A DNA stretch of 64,000 bases from Paenirhodobacter hankyongi (GTDB lineage: Bacteria > Pseudomonadota > Alphaproteobacteria > Rhodobacterales > Rhodobacteraceae), in the NCBI RefSeq assembly GCF_003664585.1, contig NZ_RCHI01000004.1, positions 1 to 64,000 on the forward strand, given 5' to 3'. A model generated the notes under the pieces. The model saw only the letters and a program-made list of their open reading frames with translations, had not been told where the DNA came from and did not search any database. The translations under genes and the position numbers were made by a program. Positions 1-64,000 of this stretch are shown piece by piece; positions within the stretch are counted from its first letter, which is position 1; every line of letters begins with the position of its first letter.

Positions 1-75
1 CTTCGATCTCTTCATGTCCGGTCCTCTCCTTGGGACGGACTCTAGCATCAGATAGACGAGTTATCGGGGGGCACA
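1..75 (-). mobile_element. Left end of an IS3-family-like insertion sequence (orfA start only)
   Basis: Reading leftwards on the minus strand, a TG-initiated end (TGTGCCCCCC, beginning at 75) is followed by a leader, a Shine-Dalgarno-like AAGGAGAGG, and an ATG at 15 opening MKRSK before the window ends. From memory, this leader plus an MKRSK start is typical of OrfA of IS3-family elements common in Rhodobacterales and Rhizobiales. Only five codons are visible, so the family call rests on the leader layout and this short peptide. The rest of the element lies left of the window. Positions 76-288 between this end and the next recognisable coding sequence hold nothing I can assign. Confidence 0.5.
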
Positions 76-288
76 GCAGCCCGCCTGCCGCCCCACCGCA
101 ATCGGGCTGGCCCAGGCTCCGCTGCCAAATGCTTCCCCGACAGCTTCAACCGCAACTGCTGTGACGCCCTCTGGTCCCTCAATCTTCGATCCCATCAACG
201 ACCCCCGGCGGATGCTGCCACACCGCCGTCGGACCGAACTCCGCGCGGCATCGCTCAGGCCGTTATAAGTTCGGCGATCCGGGCAGGC

Positions 289-492
289 GTGCTCGCTGTC
301 CTTCGTGATCTTGAAGCGCCGCTTCTGTCGCGCGATCAGCTGGTCGTCATGCGGCCCGGCCCCGGCCATGTGCACGAGGTGGTCGAGGTCTCCCTGCCGC
401 GGCCACGCAGCCGCGACACCGAGGCGTTCTCGCATCTGCGCGGGCATCTTCTGGCGGCGCTGGCCGAAACGCCTGCGGAGGTCGTGGCATGA
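289..492 (+). pseudogene. C-terminal remnant of an ABC transporter ATP-binding protein (SsuB/TauB type)
   Basis: The 67 residues match the end of sulfonate/nitrate/taurine-type ABC ATPases: a D-loop/H-loop-like segment (LRDLEAPLLSRDQLVVM), then the PGP-to-LPRPR stretch and an 'F..LR..LL..L' tail. Walker A, the signature motif and Walker B are absent. The frame stays open upstream to 46, but that translation does not resemble an ATPase, so the gene has lost its 5' three quarters. GTG 289 is only the first possible start and is probably not used. The stop overlaps the ferredoxin start by four bases (ATGA), so this is the tail of the same former operon. An IS end lies about 200 bases upstream. 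Confidence 0.6.
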
Positions 493-887
493 TCGAGCTT
501 GTGTCCCCCAGCCGTTGCGTGCGCTGTGACCTGTGCTTCGGGGTCTGCCCGATGGATGTGTTCGACCGGGCCGACGACGGGCTGCCGGTGATCGCCCGCA
601 AGGCGGATTGCCAGACCTGCTTCCTGTGCGAGGCGCATTGCCCGACCGATGCGCTCTATGTGGCGGCCGAACGGCGCCCGGCCCCGACGCCGTCCGAGGC
701 GGAGCTGGCGGAGCGTCAGCTTCTCGGCAGCTATCGGGCGCGGCTTGGCTGGGGCAAGGGCCGTCGGCCGCCCAGAAGTTTCGACGAGGCGCTCGCGCTC
801 TCGCAGCGGCCGGACGCGGCCGCCGGGGTGTCCCCCGCGGGCGGGCGACCGGGTGCACAGCCCCGGAAGGAGGCCCATCATGGCTGA
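489..887 (+). CDS. 4Fe-4S dicluster ferredoxin-type protein
   Basis: A 132-residue protein with two cysteine clusters in the N-terminal half: C10, C13, C16, C20-P and C41, C44, C47, C51-P. This is the classic pattern for two [4Fe-4S] clusters. The remaining ~75 residues are Ala/Arg/Pro-rich. It starts in an ATGA overlap with the ABC remnant and ends just inside the next gene, whose ATG is at 880. The tight coupling suggests that it is the electron-transfer partner of the flavoprotein, as AprB is to AprA. The partner and substrate are inferred from context only. The upstream transporter type hints at a sulfur- or nitrogen-containing substrate, but the sequence does not prove this. Confidence 0.8.
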   Translation: MIELVSPSRCVRCDLCFGVCPMDVFDRADDGLPVIARKADCQTCFLCEAHCPTDALYVAAERRPAPTPSEAELAERQLLGSYRARLGWGKGRRPPRSFDEALALSQRPDAAAGVSPAGGRPGAQPRKEAHHG

Positions 888-2443
888 CGGATCCCGACAT
901 TCCAGCCCGGAGCTGCAGCTTGCGGCGGATGTCCTCGTGATCGGCGGCGGCCCGGCCGGCACCTGGGCCGCGCTGGCCGCGCGCGAGCAGGGCGCCAAGG
1001 TGATCCTCGTCGACAAGGGCTGGTGCGGGGCGTCGGGCGTCGGCGCGGCGGCGACCATCGGCCATTGGTGGGTGGCGCCGGAGGGGCGCGCCGCGGCGAT
1101 GGCGGCAAAGGCCGTCGATGCCTGCGGGCTTGCCGACGAGACCTGGATGGAGCGCGTTCTTGCGGAGACATGGGCAAGCTGGCCGGGCTTTGCCGAGAGC
1201 CGCGGCTATGTCGGCGATCCGACCTATCGCAGCGGGCGCGGCGGGCAGGTGGTGGTGCAGGGGCCGGTCTATCTGCGCGAGATGCGCCGACTCGTGCTGC
1301 GGGCGGGGGTCACCATCCTCGATCATGCGCCGGCGGTCTCGCTGCTGATGGATGCGGCGGGGCGCTGCGCCGGGGCCGAGGGGGTGCTGCGGCAGAAGGA
1401 CCAGCGCTGGCGGATCGATGCCCGCGCGGTGGTGCTGGCGGCCGGCGGGTCGGCGCTGCGCAGCGGCTGCATCGGCTCCAGCGTCAATACCGGTGACGCG
1501 CTGCTGATGGCGGCAGAGCTCGGCGCCGAGTGGTCGGGGATGGAATTCTCGAACTACTACGGCATCGTGCCGAAGGGCGGGTCGGTCGACAAGAACGGCT
1601 ATCTGCTGCAGGCGGCGTTCTTCGATGCGGCCGGGCATCAGGTGCATCTCGGCTGGTCCTCGCCCTATGGTGTCATGGGCACCGCGGCGGCCCCGCTCTT
1701 CGGGCACGAACCGGTCTTTTGCCAGTTCACCCAGGTGCCCGAGGCGAACCGCCCGTTCCTGCGGGCCGGGCAGCCCAATCTGTTTACCCAGTTCGACCGG
1801 CTTGGCGTGGACCCGTTCACCCAGAAATTCGAGGTCGAGCCGATGTTCGAAGGCTCGGTGCGCGGTTCGGGCGGGATCGTCGTCAAAGGACCGGACTGCG
1901 CCTCGTCGGTGCCGGGGCTTTGGGTGGCGGGCGATGCCGCCTCGCGCGAGATGCTGGTCGGGGCCTCGTCGGGGGCGGGGGCGGTCAATGCCGCCTGGAC
2001 GCTCGCCTCGGGCCGCTGGGCCGGGGCCGGGGCGGCGCGTTCGGCCCGGGCGCTGGCGCCGGGGCGGGGGGGCGCGGGTGCGCGAGCCCCTGTCGGGGCG
2101 CCGGATCGAGGCGGTGCGGCCGCTGCTGCAGGCGCTTCAGGCCGAGGTCCTGCCGATCGGTCGCAACGGCTTTCGCACCGCCCGGACGCTGACCGAGACG
2201 CTCGATCTGACCGCGGCGCTCGAAGACGAGTTGCAGTCCGCCCCGCGCGCCGCGGATGCGCGCAGCGCGCTGTTTGCCCGGGAGTTGTCGGGGATGCTGT
2301 TCCATGCCCGGACCGGAGCCACCGCCGCCCTTGCCAGACCGGAAAGCCGGGGGATGCACCGGCGCATGGATCATCCGGAAACGTCATCGGGCAACTGGCA
2401 AAGGCGGCTTGTGGGGACGGGGGATGATATGACACTTCGGTGA
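880..2443 (+). pseudogene. FAD-dependent oxidoreductase (AprA/fumarate-reductase-like flavoprotein), frameshifted
   Basis: ATG 880 has a good ribosome site (GGAAGGAGG). The product begins with a Rossmann FAD-binding motif (IGGGPAG, residues 21-27). It continues as a succinate dehydrogenase/adenylylsulfate-reductase-like flavoprotein, with VPGLWVAGDAASRE as the C-terminal FAD contact. After about 2065 the first frame turns into Ala/Gly/Arg noise. The neighbouring frame instead gives a convincing helical C-domain (RIEAVRPLLQALQAEVLPIG through the conserved ARPESRGMHRR) ending at 2443. The switch falls at a G7 run (2066-2072); removing one G restores a single ~520-residue protein. This is a real frameshift, a slippage site or a sequencing error. 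Unrepaired, the frame ends at 2427. Confidence 0.72.
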
Positions 2444-2510
2444 GCCGTGGGCACTGGCAATCCGGACGCCGGCTCCCCATCTTGGCGCCGGAACGGAAAA
2501 AGGAAACGAC

Positions 2511-3674
2511 GTGGAAATCCGCCACCTGCCCCCGCGCGCGACCTGGCGCGAGATCGCCGAAGAGGCGGGGTTCGACTTCCATACGATGTATGGCGAACCC
2601 TATTGGAACGAGGCCCGCGCCTATCGTTTCTCGCTGCGCGAGATCGAGGAGGAGATCGAGGACCCGGTGACCGAGCTGCACGCGCTGTGCCTTGATGCGG
2701 TGGGGCGCATCCTCGCCTCCGAGGAGCTGATGGGGCGGATGGGCCTGCCGCGCGAGCACTGGGACTATGTCGCGCAAAGCTGGCGCGACGGCGATCCCGC
2801 GCTCTATGGCCGGATGGACCTTGCCTATGACGGCACGGGCCCGGCGAAGCTTCTGGAATATAACGCCGACACGCCGACCTCGCTGTTCGAGAGCACCTCG
2901 TTCCAGTGGCGCTGGCTCGAGGACCAGATCGGCGCCGGCGTGCTGCCGGACGGGGCCGACCAGTTCAACGGCACCTGGGAGGCGCTGGTCGCCCGCTTTG
3001 CCGAGATCTTTCCGGGCGCCCCGACGGTGTGGTTCACCTCGGTCGCCGACAACAGCGAGGATTACGGCACCGTCGAGACGCTCGCCTGGGCGGCGAAGGA
3101 GGCGGGGATCAACCCGGTCTATCTGACGCTCGACAGGCTCGGGATCACCCCCGAGGGCCGCTTTGCCGATGCCGAGGGCTGGCCGGTGCGCTACCTCTTC
3201 AAGCTCTACCCCTGGGAGAACCTGCTGCGCGAACCCTTCGCGGAGCACCTCGCCGGCAGCGGCTGCACCTTCCTCGAGCCGCCGTGGAAGGCGCTTGTGT
3301 CGAACAAGGCGATCCTGCCGATGCTGTGGCGCTTCAACCCCGGCCACCCGAACCTGCTGCCCGCCGTGTTCGAGGACGAGCCGGGCGATTTCCCGGACGG
3401 CGTGGTGATCAAGCCGCTCTTCTCGCGCGAGGGGGCGTCGCTGCGCATCCTCGACAGTTTCGGGCAGGAGATCGCCGCCTCGGCGGAGCGCGACTATGAT
3501 GCCTGGCCGAAGATCCGCCAGGCCTATCATCCGTTGCCGGTCTTCGACGGAAAACGCCCGGTGATCGGCGCCTGGGTGGTGGGCGAGCGCTGCACCGGCA
3601 TGGGGTTGCGCGAGGATGCCGGGCTGATTACCCAGAACCTGAGCCAGTTCGTGCCGCATTACATCGAGGGCTGA
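2511..3674 (+). CDS. Glutathionylspermidine synthase family protein (YgiC/YjfC-like ATP-grasp)
   Basis: A 387-residue protein that starts at GTG 2511 behind AAAAAGGAAAC. It has the preATP-grasp/ATP-grasp architecture of the GspS C-terminal family. Visible marks include an N-terminal YWNEARAYRFS segment, the LLEYNADTPTSLFE segment in the first third, and FPDGVVIKPLFSREG (ATP/Mg site region) in the last third. It ends in IGAWVVGERCTGMGLRED. Family members without the amidase domain probably ligate a peptide or amine, but their substrates are not settled. The next gene encodes a DUF1190 lipoprotein three bases downstream; E. coli ygiB-ygiC pairs the same two families, so the partnership is likely functional. 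Confidence 0.85.
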   Translation: MEIRHLPPRATWREIAEEAGFDFHTMYGEPYWNEARAYRFSLREIEEEIEDPVTELHALCLDAVGRILASEELMGRMGLPREHWDYVAQSWRDGDPALYGRMDLAYDGTGPAKLLEYNADTPTSLFESTSFQWRWLEDQIGAGVLPDGADQFNGTWEALVARFAEIFPGAPTVWFTSVADNSEDYGTVETLAWAAKEAGINPVYLTLDRLGITPEGRFADAEGWPVRYLFKLYPWENLLREPFAEHLAGSGCTFLEPPWKALVSNKAILPMLWRFNPGHPNLLPAVFEDEPGDFPDGVVIKPLFSREGASLRILDSFGQEIAASAERDYDAWPKIRQAYHPLPVFDGKRPVIGAWVVGERCTGMGLREDAGLITQNLSQFVPHYIEG

Positions 3675-3677
3675 CAG

Positions 3678-4277
3678 ATGAAACGATCCCGGGCGATGCG
3701 CCCGCTGACCATCGGGCTGATCGGGGCCTCGGCCTTCGCGCTGGCAGCCTGCAAGCCGCAGACGGAAGAGGCGACGGCCTTCCCGGACCTGAAATCCTGC
3801 CTGGCGGAAACGGCGAAGCCCGGCGCGACGATGACCGAGGACGACTGCACCACCGCCTACGCGCAGGCGGTGCAGACGAACATGGACTCGGCGCCGCGCT
3901 ATGACGCGATGACCGCCTGCGAGGAACAGCACGGCGTCGGCAATTGCGAGGCGCAGGTGAACCCGAATGGTGGCGGCGGCAGCATCTTCATGCCGCTGCT
4001 GACCGGTTTCCTGCTCGGCAAGATGCTGTCGGGCGGCGGCGGGCTGATGTCGCAGCCGCTCTATCCGCAGCGCGGCGGCGGCTTTGCCACCCCGGGCGGG
4101 CAGGTCTTCGGCAACAACCGCGGCTCGGCCACGGTGCCGGCCTCGACCTTCAACAAGCCCGCGACGACCTTCGACAAGGCGCCGCTCTCGTCGAAGCCCG
4201 CAAGCGGGTGGAGCAACAAGTCGACGGTGAAGTCGACCGGCGGCTTCGGCACGTCGCTCAGCGGCTCGGGCGGCTAG
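3678..4277 (+). CDS. DUF1190 (YgiB-like) lipoprotein
   Basis: A 199-residue protein with a signal peptide and lipobox (LAAC, Cys25 as the acylated residue). The mature domain has paired cysteines of the DUF1190/UPF0441 family ('SCLAET', 'DDCTTAY', 'ACEEQHG.GNCE'). A Gly-rich hydrophobic stretch (FMPLLTGFLLGKMLSGGGG, about 112-130) follows, and then a Ser/Thr/Gly-rich low-complexity tail. It lies three bases after the ATP-grasp gene and is very probably co-transcribed with it. The family is linked to envelope or biofilm phenotypes in enterics, but no biochemical role can be read from the sequence. Confidence 0.8.
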   Translation: MKRSRAMRPLTIGLIGASAFALAACKPQTEEATAFPDLKSCLAETAKPGATMTEDDCTTAYAQAVQTNMDSAPRYDAMTACEEQHGVGNCEAQVNPNGGGGSIFMPLLTGFLLGKMLSGGGGLMSQPLYPQRGGGFATPGGQVFGNNRGSATVPASTFNKPATTFDKAPLSSKPASGWSNKSTVKSTGGFGTSLSGSGG

Positions 4278-4298
4278 GGCGCTTCCCGTATCTGCGGC

Positions 4299-4328
4299 TT
4301 GACCCGAAGGGGGCAAGCCCGCTATACG
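4299..4328 (+). promoter_or_regulatory. Probable sigma70 promoter for rplO-secY-adk
   Basis: TTGACC (4299-4304), an 18-base spacer and TATACG (4323-4328), followed by CCCCC. It lies 95 bases before rplO and just after the DUF1190 gene. The same design (GCTTGAC, 18 bases, TAYACGCCCCC) recurs before rplQ, which supports a real promoter type. Confidence 0.6.
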
Positions 4329-4422
4329 CCCCCGGTGGCCCCTTGGGGGCCAGACTCACCAAGAAACGCCGTGTGCCCTCTTCTGTCGCTTGCGAGGGGG
4401 TTTCCGGCACAGGAGAAGCGAC

Positions 4423-4887
4423 ATGAAACTCAACGAACTCCGCGACAACGCGGGCGCCGCCAAGAAATCCAAGCGCGTTGCGCGCGGCCCGGGCTCGGGC
4501 AAGGGCAAGACCGCCGGCCGTGGTATCAAGGGCCAGAAATCGCGTTCGGGCGTCGCCATCGGCGGCTACGAAGGCGGCCAGATGCCGCTCTACCGGCGTC
4601 TGCCGAAGCGCGGCTTCACCAAGCCGAACCGCCTCGACTTCGCCGTCGTCAACCTCGGCCTGATCGAGAAGTTCATCGCGGAAGGCAAGATCGACGCCTC
4701 GGTCGAGATCACCGAGGACGTGCTGGTCGCGTCGGGCCTCGTGCGTCGCAAGCTCGACGGCATCCGCGTTCTCGCCAAGGGCGAGATCACCTCGAAGGTC
4801 ACGCTGACCGTGACCGGTGCCTCGAAGCCGGCGATCGAAGCCGTCGAGAAGGCCGGTGGCAAGCTGACCGTTGCCGCTGCCGAATAA
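4423..4887 (+). CDS. rplO: 50S ribosomal protein L15
   Basis: A 154-residue L15 with the hallmark N-terminus [12 protein letters not shown] and a basic glycine-rich segment ([20 protein letters not shown]) that threads into 23S rRNA. ATG 4423 has GGAGAAG upstream. In most bacteria rplO follows rpmD in the spc operon. Here it follows a DUF1190 lipoprotein gene and has its own promoter-like sequence, so the operon is interrupted. secY follows after 105 bases that contain a large stem-loop. Confidence 0.97.
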
Positions 4888-4935
4888 TCGGTTGTCGGCG
4901 GGCTGTGGCCCGCTTACATAAGGCAACAGTTTTCC

Positions 4936-4971
4936 AGGCGCCGCCGACCGGGAGACGGTCGCGCGGCGCCT
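4936..4971 (+). other. Long stem-loop between rplO and secY
   Basis: AGGCGCCGC (4936-4944) pairs with GCGGCGCCT (4963-4971). An inner CGACC/GGTCG helix sits inside, with one unpaired C. No U-run follows, so simple termination is unlikely. It may be a processing or attenuation structure that sets the secY level relative to rplO. Confidence 0.55.
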
Positions 4972-4992
4972 CTCGCATGAAAGAGACTGCAT

Positions 4993-6351
4993 ATGGCTTC
5001 TGCTGCAGAGCAAATGGCGGCGAACCTCAGCTGGGAGGCCCTCGGCAAGGCCACCGAGCTGCGGCAGCGCATCTACTTTACCATCGGCCTCCTCATCATC
5101 TACCGGCTCGGCACCTACATCCCGGTGCCCGGCATTGATGCGAACGCGCTGCGCGAGTTCATGGACAAGGCGGGCTCGGGCATCGGCGGCATGCTGTCGA
5201 TGTTCACCGGCGGCGCGCTTGGCCGCATGGGCGTCTTCGCGCTCGGCATCATGCCCTATATCTCGGCCTCGATCATCGTGCAGCTGCTGACCGCCCTGGT
5301 GCCGTCGCTCGAGCAGATGAAGAAGGAAGGCGAGCAGGGCCGCAAGAAGATCAACCAGATCACCCGCTATGCGACCGTGGGCCTTGCGACCTTCCAGGCC
5401 TGGGGCCTGGCCGTCAGTCTCGAGAAGGGCGACCTTGCCCACACCCCGGGCATCTTCTTCCTCGCCTCGGTGGTCATCACCCTCGTCGGCGGCACGATGT
5501 TCCTGATGTGGCTGGGCGAGCAGATCACCTCGCGCGGCATCGGCAACGGCGTCTCGCTGATCATCTTCGTCGGCATCGTCGCGAACATTCCGCATGCGCT
5601 CGCGAGCTTTCTCGAACAGGGCCGCACCGGCGCCGTCTCGACCCCGGTGATCCTCGGCGTGATCGTGATGGTGGTCGCGGTGATCGCCTTCGTGGTGTTC
5701 ATGGAACGCGCCCTGCGCAAGATCCATATCCAGTATCCCCGCCGTCAGGTGGGCATGAAGATCTATGACGGCGGCTCGTCGCACCTGCCGATCAAGGTGA
5801 ACCCGGCGGGCGTGATCCCGGCGATCTTCGCCTCGTCGCTGCTGCTTCTGCCGACCACGATCTCGACCTTCTCGGGCAGCCAGACCGGCCCGATCATGTC
5901 GACCATCCTCGCCTATTTCGGCCCCGGCCAGCCGCTCTATCTCGCGTTCTTCACCGCGATGATCGTCTTCTTCGCCTATTTCTACACCGCGAACGTGGCG
6001 TTCAAATCGGACGAGGTCGCCGACAACCTGAAGAATCAGGGCGGCTTCGTTCCGGGCATCCGCCCCGGCAAGAAGACCGAGGAATATCTCGATTACGTCG
6101 TGGCGCGCGTGCTGGTGATCGGCTCGGCCTATCTCGCCGCCGTCTGCCTCCTGCCCGAGATCCTGCGCTCGCAACTGTCGATCCCGTTCTACTTCGGCGG
6201 CACCTCGGTGCTGATCGTGGTCTCGGTGACGATGGACACGATCAACCAGGTTCAGTCGCATCTGCTCGCGCACCAGTACGAGGGGCTGATCGAACGTTCG
6301 CAACTGCGCGGCAAGAAGAAGTCGGGCCGCAAGGCGCCCGCACGCCGCTGA
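4993..6351 (+). CDS. secY: Preprotein translocase subunit SecY
   Basis: A 452-residue, ten-helix channel subunit of the SecYEG translocon in the inner membrane. The N-terminus (LRQRIYFTIGLLIIYRLGTYIPVPG) is typical. The plug region (about 50-70) carries GIGGMLSMFTGGALGRMGVFALGIMPYIS, interrupted here at natural motif limits. The cytosolic loops carry LEQMKKEGEQGRKKINQ and the C-terminal RPGKKTEEYLD. The basic tail ends KKSGRKAPARR. It sits in its usual place between rplO and adk. Confidence 0.97.
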   Translation: MASAAEQMAANLSWEALGKATELRQRIYFTIGLLIIYRLGTYIPVPGIDANALREFMDKAGSGIGGMLSMFTGGALGRMGVFALGIMPYISASIIVQLLTALVPSLEQMKKEGEQGRKKINQITRYATVGLATFQAWGLAVSLEKGDLAHTPGIFFLASVVITLVGGTMFLMWLGEQITSRGIGNGVSLIIFVGIVANIPHALASFLEQGRTGAVSTPVILGVIVMVVAVIAFVVFMERALRKIHIQYPRRQVGMKIYDGGSSHLPIKVNPAGVIPAIFASSLLLLPTTISTFSGSQTGPIMSTILAYFGPGQPLYLAFFTAMIVFFAYFYTANVAFKSDEVADNLKNQGGFVPGIRPGKKTEEYLDYVVARVLVIGSAYLAAVCLLPEILRSQLSIPFYFGGTSVLIVVSVTMDTINQVQSHLLAHQYEGLIERSQLRGKKKSGRKAPARR

Positions 6352-6369
6352 TCTACCGGGGGAAGTGAC

Positions 6370-7026
6370 ATGACCAACATCATCCTGCTGGGGCCGCCCG
6401 GCGCAGGCAAGGGCACGCAGGCCCGCAAGCTGGTGGAAGAGCGCGGCATGGTGCAGCTGTCGACCGGCGACATGCTGCGCGAGGCCAAGACCTCGGGCAC
6501 CGAGATGGGCCGCCGCGTCGCCGAGGTGATGGACCGCGGTCAGCTGGTGACGGACGAGATCGTCATCGGCCTGATCGAGGAGAAGCTGAACACGGTGAAG
6601 GCCTCGGGCTTCATCTTCGACGGCTTCCCGCGCACGCTGGCCCAGGCCGATGCGCTTGGCGAGCTGCTGGCGAAGAACGGCCAGACGCTTGATGCGGTGA
6701 TCGAGATGCGCGTCGACGACGCCGCGCTCGTTGCCCGCATCACCGGCCGCTACACCTGCGGCAATTGCGGCGAGGTCTATCACGACGAGACCAAGCCGAC
6801 GAAGGTTGCGGGTGTGTGCGACGTCTGCGGCAGCCACGACATGAAGCGGCGCGCCGACGACAACGAGGACAGCCTCAAGACCCGGCTGATGGAATATTAC
6901 AAGAAGACCTCGCCGCTGATCGGGTACTACTACCACGCGCGCAAGCTCTTCACCGTCGACGGGCTGGCCGAGATCGACGCGGTGGCCTCGGCCGTGGCCG
7001 CGATCCTCGACGGCAAGGCCGAGTGA
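6370..7026 (+). CDS. adk: Adenylate kinase with a zinc-binding lid
   Basis: It interconverts ATP + AMP and 2 ADP in the cytoplasm. The 218 residues contain the P-loop GPPGAGKGT (residues 8-16), the AMP-site DGFPRT (84-89), and a LID with four cysteines (C130, C133, C150, C153). Four cysteines mark the zinc-lid form rather than the hydrogen-bonded lid of enterics. The start at ATG 6370 has GGGGAAG upstream. It follows secY by 18 bases and is followed by a 160-base gap with a possible promoter before rpsM. Confidence 0.97.
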
Positions 7027-7037
7027 CATCTTGACGC

Positions 7038-7066
7038 TTGACCCTGTGGGCAAAAGCCTCTAGGTC
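7038..7066 (+). promoter_or_regulatory. Possible promoter for rpsM-rpsK
   Basis: TTGACC (7038-7043), 17 bases and TAGGTC (7061-7066), in the 160-base adk-rpsM gap. The -35 box is good and the -10 box is poor. Its position, before a separate ribosomal-protein block, is the main support. Confidence 0.3.
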
Positions 7067-7186
7067 ACGGCGTCTCGCAAGAGAATCGCCTGAGTCTTCA
7101 GGTGAGGGGCCCGGAGCAAGAGGTTTCGGGCCTTGTTGTGAAAAAAGGTTCTGGGGCTACGGAACCGCAACGAAGGGATCCACGCT

Positions 7187-7555
7187 TTGGCACGTATTGC
7201 TGGCGTCAACATTCCGACCGGGAAACGCGTCCCGATCGCTCTTCAGTACATCCACGGCATCGGCCCGATGTTCGCCACGCAGATCGTCGAGGCCGTCGGC
7301 ATCGATCCGACCCGCCGCGTGAACGATCTGACCGACGCCGAAGTGCTCGCCATCCGCGAATACATCGACGCCAACCTCACGGTCGAGGGCGACCTGCGCC
7401 GTGAAGTGTCGATGAACATCAAACGTCTGATGGACCTCGGCTGCTACCGCGGCCTGCGTCACCGCAAGAACCTTCCGGTTCGCGGCCAGCGCACCCACAC
7501 CAACGCTCGTACCCGCAAGGGCCCGGCCAAGCCGATCGCCGGCAAGAAGAAGTAA
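7187..7555 (+). CDS. rpsM: 30S ribosomal protein S13
   Basis: A 122-residue S13 beginning [15 protein letters not shown] and ending in the basic tail [15 protein letters not shown] that reaches the P-site tRNA. The start codon is TTG (7187), preceded by GAAGGG; no ATG lies nearby. The start is fixed by the conserved N-terminus. rpsK follows after 15 bases. Confidence 0.97.
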
Positions 7556-7570
7556 GGGGAGGCTGAGACA

Positions 7571-7960
7571 ATGGCTCGCGACAAGACCCGCGTTAAGCGC
7601 AAAGAGCGCAAGAACATCGCTGCTGGCGTTGTTCACGTGAACTCCTCGTTCAACAACACCAAGATCCTGATCTCGGACGTGCAGGGCAACGCCATCTCGT
7701 GGTCGTCCTCGGGCACCATGGGCTTCAAGGGTTCGCGTAAGTCGACCCCCTACGCCGCCCAGATGGCTGCCGAAGACGCCGCCAAGAAGGCGCAGGAGCA
7801 CGGCCTCAAGACCGTCGACGTCGAAGTGCAGGGCCCCGGTTCGGGCCGTGAGTCGGCGCTGCGCGCGCTGGCCGCCGTCGGCCTCACGATCACCTCGATC
7901 CGTGACGTGACCCCGATCGCGCACAACGGCTGCCGCCCGCCGAAGCGTCGCCGCGTCTGA
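7571..7960 (+). CDS. rpsK: 30S ribosomal protein S11
   Basis: A 129-residue S11 of the small-subunit platform. It has the family core [20 protein letters not shown] and the closing segment [26 protein letters not shown] lies before ATG 7571. The gene order rpsM-rpsK-rpoA-rplQ is the standard alpha operon, though rpsD is absent, as is usual in alphaproteobacteria. Confidence 0.97.
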
Positions 7961-7976
7961 TCTGATTATTACCGAT

Positions 7977-8007
7977 CGGGCCGTGCGGGGGATCCCCGCG
8001 CGGCCCG
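7977..8007 (+). other. Strong stem-loop between rpsK and rpoA
   Basis: The arms CGGGCCG+T+GCGGGG (7977-7990) and CCCCGC+G+CGGCCCG (7994-8007) form a 14-pair stem with one G-U pair and a 3-base loop. No U-run follows. A regulatory or mRNA-processing structure is more likely than a terminator. Confidence 0.55.
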
Positions 8008-8081
8008 GTCGCTTACGTTTTTAACCTCGGGCGTTCCGCGCTTACGGACATGGGCACGGGACAGGTATGGAGGCAGAACGC

Positions 8082-9098
8082 ATGATCCACAAGAATTGGG
8101 CCGAGCTCATCAAGCCGACGCAGCTTGAAGTCAAGCCGGGCAACGACCCGCAGCGTCAGGCGACGGTGATTGCCGAACCGCTGGAGCGCGGCTTCGGTCT
8201 CACGCTCGGCAACGCGCTGCGTCGCGTGCTGATGTCGTCGCTGCAGGGTGCGGCGATCACCTCGGTGCAGATCGACAACGTGCTGCACGAGTTCTCCTCC
8301 GTCGCCGGCGTGCGCGAGGACGTCACCGACATCATCCTGAACCTGAAGGGCGTGTCGCTCAAGATGGACGTCGAGGGGCCGAAGCGCCTGTCGATCTCGG
8401 CCAAGGGGCCGGGCGTGGTCACCGGCGGCGACATCTCTGAATCGGCCGGCATCGAGGTCCTGAACAAGGATCACGTGATCTGCCACCTCGACGACGGCGC
8501 CGACCTGTTCATGGAACTCACCGTGAACACCGGCAAGGGGTATGTCGCGGCGGACAAGAACAAGCCGGAAGATGCGCCGATCGGCCTGATCGCCATCGAC
8601 GCGATCTATTCGCCGGTGAAGAAGGTGGCCTACGAAGTCCAGCCGACCCGCGAGGGCCAGGTGCTCGACTACGACAAGCTGACGATGAAGATCGAGACGA
8701 ACGGTGCGCTGACCCCCGAGGACGCCGTGGCCTATGCCGCGCGCATCCTGCAGGACCAGCTGAGCATCTTCGTCAACTTCGAGGAACCGGAATCGGCTTC
8801 GAAGCAGGACGCGGAAGACGGCCTCGAGTTCAACCCGCTCCTCCTCAAGAAGGTGGACGAGCTGGAACTGTCGGTGCGTTCGGCCAACTGCCTGAAGAAC
8901 GACAACATCGTCTACATCGGCGACCTGATCCAGAAGACCGAAGCCGAGATGCTCCGCACCCCGAACTTCGGCCGCAAGTCGCTGAACGAGATCAAGGAAG
9001 TGCTCTCGGGCATGGGCCTGCACCTCGGCATGGAAGTCGAGGACTGGCCGCCGGAGAACATCGAGGATCTGGCGAAGCGCTTCGAAGACCAGTTCTGA
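8082..9098 (+). CDS. rpoA: DNA-directed RNA polymerase subunit alpha
   Basis: A 338-residue alpha subunit. The N-terminal domain contains [17 protein letters not shown], which drives dimerisation. The C-terminal domain (about 255-325) contains [12 protein letters not shown] and [16 protein letters not shown] for UP-element and activator contacts. An in-frame ATG at 8067 would add MEAER. I chose 8082 because GGAGG (8069-8073) lies eight bases upstream of it and the family starts MIHKNW. Confidence 0.97.
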
Positions 9099-9108
9099 GC
9101 GCCCTCGC

Positions 9109-9138
9109 TTGACACTTTCGGGGGGCGTGGAGTACACG
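9109..9138 (+). promoter_or_regulatory. Probable sigma70 promoter before rplQ
   Basis: TTGACA (9109-9114, a perfect -35), 18 bases and TACACG (9133-9138), followed by CCCCCC. It matches the design of the rplO promoter. Its -10 half overlaps the right arm of the stem-loop at 9120-9144. Confidence 0.5.
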
Positions 9139-9144
9139 CCCCCC
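9120..9144 (+). other. Perfect stem-loop in the rpoA-rplQ gap
   Basis: GGGGGGCGTG (9120-9129), loop GAGTA, CACGCCCCCC (9135-9144): ten uninterrupted pairs. There is no U-run, so it is at most a partial terminator of rpoA readthrough. It overlaps a promoter-like sequence, so structure and initiation signals share the same bases. Confidence 0.5.
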
Positions 9145-9288
9145 AATCAATGCCCGGGCTGCCGGGGAATGAGGGAAGGAGAGGCTCCGGTGGAGCGTCG
9201 ACGACCCGAATGGGCATGATGCCCCAACGACGCACCGTCCAACGCAGGCGGCGCAACACAAAGCAAAACGCAATTTCGGAGAAGACCC

Positions 9289-9708
9289 ATGCGTCACGCC
9301 CGCGGCTATCGCCGTCTGAACCGCACCCACGAACACCGCAAGGCGCTGTTCGCCAACATGGCCGGCTCGCTGATCGAGCACGAGCAGATCAAGACCACCC
9401 TGCCGAAGGCGAAGGAACTGCGCCCGGTCGTCGAGAAGCTGATCACCCTCGCCAAGCGCGGTGACCTGCACGCCCGCCGCCAGGTTGCTGCCATGCTGAA
9501 GGAAGACAAGGACGTCGTGAAGCTGTTCGACGTTCTCGCCGCCCGCTACAAGGACCGTCAGGGTGGCTACACCCGCGTCCTGAAGGCCGGTTTCCGCTAT
9601 GGCGACATGGCGCCGATGGCGATCATCGAATTCGTCGACCGTGACCACTCGGCCAAGGGCGCCGCCGACAAGGCCCGCCTCGAGGCTGAAGAGGCCGCCG
9701 AAGACTGA
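9289..9708 (+). CDS. rplQ: 50S ribosomal protein L17
   Basis: A 139-residue L17 starting [20 protein letters not shown], with the conserved [20 protein letters not shown] near the C-terminus. ATG 9289 has CGGAGAAG upstream. It is the last gene of the ribosomal block and is closed by a strong intrinsic terminator 25 bases downstream. Confidence 0.97.
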
Positions 9709-9732
9709 TCCTGTCCCGCAAGGGAGAGTTGG

Positions 9733-9760
9733 AAATCCCGCCCCTTCGGGCGGGATTTTT
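9733..9760 (+). terminator. Intrinsic terminator after rplQ
   Basis: AAATCCCGCCC (9733-9743), loop CTTC, GGGCGGGATTT (9748-9758), then more T. This is an 11-pair stem with a U-run and the clearest rho-independent terminator in the window. It separates the ribosomal operon from the quorum-sensing genes. Confidence 0.9.
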
Positions 9761-9867
9761 CATTTCCGGGGACAGATTTTTGTTTCCGTCTGATCACGTT
9801 ACCTGCCGCAACGTCGCATCAAAGTTGATCGGCTGGATACAATTCACAGTTGATTCTTCCGGCGCGC

Positions 9868-9887
9868 ACCTGTCTAAAAAGACATGT
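9868..9887 (+). promoter_or_regulatory. lux-box-like palindrome overlapping the luxR-type start codon
   Basis: A 20-base element with arms ACCTGT and ACATGT around CTAAAAAG. It has the length and outer arms of the canonical lux box. Its right arm contains the ATG (9884) of the downstream regulator. A TACAAT (-10-like, 9838-9843) lies upstream. A bound regulator here would block transcription or entry into the gene, which fits autorepression, as I recall being reported for GtaR of R. capsulatus. Confidence 0.55.
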
Positions 9888-10495
9888 CCATTCACGCCGA
9901 CATCAACAAATGCCTTGCCGAGCTTGGCCGTCTTGCACCGGACGGCTATTTCATCGGCCTGCATATCCGTTTCGCCGCCCCGGTGATGCAGTTCCAGACC
10001 TATCCCGAGGCCTGGAGCGACCATTACACGCGTGAAGCCTATGCCCTGCGCGATCCGACCATCGCCTGGGGCTTCTCGGCGGAGGGCGCCTCGCGCTGGA
10101 GCGAGTTCACCCTTCCCGATCCGTTCAACATTCTCGGCGAGGCGCGGAAATTCGGCCTGAACTACGGGCTGACCGTGTCCTGCGGGCCGATCAGCTCGCG
10201 CACCATCGCGAGCTTCACCCGCCGCGACCGGGAATTCACCGATGACGAGATTGTCGCGATCTCGCACCAGATCCGGCGACTGCATGACATTACACAGCCG
10301 CCGGAGAGCCTGACGAAGGCTCAGATCGAGGCCCTGCGGTGCATCGCTGCAGGGGACCGACATGCCGCTGCCGCTGCAAAACTCGGAATCTCGGAAAGCG
10401 CGCTCAAGGCCCGTCTCCTGTCTGCTCGGGAACGGCTGATGGCGCGCACGACCGCCGAAACCATCCAGAGAGCGAAGGAGTACCGGCTGCTGTAG
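9884..10495 (+). CDS. LuxR-type autoinducer-binding transcriptional regulator (GtaR-like)
   Basis: A 203-residue protein. The N-terminal ~130 residues form an acyl-homoserine-lactone-binding domain with the family's aromatic and Asp positions (YPEAWSDHYTREAYALRDPTI, split as a motif around W40, Y44 and D54). The C-terminal ~60 residues form a helix-turn-helix (LTKAQIEALRCIAAGD..., AAAKLGISESALKARLLSA). The start at ATG 9884 has no clear Shine-Dalgarno and is covered by a lux-box-like palindrome, so leaderless or poorly initiated translation is possible. The synthase gene follows after 52 bases on the same strand. The pair resembles gtaR-gtaI of R. capsulatus in order and setting; I infer this from memory. 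Confidence 0.9.
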   Translation: MSIHADINKCLAELGRLAPDGYFIGLHIRFAAPVMQFQTYPEAWSDHYTREAYALRDPTIAWGFSAEGASRWSEFTLPDPFNILGEARKFGLNYGLTVSCGPISSRTIASFTRRDREFTDDEIVAISHQIRRLHDITQPPESLTKAQIEALRCIAAGDRHAAAAAKLGISESALKARLLSARERLMARTTAETIQRAKEYRLL

Positions 10496-10547
10496 GTCCC
10501 TTTGCAACGGTCCGCCCCGGGCATAGCTGCCAACCCGGAGAAAGACC

Positions 10548-11138
10548 ATGCAGACCACTACCCTGTCCTTTGCCAACATGCACAACTATGGCGAGCTTTT
10601 TGCGAACCTGTTTCGCGCGCGTCGGCAGAGCTTCATCGTCCAGAAGAACTGGGACCTGCCCGAGGAAATGGGCATGGAGTTCGACCAGTATGACACGCCG
10701 CAAAGCCGCTGGATCGCGATCCACGACTTCGGCCATGTGCTGGCCGGAATGCGCCTGACGCCGACCACGGCGCGCTGCGGCATCTATTCCTACATGATCC
10801 GCGACGCGCAGAAGGGGCTGCTCGGCGGCTCGATCCCGTCCGACCTGCTCTTCGACGAGGCGCCCGTCTCGCCGCAGATCTGGGAGAGCACGCGGGTGTT
10901 CGTCTCGCACGACATCCCGCAGAGCCTGCGCCGCAAGGTGCACTTCCGCCTTGCGGAAACGATGACCAGCGCGGCGCGTGAACTCGGCGCGACACGGCTC
11001 ATCGCGCTCACCGCGGCGAACTGGCCGCGCTGGTACGGGCGTTGCGGCCTGGCCGCCGAGGCGATCGGCCGGCCGATGTTCATCGACGACGGCGATTACC
11101 AGTGCGTCTCGATCGACCTGAGCGGCAAGATGCACTGA
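10548..11138 (+). CDS. Acyl-homoserine-lactone synthase (LuxI family, GtaI-like)
   Basis: It makes N-acyl-homoserine lactones from S-adenosylmethionine and an acyl-ACP in the cytoplasm. The 196 residues carry the LuxI invariant positions: R25/R26, F29, W35 (NWDLP), D46 and D49 (FDQYDTP), R69 (GMRLTP), and E113-S-T-R116. ATG 10548 has GGAGAAAG upstream. Acyl-chain length cannot be read from the sequence; the R. capsulatus relative makes long-chain (C16) signals, to my recollection. No lux box was seen in the 52-base gap, so it is probably expressed from the regulator's promoter. Confidence 0.9.
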   Translation: MQTTTLSFANMHNYGELFANLFRARRQSFIVQKNWDLPEEMGMEFDQYDTPQSRWIAIHDFGHVLAGMRLTPTTARCGIYSYMIRDAQKGLLGGSIPSDLLFDEAPVSPQIWESTRVFVSHDIPQSLRRKVHFRLAETMTSAARELGATRLIALTAANWPRWYGRCGLAAEAIGRPMFIDDGDYQCVSIDLSGKMH

Positions 11139-11154
11139 GCCTGCCGATGCGGGG

Positions 11155-11172
11155 GCGGGCCTTCGGGCCCGC
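11155..11172 (+). terminator. UUCG-tetraloop hairpin after the luxI-type gene
   Basis: GCGGGCC (11155-11161), loop TTCG, GGCCCGC (11166-11172), closed by the stable C(UUCG)G pair. No U-run follows. It is probably a weak terminator or 3' stabiliser between the synthase gene and rarA. Confidence 0.4.
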
Positions 11173-11222
11173 TCCGATCTGCCCCTTCCGTCCCGGGCGC
11201 CGGGGCGATACTGTGGGCTACC

Positions 11223-12533
11223 ATGTCCGACCTTTTCGACAGCCCCACCCGGGAGCCCGCGCACGAGGCGCCGCGCCCGCTCGCGGACCGGATCCGCCCG
11301 CAACACCTTGCCGAGGTGATCGGGCAGGAACATGTGCTTGGCCCCGAGGCGCCCCTGGGCGCGATGCTGGCGGCAGGCTCGCTCTCGTCGATCATCCTGT
11401 GGGGCCCGCCCGGCGTCGGCAAGACGACGATCGCCCGGCTTCTGGCGTCCGAAACCGACCGCGCCTTCGTGCAGATCTCGGCGATCTTCACCGGCGTGCC
11501 GGAGCTGCGCAAGGTGTTCGAGGCGGCGAAGCTGCGCTTCTCGCAGGGCAAGGGCACGCTGCTCTTCGTCGACGAGATCCACCGTTTCAACAAGGCGCAG
11601 CAGGACAGTTTCCTGCCCTACATGGAGGATGGCACCATCCTTCTTGTGGGGGCCACCACCGAGAACCCGAGCTTCGAGCTGAACGCCGCCGTGCTGTCGC
11701 GTGCGCAGGTGCTGATCCTCGAGCGGCTGAGCCTGGCAAGCCTCGAGCGCCTCGCGCAGCGCGCCGAGAAGGCGCTTGACCGGGCGCTGCCGCTCAAGGC
11801 GCCGGCGCGCGAGGCGCTGCTCGAGATGGCCGATGGCGACGGGCGGGCGCTGTTGAACCTGATCGAGCAGGTGATGGCCTGGAAGGTCGCGGCGCCGCTT
11901 GACACCGAGGCGCTGTCGGCGCGGCTGATGCGGCGGGCGGCGAAATACGACAAGTCGGGCGACGAGCATTACAACCTGATCTCGGCGCTGCACAAATCGG
12001 TGCGGGGGTCCGATCCCGATGCGGCGCTCTACTGGTATGCGCGGATGCTCGAGGGCGGCGAGGACCCGCGCTATCTTGCCCGGCGGCTGGTGCGAATGGC
12101 GGTCGAGGATATCGCCCTGGCCGATCCGCAGGCGCAGACCGTGTGCCTGCACGCCTGGGAGACCTACGAGCGTCTCGGCTCGCCCGAGGGCGAGCTCGCG
12201 CTTGCCCAGGCGGTGATCTATCTTGCGCTCGCACCGAAATCGAACGCCGGCTACATCGCCTACAAGGCGGCGCGGGCGGCAGCGAAGAAGACGGGTTCGG
12301 AACCGCCGCCGCGCCACATCCTGAACGCGCCGACGCGGCTGATGGAAGAACAGGGCTTCGGCGCCGGCTATCAATACGACCACGACGCCGAGGACGGCTT
12401 CTCGGGGCAGAACTACTTCCCCGAGACGATGAAGCGGCCGATCTTCTATGCACCGGTCGAGCGCGGCTTCGAGCGCGAGCTGAAGAAGCGCGTCGACTGG
12501 TTCGCGAAGCTGCGCGACAAGCGCAAAACTTGA
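11223..12533 (+). CDS. rarA: Replication-associated recombination protein RarA (MgsA)
   Basis: A 436-residue AAA+ ATPase of the clamp-loader clade that acts at stalled forks. It has Walker A GPPGVGKTT (61-69), Walker B LLFVDEIH (113-120), and the sensor segment GATTENPSFELN. Its C-terminal family domain carries SDPDAALYWYARMLEGGEDP and YKAARAA. It starts MSDLFDSP, with a short SSB-binding-like N-terminal segment. crcB follows 44 bases downstream. Confidence 0.95.
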   Translation: MSDLFDSPTREPAHEAPRPLADRIRPQHLAEVIGQEHVLGPEAPLGAMLAAGSLSSIILWGPPGVGKTTIARLLASETDRAFVQISAIFTGVPELRKVFEAAKLRFSQGKGTLLFVDEIHRFNKAQQDSFLPYMEDGTILLVGATTENPSFELNAAVLSRAQVLILERLSLASLERLAQRAEKALDRALPLKAPAREALLEMADGDGRALLNLIEQVMAWKVAAPLDTEALSARLMRRAAKYDKSGDEHYNLISALHKSVRGSDPDAALYWYARMLEGGEDPRYLARRLVRMAVEDIALADPQAQTVCLHAWETYERLGSPEGELALAQAVIYLALAPKSNAGYIAYKAARAAAKKTGSEPPPRHILNAPTRLMEEQGFGAGYQYDHDAEDGFSGQNYFPETMKRPIFYAPVERGFERELKKRVDWFAKLRDKRKT

Positions 12534-12577
12534 CATTCCGCCCCCCGGAGGCTTTGAGGGCGGCAAAGGAGAGACCG

Positions 12578-12958
12578 ATGCTGTCCACCGTTTTCCAGGT
12601 CGCGCTCGGAGGGGCCCTCGGCGCCTCGGCGCGCTACCTCTCGGGCGTGGCGATCCTGCGTTCGTTCGGTCCGCAGACGATTCCGCTCGGGGTGATCTTC
12701 GTGAACATCCTCGGCTCCTTCGTCATGGGGGCGCTGGTGACCTTTCTGGGGCAGAAGGAATTGACGCACTGGAACGCCTTTCTCGCGACGGGCATTCTCG
12801 GTGGCTTCACCACCTTCTCCTCCTTCTCGCTCGAGGCCTGGACGCTGATCGAGCGGGGCGATGTGGGCCATGCGGCCTTTTACGTGTTTGCCTCCGTGGG
12901 CGCGGCGCTGGCCGGTCTGATCTTCGGGGTGCATCTGATGAGATGGGTATTGGCATGA
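12578..12958 (+). CDS. crcB: Fluoride ion exporter CrcB/Fluc
   Basis: A 126-residue, four-helix inner-membrane protein that works as an antiparallel dimer to expel fluoride. Family motifs visible are GGALGASARY at the N-terminus, GVIFVNILGSFVMG, and the ion-path GGFTTFSSFSLE around residues 70-81. GGAGAG precedes ATG 12578. The last bases overlap the rluC start (ATGA at 12955). No fluoride riboswitch was recognised upstream. Confidence 0.95.
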   Translation: MLSTVFQVALGGALGASARYLSGVAILRSFGPQTIPLGVIFVNILGSFVMGALVTFLGQKELTHWNAFLATGILGGFTTFSSFSLEAWTLIERGDVGHAAFYVFASVGAALAGLIFGVHLMRWVLA

Positions 12959-14016
12959 GCGCTGTGCAGACGATCCGGGTGACCGAGGCCGAGGGCGAAA
13001 GCCGCCTCGACCGCTGGCTGAAGAAGCACTTCCCGCAGCTGACGCAGGGTGCGATCGAGAAGATGTGCCGCAAGGGCGAGCTGCGCGTCGATGGCGGGCG
13101 GGTCAAGGCGAACAGCCGCGTCGCGCCGGGGCAGGAAGTGCGGGTGCCGCCGCTGCCCGACGCCGCCGCGCTGCTGCGCCGCGCCGACGAGCGCCGCGAG
13201 GGGCTGCAGATCTCGGATGCCGACGCCGAGATGATCCAGTCCTGCGTGCTGTGGAAAGACGAGCACATCATCGCGCTGAACAAGCCGCCGGGGCTGCCCT
13301 CGCAGGGCGGCTCGGGGCAGGGCGACCGGCATGTCGACGGTCTGCTCGATGCGCTGCGCTTCGGCTACAAGGACCGGCCGAAGATGGTGCACCGGCTCGA
13401 CAAGGACACCTCGGGCGTGCTGCTGATCGCGCGCACCGACCGCATCGCGCGGCATCTGTCCGAGGCCTTCCGGCTGAAGACCACGCGCAAGATCTATTGG
13501 GCGGCGGTCGCCGGCGTGCCGAACCCGAAGATGGGCACGGTGCGCTATGGCCTCGTCAAGGCGCCGGGTCATGGCCGCGGCGGCGAGGGCGAGAAGATGA
13601 TCTGCATCCACCCCTCGAAGGTCGACGCGACCGAGGGGGCGAAACGCGCCACCACCGATTATGCCGTGCTCGATTCGCTCGGCACGCGGGTGAGCTGGGT
13701 CGCGCTGGTGCCGATCACCGGCCGCACCCACCAGCTGCGCGCGCATATGGCCGAGATGGGCCATCCGATCATCGGCGACGGCAAATATGGCGGCTCGGGG
13801 CAGGAGAACCTGGGCGACGGCTGGGGCGCACAGCTCGGCGGCGAGATCTCGCGCAAGCTGCACCTGCACGCGCGCCAGATCAGCTTCGACCACCCGATCA
13901 CCAAGAAGCGCATCACCGTGGTCGCGCCCTTGCCCGATCATATGAAGCGCACCTGGAAGACGCTCGGCTGGTACGAGAACGACGTGCCCGCCGACCCGTT
14001 CGAGGAGCTTGAATGA
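12955..14016 (+). CDS. rluC: RluA-family 23S rRNA pseudouridine synthase
   Basis: A 353-residue protein. An S4-like RNA-binding domain (about 15-65: ESRLDRWLKKHFPQLTQ...) is followed by the synthase domain, with the active-site HRLDKDTSG (146-154; Asp149 is the catalytic aspartate). GRTHQLRAHMAEMGHPI follows later. Length and layout fit RluC/RluD. An upstream in-frame ATG at 12943 exists, but 12955 is preferred because of the ATGA overlap with crcB. The target uridines are inferred from the family. Confidence 0.92.
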   Translation: MSAVQTIRVTEAEGESRLDRWLKKHFPQLTQGAIEKMCRKGELRVDGGRVKANSRVAPGQEVRVPPLPDAAALLRRADERREGLQISDADAEMIQSCVLWKDEHIIALNKPPGLPSQGGSGQGDRHVDGLLDALRFGYKDRPKMVHRLDKDTSGVLLIARTDRIARHLSEAFRLKTTRKIYWAAVAGVPNPKMGTVRYGLVKAPGHGRGGEGEKMICIHPSKVDATEGAKRATTDYAVLDSLGTRVSWVALVPITGRTHQLRAHMAEMGHPIIGDGKYGGSGQENLGDGWGAQLGGEISRKLHLHARQISFDHPITKKRITVVAPLPDHMKRTWKTLGWYENDVPADPFEELE

Positions 14017-14678
14017 AGCTCGTCATCTTCGACGTCGACGGCACGCTCTCGGACAGCGCGGCGCAGATCTGCGCCTCGATGGACTGGGGCTTCTCGCAAC
14101 TTGGCCTGCCGGTGCCCTCGCGCGCCGCGACGCTGTCGATCGTCGGGCTGTCGCTGCCCGAGGCGGTGGCGCGGCTGGTGCCCGAGCTGCCCGCGGCGAC
14201 GCGCGCCGAGATCGTCGAGTTCTACAAGAAAAGCTATCAGGACCGCCGCATCGCGCAGCCGGCGCCGCTGTTTGCCGGCGCGGCCGAGACGCTTGACCGG
14301 CTGTCCGGGCGCGAAGACCTGCTGCTGGGCGTGGCGACGGGCAAGTCGCGGCGAGGGCTTGACGCGCTGCTGGCGCATCACGGGCTTGCCGGCACCTTCT
14401 TCACCCGGCAGGTGGCGGACGATCACCCCTCGAAGCCGCATCCGTCGATGGTGCTGACGGCGCTCGCCGATGCCGGTGCCGATCCGGCCGAGGCGGTGAT
14501 GATCGGCGACACCACCTATGACATCGAGATGGGGCGCGCCGCGGGCGTGGCCACCATCGGCGTGCGCTGGGGCTATCACCCGGCCGAGGATCTTGTGGCC
14601 GCCGGAGCCGACCGGCTGGTCGGGGATTTCGCCGCGCTCGAGGCGGCGGTGGACGAGCTTCTGGGAGGATGCGCATGA
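14013..14678 (+). CDS. HAD-superfamily phosphatase (phosphoglycolate-phosphatase-like)
   Basis: A 221-residue haloacid-dehalogenase hydrolase with motif I DVDGTLSDS (residues 7-15), a helical cap, and motifs III/IV (SKPHPSMV; MIGDTTYDIEMGRAAG). It sits in a chain of four-base overlaps (rluC-HAD-ATP12), so translation is coupled. Substrate is not predictable; phosphoglycolate or a nucleotide-type phosphate is typical for this branch. Confidence 0.88.
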   Translation: MKLVIFDVDGTLSDSAAQICASMDWGFSQLGLPVPSRAATLSIVGLSLPEAVARLVPELPAATRAEIVEFYKKSYQDRRIAQPAPLFAGAAETLDRLSGREDLLLGVATGKSRRGLDALLAHHGLAGTFFTRQVADDHPSKPHPSMVLTALADAGADPAEAVMIGDTTYDIEMGRAAGVATIGVRWGYHPAEDLVAAGADRLVGDFAALEAAVDELLGGCA

Positions 14679-15388
14679 GTGGCTGGGCACCGAAACGGTT
14701 CTGGACATCGGCCGAGGTCGCCGAGGCGCCGGGCGGCTTTGCCGTCACCCTTGACGGCCGGCATGTGAAGACGCCCGCGAAGGCGCCGCTCGTCGTGCCG
14801 AGCCGGGCGCTGGCCGAGGCGATCGCGCGCGAATGGCAGGCGCAGGACGAAAAGATCGACCCGGCAACGATGCCGGTCACCCGCGGCGCCAATGCCGCGA
14901 TCGACAAGGTGCGCAGCCAGCATGCCGAGGTCGCGGCGCTGATCGCCGACTATGGTGGCACCGACCTTCTGTGCTATCGCGCCGAGGCCCCGCGCGAGCT
15001 GGTGGCGCGGCAATCCGAGCATTGGGACCCGCTTCTCGACTGGGCCGAGGCGGCGCTTGGCGCGCGGCTTGCGGTGACCCGGGGCGTGGTGCCGGTGGCG
15101 CAGCCCGAGGCGGCGCTGGCCGCCCTTGGTGCCCGCGTCGCGGCGATGGACGAATGGCAGCTGGCGGCGTTGCATGACCTCGTCGGCATCACCGGCTCGC
15201 TGGTTCTGGGGCTTGCCGTGGCCGAGGGACGGCTGACCGCGGACGAGGCCTGGACGCTTGCCCAGCTCGACGAGGACTGGCAGGCCGAGCAATGGGGCGT
15301 CGATGACGAGGCGGCAGAGCACGCCGGACGCAAGCGCGACGCGCTACTTGATGCCGAGCGATTCTGGCGGATGCGTCACGCGCTTTGA
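14675..15388 (+). CDS. ATP12-family chaperone for F1-ATPase assembly
   Basis: A 237-residue protein of the Atp12 family, which in mitochondria helps assemble the alpha subunit of F1-ATPase. It has the family features AVTLDGRHVKTPAKAPLVVPSRAL (given as two adjoining motifs, about 24-47), AIAREWQAQ, and a C-terminal DEDWQAEQWG-DDEAAEHAGRK stretch. GGAGG at 14664-14668 favours ATG 14675 over the in-frame ATG 14669. It ends the rarA-crcB-rluC-HAD series. Confidence 0.9.
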   Translation: MSGWAPKRFWTSAEVAEAPGGFAVTLDGRHVKTPAKAPLVVPSRALAEAIAREWQAQDEKIDPATMPVTRGANAAIDKVRSQHAEVAALIADYGGTDLLCYRAEAPRELVARQSEHWDPLLDWAEAALGARLAVTRGVVPVAQPEAALAALGARVAAMDEWQLAALHDLVGITGSLVLGLAVAEGRLTADEAWTLAQLDEDWQAEQWGVDDEAAEHAGRKRDALLDAERFWRMRHAL

Positions 15389-15480
15389 AGCGTGCCGCCG
15401 CTGGCAGGTGCGTTACGCCCACCTTTCAGTCATGTGCCTGCATTTTGGGCGAGCGACGTTGCGGCGTCGTTCAACTCCTC

Positions 15481-15510
15481 TTGACCTTTTTTGATCGTTC
15501 GGACCAGACT
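15481..15510 (+). promoter_or_regulatory. Possible promoter region of bztABCD
   Basis: TTGACC (15481-15486), 18 bases and CAGACT (15505-15510, weak). A perfect inverted repeat TGGGGG-CGA-CCCCCA (15518-15532) follows directly and could be an operator or attenuator. The gap between the ATP12 gene and bztA is 214 bases. Confidence 0.35.
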
Positions 15511-15602
15511 TGGTCACTGGGGGCGACCCCCAAATAACGTTCCAGACCCCACAGGGGCACTTTTGCCGCCGTCCGCTGGCGGAAACTCAGGAAGAGGTAC
15601 AC

Positions 15603-16619
15603 ATGAAGAAATCGGTATTCTTCGGCACGCTGGTTGCGGCCGGTCTGACCGCGGGCTTCGCTTCGGCGACCACGCTCGAGGACGTCAAGGCCCGCGGCGT
15701 GCTGAACTGCGGCGTGAACACCGGCCTCGTGGGCTTCGCCGCTCCCGATGCCAACGGCAACTGGTCGGGCTTTGACGTGGCGCTGTGCAAGGCTGTCGCG
15801 GCCGCCGTCCTGGGCGACCCGTCGAAGGTCAAATATGTGCCGACCACCGGTCAGACCCGCTTCACCGCGCTGACCTCGGGCGAGGTCGACATGCTCGCGC
15901 GCAACTCCACCTGGACCTTCTCGCGCGATACCGACCTGAAGATGGATTTCGCCGGCGTGAACTACTACGACGGTCAGGGCTTCATGGTGCGCAAGGACAG
16001 CGGCATCACCTCCGCCAAGGAGCTCGACGGCGCCTCGGTCTGCATCCAGACCGGCACCACCACCGAGATGAACCTCGCCGACTATTTCAAGTCGAACAAC
16101 ATGACCTATCAGCCGATCGCGGTTGATTCGAACGCCGAAGGCGAACAGCAGTACCTGGCGGGTGCCTGTGACGCCTACACCACCGACGCCTCGGGCCTGG
16201 CCGCCACCCGTGCCGCCTATGCCGATCCGGAAAACCACATCATCCTTCCGGAAATCATCTCGAAGGAGCCGCTCGGGCCGGCCGTGCGCCATGGCGACAG
16301 CCAGTGGGGCGATATCGTGCGCTGGACCCTCTTCGCGCTGATCGCGGCGGAAGAATACGGCGTCACCTCGGCCAATATCGACGAGCTGGCCAAGGGCACC
16401 GAGAACCCGGAAATCAACCGCCTGCTCGGCGTCGAAGGGGACCTCGGGCCGATGACCGGCCTCGAGAAGGACTGGGCCGTGAAGGCGATCAAGGCCGGCG
16501 GCAACTATGGCGAGATCTTCGCCGCCACCATCGGCGAGTCGACCCCGATCGGCCTTGCCCGTGGCCTGAACGCGCAGTGGACCCAGGGCGGGCTGATGTA
16601 CGCCCCGCCGTTCCGCTGA
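15603..16619 (+). CDS. bztA: Glutamate/glutamine/aspartate/asparagine ABC transporter, periplasmic binding protein
   Basis: A 338-residue protein with a Sec signal peptide (cleavage near FASA-T, residues 20-22). The family 3 solute-binding fold has GVNTGLVGFAAPDANGNWSG near the ligand cleft, followed by FDVALCKAVAAAVLGD. It matches BztA/AapJ in length and in the LARNSTWTFSRDTDL motif. AGGAAGAGG precedes ATG 15603. A hairpin after the gene (16633-16657) and a 127-base gap before bztB suggest more binding protein than permease is made. Confidence 0.93.
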   Translation: MKKSVFFGTLVAAGLTAGFASATTLEDVKARGVLNCGVNTGLVGFAAPDANGNWSGFDVALCKAVAAAVLGDPSKVKYVPTTGQTRFTALTSGEVDMLARNSTWTFSRDTDLKMDFAGVNYYDGQGFMVRKDSGITSAKELDGASVCIQTGTTTEMNLADYFKSNNMTYQPIAVDSNAEGEQQYLAGACDAYTTDASGLAATRAAYADPENHIILPEIISKEPLGPAVRHGDSQWGDIVRWTLFALIAAEEYGVTSANIDELAKGTENPEINRLLGVEGDLGPMTGLEKDWAVKAIKAGGNYGEIFAATIGESTPIGLARGLNAQWTQGGLMYAPPFR

Positions 16620-16632
16620 TAGACTGACCGCA

Positions 16633-16657
16633 AGGGGCGTCGCGTCGCGGCGCCCCT
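16633..16657 (+). other. Intra-operon stem-loop between bztA and bztB
   Basis: AGGGGCGTCGC (16633-16643), loop GTC, GCGGCGCCCCT (16647-16657): 11 pairs with one G-U. There is no U-run. Such structures after binding-protein genes usually stabilise the upstream mRNA segment or cause partial termination. Confidence 0.55.
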
Positions 16658-16746
16658 CTGCCATGAAGACGTAACCTGCCGGCGGGGCCTGACCCCATCT
16701 CACACGGGCAAAAGCCCGGACACCGGACAGGAACAGGGGATACACC

Positions 16747-18009
16747 ATGACCAGCGCATCCGATGCGCCGGACCGAGGGTTCCGGCTCAGTCAGCTTATC
16801 TACGATACCCGATACCGCTCGCTCACCATCCAGGTCATCACGCTGATCGTGGTGATGGGGGCGGCGGGCTGGCTTGTCGACAACACGATCCAGAACCTCA
16901 GGGTTCTCGGCAAGGACTTCAACTTCGGGTTCCTTGACAACCGCGCGGGCTATGACATCGCGCAGTATCTGATCCCCTACACCAACGACGACACCCATGC
17001 CCGGGCGATGCTGGTGGGGCTGCTGAACACGATCTGGGTGTCGCTGCTCGGCTGCGCCACCGCGACGGTGATCGGCATCTTCGTCGGCGTGCTGCGGCTG
17101 TCGAAGAACTGGCTCGTCGCGCGGCTGATGACCGTCTATGTCGAGACCTTCCGCAACGTCCCCGTGCTGCTGTGGATCCTGGTCGCGATGGCGGTGCTGA
17201 CCGAGATCACCCCGGCGCCGAACGCCTACAAGGTGAACCCGGCAACTGGCGAGGCGAGCGCCTCGATGATCCTCGACTCGATCGCCTTCACCAACCGCTA
17301 TACCGCCATCCCCTCGGTCAGTTTCGAACGCTCGCTCGGCGTGATCGACACCGCGCTGGCGCCGGTCTCGCTCAACGTGCTGGCAATCGTGCTGGTGCTC
17401 GCGGGCGCGATCTGGGTGAACCGCAGGCTGCTCGCCCATGCGAGCGCGGTGCAGGATGCCACCGGCGCCCGGCCGGTGACCTGGTGGAAGAGCCTGCTGA
17501 TCCTTCTGGGGCCGCTCGCCCTGCTGCTGGCCGCGCTTGGCTTCCAGCTGCACGGGCCCACGCTCAAGGGCTTCAACTTCACCGGCGGCACCAATGTGTC
17601 GAACGCCTTCGTCGCGCTCTGGGCCGGCCTGTCGCTCTATACCGGTGCCTTCATCGCCGAGATCGTGCGCGCCGGCATCCTCGCCATCTCCAAGGGCCAG
17701 ACCGAGGCCGCCTTTGCCCTTGGCCTGCGGCCGGGCAAGACGATGCGGCTGGTGATCCTGCCGCAGGCGCTGCGGGTGATCGTGCCGCCGCTGATCTCGC
17801 AGTTCCTGAACCTGACCAAGAACTCCTCGCTCGCCATCGCGGTTGGCTACATGGACTTGCGCGGCACGCTGGGCGGCATCACGCTGAACCAGACCGGCCG
17901 CGAGCTCGAGGCGATCTTGCTGATGATGCTGATCTATCTGGCGATCTCGCTGGTGATCTCGGGGGTGATGAACCTCTACAACCACAAGGTCCGGCTGAAG
18001 GAGCGCTGA
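16747..18009 (+). CDS. bztB: Amino-acid ABC transporter permease (BztB/AapQ)
   Basis: A 420-residue inner-membrane permease, long for the HisM family because of an N-terminal extension and a large insert typical of BztB/AapQ. It has GLLNTIWVSLLGCATATVIG at the family entrance and the EAA loop [20 protein letters not shown] near residue 330, which docks on the ATPase. It pairs with bztC, which starts two bases after its stop. Confidence 0.93.
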   Translation: MTSASDAPDRGFRLSQLIYDTRYRSLTIQVITLIVVMGAAGWLVDNTIQNLRVLGKDFNFGFLDNRAGYDIAQYLIPYTNDDTHARAMLVGLLNTIWVSLLGCATATVIGIFVGVLRLSKNWLVARLMTVYVETFRNVPVLLWILVAMAVLTEITPAPNAYKVNPATGEASASMILDSIAFTNRYTAIPSVSFERSLGVIDTALAPVSLNVLAIVLVLAGAIWVNRRLLAHASAVQDATGARPVTWWKSLLILLGPLALLLAALGFQLHGPTLKGFNFTGGTNVSNAFVALWAGLSLYTGAFIAEIVRAGILAISKGQTEAAFALGLRPGKTMRLVILPQALRVIVPPLISQFLNLTKNSSLAIAVGYMDLRGTLGGITLNQTGRELEAILLMMLIYLAISLVISGVMNLYNHKVRLKER

Positions 18010-18010
18010 G

Positions 18011-19324
18011 ATGAGTGACACGTCGCACAGTGCCGTCTTCGTCCGCAAGACGATGCTTCCCCCCGAACCCGCGCCGGCGCGGCAGACGGGGCTGTCGAAA
18101 TGGGTGCGCGAGAACCTGTTCTCGAGCTGGCTGAACACGATCCTCACCCTCGCGGGGATCGCCGTGATCTGGGGCCTCGCCAGCCATTTCTACCCCTGGT
18201 TCCGCCATGGCGTGTGGAATGCGGCCTCGCTGCCCGAATGCCGCCAGATCATCGCCGCGCGCTGGGGCGAGGGCGCAACCGGCGCCTGCTGGGCCGTGAT
18301 CCATGCCCGCTGGACGCAGTTCATCTTCGGCTTCTACCCGCCCGAGCTGTTCTGGCGCCCGGTGCTGACCTTCGGGCTGATGCTCGTCGCGGTGGCGCCG
18401 GTGCTCTTCACCCAGCTGCCGCGGGGGATGCTGAAATTCTCGGTCGTGTTCCCGCTGCTCGCCATCTGGCTGCTCTGGGGCGGCTCGATCTGGCCGGTGG
18501 TGATGATCGCCGCGGGCTTTGCCGTGGGCTATCTGGTGGCCCGGATCCTCGCCCATTGGGGGATGATCCTCGCGATCCTGGGCGCCGTCGTCGCGGCGGT
18601 GCTGTTCTGGATCTTCGTGCCGGGCCCGGTCGACGAGATCCTCGGCCGCGTCGCGCCGATCGCGCTCGAGCCCGTGGCCTCGCGCCAGTTCGGCGGCTTC
18701 CTGCTCGCCATCACGCTGGGCGCGGGCGGCATCGCGATGTCGCTGCCGCTCGGCATCCTGCTGGCGCTTGGCCGGCAGTCGGACATGTTCCTGATCAAGA
18801 CCTTCTCGGTCATGTTCATCGAGTTCATCCGGGGCGTGCCGCTGATCACGCTGCTGTTCGTGGCCTCGCTTCTGCTGAACTACTTCCTGCCGCCGGGCAC
18901 CAACTTCGACATCATCTTGCGGGTGATGATCCTCGTCACGCTGTTCTCGGCCGCCTATATCGCCGAGGTGATCCGCGGCGGGCTCGCGGCGCTGCCGCGC
19001 GGCCAGTACGAGGCGGCCGACGCGCTTGGTCTCGACTACTGGAAGGCGCAGCGGCTGGTGATCCTGCCGCAGGCGCTGAAGATCTCGATCCCGGGCATCG
19101 TCTCGACCTTCATCGGCATGTTCAAGGACACCACGCTCGTCACCTTCGTGGGCCTGTTCGAGCCGCTGAAATCCATCCCCGATTCGATCCGCGCCGACAT
19201 CTCCTGGAAGGGCACCTACTGGGAGCACTTCATCTTCGTCGGCGCCATCTTCTTCATCCTCAACTTCAGCATGTCGCGCTACTCGATGTATCTCGAGCGC
19301 AAGCTGAAGCGTGACCATCGCTAA
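18011..19324 (+). CDS. bztC: Amino-acid ABC transporter permease (BztC/AapM)
   Basis: A 437-residue partner permease with about eight or nine hydrophobic helices. The C-terminal half is HisM-like and has the EAA loop [20 protein letters not shown]. It forms a heteromeric channel with BztB. AAGGAG in the end of bztB serves as its ribosome site. bztD follows after 11 bases with TAAGGAG. Confidence 0.93.
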
Positions 19325-19335
19325 GGAGTTCCCCC

Positions 19336-20127
<792 letters not shown>

Positions 20128-20140
20128 GCCCGGGGCAGGG

Positions 20141-20157
20141 AGGGGGCGCTGCCCCCT
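20141..20157 (+). terminator. GC hairpin after bztD
   Basis: AGGGGGC (20141-20147), loop GCT, GCCCCCT (20151-20157). It has no U-run. It lies between the convergent bztD and the minus-strand phosphatase gene. Confidence 0.4.
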
Positions 20158-20252
20158 CTGCGCCTGTGGCGCATTCACCCCCGAGGTATTTCCGGCAAGG
20201 CGAAAGCCATGAAGGAAGGCCGGGAGGGGATGGCAGGGGCGCTTCGGCGCCC

Positions 20253-20774
20253 CTATTGCTTGCGGTTCGACGGGGTGAAGAAGTCGAGAAGCGAGCCGCG
20301 GCCGGGGTGGACCTGCGACCAGCGGTCGATCTGGAAGTCGATCACCGCCGTCGCGCAGGTCGGGAACTTGCGGAAGTCGGGATCGAAGACCGGGCGCGAG
20401 GGCAGGCGCGCGGCGAAGGCGGCGATGCCGGGGTTGTGGCAGATCATCATCACGGTGGGCGCGGTCGCGGTCTTCAGCACCGAGAGCAGCACGCCCGGAT
20501 CGGCGTGGTAGAGCTCGTCGATGAAGCGCACCTCGGGCAGCGATTCGAGCACGGCCGACTGCACCCCCGCCCAGGTCTCGCGGGTGCGCAGGGCGGTCGA
20601 GCACAGCACCTCCTCGGGTTCGAGGCCGCGCGAGGCGAGGAAGTCGCCAAGTTCGCGCGCCGCCGCCCGGCCGCGCGCGTTCAGCGGGCGGTCGATGTCG
20701 GGCGTGTCCGGGTCGTCCCAGCTCGACTTCGCGTGGCGGGTGAGGATCAGGCGACGATAGCCAATTGGAGTCAT
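20253..20774 (-). CDS. Histidine phosphatase family protein (SixA-like)
   Basis: A 173-residue phosphoglycerate-mutase-type phosphatase. The N-terminal RHG-type motif is LILTRHAKSSW, with the catalytic His in RHAK. The second conserved His is in MICHNPG. Short SixA-like proteins dephosphorylate phosphohistidine or small metabolites; the target here is unknown. The start at 20774 overlaps the upstream ferredoxin-like gene by four bases, and both follow argB. Confidence 0.85.
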   Translation of the reverse strand: MTPIGYRRLILTRHAKSSWDDPDTPDIDRPLNARGRAAARELGDFLASRGLEPEEVLCSTALRTRETWAGVQSAVLESLPEVRFIDELYHADPGVLLSVLKTATAPTVMMICHNPGIAAFAARLPSRPVFDPDFRKFPTCATAVIDFQIDRWSQVHPGRGSLLDFFTPSNRKQ

Positions 20775-21385
20775 GCGTGAAAATTCCTCATATGCCAGGC
20801 GGATTGCTCGGGCAGCCTGCCATAGGATCGGCTGAGGGGGCAAGCCCGGCGCACGGCACATCCGGTGCTGCGGCACGATGTCCCCGCGGGGCGGTCTAGG
20901 AAGCCGTGGCAGCCCGGCACGTCGTACCCCGTGGGGGTGAGGGCGCCGGCCGGGCAGGCGGCGGCGCAGGGCGCGGCGCAGCCGGTGCAGGGATGGGGCG
21001 CGGGGCCAGGCAGCGCGGCGCGGCCGGGCAGCGCGATGGCGCCGCGCAGGCTGGCCCAGAGGCCCATCTGCGGATGCACGAGCAGATGCACGGGCGAGGC
21101 GAAGAACTGCCCCGAAGCCAGAGCCCAGCGGTAGAAGGGCGCATGGGGCGGCCCGCCGAAGGGAAAGAGGGCGCGGCCGCCGTGATCGGCGGCGATCCGC
21201 CCGATCACCCGCGCCGACCAGCGGTCGACCGGATCGGGGCCGCCGTCGGCCCATTCCGGGCCGGCGGTCAGGTGGGCCCAGAAGCCGGGTTCGGCCGGGG
21301 AGAGGAGGAGAAGGGTCTCCTCCCCCTCGTGCAGCTGGCCCGCGACGAAAAGCCGCTCGGCTGCAAGATCGTCTGCGAGGCTCAC
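20771..21385 (-). CDS. Ferredoxin-like 4Fe-4S protein (QueG C-domain-like)
   Basis: A 204-residue protein. The C-terminal third has C-x2-C-x3-C-x3-CP ([17 protein letters not shown]), with further cysteines ([20 protein letters not shown]). This is a two-cluster ferredoxin-like domain resembling that of epoxyqueuosine reductase but without a corrinoid domain. The N-terminal half has no motif I recognise. It overlaps argB by four bases upstream and the phosphatase gene downstream, so the three minus-strand genes form one unit. Confidence 0.75.
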
Positions 21386-22275
21386 CGCCGGCGCGGTTTC
21401 ACCCGCGGCGTGGTCGAGCGGATCATCGAACCCGCGCCGTGTTCGGTGAACAGCTCGAGCAGACAGGCATTCGGCACCCGGCCGTCAAGAATGACGACGC
21501 CGCGCACGCCCTCCTTCACCGCCTTCAGCGCGGTCTCGACCTTGGGGATCATGCCGCCCGAGATCGTGCCGTCCTCGATCAGCGCGGTGACCTCGTCGGG
21601 GGACATCTGGGTGATGACCTCGCCCGACTTGTTCTTGACGCCGGCGACATCGGTCAGCAGCAGCAGGCGATCGGCCTGCAGCGCCCCGGCGATCGCGCCC
21701 GCGGCGGTGTCGCCGTTGACGTTGAAGGTCTCGTTGTCGTTCACGCCGGTGGCGACCGGGGCGATGACCGGGATGATGCCCGCCTCGTAGAGGTCGCGGA
21801 TCACCTGCACGTTCATCTCGACGGGCCGGCCGACGAAGCCGAGCTCGGGATCGTCCGCCTCGCACACCATCAGGTCGTCGTCCTTGCCCGAGATGCCGAC
21901 CGCGCGCCCGCCCTGATCGTTGATCGCCTGCACGATGCGCTTGTTGACGAGGCCCGAGAGGATCATCTCGACGACCTCGACGGTGGCCTTGTCGGTGACG
22001 CGCTTGCCGCGCACCCAGTCCGACTTGATCCCGAGCTTGGCGAGCATCTCGTTGATCATCGGCCCGCCGCCATGCACGACGACCGGGTTCATGCCGACCT
22101 GCTTCATCAGCACGACATCGCGGGCGAATTCCGCCATCGCCTCGTCGTCGCCCATGGCATTGCCGCCGAACTTCACGACGACCACGGCGCCGGTGTAGCG
22201 CTGCAGGTAGGGAAGCGCCTCGGACAGCGTCCGGGCGGTGGCGATCCAGTCACGGTCCATGGTCTGCTTTCTCAT
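21382..22275 (-). CDS. argB: Acetylglutamate kinase
   Basis: The second step of arginine synthesis: ATP-dependent phosphorylation of N-acetylglutamate. The 297 residues have the amino-acid-kinase motifs [42 protein letters not shown] and [11 protein letters not shown]. The start may be 22275 (MRKQTM) or the in-frame ATG at 22260 (MDRDW); neither has a strong ribosome site. In related genomes argB tends to follow engB directly, as far as I recall; here they are ~40 kb apart but co-oriented. Confidence 0.95.
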
Positions 22276-22388
22276 GATCTGCCCCCGGGAAAAGTCGGGG
22301 AAGTGTTACGGCCAAACGCCGGGCCTGCCAAGGGCATTGCCAATGCCGCCCGGGCGATTACCTTCGGGGGCGAAACACGGAGGTCACG

Positions 22389-23120
22389 ATGGACGAGCGC
22401 AGGGTGATGCTGCTGACGGGGGCGAGCCGGGGGATCGGCCATGCCACGGTGAAGCGATTCGCGCGCGAGGGGTGGCGGATCATCACCTGTTCGCGCCAGC
22501 CCTTTCCCGAGGAATGCCCCTGGGGCGGCGGGCGCGAGGATCACATCCAGATCGACCTCGCCGATCCGTCGAAGACGATCGAGGCGATCGAGGAGATCCG
22601 CGCGCGCCTGGATGGCCGGCTCGACGCGCTGGTGAACAACGCGGGCATCTCGCCCAAGGGGCCGGGCGGCAGCCGGCTCAATTCGATCGAGACCGACCTG
22701 CGCACCTGGGGCCAGGTGTTCCACGTCAACTTCTTCGCGCCGATCGTGCTTGCCCGCGGGCTGAAGGACGAGCTTTCGGCGGCAAAGGGGGCGGTGGTCA
22801 ATGTCACCTCGATCGCGGGCTCGCGCGTGCACCCTTTCGCGGGTGCCGCCTACGCGACCTCGAAGGCGGCGCTGAAGGCGCTGACCCGCGAGATGGCGCA
22901 TGATTTCGGTCCGCTCGGCGTGCGGGTGAACGCGATCGCGCCGGGCGAGATCGAGACCTCGATCCTGAGCCCCGGCACCGAGAAGATCGTCGAGACCCTG
23001 CCGCTGCGCCGCCTTGGCCAGCCGGCGGAAGTGGCCGATGTGATCTGGTTCCTGTGCACCCAGGGCTCGAGCTATGTCACCGGCACCGAGATCGAGGTGA
23101 ACGGCGGTCAGCACGTGTGA
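22389..23120 (+). CDS. SDR-family oxidoreductase
   Basis: A 243-residue classical short-chain dehydrogenase. It has the NAD(P)-binding TGASRGIG, the structural NNAG, Ser in VTSIAG, and the catalytic YATSK. The C-terminal YVTGTEIEVNGGQHV is typical of the FabG-like group. ATG 22389 has ACGGAGG upstream. It is divergent from argB and convergent with the first glycosyltransferase gene. The substrate is unknown. Confidence 0.88.
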   Translation: MDERRVMLLTGASRGIGHATVKRFAREGWRIITCSRQPFPEECPWGGGREDHIQIDLADPSKTIEAIEEIRARLDGRLDALVNNAGISPKGPGGSRLNSIETDLRTWGQVFHVNFFAPIVLARGLKDELSAAKGAVVNVTSIAGSRVHPFAGAAYATSKAALKALTREMAHDFGPLGVRVNAIAPGEIETSILSPGTEKIVETLPLRRLGQPAEVADVIWFLCTQGSSYVTGTEIEVNGGQHV

Positions 23121-23128
23121 GCGGCCCC

Positions 23129-23144
23129 GGGGGCGCTGGCCCCC
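23129..23144 (+). terminator. GC hairpin after the SDR gene
   Basis: GGGGGC (23129-23134), loop GCTG, GCCCCC (23139-23144), then TTG. It lies between convergent genes, near the left edge of the polysaccharide region. A weak bidirectional terminator is plausible. Confidence 0.4.
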
Positions 23145-23175
23145 TTGCACGCCGGGTGGCGCGCGTGCGGGGCGG

Positions 23176-24366
23176 TCAGAGCGTGTCGATCGCGGGAAGC
23201 GGTGGCGCGGGTGGGTGCGGCAGGGCGCTCAGCGCGCGGAACCGGGCGATTTCGCTCAGCCCGGACACCTGGCTGCCCAGACGGTCGAGCCTGGCGTGCA
23301 GCGCCGCCACCTCGGCCGCGAGCGCCTCGGCTGCGGCCTGTGCCGCACGTCCGCGCGCCGCCTGCTGCCAGCAGCCGACGGTGGCGGCGATCTCGCCGCG
23401 GCGCAGGGCGGCAGCCTGTTGCGGCGTGCTGTTGGTGGCGTCGAACTGCGCCGCGACCCGGTCCCACAGTGCCTGCGGCACCGGCGCCAGGGCCCGGGCG
23501 GCGCGATCGGCATAGACCCAGCAGGCCTCGGGCTGCAGCCGTTCGAGATGCCAGGTCATGTTGGTCAGCAGCCAGCGCAGCGCCGCCTCGGCATGGGGGC
23601 TGTCCCAGTCGCCAAGGAGCGCCCGGATCGTCTCGAAATGGGTGAAGAAGGCCGCAAGCCCGGTGCCGGTGGCCGACATCGTCTGCCCGGCCCGGTTCAC
23701 CCGGTGAAAGCACAGCACCCGATCGAGAACGGCGATCGAGCCGGCCTTCAGGCACACCGCCCAGTGGAAGGGGTTGTCCTCGAAGAAGAAATCCCCTTCC
23801 GGGAAGCGCAGCCCCTCGCGGCGCAGGAAATCGGCGCGGTAGAACTTGCGCCAGGGCACCGCGATCATCTCGAGCGCGCAGGCGCGGGCGGGTTCGGTTG
23901 CGCCGCTGGGCAGGGTGGCGGCGCGCGCCCAGGCGGCGGGGTCGGCGGGGCGGCGGCTGGTGCCGGTGGCCTCGTCGTGCTCGAGGTAATTGCCGATCAG
24001 GATCTCGGCGCCGCCCGTCTCGAAGGCGTCGCGGCAGGCGGCAAAGCCTGCAGGCTCGAGCCAGTCGTCGCCGTCGACGAAGAAGACCGCCTCGCAGGCG
24101 GGATCGGCCAGGGCGTGGAAGAGCCCGGTGTTGGCGGCAATGCCGACGCCGCCGAAGGTGTTGGTGCCAAGCGCGATCAGCTCGGCCTCGGCGGCGCCGA
24201 GATGCGCGCCGAGGCTGCGTTCGAGATGCCCGGCGGTGCCGTCGCCCGAGCCGTCATCGACCACCAGCACCCGGTCTCCGGGGCGGGTGCTGGCCGCGAC
24301 CGAGGCGAGGCAGCGGTCGATATAGGGCAGGATGTCGAAGGCGGTGACGATGAAGGTGGTTCTCAT
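23176..24366 (-). CDS. Family 2 glycosyltransferase with a C-terminal helical tail
   Basis: A 396-residue protein with an N-terminal GT-A fold: FIVTAFDILPYIDRCLASV, VLVVDDGSGDGT, and the metal-site FFVDGDDWLEP (about residues 96-106). The C-terminal ~80 residues are Ala-rich and predicted helical (LEAEVAALHARLDRLGSQVSGL). The donor and acceptor are unknown. It overlaps the upstream GT gene by four bases (ATGA at 24366) and is the last gene of a four-gene minus-strand run. Confidence 0.85.
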   Translation of the reverse strand: MRTTFIVTAFDILPYIDRCLASVAASTRPGDRVLVVDDGSGDGTAGHLERSLGAHLGAAEAELIALGTNTFGGVGIAANTGLFHALADPACEAVFFVDGDDWLEPAGFAACRDAFETGGAEILIGNYLEHDEATGTSRRPADPAAWARAATLPSGATEPARACALEMIAVPWRKFYRADFLRREGLRFPEGDFFFEDNPFHWAVCLKAGSIAVLDRVLCFHRVNRAGQTMSATGTGLAAFFTHFETIRALLGDWDSPHAEAALRWLLTNMTWHLERLQPEACWVYADRAARALAPVPQALWDRVAAQFDATNSTPQQAAALRRGEIAATVGCWQQAARGRAAQAAAEALAAEVAALHARLDRLGSQVSGLSEIARFRALSALPHPPAPPLPAIDTL

Positions 24367-25355
24367 GGCGCGCTCCCCGACAGGTAATCGTTGAGGCGTG
24401 CGGCCAACCCCGGGTCGCGGGTGGCGATCAGGGTGAAGAGCGGCAGCCCGACACCCGCCCGCAGGAAGCCCTGTGCCTTCCAGCGGAAGGCGGGGCGCAG
24501 CGCGGCATCGAGGCCGGTCTCGATCCAGTGGAAGAGGGCGAGGTGGAACTCGGCCACCGCCTCGGCGAACAGCGCGGCGCGGGTCGGATCGGCCACGAGG
24601 TCGGCCTGCACCGGCTCGAGCGCGCGAAACACCTCGAAGCGCTCGGCACCGGTGCGGTTGGTCAGCCGCCGGCCGTCCTCATGCACGAAATGCTCGGCGC
24701 AGAGCTGTGCCGTGGCGAGGATCCGGCGGGCCTGGAAGAAGCTGCGCCAGTGCAGCTCGATGTCATTGTGCACCGCGATCTCGGTGCAGCGGATGCCGGT
24801 CTCGCGCAGGAAGCCGGTGCGATAGACCTTGTTCCAGGGATAGGCCGAGATCCGGGCGAGCCGCGCCGCCGCCTCGGGGCGCAGCAGCACCGGCCGCTCG
24901 GGGATGCCGGCGAGGTTCCAGTGCAGCTGGTCGGTGTCGAGCGGTCCCGGCCGGCCCGCGGCGCGCAACCGGCTGTCGACATGGCGAAAGAGGCAGAAGT
25001 CGAACGCGGGCGTCTCTGCCGCCAGCAGCATCTCGAGCATGCCCGAGAAGGCCGGCAGCAGCAGGTCGTCGGAATCGAGGAACAGAACATGCGAGGTCTG
25101 CACCTGCGCCAGGCCGAGGTTGCGCGCATGGCCGGCGCCGCGCTGCAGCCCGCTGCGCAGCCAGCTCAGGCGCGGGTCCCGGGCAAGCTCGGCCAGGCCG
25201 AGCGCCTCGGCCGAGACCGGCTCGTCCGAGGCATCGTCGACGACGATCACCCGCACACCCTGCGGCAGCGCCATGAGCTGGCGCAGCAGCCGCGCCAGCC
25301 CCTCGGGGTCGTTCCAGACCGGGATGACGACCGAGAGGCCGGGCTCGGAAAGCAT
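24363..25355 (-). CDS. Family 2 glycosyltransferase
   Basis: A 330-residue GT-A enzyme: SVVIPVWNDPEGLARLLRQL, VIVVDDASDEP, and VLFLDSDDLLLP as the DxD-type site. The middle keeps ISAYPWNKVYRTGFLRETGI, with AVHNDIELHWRSF after it, a pattern shared with the downstream GT and typical of this polysaccharide GT group. It was started at ATG 25355. It lies 11 bases after the 178-residue unknown gene and is translationally coupled to the next GT. Confidence 0.87.
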   Translation of the reverse strand: MLSEPGLSVVIPVWNDPEGLARLLRQLMALPQGVRVIVVDDASDEPVSAEALGLAELARDPRLSWLRSGLQRGAGHARNLGLAQVQTSHVLFLDSDDLLLPAFSGMLEMLLAAETPAFDFCLFRHVDSRLRAAGRPGPLDTDQLHWNLAGIPERPVLLRPEAAARLARISAYPWNKVYRTGFLRETGIRCTEIAVHNDIELHWRSFFQARRILATAQLCAEHFVHEDGRRLTNRTGAERFEVFRALEPVQADLVADPTRAALFAEAVAEFHLALFHWIETGLDAALRPAFRWKAQGFLRAGVGLPLFTLIATRDPGLAARLNDYLSGSAP

Positions 25356-25366
25356 GGCGGTGTCGC

Positions 25367-25903
25367 TCAGAGCGCGAAGACGCGCAGGTCCTGCAGGTCG
25401 ATCGCGCCGTTTTCCGGGCGGAAGAACAGGATCAGTTCCCGCCACGGCGCGGGGGCCGCGAGGCCGGGATGATCGGCCAGGCTGAGCGCGTCGAGATGCA
25501 GGCTCGGCTCGGTGTAGGCGATCGCGGTCTTGCGGAAGAAGATGTCGTCGAAGCCGCCCTCGCGACCGTTGCGCAGGCACAGCCGGAAGGTCTGCGACAG
25601 CGGCGCCTTGCTGCGGATCGCCACGCCGAGAAGCATCTTGCCGTCGAGCGGGCAGTCGGTGAGGTTGATGTGCAGCCCGAGCCAGCGCGCCTTGCCGGCG
25701 ATGTCGAATTCGGCTTTCAGCAGCTCGCCCGGACGGCTGGTCACGGTGACCGTGGTCGGGGCCTCGGGGTCGGTGTCGAAGAACAGGCCCGGAACCAGCG
25801 GTTCCTGTGCCGGTTGCGGGGCCGGTTCCCGGGTCAGCTGCCGCAGCACCGCGAGGCGCGAATTGACGCCGGACTCGGGGCCGAGATCGAGGCTGTCGGA
25901 CAT
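25367..25903 (-). CDS. Conserved-looking protein of unknown function in the glycosyltransferase run
   Basis: A 178-residue protein that I do not recognise. ATG 25903 has a good ribosome site (GGAAGGA). After a ~35-residue variable start, it alternates short hydrophobic and polar stretches, ending in LILFFRPENGAIDLQDLRVFAL. This suggests a beta-sandwich such as a carbohydrate-binding module. It has no signal peptide and no transmembrane segment. Its place between two GT genes suggests a role in glycan assembly or recognition (inference). Confidence 0.65.
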   Translation of the reverse strand: MSDSLDLGPESGVNSRLAVLRQLTREPAPQPAQEPLVPGLFFDTDPEAPTTVTVTSRPGELLKAEFDIAGKARWLGLHINLTDCPLDGKMLLGVAIRSKAPLSQTFRLCLRNGREGGFDDIFFRKTAIAYTEPSLHLDALSLADHPGLAAPAPWRELILFFRPENGAIDLQDLRVFAL

Positions 25904-26001
25904 GAAAGATTCCTTCCTTGGTGCCCGGAAAAACGAAAACTCGGGGTGTTTCCGGGCCTTGTTCACCTGCTTCCAGAGTTAGGAGCGGGAGCGGTGGATT
26001 G

Positions 26002-27723
26002 TCAATCTGGCGAAAGGCCGGGTGCGGGGCGGCGGCGAAGGCGTCGCACCTGCGTCAGGATTTCGGCGGCGCGCCGGGCGAAATCATGCCGGTCGCGGAC
26101 GGTCTCGTGCAGCGCTGCGGCGCGGCGATGGCGGTCCTCCGGATGGGCGAGGAAATGGCGGATCGCGGCGTCGAGTGCCGGCCCGCTGTCGACCTGCACG
26201 AGCGGATCGCCGAAGATCTCGGCGCCCTCGATCCGGTCGGAGATCACGAAGCCCCCGGCCATCGCCACGTCGAACAGCCGGTTCGACAGGAAGCCGTGCT
26301 GCGCCATGTCGGGCCAGTGGTCGTTCAGCACGATCCCCGCCCGACGATACCAGGCGCCGAGGTCGCGGTTCGGGATGGTCTCGCCGCGCACCAGCCCGGC
26401 GAAGGGCGTGCTTTCCCATTCGGCGCCGTAAAGCGCCGGGGCGTGGCCCTGTGCCACCGTCTCGGTCACGATCCAGCGTTCGGCGCGGCGCGAATTGCCG
26501 ACGAAGAGCAGCGGATGGGCGGGGACGGGGGCCGACGGGGGCGCGGCGGCCTCGGCGGCGAAGCGCGTCGGGTCCGAGCATTGCAGCAACGCCGAGACCC
26601 GCGGCCCGAGGATCGGGCGCAGCTTGCGGGTGTAGCTGTCCGAGGCGACGAAGACATGATCGTAGCCCGCAAGCTCCTCGGGGGCGATCCGGCCCGGGTG
26701 GCTGATCATCCACATCAGCCGCAGCGCCGGACCGAAGCGCGGCGCCGCGCGCACGCCGCGCAGCAGCAGCGTGGCATCGGGAGCGAGAGCCGCGGGGCGG
26801 TCGGCGAGCGCCCCCCAGGCGTCGGTGAGGCAGATCTCGGCGCGCGCGCCCTGCGCGGTCAGCGCCGCGGCGAGGCTTTCGGCAAAGTGGAAATCGCCCC
26901 AGCGATAGGCGCGGGCCTGGTCGGGGGCGGGGCAGAGCAGCACGATGTGCAGCGGCCGTGCCGCGACGGCGGGGGCCATCTGCGGCAGGGGCTCGGGCAG
27001 CGGCACGAGCAGCGGATCGGGCCCGGTCCGTTCGCTGCCCTGCGCGTTCTCCGCGACAAGCGCGGCGAGCGTGTCGGCACTGCTGTCCTCGCTGGCGGGG
27101 GCCAGGCGCAGCCGGCCCTGCCGCAGGGCATCCGTCTGCTCCCGGGCAAGGGTGCGGGCGATGACGTGATCGGGGCTGGTGTCGAGCACCAGCCAGTCGC
27201 TGCCGGCGAGGGGGGCGTGCAACCGGGCGCGGACGGCGGGCAGGTCGGCCGCCGACTGGGCGGTCAGCACCAGGGTGCGCCCGGGCGGCACCGGGCCGAG
27301 GCCGAGGCGCCGCGGATCGGGATCGAGGCCGCGGGCCCAGCCCTCGCGGGCGTAATGCAGGATCGGCGCCTCCTGTGGCGCGATGCGCCGGGCGGAAAGC
27401 GCGTCATAGCCGGCCGGGTCGAACCACGGGGCCGGCCGCTCGCCGCGCCGCCAGCCGTCCTGCAGATGCGCGCGCAGCGGCGCGGGCGCGGCGGGACCGG
27501 CGGGGTCGAACAGGCACAGCAGGCGGCGCAGGCTTTGCGGATCGGGGCAGAGGGCCGCCCAGGACTTCAGCTCGGCCGGCTCGTCGCCCCAGAACCGCGC
27601 CGTCTCGAGCCAGTGCGCCCCCCGCTGCGCGGCCTCGGGCAAAATGCCGCACAGCCGCTGCAGGCGCAGCGCCAGAAGCGGGGCCCGGGCGAGGGGAAGA
27701 AGGCGGAACGGCGGAAGGCTCAT
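26002..27723 (-). CDS. CgeB-type glycosyltransferase with an N-terminal extension
   Basis: A 573-residue protein. The first ~250 residues include the 'WFDPAGYDAL....APILHYAREGWARG' module seen in other polysaccharide proteins here. The C-terminal ~300 resemble the CgeB/GT-B 'Glyco_trans_1_2' family: HPLLFVGNSRRAERWIV, GIVLNDHWPDMAQHGFLSNR and VAMAGGFVISDRIEG. It starts at ATG 27723, or GTG 27729 two codons upstream; no clear Shine-Dalgarno was seen. It is divergent from rfbC across a 213-base gap. Confidence 0.8.
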   Translation of the reverse strand: MSLPPFRLLPLARAPLLALRLQRLCGILPEAAQRGAHWLETARFWGDEPAELKSWAALCPDPQSLRRLLCLFDPAGPAAPAPLRAHLQDGWRRGERPAPWFDPAGYDALSARRIAPQEAPILHYAREGWARGLDPDPRRLGLGPVPPGRTLVLTAQSAADLPAVRARLHAPLAGSDWLVLDTSPDHVIARTLAREQTDALRQGRLRLAPASEDSSADTLAALVAENAQGSERTGPDPLLVPLPEPLPQMAPAVAARPLHIVLLCPAPDQARAYRWGDFHFAESLAAALTAQGARAEICLTDAWGALADRPAALAPDATLLLRGVRAAPRFGPALRLMWMISHPGRIAPEELAGYDHVFVASDSYTRKLRPILGPRVSALLQCSDPTRFAAEAAAPPSAPVPAHPLLFVGNSRRAERWIVTETVAQGHAPALYGAEWESTPFAGLVRGETIPNRDLGAWYRRAGIVLNDHWPDMAQHGFLSNRLFDVAMAGGFVISDRIEGAEIFGDPLVQVDSGPALDAAIRHFLAHPEDRHRRAAALHETVRDRHDFARRAAEILTQVRRLRRRPAPGLSPD

Positions 27724-27936
27724 CGGCACGCGTGTTTGACCTGCAGGCCTTTCTGGAAAACGATGCCGCGGGTGTCAATCATCCCGGTCGGGAGATCCAT
27801 CCGTGGCGATCGGCGAAGATTTGCACAATTGATGCGGCAATGCAGCGAAATTCGGGCGTTGTCTGCAGCTGCCGGTTGCTCGAATCCCGAAGCTGGGATA
27901 GCTGTCGACCGATCATTCCCCAGCGGAAATTCGAGA

Positions 27937-28506
27937 ATGCAGATTGAAAAAACAGCGCTGAGCGGCGTTGTCGTGATCACCCCGCGTCGCTTCGGCGATG
28001 CTCGGGGCTGGTTTTCCGAGACCTGGAATGCGGAGCGGATGGCCGAGGTCGGCCTCGATCTTGCATTCGTGCAGGACAACCACTCCCTCTCGGCCACGAA
28101 GGGCACGCTGCGCGGGCTGCACTATCAGCGCCCCCCGCATGCCCAGGACAAGCTGGTGCGCTGCACCCGCGGCGAGATCTTCGACGTGGCCGTCGACATC
28201 CGCAAGGGCAGCCCGACCTATGGCAAATGGGTGGGCGAGGTGCTGAGCGCCGAGAACGGCCGCCAGCTGCTGATCCCGAAGGGCTTCCTGCACGGTTTCG
28301 TCACCCTGACCGAGGATTGTGAAGTGCAGTACAAGTGCACCGACGTCTACGCCCCCGACTGTGACGGCGGCATCCGCTGGAACGATCCGACGATCGGCAT
28401 CGACTGGGGCCTTGGCGACACCGCACCGGTGCTTTCGGCCAAGGACGAGGTCGCGCCGCTGCTGGCCGACTTTGACAGCCCCTTCACCTGGGAGAGTGCA
28501 GAATGA
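27937..28506 (+). CDS. rfbC: dTDP-4-dehydrorhamnose 3,5-epimerase
   Basis: A 189-residue cupin enzyme, the third step from dTDP-glucose to dTDP-L-rhamnose. It has [27 protein letters not shown] (the catalytic His is in LHYQ), [17 protein letters not shown] and KGFLHGF. The order rfbC-B-D-A follows with four-base overlaps. It starts at ATG 27937. Confidence 0.96.
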
Positions 28507-29552
28507 AACTGCTTGTGACCGGCGGTGCCGGCTTCATCGGGTCCGCCGTGGTGCGGCTTGCCGTCGCGCGTGGCCATGAAGTGGTCAACGTCGATGCGCT
28601 GACCTATGCCGCCTGCCTCGACAACGTGGCCTCGGTGGCGCAAAGCCCGCTTTATGCCTTCGAGCAGGCCGACATCCGCGACCGCGCCGCCCTTGACCGG
28701 GTGTTCGCCAAACATCGTCCCGATGCGGTGATGCACCTTGCGGCGGAAAGCCATGTCGACCGCTCGATCGACGGGCCGGGCGACTTCATCGAGACGAACG
28801 TGACCGGCACCTTCAACATGCTGGAAGCGGCTCGGAAATACTGGACCGAGGCGGGCCGCCCCGAGACCTTCCGCTTCCACCACATCTCGACCGACGAGGT
28901 CTTTGGCTCGCTGCCCAAGGATCCGTCGATCAAGTTCACCGAGGACACGCCCTACGATCCGCGCAGCCCCTATTCGGCCTCGAAGGCCTCGTCCGATCAT
29001 CTGGTGCGGGCCTGGCACGAGACCTATGGCCTGCCGGTGGTGCTGACCAACTGCTCGAACAACTACGGCCCGTTCCACTTCCCGGAAAAACTGGTGCCGG
29101 TGATCATCCTCAACGCCCTCGCGGGCAAGGCGCTGCCGATCTATGGCGACGGCTCGAACATCCGCGACTGGCTGTTCGTCGAGGATCACGCCGACGCGCT
29201 GCTTCTGGTGGTGGAAAAGGGCGAGCTTGGCCGCAGCTACAACATCGGCGGCGAGAACGAACGCACCAATCTCGAACTGGTGCGGACGCTCTGCGCCATT
29301 CTCGACGAGAAGCGGCCGAAGGCGCAGGGCAGCTATGCCGACCAGATCACCTTCGTCACCGACCGCCCGGGCCATGACGCGCGCTATGCGATCGACCCGA
29401 CGCGGATCCGCACCGAGCTCGGCTGGCGCCCTTCGGTCACCGTCGAGGAAGGCCTTGCGCGCACCGTGCAATGGTATCTCGACAACGAGCCGTGGTGGCG
29501 CGCGCTGCAGGGCCGCAAGGGCGTCGGCGAACGCCTGGGGGTCAAGGCATGA
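28503..29552 (+). CDS. rfbB: dTDP-glucose 4,6-dehydratase
   Basis: A 349-residue extended SDR, the second step of dTDP-rhamnose synthesis. It has TGGAGFIGS at the N-terminus, [22 protein letters not shown] (active-site Asp-Glu after Thr) and the catalytic [22 protein letters not shown] follows. The ATGA overlap with rfbC couples their translation. Confidence 0.97.
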
Positions 29553-30397
29553 TCCTGGTCTTCGGCAAGACCGGCCAGGTTGCGACCGAATTGCAGGCGC
29601 TTGCCCCCGAGGCGCGTTTTCTCGGCCGCGACGAGGCCGACCTTTCGACCCCTGAGGCCTGTGCGGCGCAGATCCGCGCGCTGAAGCCAGAGGCGGTGAT
29701 CAATGCCGCCGCCTGGACGGCGGTGGACAAGGCCGAGGCCGAGGAGGACGCCGCGACCGTGGTGAACGGCGCCGCCCCCGCGGCGATGGCCGCGGCCTGT
29801 GCCGAGCTCGGCATTCCCTTCGTGCAGATCTCGACCGATTACGTCTTCGACGGCGCCGGCGAGACCCCCTTCACCCCCGATGCCCCGACGGCGCCGCTTG
29901 GCGCCTATGGCCGCTCGAAGCTTGCGGGCGAGGCGGGCGTGCGCGTCGCAGGCGGGGTGCATGCGATCCTGCGCACCTCCTGGGTGTTCTCGGCGCATGG
30001 CAACAACTTCCTGAAGACGATGCTGCGGCTCGGCGCCACGCGCGAGACGCTGACCGTGGTCGCCGACCAGATCGGCGGGCCGACCCCCGCGCGTGCCATC
30101 GCCGAGGCCTGCCTGACGATCGCCCGGGCGCTGATCGCCGATCCGACGAAGACCGGCACCTATCACTTCTCCGGTGCCCCCGACGTCTCCTGGGCGGATT
30201 TCGCCCGCGAGATCATGGCCCAGGCGGGGCTGTCCTGTGCCATCGTGGACATCCCCACCAGCGCCTATCCGACGCCTGCACGCCGTCCGGCCAATTCCCG
30301 GATGGCCTGCGATACCCTCTCCGCCTTCGGCCTGAGCCGACCCGACTGGCGCGCGGCGACGCGCGCAGCTCTCATGGAACTTGGAGCAATCGCATGA
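29549..30397 (+). CDS. rfbD: dTDP-4-dehydrorhamnose reductase
   Basis: A 282-residue SDR that reduces the 4-keto intermediate to dTDP-L-rhamnose. It has the family N-terminus [36 protein letters not shown] and the catalytic [14 protein letters not shown] near the C-terminus is typical. It overlaps rfbB and rfbA by four bases each. Confidence 0.96.
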
Positions 30398-31275
30398 AAC
30401 GCAAGGGCATTATCCTGGCCGGGGGCTCCGGCACGCGGCTTTACCCGATCACCATCGGGGTCTCGAAGCAGCTTCTGCCGGTCTATGACAAGCCGATGAT
30501 CTATTATCCGCTGTCGGTGCTGATGCTGGCCGGGATCCGCGAGATCGCGGTGATCACCACGCCGCAGGACCAGGACCAGTTCAAGCGCACGCTGGGCGAC
30601 GGCAGCCAGTGGGGGCTGAGCCTGACCTACATCGAGCAGCCCTCGCCCGACGGGCTGGCGCAGGCCTATCTGCTGGCCGAGGACTTCCTCGCCGGCGCGC
30701 CTTCGGCGATGGTGCTGGGCGACAACATCTTCTTCGGCCATGGCCTGCCCGAGATCCTCGGGGCCGCAGGTGCGCAGACCGAGGGCGGCACCGTCTTCGG
30801 CTATCGCGTGGCCGATCCGGAACGCTATGGCGTGGTCGATTTCGACGCGTCGGGCAAGGTCCGCTCGATCATCGAGAAACCCGAGGTGCCGCCCTCGAAC
30901 TATGCCGTCACCGGGCTTTACTTCCTCGACGGTTCGGCGCCCGAGCGCGCGCGCAAGGTGGTGCCTTCGCCGCGCGGCGAGCTTGAAATCGTGACGCTGC
31001 TCGAGATGTATCTTGCCGAGGGGCTGCTGAACGTGCAGCAGATGGGCCGTGGCTATGCCTGGCTCGATACCGGCACGCATGGTTCGCTGCTCGATGCCGG
31101 CAATTTCGTGCGCACGCTGTCGAGCCGTCAGGGACTGCAGACGGGCTGCCCCGAGGAGATCGCCTTCATGCAGGGCTGGATCGACCGCGCGCAGCTGGCC
31201 GACATGGCCGAGACCTACAAGAAGACCGGCTACGGCCAGTATCTGAAAGGCCTGCTCGGGGCCGCTCGCGGCTGA
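30394..31275 (+). CDS. rfbA: Glucose-1-phosphate thymidylyltransferase
   Basis: A 293-residue nucleotidyltransferase, the first step of dTDP-rhamnose synthesis. It has the nucleotide site LAGGSGTRLYPIT, KQLLPVYDKPMIYYPLS and the metal-site region VLGDNIFFGHG. It ends the rfbCBDA unit. A TTGACA lies at 31337 in the 101-base gap before the next gene, but no good -10 box accompanies it. Confidence 0.97.
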   Translation: MKRKGIILAGGSGTRLYPITIGVSKQLLPVYDKPMIYYPLSVLMLAGIREIAVITTPQDQDQFKRTLGDGSQWGLSLTYIEQPSPDGLAQAYLLAEDFLAGAPSAMVLGDNIFFGHGLPEILGAAGAQTEGGTVFGYRVADPERYGVVDFDASGKVRSIIEKPEVPPSNYAVTGLYFLDGSAPERARKVVPSPRGELEIVTLLEMYLAEGLLNVQQMGRGYAWLDTGTHGSLLDAGNFVRTLSSRQGLQTGCPEEIAFMQGWIDRAQLADMAETYKKTGYGQYLKGLLGAARG

Positions 31276-31376
31276 GACCGTGTTTTGGTGCGCCCCCGTG
31301 TTCGGGCGGCGCATCAAAGCATCCTGTTTGTATCAGTTGACACCGTTTCGGTATTTAGAGATCCGAGAGACAACGC

Positions 31377-34300
31377 ATGTCCGAATTGCCCGCCGACGTC
31401 CGGGAGAACATCCCCGAGTATTACGACCTTGTCGCAAGCAGCGGCTATTTCGATGCGCCCTGGTATCTGAAGCGCTACCCAGATGTCGCCGCGACCGGGC
31501 TGGACCCGCTGGTGCATTATCTGCGGATCGGTGCGCTGCTGCAGCGCAATCCGTCGCCTCTGTTCGACACGGCCTTCTACGTGCGGCAACGCGGCGACGA
31601 TCTGCCCGCGGGAGTGCCGCCGCTTGTCGACTTCCTGACCCGTGGCCGTGCCCGGGGCTGGCGAGCGCGGGAAAAGCAGGGCCGGGCGGCGCTGGTGGTG
31701 CATGTGTTCCACCTCGACGTGCTGGCCGATCTGACCGGCTATGCCGCGAATTTCCCTGCCGGTGCCGACCGGTTCGTGACCTGCCCGGACAGCTTCGGCG
31801 AGGCCGAGCTTGCCCGGATCGCCAAGGCCCTGCCGGGGGCGCGGATCGTGCAGGTGCCGAATGCCGGCCAGGACGTGGGCGCGATGCTGGCGCTTGACGC
31901 CAAGGTCGACCTGACGCGCTATGACCTGATCTGCAAGATGCACAGCAAGAAGGGCGCGAAGGAGCCCGCGCGCTGGCGCCACGCGCTGCTGCGCGGCATC
32001 CTCGGCTCGCGCGCCCAGGTCGAGCAGATCCTCGAGGCTTTCGAACGCGATCCGCGCCTGACGCTGGTGGGGGCGCGGCAGCTCTACCTGCACGGGCCGA
32101 CCTACATGTGGCAGAACGCCGAGACGCTCGGCAAGATGTTCTCCGGGCTGATCGGCGATTTTGATTACATGACGCGGGACTGGGGCTTCATCGGCGGCAC
32201 CTGCTTCTGGATCCGCGGCGATGCCTTCGCCGAGATCCGAGACGCCGTCGCCCCGGTCGAGTTCAAGCCGGCGGCCTATACCGATGACGGCACCGTCGCG
32301 CACAGCGTCGAGCGCCTGTTCGGCATGATCGCGGCCCTGCGCGGCGGCTCGGTGCTGCTGTGCGACGTGAGCACCCCCGAAGAGATGGAGATCGTGCACG
32401 GCGGCTTCCCGCGCAACGGCTCGCGCGAGCGGGTGATGATCTCGGATCTGCTGCGCAAGATCGACTTCCCGGTCGAGCTGGCGCGCAAGTGGACGCCGCG
32501 CGGTGCGATCAACGGCAGCGGCCCCACCTTCGTGCGCGGCTGGCTGGCGCTGGTCGGTGATCCGCAGCCCCGCCGCGGCTATCTGCAGATCGAGGGCGAG
32601 CGGCTGCCCTTCGTCGCCGGCAACTTCCGCGCCGACCTCAAGCAGCATGGCGTCAACGAGGGCTGGCACGCGTTTCAGGTCTCGGTCCCGGGCTCGCTGT
32701 GCGATGGCAAGCCGCATGAGGTGGTGCTGTTCGACGAGGCGACCGGGATCGAGCTTGGCCGCCACAAGTGCAGCTGGGCGAAACCGAAGCGCAACTATTG
32801 GGACTTCCAGGGCTTCCTGAAGTCGTCGATGACCGAGCCCGAGGTGATGACCCCCTTCGTCGAAGAGGACAAGCGCGCCTTCGCGGTGATGGAGAACATC
32901 GCCGACCGCATGGCGGGCAAGGGCCTTGCCGCAGAGTCGCGGCCGCTTGTGTCGGTCGTGATGCCGATGTTCAACCGCGCCGGCATCGTCGGCGAGGCGA
33001 TCGCCTCGGTGCTTGCGCAGACCTATCCGAGCTTCGAGCTGATCGTGGTCGACGATGGCAGCAGCGACGACAGCGTGGCGACGGTGCGCGGCTTTGACGA
33101 TCCGCGCATCCGGCTGATCGAACTGGGCGAGAACCAGGGCGTCACGGTGGCGCGCAACACCGCGCTGCGCGCCGCGCAGGGCGAGATCATCGCCTATCTC
33201 GACAGCGACAACACCTGGGATGACCGCTTCCTTGCGGCCCATGTGGGCGCGCTGCTCGAGCTGCCGGATGCCGACATGATCTATTCCGGCGTGCTGCTCT
33301 ACAGCGGCCAAGCGACCGAGCCCTATGCGATCCGCTATGGCCACCTGCACCGGGCGCTGCTCGAGAACAAGAACTACATCGACAACAACATCATCGTCCA
33401 TCGCCGCGCCTTCCTCGACCGGCTGGGCGGGTTCGATGAGGCCCTGCGCCGCTATGTCGACTGGGATCTGATCCTGCGCGCGACCGAGCTCGGGCGGGTC
33501 TATTCGGTGCCGATGCTGCTGTGCCATTACTACTACAGCCGCACCGAGAACGCGATCACCGACAACCCGACCCATGTCGCCCATCTCGACGTGCTGCGCG
33601 AGAACCTCGCGGCGCGGCAGGAGGCGCATCTTGCGCAGCTCGACACCGCCGATCTGGTCCGCCCGGTCAGCATCATCGTGCCGAACTGGCAATCGCTCGA
33701 GGACATTCGGGACTGCATCGAGGCGCTGCACCGGCGCGACTGGAAGGGGATGCTCGACATCATCGTGGTCGACAATGACTCGACCGAGGAGGTGCGGGCC
33801 TATCTGCGCGCCGAGCACGAGGCCGGGCGCATCCGTTTCGAGCCGCTCGACGGCAATTACGGCTTCACCTATGCGGTCAATATCGGCATCGCACTGGCCC
33901 GGCCCGAGTCGGACGTGATCTTGCTCAACAACGACGCGATCGCCCAGCCCGGCGCGGTGCAGGCGCTGCAACGCGCTTGCCTCGGCAATCCGCGCGCCGG
34001 CATGACCGTGCCGCGCCAGATCCTGCCCGCCGGCACCAAGACGCTGCGCACCCATGTGCCCTTCGCGCGCGAGACGAACGATTGCGACGTGAACATCTCG
34101 GCCCATCACCGCAACGTGGCGACTGTGCCGGTGTTCCATGACGGCGGCGAGCTCGAGCTGAACTATGCCGCCTTCTTCGCGGTCTACATCCGGCGCGAGC
34201 TTCTGGACGAGATCGGGCCGCTCGATGCGGAATACGGGCGCCATTACCGCTCGGACCGGGTCTATTCCGACATGATGCGCAACCTGACCGAGTACCGCAT

Positions 34301-34472
34301 GTTCTATGTCCCGGACTCGCATTTCATCCACAAGCTGCAGAAGGCGACGGACCACCTGCGCGACGTGGGCGAGAAGGACAAGAGCTTCGAGCTGATGTTC
34401 AAGCGCAACCAGTGGGATGCCGAGACCGCGGCGCGGCTGAACTTCCGCTCGCCGCCCTGGGACGTGTTCTGA
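31377..34472 (+). CDS. Trimodular glycosyltransferase: RgpF-like domain plus two GT2 domains
   Basis: A 1031-residue protein. Residues ~24-52 hold a YFDAPWYLKRYPDV / DPLVHYLRIGA module. Residues ~105-375 form a rhamnan-synthesis RgpF-like domain (NAGQDVGAMLAL, DLICKMHSKKG, GGTCFWIRGDA). From ~522 a GT2 domain begins (SVVMPMFNRAG, VDDGSSDDS, AYLDSDNTWDD). From ~762 a second GT2 begins (SIIVPNWQS, IVVDNDSTEE, ILLNNDAIAQPG). The fusion could add successive sugars, probably including rhamnose given the adjacent rfb genes. It is cytoplasmic, with no membrane segment seen. Confidence 0.88.
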   Translation: MSELPADVRENIPEYYDLVASSGYFDAPWYLKRYPDVAATGLDPLVHYLRIGALLQRNPSPLFDTAFYVRQRGDDLPAGVPPLVDFLTRGRARGWRAREKQGRAALVVHVFHLDVLADLTGYAANFPAGADRFVTCPDSFGEAELARIAKALPGARIVQVPNAGQDVGAMLALDAKVDLTRYDLICKMHSKKGAKEPARWRHALLRGILGSRAQVEQILEAFERDPRLTLVGARQLYLHGPTYMWQNAETLGKMFSGLIGDFDYMTRDWGFIGGTCFWIRGDAFAEIRDAVAPVEFKPAAYTDDGTVAHSVERLFGMIAALRGGSVLLCDVSTPEEMEIVHGGFPRNGSRERVMISDLLRKIDFPVELARKWTPRGAINGSGPTFVRGWLALVGDPQPRRGYLQIEGERLPFVAGNFRADLKQHGVNEGWHAFQVSVPGSLCDGKPHEVVLFDEATGIELGRHKCSWAKPKRNYWDFQGFLKSSMTEPEVMTPFVEEDKRAFAVMENIADRMAGKGLAAESRPLVSVVMPMFNRAGIVGEAIASVLAQTYPSFELIVVDDGSSDDSVATVRGFDDPRIRLIELGENQGVTVARNTALRAAQGEIIAYLDSDNTWDDRFLAAHVGALLELPDADMIYSGVLLYSGQATEPYAIRYGHLHRALLENKNYIDNNIIVHRRAFLDRLGGFDEALRRYVDWDLILRATELGRVYSVPMLLCHYYYSRTENAITDNPTHVAHLDVLRENLAARQEAHLAQLDTADLVRPVSIIVPNWQSLEDIRDCIEALHRRDWKGMLDIIVVDNDSTEEVRAYLRAEHEAGRIRFEPLDGNYGFTYAVNIGIALARPESDVILLNNDAIAQPGAVQALQRACLGNPRAGMTVPRQILPAGTKTLRTHVPFARETNDCDVNISAHHRNVATVPVFHDGGELELNYAAFFAVYIRRELLDEIGPLDAEYGRHYRSDRVYSDMMRNLTEYRMFYVPDSHFIHKLQKATDHLRDVGEKDKSFELMFKRNQWDAETAARLNFRSPPWDVF

Positions 34473-34491
34473 ACCTTCCCGGCTGATCCCT

Positions 34492-34526
34492 CGGCGGCTT
34501 GCCGCCGGGGGCAGCATGACATGCTG
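34492..34526 (+). repeat. Two adjacent perfect inverted repeats
   Basis: CGGCGGC-TT-GCCGCCG (34492-34507) and CAGCATG-A-CATGCTG (34512-34526), in the 167-base gap between the large GT gene and a sulfotransferase-like gene. The first may terminate the GT transcript. The second, an odd-length palindrome, looks more like a protein-binding site. Confidence 0.45.
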
Positions 34527-34639
34527 TGTTCCGAGGGGGGCATGGCAAAGCTGAGCGCAATGGCTGCGGTGCCCGCCCTTTCCGGAATGCGGCGGGCTCT
34601 CCGATCTGGCACGGTCCGGAACAAGAAGGAGAGGGGCAG

Positions 34640-35758
34640 ATGACGCGGATCGTCTTGCACGCCGGACCGGAGAAATGCGGATCTTCCTCCATTCAGGCCG
34701 CGATCCTCGAGCCCGGGGCGGCGCTGCGCGATCACCTGACCGGGGTCCTGCTGCCGCCGGCGGAGGTGCTGAAGCTTGACCGCGACCATCCCGATCCCGC
34801 GGTCGAGGACAGGTTTCATGCGTTCATCACGCAGGCACAGGCCGCCCGACCGGGCAAGGTGCTCGTGCTGAGCCACGAGATGATGTTCAAGATGGTGCCC
34901 GCTCTGCTCAACCTGTCGCGAATCGCGCAGGCGCATGCCGACGAGGTGGTGGTCGTGGCCCATGTCCGGCGGCAGTCGGATTTCCTTGTCTCGGCCTTCG
35001 GGCAATGGCTGTTCCGCGCCCCGGCACGGATCGCGGAAAGTGCCGCGGTGCTGCGCGAGCACGGGCTTGATCCGTCGCTGTTCTGGGGTGTCGAGCGACA
35101 CCTGATCGCGGTGCTCCTCGGCGGCTGGATGGTTGGGCGGCAGCTCAGCGGCCATTTCTATCTCGACTGGTCGCAAAGCGTGCCGGAGCGGGTGGAGGCG
35201 CTCGCGGCACTCGGGGTGCCTCTCTCCGTCGGACTGTTGCCCCGACCGGGTTTCGAAAGACCGCTGATCGCCGATTTCCTCGGCCGGATCGGCCTGCCCG
35301 AGACGCTTGCCGAGGCGGTCGAACAGCTGCGCAACCCGGCCTTTCCACCCGCCCTCATCGAGGGGGTCTGCGCCGCGATCGAGGCCGGGCACGCGATGCC
35401 CGGGCCGCATGAGCACAATGACTTCTTCGAGGATATGGGCGCGGTGACCGCGGGCGGGGCGAAGCCGGCCGAGCCTTTCCTCGGCCTGCTTCGGGACCGG
35501 GTGGACAGGGCCTTCGCCGCGGCCAATGCGACCTTCGCGGGGCAGTTCGATCTGCCCCCTGCCTATTTCGCACCGGACCGACAGGTCACGCAGACGCAGG
35601 CCGAGGAGACGATCCGGCACGAGGCGCAGGCCCGGGCCGCCCTTCCCGCGGCGCTGCGCGCTCGCGAACAGGCCGCCCGCGTGGCATTGGCACGGATGGC
35701 CTGGGCCGCCTGGCGGGGGCGGCGCGAGGGATCGGAGGGACATCTCGTCACGGCATGA
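34640..35758 (+). CDS. Sulfotransferase-like P-loop protein
   Basis: A 372-residue protein starting at ATG 34640 behind AAGGAGAG. The N-terminal HAGPEKCGSSSIQ matches the PAPS 5'-phosphosulfate loop of carbohydrate sulfotransferases, with Cys where most members have Thr (KTGS). A later strand, VVVVAHVRRQSDFLVSAFGQ, carries the Arg and Ser of the 3'-phosphate site. The C-terminal 60 residues are Ala/Arg-rich and helical. It may transfer sulfate to the glycan built by the neighbours; the substrate is unknown. Confidence 0.7.
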   Translation: MTRIVLHAGPEKCGSSSIQAAILEPGAALRDHLTGVLLPPAEVLKLDRDHPDPAVEDRFHAFITQAQAARPGKVLVLSHEMMFKMVPALLNLSRIAQAHADEVVVVAHVRRQSDFLVSAFGQWLFRAPARIAESAAVLREHGLDPSLFWGVERHLIAVLLGGWMVGRQLSGHFYLDWSQSVPERVEALAALGVPLSVGLLPRPGFERPLIADFLGRIGLPETLAEAVEQLRNPAFPPALIEGVCAAIEAGHAMPGPHEHNDFFEDMGAVTAGGAKPAEPFLGLLRDRVDRAFAAANATFAGQFDLPPAYFAPDRQVTQTQAEETIRHEAQARAALPAALRAREQAARVALARMAWAAWRGRREGSEGHLVTA

Positions 35759-35857
35759 CCCGGCTTGCTGTTTCTCCTGCGCTCGGAATAGAGTGAAAAT
35801 GTGGTTGCGAGTTTGGCGATTTCGCCTTTTCCCGAGATCGACGACAGGCACGAACAG

Positions 35858-37210
35858 ATGACACATACCGAGCTTCAGGACTGCCGCACCGTGTGCATCT
35901 CAGCGCCCGAGGAGGAGGTCCTGAATGCCTGTCGCGAGATGGGGGTGCGGGGCTACCTGATCGATGGCGAGACCGGTCTGGTGCTGATGACCTCGATCGC
36001 GGAGGCACAAAGGGTCGTGGCGCGGTTTGGCGTGCGCGCCGTCGAGGGGCTGTCTGCGGTACAGCTCAGGGAGCTGCCGCCCGCCATCTCCCGGCTGTCG
36101 CGCAAGACCTCGACGAGCCTGCGCGGGGCGATCGACGGCTTCGACGGCAAGAGCGCGATCGGCGGCTGGGTGCATCCGGATCTGGCGCCGGATCGGCGGA
36201 TCCGGGTCTTTCGCGGCGAGACGCAGATCGCCGAGGTGACGGCGGATCTCTTCCGACCAGATCTGTTCGAGGCGGGCATCGGCGACGGGATTGCGGGGTT
36301 CTCTTGCCGGCTGCCCGGCCTTGCCGGGCAGGGCGGTGACATCGAGATCCGCACGATCGGCGGGGATGTCCTGGCCCGCTGGGCCGCTCCTGCGCCGGCC
36401 CCGGAGGCCGCCGCTGCCGCGCCGGCCCGTGTCGCGACGCGGCTCGGGGCCGGGGAAGTGCCCGGCCCCCCCGGGGGGGGGGGGCATTACTGCGTCGATC
36501 TGGGCGGGTTCTCTCTCGACTATTATCTCGTCCCGGGGCGGAGCGGACGGATGGTTGTGTTCTCGCCGGGGTTCCTCGATGCCAAGCGCTTTCCCTATCC
36601 CTATTTCCAGCGCATGAAATGGGCGCAGCGGCTGGAGGACACCTGCGTCTTCCTCACCGATCCGTCTTTGCTGCTGGGCGACACCCAGATCGGCTGGTTC
36701 ATCGGCAACCGGACGACCCATTATCTGCCGGTGGTCGCGCGCTATGTCGAAACGCTGGCGGCGTCGCTTGGGACGGCGCCCACCGATCTGCTGTTCTTCG
36801 GCTCGAGCGCGGGCGGGTTTTCCTCGATCGGGATGGCGGCACATGTGCGGGGGGCGCGGGCGCTTGCGGTGAACCCGCAGACCAATGCGCTGAAGCTGCA
36901 CAGCCCGCTGCAGCTGGCCAACACGCTGCGGTGCTGTCTGGGGGTGTCGTCGCTCGTCGATGCCTATCGCGACTACCGGCCGCGGCTGATCCTGAGCGAG
37001 ATGTTCCGGCAGCTTGGTCACGTGCCGCGCATGACGATCTGGCAGAACTTCTACGATCACTACCACGTCGAGCATCACCTGCTGCCGTTCCTGCAGGAGA
37101 TCAAGGATCTGTGGCCGACCGAAGAGCTGGATGTGCGTCTTGCCGCGCGCCCGGACGAGGGGCACGATCCGCCCGATCTGCAGGTCATCGAGCCGCTGTT
37201 CTGGCCCTAG
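35858..37210 (+). CDS. Alpha/beta-hydrolase-like protein with a poly-G tract in its linker
   Basis: A 450-residue protein. An N-terminal ~190-residue region, partly beta-rich, contains GAIDGFDGKSAIGGWVHPD. An Ala/Pro/Gly linker follows, encoded across a C7G12 tract (36466-36484). The C-terminal domain (~225-450) has the nucleophile-elbow motif FGSSAGGF and a late DEGHDPP with a candidate catalytic His. An esterase or deacetylase acting on the polysaccharide is possible, but this is inference. GTG 35801 would add 19 residues; ATG 35858 is preferred. One-base changes in the G tract would remove the hydrolase domain. Confidence 0.7.
   Translation: MTHTELQDCRTVCISAPEEEVLNACREMGVRGYLIDGETGLVLMTSIAEAQRVVARFGVRAVEGLSAVQLRELPPAISRLSRKTSTSLRGAIDGFDGKSAIGGWVHPDLAPDRRIRVFRGETQIAEVTADLFRPDLFEAGIGDGIAGFSCRLPGLAGQGGDIEIRTIGGDVLARWAAPAPAPEAAAAAPARVATRLGAGEVPGPPGGGGHYCVDLGGFSLDYYLVPGRSGRMVVFSPGFLDAKRFPYPYFQRMKWAQRLEDTCVFLTDPSLLLGDTQIGWFIGNRTTHYLPVVARYVETLAASLGTAPTDLLFFGSSAGGFSSIGMAAHVRGARALAVNPQTNALKLHSPLQLANTLRCCLGVSSLVDAYRDYRPRLILSEMFRQLGHVPRMTIWQNFYDHYHVEHHLLPFLQEIKDLWPTEELDVRLAARPDEGHDPPDLQVIEPLFWP
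36466..36484 (+). repeat. C7G12 homopolymer tract inside a coding region
   Basis: Seven C (36466-36472) followed directly by twelve G (36473-36484), encoding part of the PGPPGGGG linker. It is self-complementary over 14 bases. The tract length keeps the frame open as sequenced. Tracts like this are slippage-prone, and in other bacteria they drive phase variation. Confidence 0.9.
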
Positions 37211-37218
37211 AGGGCGGC

Positions 37219-37243
37219 CCCCTGGCGCGGTCGCGCCAAGGGG
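37219..37243. terminator. Bidirectional hairpin between convergent genes
   Basis: CCCC-TGGCGCG (37219-37229), loop GT, CGCGCCA-A-GGGG (37232-37243): 11 pairs with one bulged A. It lies between the hydrolase-like gene and the minus-strand epimerase gene, where a shared terminator is expected. There is no strong U-run. Confidence 0.55.
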
Positions 37244-37258
37244 CAAGCTCGGTGGCCG

Positions 37259-38200
37259 TCAGTGGGTGTGATTGCCGATCTGCTCGCGCACCCAGTCCCA
37301 GCTTTCGGCGATCCCCTCGTCGAGGGTGATCTTCGGCGACCAGCCCAGATCGGTGCGGGCCCGGGTGATGTCGAGGACGACGCGCGGCACGTCGAAGCTG
37401 CGCCCCGGCTTGTAGATCGGAACGACGGGTGCCCCGCCGGTGGCCTGAACGGTGCGGTCGATGCCCCGCACCACGTCGTTGACCGAGGCCCCCTCGCCAT
37501 AGCCGGCGTTGTAGCAGCCGCTGGCGTCGGAGTTCAGCGCCGCAAGGCACAGGTCGGCAAGGTCGCGGACATGGATGAAGTCGCGCACGATGCTGCCATC
37601 GCCCCAGACCTCGACCTGTTCCCCCTTGGCGATGCGCCAAAGATGGGTGCCGATGATGCCCTGGATGCCGGTGTGGCCCTGGCGCGGCCCATAGGGGTTC
37701 GAGGCCCGCAGGACCACATGCTGGAGCCCGTGCAGGTGGTGCTCCATGTGCAGGTAATTCTCGATCGCCACCTTGACGATGCCATAGGAGCTGATCGGTT
37801 GCAGCGGATGCGTCTCGGCCACCGGGTCGGTGCGGGGGATGCCGTAGACCGTGCCGCCCGACGACAGGTAGATCATCTTGCGCACGCCGGCGGCCCGCAT
37901 CATCTCGAGCAGGCGCACCGTTGCCACCAGGTTGCCGGTGATGTCGGCTTCGGGGTCGAGGTTCGAGGTCGAGGGAACCGTGGTGCTGACGAGATGGATA
38001 ATGGCATCCACTCCGCTCATCGCCTCGTAGATCTGGGCGGTATCGGCCAGATCGCCCATCACGTATTCCACCCCGGGGAGCGGCGTGCGGAACAGCTCTG
38101 GCCGGCGGTCATAGACGCGAACCTGCAGGCCGTCTGCAAGCAGCCGGTCGGCAACGTGCGAGCCGATGAAGCCGCATCCTCCGATCAAAAGTACTTTCAA
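37259..38200 (-). CDS. NAD-dependent epimerase (UDP-glucose 4-epimerase-like)
   Basis: A 313-residue extended SDR with IGGCGFIGSH, an SSGGTVYG segment, the catalytic YGIVK, and RASNPYGPRQG typical of nucleotide-sugar 4-epimerases. The start is TTG 38200 behind GGAGATCCCC. It may supply UDP-galactose (for Glf) or UDP-galacturonate (from the Ugd product); the sequence does not decide. A TTGACA on the minus strand at 38268-38263 could belong to its promoter. Confidence 0.85.
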   Translation of the reverse strand: MKVLLIGGCGFIGSHVADRLLADGLQVRVYDRRPELFRTPLPGVEYVMGDLADTAQIYEAMSGVDAIIHLVSTTVPSTSNLDPEADITGNLVATVRLLEMMRAAGVRKMIYLSSGGTVYGIPRTDPVAETHPLQPISSYGIVKVAIENYLHMEHHLHGLQHVVLRASNPYGPRQGHTGIQGIIGTHLWRIAKGEQVEVWGDGSIVRDFIHVRDLADLCLAALNSDASGCYNAGYGEGASVNDVVRGIDRTVQATGGAPVVPIYKPGRSFDVPRVVLDITRARTDLGWSPKITLDEGIAESWDWVREQIGNHTH

Positions 38201-38785
38201 AGGGGATCTCCGTCAAATGCTCGACCGGATGGTCGCCGGAGCGCTACCGATACCAGAACACTGTCAAAGAGCAATATAGATGCGGCTCCAGCCCCGTCCG
38301 GCCATGGGGCGCGGGCGGTCCGACGCCGGATTTTTGGGCTTCGGCTTCGGCTTTTTCGGCGGCTGATGCCGGAGGGGGTGTGGCCGCCGGGCGCCCCCTG
38401 CCGCGCCGCAGCGAACCCCCGGCGCAGGGGATTCGCGCGGGGCGGCCACTGCAAGCTGTGGTTGTGCCGGAGCCGGGCGGCAAGCTGTAGTGGATTCCCG
38501 CCGAGGTGCCGGCGCCTCGCCGATGTCCGCGGGGCCGGCCGCAGCGATTTGCAGGGATTCTCTCGCAATCTTGCTGCAGCTGCAGAATCACCATGGGTCA
38601 TTCCGGCGCCGGGGAATGAGCTGGAGCTGCCTCAAAATTAGGAGACAGGGCCGCCGGCACGTCGACGGTGGCTCGTTGGAGCCGAATTCAAGTGGACCAA
38701 TACACGGCCCGCGGGTATCAAGTGACGCGACGGGAGCGTGGGCCAGGGAAGCCCTCACCCATTTCTTGGATGAACAGAATTCCAC
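38201..38785. other. 585-base gap without a convincing gene
   Basis: It lies between the divergent epimerase gene and the 162-residue unknown gene. Short open frames occur on both strands, but their translations are Arg/Pro/Gly-rich and lack a ribosome site. A run of TTCGGC-type short repeats lies around 38338-38363. The left end, around 38260, is the least GC-rich part and probably holds the epimerase promoter. I see no RNA gene. Confidence 0.5.
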
Positions 38786-39274
38786 ATGCTGATCATAACG
38801 ACCCCTACCTTTGCATCCGCCCCATCCGCGGGGCTGGAAGCCGTCTGGCCAGGTCCCAAGGCTCTGGTGATTTTTCCGGATTCCGGTCTGACGTCGCAAC
38901 GCATCCGGCAGCTGGAGGACGAATTCTTCACCTTCGAATTCCTTCAGCATCCGGGCTGCGTTTCCGGAATCTTTCCGATTCTGGCGCGGTTCATGGCCAC
39001 GCAGTTCCGTGAATCCGACACGCCGCTGCTCTATCTCAACCGGCCCATGACGCCGCAGGAGTGTGAGGGCAGCCTGCTCCCCGAAGATCTGGGACTGTAT
39101 GATTTTACCTGCGAGTTTTCAGACGATGGCACGCTGTCCATGCTGCGCCTCGGAGAGATGATCGCCACCAGCCCGCTGTTCCTCGCACTGATGCGGGTGG
39201 TCGGGGAAAAACCGGTCGACGATGCCCTCTTCGTCGATCTGCTGCGCGAGACATTTGCCTGGAGCCTGAAATGA
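38786..39274 (+). CDS. Protein of unknown function upstream of an RgpF-fused glycosyltransferase
   Basis: A 162-residue protein that I do not recognise. It starts MLIITTPTFASAPSAG at ATG 38786, with only a weak ribosome site. Its stop overlaps the next gene's start (ATGA at 39271), so the two are translationally coupled. It is acidic, has no signal peptide or membrane segment, and contains LPEDLGLYDFTCEFSDDGTL in the middle. Coupling suggests a small partner of the large GT (inference). Confidence 0.65.
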   Translation: MLIITTPTFASAPSAGLEAVWPGPKALVIFPDSGLTSQRIRQLEDEFFTFEFLQHPGCVSGIFPILARFMATQFRESDTPLLYLNRPMTPQECEGSLLPEDLGLYDFTCEFSDDGTLSMLRLGEMIATSPLFLALMRVVGEKPVDDALFVDLLRETFAWSLK

Positions 39275-41829
39275 CGTCTCTCGACCTTCTCTGGCAGAAA
39301 TATGCCGCGATCGTCGGTGTGCTGGCGGACCGGCCCGATTTTCGTTTCGACCCGGACCATTATGGCGCCATCTTCCCGGACCTGGCGGGGGACCCGGCCG
39401 GTCTGCTGCGTCATTACGAGGCCGAGGGGCGGCCGGCTGGCCATGCGCCGACATTCTACCAGAAGTTGCAGGGTGACGGGTACAAGGTCGACGACGTGCT
39501 CACCGCTCTGGTTGCCGATCCGCACCTTGCTGCGGCGATCCGGGACGGCGTGCCCGGGGCCTGCCATCTCGCCTGCGAGCTGATCCATCTCGGCGCTCCC
39601 GTCGACGCGATGGTGTCGGACTTCTCGATGAGCGGCTATCTCGACATGCATCCCGACATCAAGAACGCCGGGATGGATCCGCTGCTGCATTACCTGCTCT
39701 ATGGTGCGAACGAGAAGCGCCGCATCCTCGCCGATCTGCGCAAGTCGCAGATCCGCGGGCGCTGCAGCTATTCCGCCGATCGCCCGACCTGCATGATCGT
39801 GGTGCACGAGCTGTCGCGCACCGGTGCCCCGATCGTCGGGCTGGATCTTGCCCGCGAAGCGGCGCGCACTCACAACGTCATCGTGGCGGCCCTGCGCGAC
39901 GGCCCTTTGCTGGATGAAATCCGCGACCATGCCTGCGAGGTGCTGATCACCACGCAGCCGCAGCGCGACTTCGACTTCTACCGCGGAGAGATCTTCCAGG
40001 AGATCGACTTCGCGATCACCAACTCGGTCGAGGCCTTCCCGTTCATCCCGCTGCTGGTCGCGCGGGAGATCCCGTTCCTCGCCTATGTGCATGAATACGC
40101 GGACTATACCTTCCCGGCCTACAAATCGACCTTCACCGGGCTCTTCACCGACCTGCTGGTGTTTTCCTCGGAGCATGTTCGCGACAGCTGGGATGGCCGG
40201 CTGCAGGACATCGAATTCGACATGGAGCGCGACTGCACCATCGTGCCGCAGCGCGACTTCGCGGTGGGCGGTGTCGATGCGGAGGGCTTTGCTGAGGCGC
40301 GCGCGCGGCTGTCGCAGCTGATCGGGCGCGATCTGACCGATGTGCGGCTGATCTGTGGCGCCGGGCATCTGCAGTGGCGCAAGGGAACCGACATCTTCGT
40401 CATGGCGGCCCAGATCTGCCGCCGCGACCCGGACACGGTGTTCGTCTGGATCGGTGACGGGCTGAACCCCGAGGACATGGGCTTCGGCGCCTGGATGAGC
40501 TACCATCTGCGCCAGATCGGGGCCGGGGATCCGGACGGCAACCTGTTCTTCCTGCCGGCCGGGCCGGCCTATCCCGACGTGCTGGCGGCCTCGGATGCGA
40601 TGTTCGTCTCCTCACGGCTCGACCCGCTGCCGAACGTGGTGTTCGACGCGCTCGATGCCGGCTGCCGGATCGTGCAGTTCGAGGGCGCTTCCGGCTTCGG
40701 CGACAGCCACTATCGCGGCTCCGAGCATTTCATCTCGGTCGAATACGGCAACCCGGACGCCGCAGCGGCCGCGATCCTGGCGCTGCCGCGCAAGGAGCCC
40801 TCGCCCGGTTCGAGCGGCAGCGCGGCGCGTCCGAAGCTGTTCGCGCGGCTGCGGGGCGAGCTGTTCCGCCGGCTGGAGGAGCAGCGCCACTTCGTCGTCG
40901 GCAAGTCGCAGATCGACGTGCCGATGCTGTTCACGAGCCGTGACGAGGATGCCGAGCTGCGCATCCGCGAGCGGGAAAAGACCATGCGCTATCGGCGCCG
41001 GCTGCTGTGGCGCGACCTGAACGAGGTCGAGGAAACGCTGGCGGCCTCCGACAACTGGATCCATCGCAACCTGCGGCTCGCCCCCTATGGGGAAATCCCG
41101 GCCGCGGAGGCGAAGGTGCCCGACTTCTCCATGCACATCCATGCCTTCTATACCGACGATCTGCTGGATGACCTGCGCAGCCACCAGGCCTATCACCTGG
41201 CGCGCAGGATCGTGGTGACCACCGACACGCCGAAGAAGGGCGACGAGATCTGCGAGATCATGGGGCTCGAAGGTCTTTCGCCCGAGATCGTGCTGGTGAA
41301 GAACCGGGGCCGCGACATCCTGCCCTTCATGGAGCTGTTCTATCCCGAGGGCGCGGCCGGAGAGGACGAGATCTGGTGTCACCTGCATCAGAAGAAATCC
41401 GTCAGCACCACGGATGCAGGGGATATCTGGCGCCAGTTCCTGATGCGCATCCTGCTTGGCTCCGAGAGCGCGGTCTCCGATGCCATCACCCGGCTTTCCG
41501 ACCCGAAGGTGGGGCTGGTCGCACCGTTCGAACCCTACTTCATCCCGTGGAACGCCTCGCGCGGGCTGCTGGAGAAGTTCGCCGATCGTCTGCCGGGGCC
41601 GATGCCGAAGAACCCGCTGCTGTTCCCGGTCGGCAACATGTTCTGGACCCGCCGCTCGGTGGTGCTTGCGATGAACGACATGTTCGGTCCAAGCTATCCT
41701 TGGCCGAACGAGCCGATCGCGAATGACGGCACCGAGTTCCACCTGATCGAGCGGCTGTGGCCCGCGATGAGCACCCATCTGGGGCTCGACTCGGTCTTCG
41801 TGCACAAACTCGACCAGAGAAGGGTCTGA
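39271..41829 (+). CDS. GT4-type glycosyltransferase fused to a C-terminal RgpF-like domain
   Basis: An 852-residue protein. Residues ~27-55 and ~125-152 carry copies of the 'YxxxHPDIxxxGxDPLLHYLLYG' module also seen in the 1031-residue GT. From ~165 a GT-B (group 1/GT4) domain runs to ~510 (HELSRTGAPIVGLDLAREA, GHLQWRKGTDIFV, ASDAMFVSSRLDPLPNV). From ~620 an RgpF-like domain follows (MHIHAFYTDDL, KNRGRDILPFMELF, CHLHQKKS, GNMFWTRRS). The RgpF unit is C-terminal here but N-terminal in the other protein. Confidence 0.87.
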   Translation: MTSLDLLWQKYAAIVGVLADRPDFRFDPDHYGAIFPDLAGDPAGLLRHYEAEGRPAGHAPTFYQKLQGDGYKVDDVLTALVADPHLAAAIRDGVPGACHLACELIHLGAPVDAMVSDFSMSGYLDMHPDIKNAGMDPLLHYLLYGANEKRRILADLRKSQIRGRCSYSADRPTCMIVVHELSRTGAPIVGLDLAREAARTHNVIVAALRDGPLLDEIRDHACEVLITTQPQRDFDFYRGEIFQEIDFAITNSVEAFPFIPLLVAREIPFLAYVHEYADYTFPAYKSTFTGLFTDLLVFSSEHVRDSWDGRLQDIEFDMERDCTIVPQRDFAVGGVDAEGFAEARARLSQLIGRDLTDVRLICGAGHLQWRKGTDIFVMAAQICRRDPDTVFVWIGDGLNPEDMGFGAWMSYHLRQIGAGDPDGNLFFLPAGPAYPDVLAASDAMFVSSRLDPLPNVVFDALDAGCRIVQFEGASGFGDSHYRGSEHFISVEYGNPDAAAAAILALPRKEPSPGSSGSAARPKLFARLRGELFRRLEEQRHFVVGKSQIDVPMLFTSRDEDAELRIREREKTMRYRRRLLWRDLNEVEETLAASDNWIHRNLRLAPYGEIPAAEAKVPDFSMHIHAFYTDDLLDDLRSHQAYHLARRIVVTTDTPKKGDEICEIMGLEGLSPEIVLVKNRGRDILPFMELFYPEGAAGEDEIWCHLHQKKSVSTTDAGDIWRQFLMRILLGSESAVSDAITRLSDPKVGLVAPFEPYFIPWNASRGLLEKFADRLPGPMPKNPLLFPVGNMFWTRRSVVLAMNDMFGPSYPWPNEPIANDGTEFHLIERLWPAMSTHLGLDSVFVHKLDQRRV

Positions 41830-41833
41830 TCTG

Positions 41834-42877
41834 ATGCGCATCGTCATCCATGCCGGGATGCACAAGACCGGCTCGAGCTCGATTCAGGACTACATGGGTG
41901 CCCAGACGGACGAGGAGATCGTCTATGCCCGTTGGGCCAGCAGCAACCATTGCGGGCTTTTCGTCCTGTTGTTCCAGGATCCGGAGCTGATTGTGAACTA
42001 TCACGGCTTCAAGGCCCGGGGGGCCGCGTTCCTTGCGACGCTGCCCGAGCTGCGCGCCAAATGGCGCCAGTCGATCATCGAGGATCTGGAGCGCAGCCGC
42101 GACAAGACCTTCGTGTTCTCCGCCGAGGACATCTCCTGGCCGCAATTCCAGCTGGCCCGCAAGAACATGCACGACTTTTTCCGCAGCTGGAGCGATGACA
42201 TCACCGTGGTCGGCTATGTTCGCGATCCGCTGTCCTTTGCCGTCAGCGCCTTCCAGCAACGCCTGAAAGGGGGCATGACGACTTTCGCGCCCCATACGCA
42301 TTGGCCTGAATACGAGGGCCGCTTCGCGCAGATGGACGAGCTGTTTGGTCGGGACAAGGTGATTCTGCGCCCCTACGACCGCAGCCAACTGCACGGCGGA
42401 GATGTGGTCGCTGACTTTGCCGCGATCCTCGGGACAGAGTTCGTCCCCGACCGCAACGCCGAGGCCAATACCTCGCTCAGCGCCGAGGCGACGGCCTTGC
42501 TGTTCCTGCAGCGCAACCTGGGCGACGGCTATGTCGCGGGCTTTCCGACGGCGCCGGCCGGCAACCAGGTGTTTATCGAGGCGCTGCGGCGGATCGGATC
42601 GCGGCGCTACACCTTTGCCGAGAAGATCTGGGATGAGGTCAAGGAGCAGCACCGGTCGGATCTGGACTGGATCGAGGAACGGCTGGGACAAAAGTTGCCG
42701 GAACGGCGCCCGGCCGATGCCTTGGTCATTTCAAGCGGCCAGGATCTCCTTGACCTGGCGGTGTCGCAGCTTCCTGAAGCCGAGGCGCTTTTGATGGATG
42801 TGATCCGGCAGCGCGAAGAGCCCGCAATCCAGAAAACCCGGCGCGTTCTGGATCTGTTGCGGCAGGCCAGTTATTGA
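41834..42877 (+). CDS. Sulfotransferase-like P-loop protein
   Basis: A 347-residue protein starting at ATG 41834, four bases after the large GT. The N-terminal HAGMHKTGSSSIQ is a full PAPS-loop motif. VVGYVRDPLSFAVSAFQQRLKGG supplies the R-x(n)-S site for the 3'-phosphate. Immediate linkage to the GT4-RgpF gene suggests that it modifies the same repeat unit. Acceptor sugar and position are unknown. Confidence 0.75.
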   Translation: MRIVIHAGMHKTGSSSIQDYMGAQTDEEIVYARWASSNHCGLFVLLFQDPELIVNYHGFKARGAAFLATLPELRAKWRQSIIEDLERSRDKTFVFSAEDISWPQFQLARKNMHDFFRSWSDDITVVGYVRDPLSFAVSAFQQRLKGGMTTFAPHTHWPEYEGRFAQMDELFGRDKVILRPYDRSQLHGGDVVADFAAILGTEFVPDRNAEANTSLSAEATALLFLQRNLGDGYVAGFPTAPAGNQVFIEALRRIGSRRYTFAEKIWDEVKEQHRSDLDWIEERLGQKLPERRPADALVISSGQDLLDLAVSQLPEAEALLMDVIRQREEPAIQKTRRVLDLLRQASY

Positions 42878-42974
42878 CAGCGGAACGGCCAAGGCCGAGC
42901 CTCACTCCCGAACCATGTCCCCCATTCAAGGGGGGAGGATCTTAATGCAAAGGCGCGCCATGAGGGGGGTATGA

Positions 42975-44003
42975 ATGAAAGGGGTCATTTTTCATGTGGG
43001 GATGGGCAAGACTGGGTCGACTACAATACAAAATGCACTTGCCTCGAACACTGCTGCACTGACTGAAGCGCAGCTGTGTTATCTGGGGCGCTGGATGGGT
43101 ATGGTGCATCCGGACTTCGACGATTTCTCAGGGTTTCAGAGATTTCTGCGTCAATCGCCCGACGGGCTTGTCCAAAGCGCACATGCGCTGTTGTCCACAG
43201 TTCACAGGATTCACGCCGAAACCGGCGCGCAAACATTTGTCCTATCCAACGAGCAGTACCTCGAAAATATCCCGACCTTGGCGGATTTCTTCCGTACCAT
43301 TGCAAAAACAGTGCCCCTGAAGGTTGTCATCTTCGTCCGCCCCCCGGCGACGTGGCTCCCTTCTGCCTATACTCAATGGGGAGTTGCCCATAAGACAAAC
43401 CCGGGTGCAGTTCAGTCGTTTGGCGAGAAGGCCCGACAACTGATGCGGCAGTACGACTACATCCGGCAATGGCGCGAAATTCTGGGCGAGTGTGTCACTG
43501 TCATTCCCTTCGAAGAAACTGTTGATACAGCCCTGGAGTTCTCCAAATTTCTGGGTGTCACGATGAAGGCGGATCCGGTTCGGCATCAAACTCGTCCGTC
43601 GCCTGCGCAAATCTTGCTGCGCGCGGCCTGCAACAATGTTCGGCCTGGAATTGTGTTGCCAGACGTATTCAATGCGATCATGCAACAGGCACCGTCGGGA
43701 ACTCCTGTCGGTCTGGGGGCAAAATTTGCCCATGTGTTTCAGTATGATGAAATACCCAGAATCCTTGCCGAAAATGCGGAAACGCTCTCATATCTCGAGC
43801 GTGAGTTCGGTATGAATATGCGAGAAAGCAGCCCACCTGCGCGTCCGCCGTTTGACACGTCGGAGCTGGTTGATAAATTGCTGGGCAACATGCTGGATAT
43901 TGTGTTCAGTCAGGCATATCAGATTGAAAAACTCACCCAACGTCTGGATGCGGTGGAGCGGGCTCAAGCCAGTCTTGCGCAACTTGGGAAAGCTGGCCAT
44001 TGA
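42975..44003 (+). CDS. Sulfotransferase-like P-loop protein in a low-GC patch
   Basis: A 342-residue protein beginning MKGVIFHVGMGKTGSTTIQ (PAPS-loop), with VVIFVRPPATWLPSAYTQWG as the second motif. It ends in a coiled-coil-like IEKLTQRLDAVERAQASLAQL. Base composition differs from its neighbours: the 60-base lines at 43021 and 43741 contain 29 and 27 G+C, against 38 at 44461. Codons ending in A or T are frequent. This suggests recent transfer of the single gene. ATG 42975 follows a G-rich stretch that can act as ribosome site. Confidence 0.75.
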   Translation: MKGVIFHVGMGKTGSTTIQNALASNTAALTEAQLCYLGRWMGMVHPDFDDFSGFQRFLRQSPDGLVQSAHALLSTVHRIHAETGAQTFVLSNEQYLENIPTLADFFRTIAKTVPLKVVIFVRPPATWLPSAYTQWGVAHKTNPGAVQSFGEKARQLMRQYDYIRQWREILGECVTVIPFEETVDTALEFSKFLGVTMKADPVRHQTRPSPAQILLRAACNNVRPGIVLPDVFNAIMQQAPSGTPVGLGAKFAHVFQYDEIPRILAENAETLSYLEREFGMNMRESSPPARPPFDTSELVDKLLGNMLDIVFSQAYQIEKLTQRLDAVERAQASLAQLGKAGH

Positions 44004-44040
44004 TGGATGCGCCGGGACGATAAGCGTCGGAGAGCAGCAG

Positions 44041-44139
44041 ATGCTCAAGATGATCTTCGCCCTGGCTGAGGAGGTCGCTCTGATGCGCACCCAGATCGCA
44101 GAGCTGAAGAAAAAGGTGGCGGGCGGCCCCGGCTCCTGA
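44041..44139 (+). CDS. Possible 32-residue coiled-coil microprotein
   Basis: A short frame with a good ribosome site (GGAGAG, 44029-44034, six bases before ATG 44041). The peptide has a leucine-zipper-like heptad pattern (IFALAEEVALMRTQIAELKKKV) given here only as a position range, residues 5-26. It sits between two sulfotransferase-like genes whose proteins also have coiled-coil tails. It could instead be the detached tail of the upstream gene after a frameshift. Nothing similar is known to me. Confidence 0.4.
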   Translation: MLKMIFALAEEVALMRTQIAELKKKVAGGPGS

Positions 44140-44154
44140 GAGAATACGAATATC

Positions 44155-45750
44155 ATGGTTACCTCGACGCCCCGCCGCTCTTCTCCGCCCCGCATCGCCC
44201 TTGTCGTCCTGGGGATGCATCGCTCTGGCACTTCGGCTCTGGCCGGGGCCCTGGGGCGTATCGGGTGTGATCTGCCCAAGGATCTGATGCCGCCGACCGC
44301 GATGAACGAGAAGGGGTTCTTCGAATCCAGTCGGATCACCGCGTTGAATGACGAGATCCTGCGGGCGGCCGGCCGGGACTGGGCGAGCTTCGAGGCGGTT
44401 CCAGCCGACTGGTATGCCTCGCCCGAGGCCCGCGAGCTCCAGGTGCGGGCCGGTGAGGCCCTCGTCGAGGAGTTCGGCCGTTCGTATCTGTTCGTCCTGA
44501 AGGACCCGCGGATCTGCCGGTTGCTGCCGTTCTGGCAGAAGGTTCTTGAGCAGAGCGGCTGCCAGACCCGCTATGTGATGACGCATCGTGATCCGCGGGA
44601 AGTGGCGGCGTCGTTGCAGCGCGGAACGCAATTCTCGGAGCTTTACAACAGGTTTCACGACCTCCGCTATGGTGCATTCATCTGGTTGCGCCACGTGCTC
44701 GAGGCCGAGGCCGGGACACGCGGTCAGCCGCGTGCGCATACCTCCTACAACCTGCTGATGCGCAGCTGGCAACAGGAGATCGGGAAGATCGGCAAGGCCA
44801 TCGGGATCTCCTGGCCGCGCAGCCCCGCGACCAGTGGCATCGCCGAGTTCCTCAGTGGTGGGTTGCGGCATTTCGAACAGACGGCGGCATCCGGAGCCCC
44901 GCAGGACTGGATGGCGACCACGCTCGGGATCATGACGCGCTGGAGCATCAGCGGCGAAGACCAGGCCGACCATGCCGAGCTTGACCGGATCAGCGACGCC
45001 CTGAAACAGGCGGAACCTGTCCTGGCCGAGCTGTTCCACGACAGCCAGACGCTGCGCCAGGAGCAGCGGCAGGTCCGCGCAGAGGCGGCGCAGCTGACCG
45101 CCCTGCTCCACACCAGCCGGGCCGAGGCCGAGAGCCACCAAGTCAATCATGCGACGGAACAGAGTGCCCGCGGCGCCGCCGAGCAGCAGCTTGTGGCGCT
45201 GTCCGCAGAGGTCGAGGGGTTGCGGGCGGAGGCCGAGGGGCACCGCAGCAACCACGCCACGGAGCAACGGGCCCGCGGGCTCGCGGAACAGCGGGTTGCG
45301 GGGCTTGCTGCGGAACTCGACAAGGTGCGGGCCGAGGCGGAGAACCTGCGCTTGATCTGTCCGGACATTCAGGAGCGCCTTGCGCGTGCCCTTGCCGAAA
45401 ATGCCGATCTGCGCGCGACCCATCAGGGGCTTGAGGAGAAGCTCGAGCGGCTCGAGGAGGCATGGCTCGAAGCGAGCCAGAGAGCGGACAGTCTGCAAAG
45501 CGCGCTCGCGCAGCGCAGCCAAGAGACCGAGGACCTTTACCGCACCGCTGCCGAAAACCTCGACCGCATCGCCGAGCTGGACGCGGCGCTCGAGAGGGCC
45601 ACGCAGGACAACTTCCGCCTTGACCGTCGCTGCATCCGCGACAGTCGGCATCTGGAAGACCTGACCCGCTGTCTGTCGCGGATCATGGAAGAGAGCGTCA
45701 CCGCCCGTCTTCGGCAGGGGCAGTCGCCGGATTTGCCACGACAGGATTGA
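44155..45750 (+). CDS. Sulfotransferase family protein with a coiled-coil tail
   Basis: A 531-residue protein. Its N-terminal ~300 residues are a P-loop sulfotransferase-like domain of the LGMHRSGTSAL type, with FVLKDPRICRLLPFW and the 3'-phosphate motif RYVMTHRDPREVAASL. The C-terminal ~220 residues are coiled coil, with two exact-length 35-residue repeats (AEAESHQVNHATEQ... and AEAEGHRSNHATEQ...; 45121-45225 and 45226-45330). It shares both halves with the 1002-residue protein on the opposite strand, so the two are probably paralogues. ATG 44155 has a GAGAG upstream. Confidence 0.8.
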   Translation: MVTSTPRRSSPPRIALVVLGMHRSGTSALAGALGRIGCDLPKDLMPPTAMNEKGFFESSRITALNDEILRAAGRDWASFEAVPADWYASPEARELQVRAGEALVEEFGRSYLFVLKDPRICRLLPFWQKVLEQSGCQTRYVMTHRDPREVAASLQRGTQFSELYNRFHDLRYGAFIWLRHVLEAEAGTRGQPRAHTSYNLLMRSWQQEIGKIGKAIGISWPRSPATSGIAEFLSGGLRHFEQTAASGAPQDWMATTLGIMTRWSISGEDQADHAELDRISDALKQAEPVLAELFHDSQTLRQEQRQVRAEAAQLTALLHTSRAEAESHQVNHATEQSARGAAEQQLVALSAEVEGLRAEAEGHRSNHATEQRARGLAEQRVAGLAAELDKVRAEAENLRLICPDIQERLARALAENADLRATHQGLEEKLERLEEAWLEASQRADSLQSALAQRSQETEDLYRTAAENLDRIAELDAALERATQDNFRLDRRCIRDSRHLEDLTRCLSRIMEESVTARLRQGQSPDLPRQD

Positions 45751-45783
45751 GTTCGGTCCCTTGCGGGAGAGGCGGAGGTCGCT

Positions 45784-45803
45784 TCGGCCCTCGGGGCCGA
45801 TTT
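45784..45803. terminator. Hairpin between two convergent sulfotransferase-like genes
   Basis: TCGGCCC (45784-45790), loop TCG, GGGCCGA (45794-45800), then TTT. It is a compact intrinsic-terminator-like element for the plus-strand gene, within the 215-base convergent gap. Confidence 0.6.
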
Positions 45804-45965
45804 GCGCTGCGCCGGGGATCGGGGCGGCGGTCGCGCAGGGCACGGCCTGCCGCCGCCCGCTCATGACGGCAGCCAGATTATCCTGACAGTGCACTCGCGA
45901 CCGGTGTCGGCACCGGCCTCCACCGGACCGGATGGAACCGGCACCGGCGGAGGTCCTGTGCGGGA

Positions 45966-48900
45966 TCAGCCCCGGCGGAGGTGCTGCACGATCCAGCGCA
46001 GCGGCGCGGTCAGCCGCCACGAGGTCGAGTGCAACAGGGCCTCGTTGTGGGCGCTTGCCGCCGAGAGCCGATCCTGCGTCAGCTGATAGCTGTCGGCCAG
46101 GGCGTCGATCTGCTGGCGCAGGATCGCAAGCAGCACTGCGGCGCTTTCTGCACTCTCTGTGCTGTTCGGGTCGGTAGCGGGCTGCGGCAGGTTGAAGCGC
46201 TGTGCCAGAAGATCCCGGGCCTCGAACAGGGCATCGCGCAGCGCGATCGCGTCGCGCTGTTTCTGGGCAGTGCTGGCCGTCGCGTCCTCGAGGCTCTTCT
46301 GATAGCCCAGCACGACGGTGGCGATCTGCGCAAGCTCGGCGTCGCGCTGGGCATTTGCCGCGCTGAGAGTGGCGATCTCGCTCGATTGGGTCCGGATTGT
46401 CCGTTCAAGCGAACCGCACTGTGCCGTACTGCGTTGCCTTTCCGCCTCGGCGGCCGCCAGACGGGCGCTGCTTTGTGCAAGATCGCGCTCCCGCTGCGCG
46501 AGCAGGTCGCGGCTTTGCGCCAGCTCCGAGCCAAGCGCGGCGCGGGTGGCCTCGAGATCGCGCTGGACGGTCTGCAGGGCGCCGGTGCTGGCGGCGGCCT
46601 CCTCCTCGCGCCGGGTGGCGAGGGTGGCGAGGGTCGCGAGCTCCCGCTCGTTCTCGGCGAGACGGGCGACGGCGCGGGCAAGATCCTGCTCGCGCTGGGC
46701 CAGAGCACCTTGGCTTTCAGCCAATTCGGCGCCGAGCGCGGCGCGGGTGGCTTCGAGATCGCGTTGCGCGGTTTGCAGGGCGGCATTGTTTGCGGCGGCC
46801 TCCGCCTCGCGCCGGGTGGCGAGGGTGGCGAGTTCGATCTCGATCTCGGCGAGACGCGCGACGGTGCGGGCAAGATCCTGTTCGCGCTGGGCCAGAGCGC
46901 CGCGGCTGTCGTCCAGCGCCTGGCCGAGAGAGCGGCGCTCGGCGGCGAGCTGCGCCGCTTCGGCCTGCAGGCGCTCCAGCGCGGTGCGGGTGGTTTCCAG
47001 GTCGTGCAGCGAGGCCTGCAGCGCAGTGGCGCTGGCCGCGGCGTCGGCCTTGTGCCGGGCGGCAAGCGCGGCGGCCTCGGCCTCGATCTGGGCAAGATGT
47101 GCGGCGGTTCGGGCAAGATCCTGCTCGCGCTGAGCAAGCGCGCCGCGGCTGTCATCCAGCGCCTGACCGAGCGCGAGGCGCTCGCCGGCAAGCTGCGCCG
47201 CTTCCGCCTGCTCGCGCGCCAGCGCGGCGCGGGCGGCCTCAAGCTCGTTTCGGCTGGCCTGCAGGGCGGCAGCGTTTGCCGCGGCCTCGGTCTCGTGCCG
47301 GGCCGCAAGGGCGGCGAATTCGGCCTCCAGCTCGGCTAGACGTGCGGCGGTCTGGGCGAGGTCCCGCTCGCGCTGCGCCAGCGCACTGCGGGCGGTCAGC
47401 ATTGCCTTGGTGATCTCGGTAAGCTCGGTGTCGCGTCGGTTGCGCGCGTTGCGCAGCGTCTCGACTTCGTCCGCCTGGCTCTGCAGCTGTTCTTCGGCCT
47501 GAGACAGGGCCTCCTGCGTGCGCACGAGCGAGCCGGTGACGTCGTCGATCTCGGCCTTGCGTTGCGTGAGTGTGTTCAGCGCCCGGGTCAGCTCGTCCTG
47601 CAATGCTTCGCGCTCGGCCTTCAGGGCCGTGCCCTGCTCGATCTGGGCGGCGAGCGCCGTGGCGAGTTCCTCGCGCTCGATCCGGGCTGCATCGCGCTCG
47701 GCGGCCAGGGCCTCGACGGCCTTGGCGCGCTCGACGAGGCGCGGCTCGACCTCGGCGATCTTGGCGCGGGCGGCATTGCGTTCCGCGGTGAGGGTCTCGA
47801 TCGCCTTGGCGCGTTCGATGAGGCGCGGCTCGATCTCGGCCGTCCTGGCACGGGCGGCGTCCAGCTCGGCGGTGAGGGCGGCGATGGCCTGCGCGTGTTC
47901 GGCAAGCCGCGGCTCGATCTCGCTGAGTCGTGCCTGAGTGGCACTGCGCTCGGCGTGGAGGGCCTCGATCGCCTTGGCTCCCTCGGCCAGGGCCGCCTCG
48001 ACCTCCGCCAGACGGGCACGGGACGCCGCAAGCGCTTCTCGGTTGCTGCTGTCCTCGGCGGTGACGAGCGGGCCGAGGAGGATGGCGCTTTCGTCAAAGG
48101 CCTTGCGGATCTCGTCGAGACGCGCGTGATCGCTCGCGGATTCGCCGGTCTCGGCCCAGGATTCGAGGATCCGGAAGGTGTCGCGCAGCCATTCGGACAT
48201 CAGGCTGTCCTGCAGCACCGCCTCGGGGGCGATCGCGTGATGCTTCAGCTCGGGTTCGATTGTGTCGCGCAGCTCGGGCATGTTGACCGGCGAGAGCCGC
48301 GGCCAGGAGATCCGGAGGTCGCGGCCAAGCTTCTTGGCGACGTCGCCGCAGTTCGCGAGGAGCCGGTCATAGCTGGTGAAGGCCCGCGGCAGGCCGCGGC
48401 TGCCCGCTTCGGCATCCAGAACATGGCGCAGCCAGAGCAGATAGGCGTATTCGGGGACGAAGCCGTTGCGCGCGCCCAGCGAGGCAGCGACTTCGAGCGG
48501 GTTGCGATGGGTGTGCACGACGACGGGCTGGATCTTCATCTCGGCGAGCAGCCCGGTCCAGAACGGCAGGATGCGGCAGATGCGCGGATCCTTCAGCACG
48601 AAGAGGCTGGAGGTGCCATATTCCGCCTCGAGCGTGTCGCGGATGCGTTCGCGGAACTCGTCGGCCTTCGGCGAGCTCAGCCAGGAGGCGGGGAAGGGGC
48701 GGTAGTCGTTCCAGCTGCTGCCGGCGGAGGCAAGCAGGGCCTCGTGCTGGCGGAAGAGCGGGGAGGACTCGAAGAAGCCGCGCGGGTTCTCATCGGCCGC
48801 CGGCATCGGCGTTGCCGGGCCGTCACAGCCAAGCGCGATGAGCAGCTCGGAAAGCGCGGAGGTCCCGGATCGGTGCATGCCGAGGATCAGGATGGCCTTG

Positions 48901-48974
48901 CGCTTGAGCGAACTCTTTCGGGTGGTACTCCGCGAACGGGTGCCGGAAGTCTTGGGGCTTTTGGATGTCGTCAT
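45966..48974 (-). CDS. Giant sulfotransferase family protein with a repetitive coiled coil
   Basis: A 1002-residue protein from ATG 48974 (TTG 48992 would add six residues). Residues ~27-300 form a LGMHRSGTSAL-type sulfotransferase-like domain, with FVLKDPRICRILPFW and VVVHTHRNPLEVAASL. Residues ~320-950 are nearly unbroken coiled coil built from tandem repeats (four 28-residue units, then four units of 81, 81, 64 and 67 residues plus a partial fifth). The C-terminus HSTSWRLTAPLRWIVQHLRR is a motif I know from the ends of polysaccharide glycosyltransferases. It may act as a long scaffold or length gauge carrying a sulfotransferase head (inference). Confidence 0.8.
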   Translation of the reverse strand: MTTSKSPKTSGTRSRSTTRKSSLKRKAILILGMHRSGTSALSELLIALGCDGPATPMPAADENPRGFFESSPLFRQHEALLASAGSSWNDYRPFPASWLSSPKADEFRERIRDTLEAEYGTSSLFVLKDPRICRILPFWTGLLAEMKIQPVVVHTHRNPLEVAASLGARNGFVPEYAYLLWLRHVLDAEAGSRGLPRAFTSYDRLLANCGDVAKKLGRDLRISWPRLSPVNMPELRDTIEPELKHHAIAPEAVLQDSLMSEWLRDTFRILESWAETGESASDHARLDEIRKAFDESAILLGPLVTAEDSSNREALAASRARLAEVEAALAEGAKAIEALHAERSATQARLSEIEPRLAEHAQAIAALTAELDAARARTAEIEPRLIERAKAIETLTAERNAARAKIAEVEPRLVERAKAVEALAAERDAARIEREELATALAAQIEQGTALKAEREALQDELTRALNTLTQRKAEIDDVTGSLVRTQEALSQAEEQLQSQADEVETLRNARNRRDTELTEITKAMLTARSALAQRERDLAQTAARLAELEAEFAALAARHETEAAANAAALQASRNELEAARAALAREQAEAAQLAGERLALGQALDDSRGALAQREQDLARTAAHLAQIEAEAAALAARHKADAAASATALQASLHDLETTRTALERLQAEAAQLAAERRSLGQALDDSRGALAQREQDLARTVARLAEIEIELATLATRREAEAAANNAALQTAQRDLEATRAALGAELAESQGALAQREQDLARAVARLAENERELATLATLATRREEEAAASTGALQTVQRDLEATRAALGSELAQSRDLLAQRERDLAQSSARLAAAEAERQRSTAQCGSLERTIRTQSSEIATLSAANAQRDAELAQIATVVLGYQKSLEDATASTAQKQRDAIALRDALFEARDLLAQRFNLPQPATDPNSTESAESAAVLLAILRQQIDALADSYQLTQDRLSAASAHNEALLHSTSWRLTAPLRWIVQHLRRG
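46506..47384 (-). repeat. Tandem repeats encoding ALAQREQDLAR coiled-coil units
   Basis: Four consecutive units, each opening with (A/L)LAQRE(Q/R)DLA. Their 5' ends on the minus strand lie at 47384, 47141, 46898 and 46706, so the lengths are 243, 243, 192 and 201 bases. A decayed fifth copy begins at 46505. The pattern points to expansion by unequal recombination, with internal deletion in units 3 and 4. Confidence 0.9.
47673..48008 (-). repeat. Four 84-base tandem repeats (28 residues, four heptads each)
   Basis: Unit starts on the minus strand lie at 48008, 47924, 47840 and 47756, exactly 84 bases apart. Each encodes a variant of AEIEPRLIERAKAIETLTAE followed by RNAARAKI. This precise spacing preserves the heptad phase of the coiled coil. 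Confidence 0.9.
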
Positions 48975-49080
48975 GGGGGAGGTATGTCGCAAAAGAAAGG
49001 CCTGTGGCAGAGCCTAGCTTGGAACCGCCCCGCCTGCCACCTCTTTGCGGTCGGCCAGGCAGGGCATCTGCGGATGTGCC

Positions 49081-49097
49081 CATCTGCTGTGCAGATG
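49081..49097 (-). terminator. Hairpin downstream of ugd
   Basis: CATCTGC (49081-49087), loop TGT, GCAGATG (49091-49097). It lies between ugd and the giant sulfotransferase gene, both on the minus strand. It may end or attenuate the ugd transcript. Confidence 0.4.
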
Positions 49098-49117
49098 CAG
49101 CATCCACGCGGAAACGC

Positions 49118-50284
49118 TCAGTCCACGCCGAAGAGGTCGCGGGTGAAGACCTTGTGCGCCACATCGGCAAGGGCCGGGGCAAGGCGGTTGGCGAGGATGA
49201 GGCCGGCCTCGGCCTTGAAGGCATCGAGGTCACGGATCACCCGGGAATGGAAGAAGCTGTCCTCGGCGAGGGCGGGTTCATAGACGATGACCTCGATCCC
49301 CTTCGCCTTGATCCGCTTCATGATCCCCTGGATCGCGCTTTGCCGGAAATTGTCGGAGCCTTCCTTCATCACCAGCCGGTAGACCCCGACCACCGTCGGG
49401 TGCCGCGCCACGATCTGGTCGGCGATGAAATCCTTGCGGGTGCGGTTCGCATCGACGATGGCGGTGATCAGGTTCTGCGGCACATGGCTGTAATTCGCCA
49501 GAAGCTGCTTGGTGTCCTTCGGCAGGCAATAGCCGCCATAGCCGAAGGAGGGGTTGTTGTAATGCCCGCCGATGCGCGGGTCGAGGCAGACGCCGTCGAT
49601 GATCTGCCGGGTGTTCAGCCCGTTGGTCAGCGCATAGCTGTCGAGCTCGTTGAAATAGGCGACGCGCAGCGCGAGGAAGGTGTTGGCGAAAAGCTTGATC
49701 GCCTCGGCCTCGGTCGGGTCGGTGAAGAGCACGGGGCAGTCGCGGTCGATTGCGCCCGCGCGCAGCAGTTCGGCAAAGACACGGGCCCGCTCGCTGCGCT
49801 CGCCCACGACGATGCGCGAGGGGTGCAGGTTGTCGTAAAGCGCGCGGCCCTCGCGCAGGAATTCGGGAGAGAACAGGATGGCGTCGGAGCCGGTCCGGGC
49901 GCGGATCTGGGTGACGAAGCCCACCGGGATGGTCGACTTGATCACCATCACCGCGGCGGGCGCGATCTGCAGCACCTGGCCGATCACCGCCTCGACGCTC
50001 GAGGTGTCGAAGCGGTTGCTCTGGGCGTCGTAATTCGTGGGCGTTGCGATGATGACGAAATCGGCCCCCGCGAAGGCCTCGGCCGGATCGGTGGTGGCGC
50101 GCAGGTGCAGGGCGTGATGGGCGAGGTAGTCCTCGCATTCCGCATCGACGATCGGGGACTTGCGGTCGTTGACCAGCGCCACGCGCGCGGCCGAGACGTC
50201 GAGAGCCACGACCTCGTTGTGCTGGGCGAACAGGATGGCGTTCGACAGCCCGACATAGCCGAGCCCCGCGACCGCAATTTTCAT
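49118..50284 (-). CDS. ugd: UDP-glucose 6-dehydrogenase
   Basis: It oxidises UDP-glucose twice to UDP-glucuronate. The 388 residues contain the NAD-binding GLGYVGL (7-13), [16 protein letters not shown], and the catalytic Cys253 in [10 protein letters not shown]. Length matches the short bacterial Ugd form of capsule loci. ATG 50284 has AGGAA upstream. It supplies uronic acid precursors for the polysaccharide. The 195-base gap to the divergent fibre gene is the likely two-way promoter region. Confidence 0.95.
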
Positions 50285-50479
50285 CGTTCAAATTCCTGCC
50301 TGATCTGTCGGCCCGGTTTATCGGGGGAAAGCCGGGGCGAGACAAGGCTGTTTGTGCCGTAGGGGCAACCATGGGCGGGGCTTGGCCGAAGCCGTGGGGA
50401 AGGCAGCGTGCGCTGCCCTAACCGGATCTTTGCCGCGCTGCGGAACAGTCGGGGACGACGCATCTTCTGGAGAGCCCCG

Positions 50480-51520
50480 ATGGCCGACACCACCGCCAAC
50501 CTCGACCTGCCGCGGATCCTGCCGGCGCAGGCGCAAAAGCACGTCACCCACAACGAGGCGCTGCAGCTTCTCGATGCCGTGGTGCAGCTTGTCGTGCAGG
50601 GCTTCGATGCGGACACGCCGCCCGCGACGCCGGGGGAGGGAGAGGTCTGGGCGCTGGGGGCGGTGCCGACCGGGGCCTGGGAGGGGCAGGCCGGCAGGCT
50701 TGCGGTCCGCGCCGGGACGGGGTGGCTTTTCGCGGCGCCGCGCCCGGGCTGGCGGGCCTGGGGGCGGGCCGAGGCCGATCTGCGGATCTGGGACGGGGCG
50801 GGCTGGGGGTCGCTCTTTGCCGGGCGCGCCGGTCTGGGCATCAACACGGGCTTCGACGCGGCCAACCGGCTTTCAGTTGCGGCGCCGGCAACGCTGCTCA
50901 GCCACGAGGGCGCGGGGCATCAGCTGAAGATCAACAAGGCAGGGGCGGCCGAGACCGCGGCGCTGCTGTTCCAGAGCGGCTGGTCGGGCCGGGCCGAGAT
51001 GGGGCTTGCCGGCAATGATGACTTTTCAGTCAAGGTCTCGGCAGATGGCAGCAGCTGGATCGCGGCGCTGACCCTCAACCGGACGAACGGGCATCTGGGC
51101 GGCGCGGCGGTGCAGCAATCGGCGAGCGACATCACTGCCGGGCGGCTGATGCGGGCAGATTACGGCTTTTGCCGGGGCAATATCCTGGGCACGGTCGGAC
51201 AGGCGGCGGGCGTGCCGACCGGCGCGGTGATCGAACGTGGCACCAATGCGAACGGCGACTATGTGCGCTTCGCGGATGGCACGCAAATCTGCCTGCGCGA
51301 GGTGTCGACGCTGACGACAGGGGGGGCGGCGGTGACATTTCCGGCAAGTTTCATTTCCGCCGGCGCCTATCGTGGCTCGGGCATGGCCCGATCGACGACT
51401 CCGGTTGTGACGGCAGTGGACAGCAAGACCGCGACGCAGATCAATGTCAGTTGCTGGGACCTGTCTGGTGCGCGGGTTTCGAGGCAGGTCGACCTGATGT
51501 TCGTCGGTCGCTGGTTCTGA
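50480..51520 (+). CDS. DUF2793 phage/GTA-type fibre or spike protein
   Basis: A 346-residue protein starting at ATG 50480 behind GGAGAG. The N-terminal ~100 residues are DUF2793 (LPRILPAQAQKHVTHNEAL...QLLDAVVQL), found in phage tail and gene-transfer-agent structural proteins. The C-terminus is a fibre-tip pattern (NGDYVRFADGTQICLREV ... VDLMFVGRWF), resembling receptor-binding ends of alphaproteobacterial prophages. It is followed by a 97-residue gene. I recall that R. capsulatus GTA head-spike genes (ghsA/ghsB) lie apart from the main GTA cluster and near a capsule gene; the setting here is similar. Confidence 0.75.
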   Translation: MADTTANLDLPRILPAQAQKHVTHNEALQLLDAVVQLVVQGFDADTPPATPGEGEVWALGAVPTGAWEGQAGRLAVRAGTGWLFAAPRPGWRAWGRAEADLRIWDGAGWGSLFAGRAGLGINTGFDAANRLSVAAPATLLSHEGAGHQLKINKAGAAETAALLFQSGWSGRAEMGLAGNDDFSVKVSADGSSWIAALTLNRTNGHLGGAAVQQSASDITAGRLMRADYGFCRGNILGTVGQAAGVPTGAVIERGTNANGDYVRFADGTQICLREVSTLTTGGAAVTFPASFISAGAYRGSGMARSTTPVVTAVDSKTATQINVSCWDLSGARVSRQVDLMFVGRWF

Positions 51521-51535
51521 GCGGAGGAGGTCGCG

Positions 51536-51829
51536 ATGTTTCTCATTACCCTGAGCCCGATGCGGCGCGACGATACGCTTGCGGTTTCCGTCGCCGGCGA
51601 CGTGTTGACGCTGAACGGCGCGGCGCTCGATCTTGGCGCGCTTGCCCCTGGCGAGAGCCTGCCCTGCGACGAGATCGGCTGCGAGTGGATTGCCTCGGAC
51701 ATCGTCCGCGGCGAGGGCGGCGAGATCGCGCTCACCCTGATCTTGCCGCATGGGGCCGAGGCCACCGACGCGCGCCGGTTCCCGCAGCCGGTCACGGTGA
51801 CCGCAGACGGGCCGGTGGCGCTCGACTGA
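51536..51829 (+). CDS. Small phage/GTA-associated protein
   Basis: A 97-residue protein starting at ATG 51536 behind GGAGGAGG. The sequence (MFLITLSPMRRDDTLAVSVAG... ending in PVTVTADGPVALD) resembles small proteins that follow tail-fibre genes in Rhodobacterales phage-like modules. It may be a spike base, chaperone or tail-assembly factor; the role is not known. It lies 15 bases after the DUF2793 gene. Its 3' end overlaps the convergent sulfotransferase-like gene by 38 bases. Confidence 0.7.
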   Translation: MFLITLSPMRRDDTLAVSVAGDVLTLNGAALDLGALAPGESLPCDEIGCEWIASDIVRGEGGEIALTLILPHGAEATDARRFPQPVTVTADGPVALD

Positions 51830-52688
51830 GGCCCGGTTCAGGGGTGAAAAGGCGCAGCCCGGTTCCGGGCGCCTCTGCCCGACGGCGCAGGACGGCGAGG
51901 TCGCGTGCCTCGATCGCCCTAAACAGCGCGTGTTCGCGCGCGTCCCACGGATCGAAGCCGGGCCGGTCCAGCCCGCGCGGCAGCGCCGCTGCCATCGCCT
52001 TTACCGCCTCCGGGGTCATCGGTGCCGTTTCGGCCCGGGCGGTGATCGCGTCGATCGCTGCCTGCGAGAAGCCCGGGCGTTCGGTGCCCTCGTGCAAGGT
52101 GAAGGCGTCGGGCGCGAGGCCGGTGACGGCCGCCAGAAGCCGTGCCTCGTTTCCGGGCAGATCCTCGGCGCGATAGAGCAGCATCGGGCTGTCGGGGAAG
52201 GCGGCGCGCAGCCGGTCGATCAGCGGCAGCCAGCTCATCGCCTCGGGCGGCCAGCGCAGGAAGCTGCGGAACGGCCGGAATGGCGTCGATTTCAGCATCT
52301 CGCAATAGAGCGAGGGCAGGTAACCCGCGAAGCCGCGCAGCCCCAGCACCAGCCGCGGCGCGCGCAATCCGAGATGGCGCGCCACGATCTGCGCGCGATC
52401 TGCGCCTTGCGGGTAAAGTCCCGCAGGCGTCACCGCATCCTGCACCAGCGCGAGGATATTCTCGTCGAAGACGAGGCGGCAGGCGCAGTCGGGGAAGGTC
52501 TCCGCCGGGGCGGGGGCGACGTCATGATCCGCGTGCAGCAGCGGCCGCGTCCAGGCGGCACGGAACGATTCGAGCCCGGTCCAGCCGATCCCCGCGGCCT
52601 GCAATGCCTGCTGCGAACGGTCGAGCGACTTTTGCAGAAAGGTCGTGCCGGTCTTGTGCACGCCAAGCCAGAGAATGTCTTGCGGCAT
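51792..52688 (-). CDS. Sulfotransferase-like P-loop protein
   Basis: A 298-residue protein starting at ATG 52688 behind GGAGA. The N-terminal ILWLGVHKTGTTFLQ is a PAPS-loop motif. RLVLGLRGFAGYLPSLYCEML carries Arg and Ser in the positions of the 3'-phosphate site. It lies 45 bases downstream of kpsM on the same strand, so it is probably co-transcribed with the exporter gene. Its end overlaps the convergent small phage-like gene. Confidence 0.72.
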   Translation of the reverse strand: MPQDILWLGVHKTGTTFLQKSLDRSQQALQAAGIGWTGLESFRAAWTRPLLHADHDVAPAPAETFPDCACRLVFDENILALVQDAVTPAGLYPQGADRAQIVARHLGLRAPRLVLGLRGFAGYLPSLYCEMLKSTPFRPFRSFLRWPPEAMSWLPLIDRLRAAFPDSPMLLYRAEDLPGNEARLLAAVTGLAPDAFTLHEGTERPGFSQAAIDAITARAETAPMTPEAVKAMAAALPRGLDRPGFDPWDAREHALFRAIEARDLAVLRRRAEAPGTGLRLFTPEPGLSRAPPARLRSP

Positions 52689-52733
52689 GGCGCCGTCTCC
52701 CGTTGCGTCCCGTCCTGCCCGGCTCTGTCCGGG

Positions 52734-53549
52734 TCAGGTGTTCAGGATGTCCTTGTGATAGCGCATGAGCAGCACGAGCCCGAGCGCGCACAGGACAAGC
52801 GAAACCGTCACGACATAGGCGGTCGACACGTACTCGGCCTTGTACATCGGATAGAAGCCGCGCCGCATCAGCCCGAGGATGTGGACGAGCGGGTTGTACC
52901 ACAGGATGTTCTGCACCGAGCGGGGCAGCTGTTCCATTGTCATCAGCACCCCCGAGGCCAGGAACAGCGGCCGCGTGATGATCGACCAGACCTGTGTCCA
53001 GGCGGGGTAGAGCCCGGACAGAAGGCAGTTCATCGTGCCGACTCCGAGCCCGAGCAGCGCGCACAGCACGAGCGCCTCGAGAATCGGGCCGAAGTCCAGA
53101 ACCGTTCCGGTCTGCGCCGTCAGCAGGATGCCGGTGAACAGAATGTAGATGACCATGAGCTGGGTCAGCGAGTTCAGCACGAAGCGCGCGATGATGGCGT
53201 CCATCCAGGTCACGCTCGGATAGCGCAGCAGCGGGCGGGAGAAGGCCATCGAGGTGGCGATCGCGCCGGCTACGCCGTTGTAGAACAGGAAAGGCATCAT
53301 CCCCGTCGCGTAGAACAGGATGAAACTGGTGCCGAGCGCGGGGGTGTGCATGACCAGCGAGAAGCCCGCCGCCAGCACCAGGATGCCACCCAGAGGCTCG
53401 AGAATGGCCCAGGCATAGCCCCCCGGCGACCCCCCGTAGCGGGTCGACATTTCACGCAGCATCAGCGCGATGATGGTGCGCAGCGTGGCGAATTGCCGCG
53501 TCTGCACACGTTTGGGCTCGCTTGGTGGAGACAGGTCGCTTGGGGACAT
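52734..53549 (-). CDS. kpsM: Capsule polysaccharide ABC exporter permease (KpsM/Wzm type)
   Basis: A 271-residue ABC-2 permease with about six hydrophobic helices. It has the family entry TRQFATLRTIIALMLREMSTRYGGS and the mid segment SGVLMTMEQLPRSVQNILWYNPLVH (two adjoining motifs). It exports the finished polysaccharide across the inner membrane with KpsT. It is encoded divergently from the KpsE-like and kpsT genes, which is unusual because kpsM and kpsT are commonly adjacent. Confidence 0.9.
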   Translation of the reverse strand: MSPSDLSPPSEPKRVQTRQFATLRTIIALMLREMSTRYGGSPGGYAWAILEPLGGILVLAAGFSLVMHTPALGTSFILFYATGMMPFLFYNGVAGAIATSMAFSRPLLRYPSVTWMDAIIARFVLNSLTQLMVIYILFTGILLTAQTGTVLDFGPILEALVLCALLGLGVGTMNCLLSGLYPAWTQVWSIITRPLFLASGVLMTMEQLPRSVQNILWYNPLVHILGLMRRGFYPMYKAEYVSTAYVVTVSLVLCALGLVLLMRYHKDILNT

Positions 53550-53583
53550 CGCACGGATTGTTGTTCTAGTTTTTCAGGCCCGC

Positions 53584-53595
53584 ATTATGTAGAAT
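53584..53595. promoter_or_regulatory. Overlapping -10 elements of a divergent promoter
   Basis: TAGAAT on the plus strand (53590-53595) and CATAAT on the minus strand (53589-53584) abut in an AT-rich island of the 87-base gap between kpsM and the KpsE-like gene. The -35 boxes are unclear. Position and composition are the support. Confidence 0.4.
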
Positions 53596-53636
53596 AACGG
53601 CAACAAGATCAATTCCGGCCATCTCGGGACAGCAAT

Positions 53637-55199
53637 TTGACAAAGCAAGACACGATCGCGGGCGGCGGCACTGCGCCGGAAAGCGCGCCGCAGGCAGGTG
53701 CGCGGGATGCGAAGACGGCAGCCGATGCTGCGGTTGCGAAGACGGCTGCTGCCGGCGCATCTGCGGGTGCTCCTGCCGGAGCAGGTGCGCCGGCCGGGGC
53801 GCGTGCCGGTGCCCCTGCGGCCGCTGCCGGCGCTGGCCCGGCGGGGCCGGGGGCGGCGCAGAGACCGCGCCCGCCCGGGGCGGGGGGCGGTCCCGGAGCG
53901 GGGGCCGGTCCAGGGGCTGGTCCCGGTGTCGGGGCTGGTCCCGGTGCCGCAGCCGGCCGCAGGCCGGGCGCGATGGGGCCCGGGGGAATGCCGGGGGCAG
54001 GCCGCGTGGCGCCAGGCGGCGCAGCTCAGGTGCCGCCGACGGTCATCGTCCGGCCGCTGCCCGCGGTTGCGACGCTCAAGCGCCGGCATCGCGGGCTGCT
54101 TTACAGCCTTGCCGCCGTCGTGCTGATCCCGCTTTTCATCACCGCGCTCTATCTGGGGCTGGTCGCGCGTGACCAGTATGCCTCGACCGTGGGCTTCACT
54201 GTGCGGCAGGAGGACGGGACCTCCGGCGCGACCTCGCTTCTGGGCGGGCTGTCGCAATTCGTCGGCACCAGCGGTGGTTCGCGCGACAGCGACATCCTGT
54301 ATGAATTCATCCAGAGTCAGGAGATCGTCTCGGAGATCTCGAAGCGGATCGACCTCGTCGGCCTCTATTCGCAGAACTGGCCCTGGGATCCTGTCTTCGC
54401 GCTGTCGCCCGATGCCACGATCGAGGACTTGCTGGACTACTGGAAGCGCATGGTGCGGATCTCCTATGACCAGTCGACCGGGCTTATGGAAGTGCGCGTG
54501 CTCGCCTTCTCGCCCGAGGATGCGCAGAAGGTCGCTTCCGAGGTCGTGCGCGAAAGCCAGAAGATGATCAACGACCTCAACACGACGGCGCGCGAGGACA
54601 CGATGCGCTATGCGCTCGAGGATCTCGACACCTCGCTGACCCGGCTGAAGGGCGCGCGCGAGGCGATGACGCAGTTCCGGACCCGCACGCAGATGGTCGA
54701 CCCGTCCTCTGACCTCGCCGGCCGGATGGGGGTGCTCAACAACCTGCAGCAGCAGCTGGCTCAGGCGCTGATCGATCGCGATCTGCTGCTCGACCAGAAG
54801 GGCGGGCCGGGCGACGACCCGCGGCTCCAGCAGGCCAGCCGGCGCATCGACGTGATCCGTCAGCGGATCGTCACGGAACGGCAGAGCTTCACCAGCGCCA
54901 CCGGCGAGCCGAGCGCGCTGCCCGAGAACTATCCGAGCCTGATCTCGGAATACGAACGGCTGAACGTCGACCAGCAATTCGCCGAAGAGACCTATCGCGC
55001 CGCCCTCGCCGCGGTCGATGTCTCCCGCGCCAATGCCGCGCGGCAAAGCCGCTATCTTGCGGCCTATGTCCGCCCGACCCTGCCCGAGACATCGGAATTC
55101 CCGCGCAGCTGGGACATCCTCGGCCTGATGGCGCTGTTCCTGACGCTGGCCTGGGCGATCGCGGCGATGGTGTTCTACTCGATCCGGGACCGTCGCTGA
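53637..55199 (+). CDS. KpsE/Wzc-like capsule export inner-membrane protein with an Ala/Gly/Pro-rich N-terminus
   Basis: A 520-residue polysaccharide co-polymerase type protein. The first ~110 residues are low-complexity Ala/Gly/Pro, including [18 protein letters not shown] transmembrane helix follows near 162-180 (SLAAVVLIPLFITALYLG). A periplasmic coiled-coil region comes next, and a second transmembrane helix lies near the C-terminus (MALFLTLAWAIAAMVF). It is thought to bridge the ABC exporter to the outer-membrane channel. The start is TTG 53637; no in-frame ATG lies before residue 112. kpsT follows after three bases. Confidence 0.82.
   Translation: MTKQDTIAGGGTAPESAPQAGARDAKTAADAAVAKTAAAGASAGAPAGAGAPAGARAGAPAAAAGAGPAGPGAAQRPRPPGAGGGPGAGAGPGAGPGVGAGPGAAAGRRPGAMGPGGMPGAGRVAPGGAAQVPPTVIVRPLPAVATLKRRHRGLLYSLAAVVLIPLFITALYLGLVARDQYASTVGFTVRQEDGTSGATSLLGGLSQFVGTSGGSRDSDILYEFIQSQEIVSEISKRIDLVGLYSQNWPWDPVFALSPDATIEDLLDYWKRMVRISYDQSTGLMEVRVLAFSPEDAQKVASEVVRESQKMINDLNTTAREDTMRYALEDLDTSLTRLKGAREAMTQFRTRTQMVDPSSDLAGRMGVLNNLQQQLAQALIDRDLLLDQKGGPGDDPRLQQASRRIDVIRQRIVTERQSFTSATGEPSALPENYPSLISEYERLNVDQQFAEETYRAALAAVDVSRANAARQSRYLAAYVRPTLPETSEFPRSWDILGLMALFLTLAWAIAAMVFYSIRDRR
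53870..53960 (+). repeat. GC-rich low-complexity repeats in the KpsE-like gene
   Basis: Imperfect repeats of a GGGGCTGGTCCCGGTG-like unit encode the Gly-Ala-Gly-Pro stretch. Slippage or recombination here would change only the linker length if it happens in multiples of three. Confidence 0.6.
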
Positions 55200-55202
55200 T
55201 CC

Positions 55203-55859
55203 ATGATCCGCTTCGAGAACCTGACCAAGAGCTTCTGGGTGCAGGGCGAGCGCCGGGTGGTGATTGACAATCTCAACCTGACGCTGCCCACCGGCTCGTC
55301 GCTGGCGCTGCTCGGGCGCAACGGTGCCGGCAAGTCGACGCTGATGCAGCTGATCGCGGGCACCATGCGCCCCGATCACGGCCGCATCACCTCGGACGGG
55401 ACGATTTCCTTTCCGGTGGGCTTCGGCGGGTCCTTCCACGGCGAGCTGACCGGGGCGCAGAACACCCGTTTCATCGCCCGCATCTACGGCGTCGACACCG
55501 ACGAGCTGATGGCCTTCGTGCAGGATTTCGCCGAGCTCGGCGATTTCTTCTACGAGCCGATCCGGGTCTATTCCTCGGGGATGCGCTCGCGGCTGGCCTT
55601 CGGCGTGTCGATGGGGATCCGCTTCGACACTTACCTGATCGACGAGGTGACGGCGGTGGGCGACGCCGCGTTCCGCGCGAAAAGTCAGGCGGTGTTCCGC
55701 GAACGGATGAAGAGCTCGGACGCGATCCTCGTCAGCCACGACATGGCGCAGGTGCGCGAGATGTGCAGCGCGGGCATCGTGCTCGACCACGGCCGGCTGA
55801 GCGTCTTCGACGATCTCGAAGCGGCCATCGAGTATCACCGCAAACTGATGCTGGGCTGA
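55203..55859 (+). CDS. kpsT: Capsule polysaccharide ABC exporter ATPase (KpsT/Wzt type)
   Basis: A 218-residue ATPase: Walker A GRNGAGKST (38-46), the signature YSSGMRSRLAF, Walker B TYLIDEV and the H-loop SHDM. It has no C-terminal carbohydrate-binding domain of the long Wzt kind, so it belongs to the KpsT group. It energises export by KpsM. It is coupled to the KpsE-like gene upstream and ends six bases from the convergent GT2 gene. Confidence 0.93.
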   Translation: MIRFENLTKSFWVQGERRVVIDNLNLTLPTGSSLALLGRNGAGKSTLMQLIAGTMRPDHGRITSDGTISFPVGFGGSFHGELTGAQNTRFIARIYGVDTDELMAFVQDFAELGDFFYEPIRVYSSGMRSRLAFGVSMGIRFDTYLIDEVTAVGDAAFRAKSQAVFRERMKSSDAILVSHDMAQVREMCSAGIVLDHGRLSVFDDLEAAIEYHRKLMLG

Positions 55860-55865
55860 GGTAGC

Positions 55866-56843
55866 TCAGTCTTCGCCGCTCCAGCGCAGGACCTCGGCAT
55901 GCGGCACATGGCGCCGCCCGGTCAGCCCGTCGCGGATCGCGCGCCCGATCAGGGCGGTGAAGCGCCCGCGCGCCCCGGCATGCGCCCGCGCCTTCATCAG
56001 CCATTTCGGCAAGATCACCAGGAGCACCGGCCAGAACATCGGCCCCGCCGCCAGCCGATAGAGCAGCAGCAGGTTGCGGTGATAGTAATAAGCCTTCCAC
56101 AGCGGCCGGAACTCGCCGCGCTGCTGGCCCGAGAAGGTACCCATGTCGTGCTCGAAGCGGATCCGCGGCTCGAAGCACATCCGCCCGCCCTTCGCCGTCA
56201 GCCCGAGCGTGTAAAGCCCGTCGTCGCCATAGATGAACAGGTCCGGATCGGGATAGCCCGCCCGCGCGATCCCGGCGCGCGAGATGAAGAAGCCGACGAA
56301 GGAGGTCACGTCGATCGGGCTCGGCCGGTCGAGCGCATAGGCCGCCGGCGTCAGGTGAAAGCCGCCGCGCCCGCCGCGCATCGTGCGCAGGAACTCGCGC
56401 CCGTGCCAGAACGGGTTGCGCGAGGGGCGGTTCATCTCGCAGATCGTGCCGTCGGGGAAATAGACCGCGGCGGCGATGCCGTCGACGTCGGTCTTGTCGA
56501 GCGCGTGGAAGGCGGCGAGTGCACCCGGCACGGGCGAGCCGTCGTCATCCATCAGCACCAGCCAGTCGGGGTCGAAGCGGGCGACGGCCTCGCGCATGCC
56601 GCGGGCGAAACCGCCGGCGCCGCCGCTGTTGACCGGCTCGCGCAGCACGGTGAGCCGCGGATCGTCGAGCGTCGCCAGCCAGTCCGCGGTGCCGTCGGTC
56701 GAGGCGTTGTCGACCACCACCACCTGCGCCAGCTCCTCGGCCGGGCTGGCAAGCAGCCGCGCCAGCGTCACCTGCAGCTTGCCGAGCCGGTTGAAGGTTA
56801 CGACCACGGCCGCCAATGTCTCTGTCCTTGCCGCGTGCGTCAT
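55866..56843 (-). CDS. Family 2 glycosyltransferase (GlfT1/rhamnosyltransferase-like)
   Basis: A 325-residue GT-A enzyme: AVVVTFNRLGKLQVTLARLL, VVVVDNASTDGTADWL, an SGGAGGFARGM turn and the metal-site LVLMDDDGSPVPG. The SGGAGGFARG + MDDD pattern also occurs in the GlfT2-like protein at 59560, which suggests a galactofuranose or rhamnose donor. ATG 56843 has GGAGACGGA upstream. It is divergent from glf, with 170 bases between. Confidence 0.86.
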   Translation of the reverse strand: MTHAARTETLAAVVVTFNRLGKLQVTLARLLASPAEELAQVVVVDNASTDGTADWLATLDDPRLTVLREPVNSGGAGGFARGMREAVARFDPDWLVLMDDDGSPVPGALAAFHALDKTDVDGIAAAVYFPDGTICEMNRPSRNPFWHGREFLRTMRGGRGGFHLTPAAYALDRPSPIDVTSFVGFFISRAGIARAGYPDPDLFIYGDDGLYTLGLTAKGGRMCFEPRIRFEHDMGTFSGQQRGEFRPLWKAYYYHRNLLLLYRLAAGPMFWPVLLVILPKWLMKARAHAGARGRFTALIGRAIRDGLTGRRHVPHAEVLRWSGED

Positions 56844-56983
56844 TCCGTCTCCGCCATCCGTCTCTCTGGAATTAGCCACTCCGGCACTGGCCCGCTGCCG
56901 TCAAGCCGAAACTGGCGGGGGATGGCGCAGCGCGGGCGGAGAGATGCCGAGTGCCATTGCCCTCCCCCGGGCGCTGTTGGTAG

Positions 56984-58177
<1,194 letters not shown>

Positions 58178-58397
58178 GCGGAGTGGTGCCGATGCAACGG
58201 GCACGGGTGCGCGGACGGCGGTCATCGGGGCCGCGGGGGCGCCATCGGGCGCAGCGCGCGACGGTGCGGTGCGCGTGGCCATTCATCGGCCCGGAGCGTT
58301 GCAGGTGATTGGGCGGACGGGGCGCCGCATCGGGGCAAGGCTCAGATCCCGCGTCATGTCTCGCTCAGCTATTTTCAAGGACAAGGCCAGCAGGCGT

Positions 58398-59522
58398 ATG
58401 AAACTCATCCTTTATATCGGCCATCACAAGGTCGGCTCGACCTCCTTGCAGCAGTTTCTTGCCGTGAACAGCATCCCCCTCGCGCGGGAGGGGGTGCTTT
58501 ACCCCGCGACGGAAAGCGACGGTCTCAGCTACATGCTGGCAAGCAGCCTGTTCGGCGCCGAGCAATTCGACCGGACGCTGTCGATCAACGCCCGAGAGCC
58601 ACACAATTCGCTGGCCTTCCGGATGCTTGCGTCCCGGGTGAAGGACAACAAGGGGCGGGTGCCGCCCTTCCTGACCGATATCCCGTCGCTGCAGCAGATG
58701 CGGGCCTTCCTGCGCAACCAGAAGGCCTATCTCAAGCCGCATACGATGGTCGTCTGCTCGGAAGTGATGGCGAATTTCGGCAAGGCCGATCCGACTTTGA
58801 TCGACGAGCTTTATGACATCCTCGGCGCCAGGCCGGCAGAGATCTACTGCGCGCTGCGCCGCCCGGACGATTACATCGTGTCGTGGCACGGTCAGCGGCT
58901 GAAGTTCGGGCAGAAGATCCCGCGTCTCAGCGCCGGCGGCACGCAGGCCTATTTCAGCACCGTGCATTTCGACTATCGGTTGATGCTGGCGCCCTGGGTC
59001 GAGCGCAGCCCCGAGGCCCGGCTGCATGTCCGGCCCTACGAGGAGATCGTCGAGGCCGGGGGCTCGGTTCTCGATTTCACCCGGACGGTCTCGGTGGACT
59101 TCAGCAATTGCCGGATGCCGCGGGACGATTCGAACCCCAGCATCCCGAGTGCGGCGCTGGAAATCGCGCGCCGGGGCAACGGTGTGCTCGCGCCGCAGGG
59201 GGCGCAGGTGCTGCGCCAGTTCCTGATCGAGATGCGCAAGCACAAGGCGGTGCCGGCCAATGCCGAGGTCGAGCTTTTCGGGGCTGCGGCGCGGGCGGCG
59301 CTGGCCGATGCCTTTGCGCCGATCGAGGCCTATCTCGAGACTCTGACCGGGCGCACGCCGTTCTTCCGCGACCTCGAGGCCCTGCGCCAGGAGCGGCCGA
59401 TCCCGGAAGACGAGGCCAACCGCGCCGTCCTGCGTCTGATTTCGCCGCAGGATCCCCGTTTCTCCGAAACGCCGGGGCTGCCCGAATTCATCGCGGAGCT
59501 GCGCCGGGAATACGGTCTGTGA
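58398..59522 (+). CDS. Sulfotransferase-like P-loop protein
   Basis: A 374-residue protein starting at ATG 58398. LILYIGHHKVGSTSLQQFL is a PAPS-loop-like motif with Val in place of Thr. IYCALRRPDDYIVSWHGQRL carries the Arg and Ser of the second site. An in-frame ATG at 58356 would add 14 residues, but neither start has a strong ribosome site. It follows glf by 220 bases and ends against a long hairpin. Confidence 0.72.
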   Translation: MKLILYIGHHKVGSTSLQQFLAVNSIPLAREGVLYPATESDGLSYMLASSLFGAEQFDRTLSINAREPHNSLAFRMLASRVKDNKGRVPPFLTDIPSLQQMRAFLRNQKAYLKPHTMVVCSEVMANFGKADPTLIDELYDILGARPAEIYCALRRPDDYIVSWHGQRLKFGQKIPRLSAGGTQAYFSTVHFDYRLMLAPWVERSPEARLHVRPYEEIVEAGGSVLDFTRTVSVDFSNCRMPRDDSNPSIPSAALEIARRGNGVLAPQGAQVLRQFLIEMRKHKAVPANAEVELFGAAARAALADAFAPIEAYLETLTGRTPFFRDLEALRQERPIPEDEANRAVLRLISPQDPRFSETPGLPEFIAELRREYGL

Positions 59523-59527
59523 TTGCC

Positions 59528-59552
59528 GGTCCGGGGGCAGGGCCCCCGGACC
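59528..59552. terminator. Bidirectional terminator hairpin
   Basis: GGTCCGGGGGC (59528-59538), loop AGG, GCCCCCGGACC (59542-59552): eleven perfect pairs in the 37-base gap between convergent genes. No U-run, but position and strength support termination from both sides. Confidence 0.65.
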
Positions 59553-59559
59553 TCGAGCC

Positions 59560-61392
59560 TCAGTCCCGGGTGTCGAGCTTCAGCCGCTTGCGCCAGAAGG
59601 TCTCGGTGGCGAGGCGGTCATAGCCCGCGCGCCACTCGCCCCGGATCTTGTCGTAATCGCGCAGGAAGACGCGGGCGTTCTTCAGGAAGCGTTTCGTCTC
59701 CTTCCAGGCGCGGCGCTTCGAATGCACCATGGTGAAGGACTTGCCGGTCTTCTCGTCGCGCCAGGTGATCTGTGCCGCGCCCCAGATCGGGGCAAGCTGG
59801 CCGCGCTGGCTGGTGGTCAGGGTGACGCGGTTGCCGAACAGCCGGTAGAACGGGATCAGGTGGCCGTTCAGCGTGGCGAGCATCGCCAGCGCCGCCCAGC
59901 GACGGCGGATGTGGAACCGGATCCGGTCGGGCGCGTGGGGAGTGTCGTCGCGCAGGGTCTCGTCATGGCGCAGCGCGCCGATGGTGGCGCGGCGCTCGGC
60001 CATGTCGGCATTCTCGGCGAAGAATTCGGGCCCCTTCATCACGTCCTCGAAGGCGAGGTTCAGCGCCGCGAGCGTCTCGTAATGGCATTGCACCAGGCTG
60101 CGGGCGAAGAACCAGGCCGGGATGCGCAGCGCGCCGCGCGCGCTCAGCGCCAGGCCGGGCTGGGTCAGGTGATGGACGAGGTGGCTGCGCAGATCGAGAT
60201 AGAGCGTCTGCAGCGTCTCCTTGTCGGAGAAATCGGCGTCCTGGAAGCACACGACGCCATTCAGCCGCGCGATGCGGAACGGATTCGCCAGGCTGAAGCT
60301 GATGTCGTCGCCGCGCACGAAGAAGGGGAAGGGCTCGTGCACCACCTGGTCGACCGGGAAGGCGAAATACCACCAGCCGCCATAGAAATTCGCCGGCGGC
60401 TTGCGCGTGGTCTCGTATTCCATCGCCAGCACCTGATCGACATTGCGCAGATCGGTGCCGAGGAACTGCGGCTTGCAGTTGTGATCGAAGACGGCGCCGT
60501 TTTCCCACATCGAGAAGCGGGCAGACGCCATGGTCATCGCGCCACAGACCGCGGTGGCCGGATCGGTCGCATAGGCGAGGAACATCCAGGTCCGCTCGAG
60601 GCTTTCCATGTGGATCGCGGCGTCGTCATCCATGAACAGGCAATGGCTGGCGCCCCGGTCCTGTGCCGCGAGCAGCCCGCGCGCGAAGCCGCCCGAGCCG
60701 CCGAGGTTCTCGTTCGGGATCGCGGTGACATGGGCGCTGCTTTCGATGCCGGCGCTCTGGCCGTTGTCGACGACGGTCAGGTGGATCCTGTCGCGCAGGC
60801 TCGAGCCGGGCAGGAAGGTCTCGAACCGGCGCACGGTGGCCTGCACGGCCTCCTCGCGGCGGAAGGTGGTGATCGACAGCATCAGCTCGGGGCTGCGCTG
60901 CGGCGCCTGCCGCGTCTGCCAGGCGGCATCGAGGAACAGGCAACCGTCCTCAAGCGCGCGCAGCTCGAAATAGGCGACGGCGCGGTCACTGATGCCCAGC
61001 ACATGCGACAGCTCGAAGCGCAGCGGCCGGCCCGGTTCTAGGACGATCTCCTCGTTCACCGCGCATTCCCACGAGCGGTCGGGGAAGGCCGCGAAGACCT
61101 TCAGCTCCATCCGGCCGCGCCCCTCGAGGCGCAGGTGCAGATCCTCGAGCCCGCACAGGGAGCGCCATTTTCCGAGGTTGAAGAGGTTGAACCAGGTGTT
61201 GGCGATCAGCCGGGCGCCCTCGCCCAGGCTGACCTGGCCCGCTGCTTCGGAATAGGCTGCCAGCCCTTCGATGCGCAGGTAGAGATCGCGTTCGGTGCAG
61301 ATCCCCTGTTCGGTGCGGACCATGCCCTGCAGCGTGACGAACCCGTCGGGGTCACGCGGCACCCAGGGCGTTTCTGTGGTGGCATTGGTCAT
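59560..61392 (-). CDS. GlfT2-like galactofuranosyltransferase
   Basis: A 610-residue protein with the layout of GlfT2. An N-terminal beta-rich domain (about 1-160) is followed by a GT2 core (LSITTFRREEAV, NENLGGSGGFARGL, and the metal-site DDD at 255-257 in CLFMDDDAAIHME). GWWYFAFPVDQV and FVRGDDISFSL follow, and then a helical C-terminal domain. In mycobacteria this family polymerises galactofuranose from UDP-Galf. glf nearby supports the same donor. ATG 61392 has GAGAG upstream. It is downstream of, and co-oriented with, a sulfotransferase-like gene. Confidence 0.88.
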   Translation of the reverse strand: MTNATTETPWVPRDPDGFVTLQGMVRTEQGICTERDLYLRIEGLAAYSEAAGQVSLGEGARLIANTWFNLFNLGKWRSLCGLEDLHLRLEGRGRMELKVFAAFPDRSWECAVNEEIVLEPGRPLRFELSHVLGISDRAVAYFELRALEDGCLFLDAAWQTRQAPQRSPELMLSITTFRREEAVQATVRRFETFLPGSSLRDRIHLTVVDNGQSAGIESSAHVTAIPNENLGGSGGFARGLLAAQDRGASHCLFMDDDAAIHMESLERTWMFLAYATDPATAVCGAMTMASARFSMWENGAVFDHNCKPQFLGTDLRNVDQVLAMEYETTRKPPANFYGGWWYFAFPVDQVVHEPFPFFVRGDDISFSLANPFRIARLNGVVCFQDADFSDKETLQTLYLDLRSHLVHHLTQPGLALSARGALRIPAWFFARSLVQCHYETLAALNLAFEDVMKGPEFFAENADMAERRATIGALRHDETLRDDTPHAPDRIRFHIRRRWAALAMLATLNGHLIPFYRLFGNRVTLTTSQRGQLAPIWGAAQITWRDEKTGKSFTMVHSKRRAWKETKRFLKNARVFLRDYDKIRGEWRAGYDRLATETFWRKRLKLDTRD

Positions 61393-61513
61393 GGCTGGGT
61401 CTCTCGCTCTGGATGGATGGAGGGTCGGGCGTTGCGTTCGGTGCCGGGAGAGGCCTCGACGCGCCGGGGGGTGGCAACCGCGGGGCCTGACATGGCGCGC
61501 GGCTCGCCCAACC

Positions 61514-62578
61514 TCAGGCCTCGACGTTCGGCGCAGGCGCCACAGCCGCGACCTTGCCCTCGGTCAGCATGAAGGCGCTGAGATAGGCAAAGTCCTGCAG
61601 GCTGATCACACCGATATTGGACGTTTCCCCGAGCTCGGGGCGCGCAGGAAACAGCGGGGCAGGGTGGTGGGGCAGGAAGGTCTGGCGCACCCATTCGTTG
61701 CCCTGCCTGTAGCGCTCGAGGACGCGTTCGGACTGCGCGCGCGACATGTAGGGGCGGGGCCGGTCGGGAAGCTGGTTGATCCGTGCCTCGAGAAGCTGGC
61801 GCGCCGGGTTGATGCTGTTGCCCTGATAGAAGGGCACGAAGGGCTGGATCCGGCGCAGGAATTCCTGCGCCGGAGCGGACAGGCTGCGGTTGTCCTCGGC
61901 GGGCAGGGCGAGGCCCGCGGTATCGGTGATGTCGAAGATGCGGGTGAGGAAATCCGTCAGCACGTCACCTCCGACCATCTGCGCGCGGTCGAACAGCAGC
62001 ACGCGGATGGCATCCTTGCCGAAGGCCTCGAGCCAGAATTCCAGCAAGACGCGGTATTGCAGGAAATGCGGCACCGCGGGGCGTGCGGTCGCGCCCTGCA
62101 GGAAGGCATCGAAGGTCTGGTTGTTGTAGCCGCGCCGCATGAACTCGCCATACATGCTGAGCACGGCATCGTCCTGGCGGCGCAGGTAAATGACGATCTC
62201 GACCTCGTCGAAGAGCGGGCGGAGCATCTCGGCGAGGTTGAGGACATCATGCCGGCCGAGGTTGCCGGTCAGGTTCTCCGAGGAGAACAGCATGGTATGG
62301 GCATGCGGCGGGGCCGCGTCGATCTGCGCGCGGATGTGCTCGACGAGCCGGGCACGGAAGGCCGCGACCTCCTCCATGCTGTGCAACCCATAGGCGACCG
62401 CCGAGGGGTCGAGATAGGTTGCCGCGGCGTAGAAGAGGGTGATGTGATTGGCCAGCGGGGACAGCAGGTCCGGATAGATGATGCCACGTTCGAGAAACCA
62501 GTCCCGGTTCTGCTGAAACGTGCCCTGAAGATAGGTCGACCCCGTCTTCGGGGTTCCGATGTGGCAGACAAGCTTCAA
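61514..62578 (-). CDS. Sulfotransferase-like P-loop protein
   Basis: A 354-residue protein. LVCHIGTPKTGSTYLQGTF is a clear PAPS-loop. EIVIYLRRQDDAVLSMYGEFM gives the Arg and Ser of the 3'-phosphate site. The start is TTG 62578, without a good ribosome site; no better start was found. It is the rightmost gene of the polysaccharide region and probably shares a transcript with the GlfT2-like gene 121 bases downstream. Confidence 0.74.
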   Translation of the reverse strand: MKLVCHIGTPKTGSTYLQGTFQQNRDWFLERGIIYPDLLSPLANHITLFYAAATYLDPSAVAYGLHSMEEVAAFRARLVEHIRAQIDAAPPHAHTMLFSSENLTGNLGRHDVLNLAEMLRPLFDEVEIVIYLRRQDDAVLSMYGEFMRRGYNNQTFDAFLQGATARPAVPHFLQYRVLLEFWLEAFGKDAIRVLLFDRAQMVGGDVLTDFLTRIFDITDTAGLALPAEDNRSLSAPAQEFLRRIQPFVPFYQGNSINPARQLLEARINQLPDRPRPYMSRAQSERVLERYRQGNEWVRQTFLPHHPAPLFPARPELGETSNIGVISLQDFAYLSAFMLTEGKVAAVAPAPNVEA

Positions 62579-62738
62579 TTCAGAACGAGGTCCCTGTTTT
62601 CATCGCTGCGGGCTCTGCCCCGGGAGCATGATGTGGCGACGGAAATCTAGCAATCGTGCCGCTGCGGTGCAACATGCGGGGTGGCGGCAGGGCCCGAAGG
62701 CCCGGCGGCTTCCCGCGCAGCGCCCCGCGCGCGAAGGC

Positions 62739-63389
62739 TCACTCGAGCGTGGTGATGATGGTGCGCAGCACGTCGATGCCCTCGCCCTTCTCGGACGAGG
62801 TGACGACCAGCTCGGGATGCGCGGCCGGGTGTTTCGCCAGTGCGCCCTTGACCTGCTCGAGCACCGCCTCGCGCTCGGTGCGGCTGATCTTGTCGGCCTT
62901 GGTCAGCACCACCTGGAAGGTCACCGCCGAGCGGTCGAGCAGCGTCAGGATCTCGTCATCGACCTTCTTCACGCCATGGCGCGCGTCGATCAGCACGAAG
63001 GCGCGGCGCAGGTTCACCCGGCCCGAGAGATAGGCCTTGAGCAGATCCTGCCATTTCTTCACCACCGGCACCGGCGCCTCGGCAAAGCCATAGCCGGGCA
63101 GGTCGACGAGATAGGGCCCGCCGGTGGTGGTGAAGAAGTTGATCTCCTGCGTCCGGCCCGGCGTGTTCGAGGCGCGAGCGAGGTTCTTGCGGTTCGTCAG
63201 CGCGTTGATGAGAGAGGACTTGCCCACGTTCGAGCGGCCGGCAAAGCAGACCTCGACCCGGTCGGCGGGCGGCATCCCCGACATCGCGACGACCCCCTTC
63301 AGGAAGTCGACGGGGGCGGCAAACAGCAGCCGGCCCTTCTCGCGGGCGAAATCATCGGGCTCGGGGGCAAGGGTGAACTGCATCTGCAT
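62739..63389 (-). CDS. engB: Ribosome biogenesis GTPase EngB (YsxC/YihA)
   Basis: A 216-residue GTPase needed for 50S subunit assembly. G1 is FAGRSNVGKSS, G2 includes TPGRTQ, G3 is DLPGYG, G4 is TKAD and G5 is SSEKGEG. It starts at ATG 63389, overlapping the stop of the MOSC gene by one base. It marks the right border of the accessory region. Confidence 0.95.
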   Translation of the reverse strand: MQMQFTLAPEPDDFAREKGRLLFAAPVDFLKGVVAMSGMPPADRVEVCFAGRSNVGKSSLINALTNRKNLARASNTPGRTQEINFFTTTGGPYLVDLPGYGFAEAPVPVVKKWQDLLKAYLSGRVNLRRAFVLIDARHGVKKVDDEILTLLDRSAVTFQVVLTKADKISRTEREAVLEQVKGALAKHPAAHPELVVTSSEKGEGIDVLRTIITTLE

Positions 63390-64000
63390 CAGAGAATCTC
63401 CACGGTGTCGCCGCGCGCGATCTCGCCGCCGCGGGTGACTGTCGCGTAAAGCCCGAAGAGCGTGTCGCCGTTCAGCGCCCTGAGCGCGGCGAGCGTGTCG
63501 ACGTCTTCGGCGCCGGTTTCGGGATTGGCGCAGGTGGCGCGGCAGCGGGTGATCGGCATCGCCACCTCGAGCTCGGCCGCGCCGATGCGCAGGCGCCGGC
63601 CGACGAGGTCGCGCTCGGCCCAGGGCGCCCAGCCCTCGACCCAGAGATTGCCGCGGAAGCGGTGGCGCGACATCGGCGAGCCGGTCGCGTCGGACAGCGC
63701 GCCGAGCGAGGCGAGTGACAGGATCGAGACATAGGGTTCAGCCATGTCGGCAAGCGTCACGCCCGGCACACGCTCGACCCGGCGCGGGGCAGGGCGGTTC
63801 GCGGGCCACAGCGGCGCCAGCCAGGCGATCAGCTTCGCCTGGTCCTCGGCCCGGTCGGGATCGACGACAAGGTGCCACAGCTCGGGATGGGTCAGCTCGA
63901 TCCGGCCGTCGTCCATCGTCCGGGCCGTCACCGCCATCAGCCCGGGGGCTGCGACGCCGCGCACGAAGTTGCGCTTCGATGCCCATTCGGCCAGCGGCCC
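63389..64000 (-). CDS. MOSC domain-containing protein (5' end beyond the window)
   Basis: 204 codons are visible and the frame runs off the right edge. The sequence begins PLAEWASKRNFVRG (in-frame, near 63999-63958) and has the MOSC-type core RHRFRGNLWVEG, with Cys-containing ITRCRATCANPETG. Family members bind a molybdenum cofactor or carry sulfur; the reaction here is unknown. It is coupled to engB. Confidence 0.85.
   Translation of the reverse strand, partial: GPLAEWASKRNFVRGVAAPGLMAVTARTMDDGRIELTHPELWHLVVDPDRAEDQAKLIAWLAPLWPANRPAPRRVERVPGVTLADMAEPYVSILSLASLGALSDATGSPMSRHRFRGNLWVEGWAPWAERDLVGRRLRIGAAELEVAMPITRCRATCANPETGAEDVDTLAALRALNGDTLFGLYATVTRGGEIARGDTVEIL

Follow-up and report, generated by a model that had tools for sequence, protein, structure and literature searches.

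Our analyses indicate that the run of seven C and twelve G residues (C7G12) at positions 36,466–36,484 of the window (viz. the whole 64,000-nucleotide stretch of Paenirhodobacter hankyongi DNA that was analysed) lies in frame in the middle of a gene for a two-domain protein. The reading that we favour, with moderate confidence, is that this tract is an incidental, probably slippery and lineage-specific run in the gene of a surface-polysaccharide O-acetyltransferase, and not an evolved phase-variation locus. According to this reading, the C-terminal domain of the protein would act like meningococcal CsaC, by means of a Ser-Asp-His triad that is extended by Gln and His, and C7G12 would be a lineage-specific run, made of GGG and CCC codons, in a flexible linker. 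The tract would probably slip more than ordinary DNA, at a rate that we infer, and a culture would then hold some cells in which the frame is shifted and the product has no catalytic activity. Selection for switching at the tract is, we infer, most likely absent.

The gene is located on the forward strand at positions 35,861–37,210 and encodes 449 amino acids (aa) counted from 35,861. Its reading frame is free of stop codons from 35,801, where it opens at a GTG, to 37,210, and the ATG at 35,858 is the likely start codon as judged from the relatives of the protein. The N-terminal region of the protein (35,861–36,394, forward strand) contains a GxIDGxxGK...GW...RPDLxEAGxGDGxxGF segment, and repeats resembling this segment, by eye, are present in a glycosyltransferase adjoining the Vibrio relative that is described below. 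This region is followed on the same strand by an Ala/Pro/Gly-rich linker (36,395–36,484), which contains the tract and whose length varies among orthologues, and by the catalytic domain (36,485–37,207), which has an alpha/beta-hydrolase fold and is predicted to be a CsaC-like polysaccharide O-acetyltransferase. Within the linker, the C7 run (36,466–36,472, forward strand) provides the last base of a Gly codon and two Pro codons, and the G12 run (36,473–36,484, forward strand) is read as four in-frame GGG (Gly) codons; the reading across the tract is GGC CCC CCC GGG GGG GGG GGG CAT, viz. G-P-P-G-G-G-G-H. The G12 run divides the gene between its small N-terminal domain and its catalytic domain and leaves it intact. 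All four of the Gly codons in the tract are GGG, a codon that accounts for only 30% of the Gly codons in neighbouring genes, where GGC is commoner, and hence the run is not demanded by the protein.

Computed translations of the gene at different tract lengths illustrate the consequences of slippage. G12 gives the complete protein of 449 codons, the loss of one base (G11) leads to a stop after 251 codons, and the gain of one base (G13) yields a wrong-frame product of 489 codons; the catalytic domain is lost in both of these off frames, and the frame is restored at G9 and G15. The first-pass annotation of this DNA had proposed that a C7G12 tract at these positions lies in the linker of the gene and that slippage by one base would delete the catalytic domain. 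The window sequence agrees with the tract to the base, the linker is an inter-domain one that tolerates changes in length, and the predicted loss of the catalytic domain is borne out by the G11 and G13 translations. In its position, the in-frame G12 also displays a characteristic by which contingency loci are recognised, viz. a long repeat placed so that slippage can toggle expression. Runs of 7 bases give rise to up to 3.8e-5 indels per CFU in mycobacteria (PMC11898584), and tracts of at least 7 bases phase-vary in meningococcal pilin glycosylation genes, with pglI among the genes listed as phase-variable (PMC5445459). Since long G runs are known to slip in other bacteria, occasional off cells are, by analogy, likely to be present in a culture of this organism, although the mycobacterial rates may not transfer here because genes for both MutS and MutL are present in this genome.

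Comparison with two full-length orthologues, from Sinirhodobacter ferrireducens of the same genus (68% identity) and Salipiger mangrovisoli (54% identity), provides information on the origin of the tract. The tract is absent at the same place in both of them: the linker sequence PGPPGGGGH of the window protein corresponds to PGAEAAGH in S. ferrireducens and PEPDESGH in S. mangrovisoli. Because both orthologues encode the protein as one continuous frame, the two-domain form is ancestral, and the sequences are most simply accounted for if the tract arose newly in this lineage. Relatives of the protein at E ≤ 1e-20 were found in 5 of the 395 genomes of the family (the window's own genome counted), and a search of a plasmid collection identified one distant relative from Citrobacter and no others. 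The catalytic domain is modular, and it occurs as a stand-alone protein in a Vibrio and in another relative. At a further locus (L091; G090 C11:57015), a CsaC-like domain follows a glycosyltransferase-like part in a single open frame, and this frame represents a possible glycosyltransferase-acetyltransferase fusion.

Pattern searches of the genome (3.80 Mb, ~67% GC) show that G12 is its longest run of G or C, whereas no other G or C run within the window exceeds 7 bases. In total, 14 G or C runs of at least 9 bases are present in the genome (nine of length 9, three of 10, one of 11 and one of 12). Markov models of orders 1–4 predict 0.005–0.03 runs of at least 12 bases per 64 kb window and 0.3–1.6 such runs per genome. 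Extrapolation of the geometric tail of run lengths in this genome itself leads to a similar figure of ~0.3 per genome, and a Markov model of order 5, which rests on few counts, gives 0.009 per genome. On the basis of the order 1–4 values, G12 is exceptional for a window chosen beforehand, yet it is near expectation for the longest run of such a genome. The earlier description of the tract as exceptional even in GC-rich DNA thus fits the single window better than the genome as a whole. For C7G7 with at most one mismatch, 0.10 occurrences are expected in shuffles of the window, and no second copy of C7G7 was found in a search of this genome.

Runs of at least 12 bases are present in 16 of the 18 genomes of the genus, with several of these counts inflated by contig-end runs of 20–98 bases that are probably assembly artefacts, and G runs of exactly 12 bases are found in 24 of 80 family genomes. 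A codon-position test, which is simple and rough and takes in only some of the family tracts, places nearly all of the other 12-base tracts either at the edges of genes or where clear coding sequence is lacking. The window tract has a coding signal in one frame on both of its sides, which is a rare case among the loci examined, and this mid-gene position is the sole feature that lifts the tract above a tail event. In several related drafts (L063, L064, L065, L078, L081, and L087), G or C runs of 19–98 bases, some of which consist of a G run followed by a C run, are located at or beside contig ends, and these are probably artefacts of assembly or sequencing; G runs of 20–98 bases were set aside because many of them are at contig ends or beside N gaps.

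The 13 other runs of at least 9 bases in this genome are mostly intergenic, at gene edges or uncertain in their placement, and no enrichment of long runs in surface genes was found over these 13. The clear coding cases among them are in helicases and in one RTX/esterase-like protein. They comprise an in-frame G10 within a DEAD-box helicase gene (L011:1501-1510; G000 C10:32423), a coding G9 in a SNF2-type helicase, and a G9, also in frame, in a protein that combines RTX repeats with a domain resembling sialic-acid esterases (L026:1501-1509; G000 C51:192617). Two other G10 runs of the genome (L005, G000 C1:202137, and L015, G000 C23:221253) open a GGGGGGGGGGCGCTGCCCCCCC inverted repeat, which looks like a recurrent terminator-like element, and one of the two comes directly after a possible stop codon. 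Among the surface-glycan genes of the window, no second comparable tract was found.

The assignment of the catalytic domain was examined by means of AlphaFold models from 4 sequences (mean pLDDT 64 for the whole protein and 72 for the domain alone). In fold comparisons, four CsaC entries rank 1–4 with both models (Z 17.6–17.2 for the whole-protein model and 17.1–16.7 for the domain model), and an Asp2-type Gap123 complex ranks fifth (Z 16.4 and 15.9, respectively). The margin below CsaC is small, with generic esterases at Z ~15–16, or about 1–2 Z lower, and the Asp2-type complex ~1 lower. A profile of 7 sequences matches SacC/CsaC at E 0.0013, and the profile without a TALE-prone helix has CsaC as its first match at E 0.0064. 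Matches of the full profile to TALE repeats were rejected, as they are sums of sub-threshold repeats over this one helix and vanish without it. Pfam and NCBIfam searches of the whole window protein produced no match; against Pfam Asp2 the Vibrio relative scores 21.1 bits, which is below the curated cut-off of 28, so that neither protein has an Asp2 match above the cut-off. A plain phmmer search of PDB sequences with the catalytic domain as query found nothing, and four-row profiles found nothing beyond chance matches to ubiquitin hydrolases.

Alignment to CsaC with HMMER pairs Ser316 (forward-strand codon at 36,806–36,808), the predicted nucleophile in a GSSAGG motif, with S114 of CsaC, Gln340 (36,878–36,880), the Gln extension of the triad, with Q138, and Asp399 and His402 (codons 399–402, 37,055–37,066) with D198 and H201. 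These four residues are invariant in all seven relatives. The spacing from Ser to Gln is 24 residues in both the window protein and CsaC, and the Asp and His are likewise three residues apart in both. An invariant GH is present at 434–435 where H228 of CsaC is expected, outside the aligned stretch of the profile, and His435 (37,163–37,165) is, by its position, the predicted His of the triad. For R148 of CsaC, which places the acceptor, the corresponding position has no conserved Arg, in a loop whose alignment is uncertain. The Gln arm was described by the authors of the CsaC study as apparently unique to this enzyme and was seen by them in uncharacterised proteins, and they raised the question whether the Gln-extended triad marks transferases (PMC7501274). 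Asp2, in turn, is a demonstrated glycan O-acetyltransferase (PMC5578698).

The neighbourhood of the gene includes proteins with glycosyltransferase family 2 and RgpF-like parts (31,377–34,472, forward strand) and glycosyltransferase group 1 and RgpF-like parts (39,271–41,829, forward strand), a GDP-mannose 4,6-dehydratase-family protein (28,503–29,552, forward strand) and an NAD-dependent sugar epimerase/dehydratase (37,259–38,200, reverse strand). Taken together, the fold rank, the profile match, the invariant active-site residues and these glycan neighbours suggest that the gene most likely encodes a surface-polysaccharide O-acetyltransferase, with both its activity and its surface-glycan substrate being predicted. 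The first-pass term "hydrolase-like" is sharpened by the fold and profile results to a CsaC-like polysaccharide O-acetyltransferase, and the proposal of a polysaccharide-modifying gene gains support from the glycan-synthesis neighbours and the CsaC-like fold. The gene would add members to the CsaC-type family with a Gln-extended triad.

Errors in sequencing most often concern the length of homopolymers, and the long G runs at the contig ends of several related drafts look artefactual; the tract could accordingly be an artefact of sequencing or assembly, the real run being shorter or of a different length. This we consider quite improbable, as the tract lies inside its contig (at 36 kb of 288 kb) and G12 keeps the 449-codon frame homologous to the two orthologues across the tract, where two-thirds of the possible lengths would break it. 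It is very improbable that the C7G7 arm is a structural element, viz. a hairpin or a stall site for the polymerase or ribosome, that tunes expression. C7G7 is a perfect palindrome, and the self-complementarity that had been remarked upon earlier does lead to C7-G7 pairing in the predicted single-strand DNA fold. However, this fold is only slightly better than those of shuffled sequences (z -1.5, with 16 of 200 shuffles folding equally well), both orthologues are without C7G7, and an Rfam search found no match.

A true contingency locus, in which a selected G12 switch would turn glycan O-acetylation on at G9, G12, and G15 and off otherwise, is in our view rather unlikely, but a number of observations speak for it. 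The tract is the genome's longest run and it is situated mid-gene, in a length-tolerant linker 5' of the entire catalytic domain, a placement rare in the family for 12-base runs; the enzyme is lost in both off frames, and the codons are all GGG where GGC is commoner. The gene class is also suitable, as phase variation acts classically on glycan O-acetyltransferases and glycosyltransferases, and since the tractless orthologues number only two and are both from other species, their sequences are still compatible with a switch in this species. On the other hand, neither orthologue has the tract, the surface-glycan genes of the window hold no second one like it, MutS and MutL are present, the length of the run is inside the genome-wide tail, and other coding runs are found in helicases too and are not clustered in surface genes. 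We also regard it as unlikely that the newly arisen G12 is an early-stage contingency locus, switching surface-polysaccharide acetylation and not yet present in sister species. Of the phase-variation switch that was originally suggested, the toggling of the frame and the class of the gene therefore stand, whereas selection is not supported, given the lack of a tract in the orthologues, the expected tail and MutS/MutL, and an incidental run remains our preferred explanation.

If the tract were a true switch, glycan O-acetylation would be subject to poly-G phase variation in a free-living alphaproteobacterium, with possible consequences for resistance to phages and for the formation of biofilms. 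Searches of the open-access literature brought up no relevant work on phase variation by homopolymers in relatives of Rhodobacter or on poly-G-switched glycan O-acetylation in free-living alphaproteobacteria. With the poly-G and poly-C contingency loci of Neisseria and Campylobacter (viz. pgl, lgt and similar), the window tract shares a homopolymer of at least 7 bases in a surface-glycan gene and a frame that is switched by one-base slips; it differs from them in that it is not conserved and that such runs in its genome are not concentrated in surface-glycan genes. The Asp2/Gap2 GlcNAc O-acetyltransferase of the accessory Sec system is likewise a glycan O-acetyltransferase of the alpha/beta-hydrolase fold type, but it belongs to different bacteria and a different context, and no accessory Sec genes were identified near the window gene. 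The best fold match to the window domain is CsaC (SacC, MynC), the capsule O-acetyltransferase of Neisseria meningitidis serogroup A, to which its identity is about 14–15%, and from which the window protein differs in its additional N-terminal domain and linker and in that no clear counterpart of R148 was recognised in the uncertainly aligned loop.
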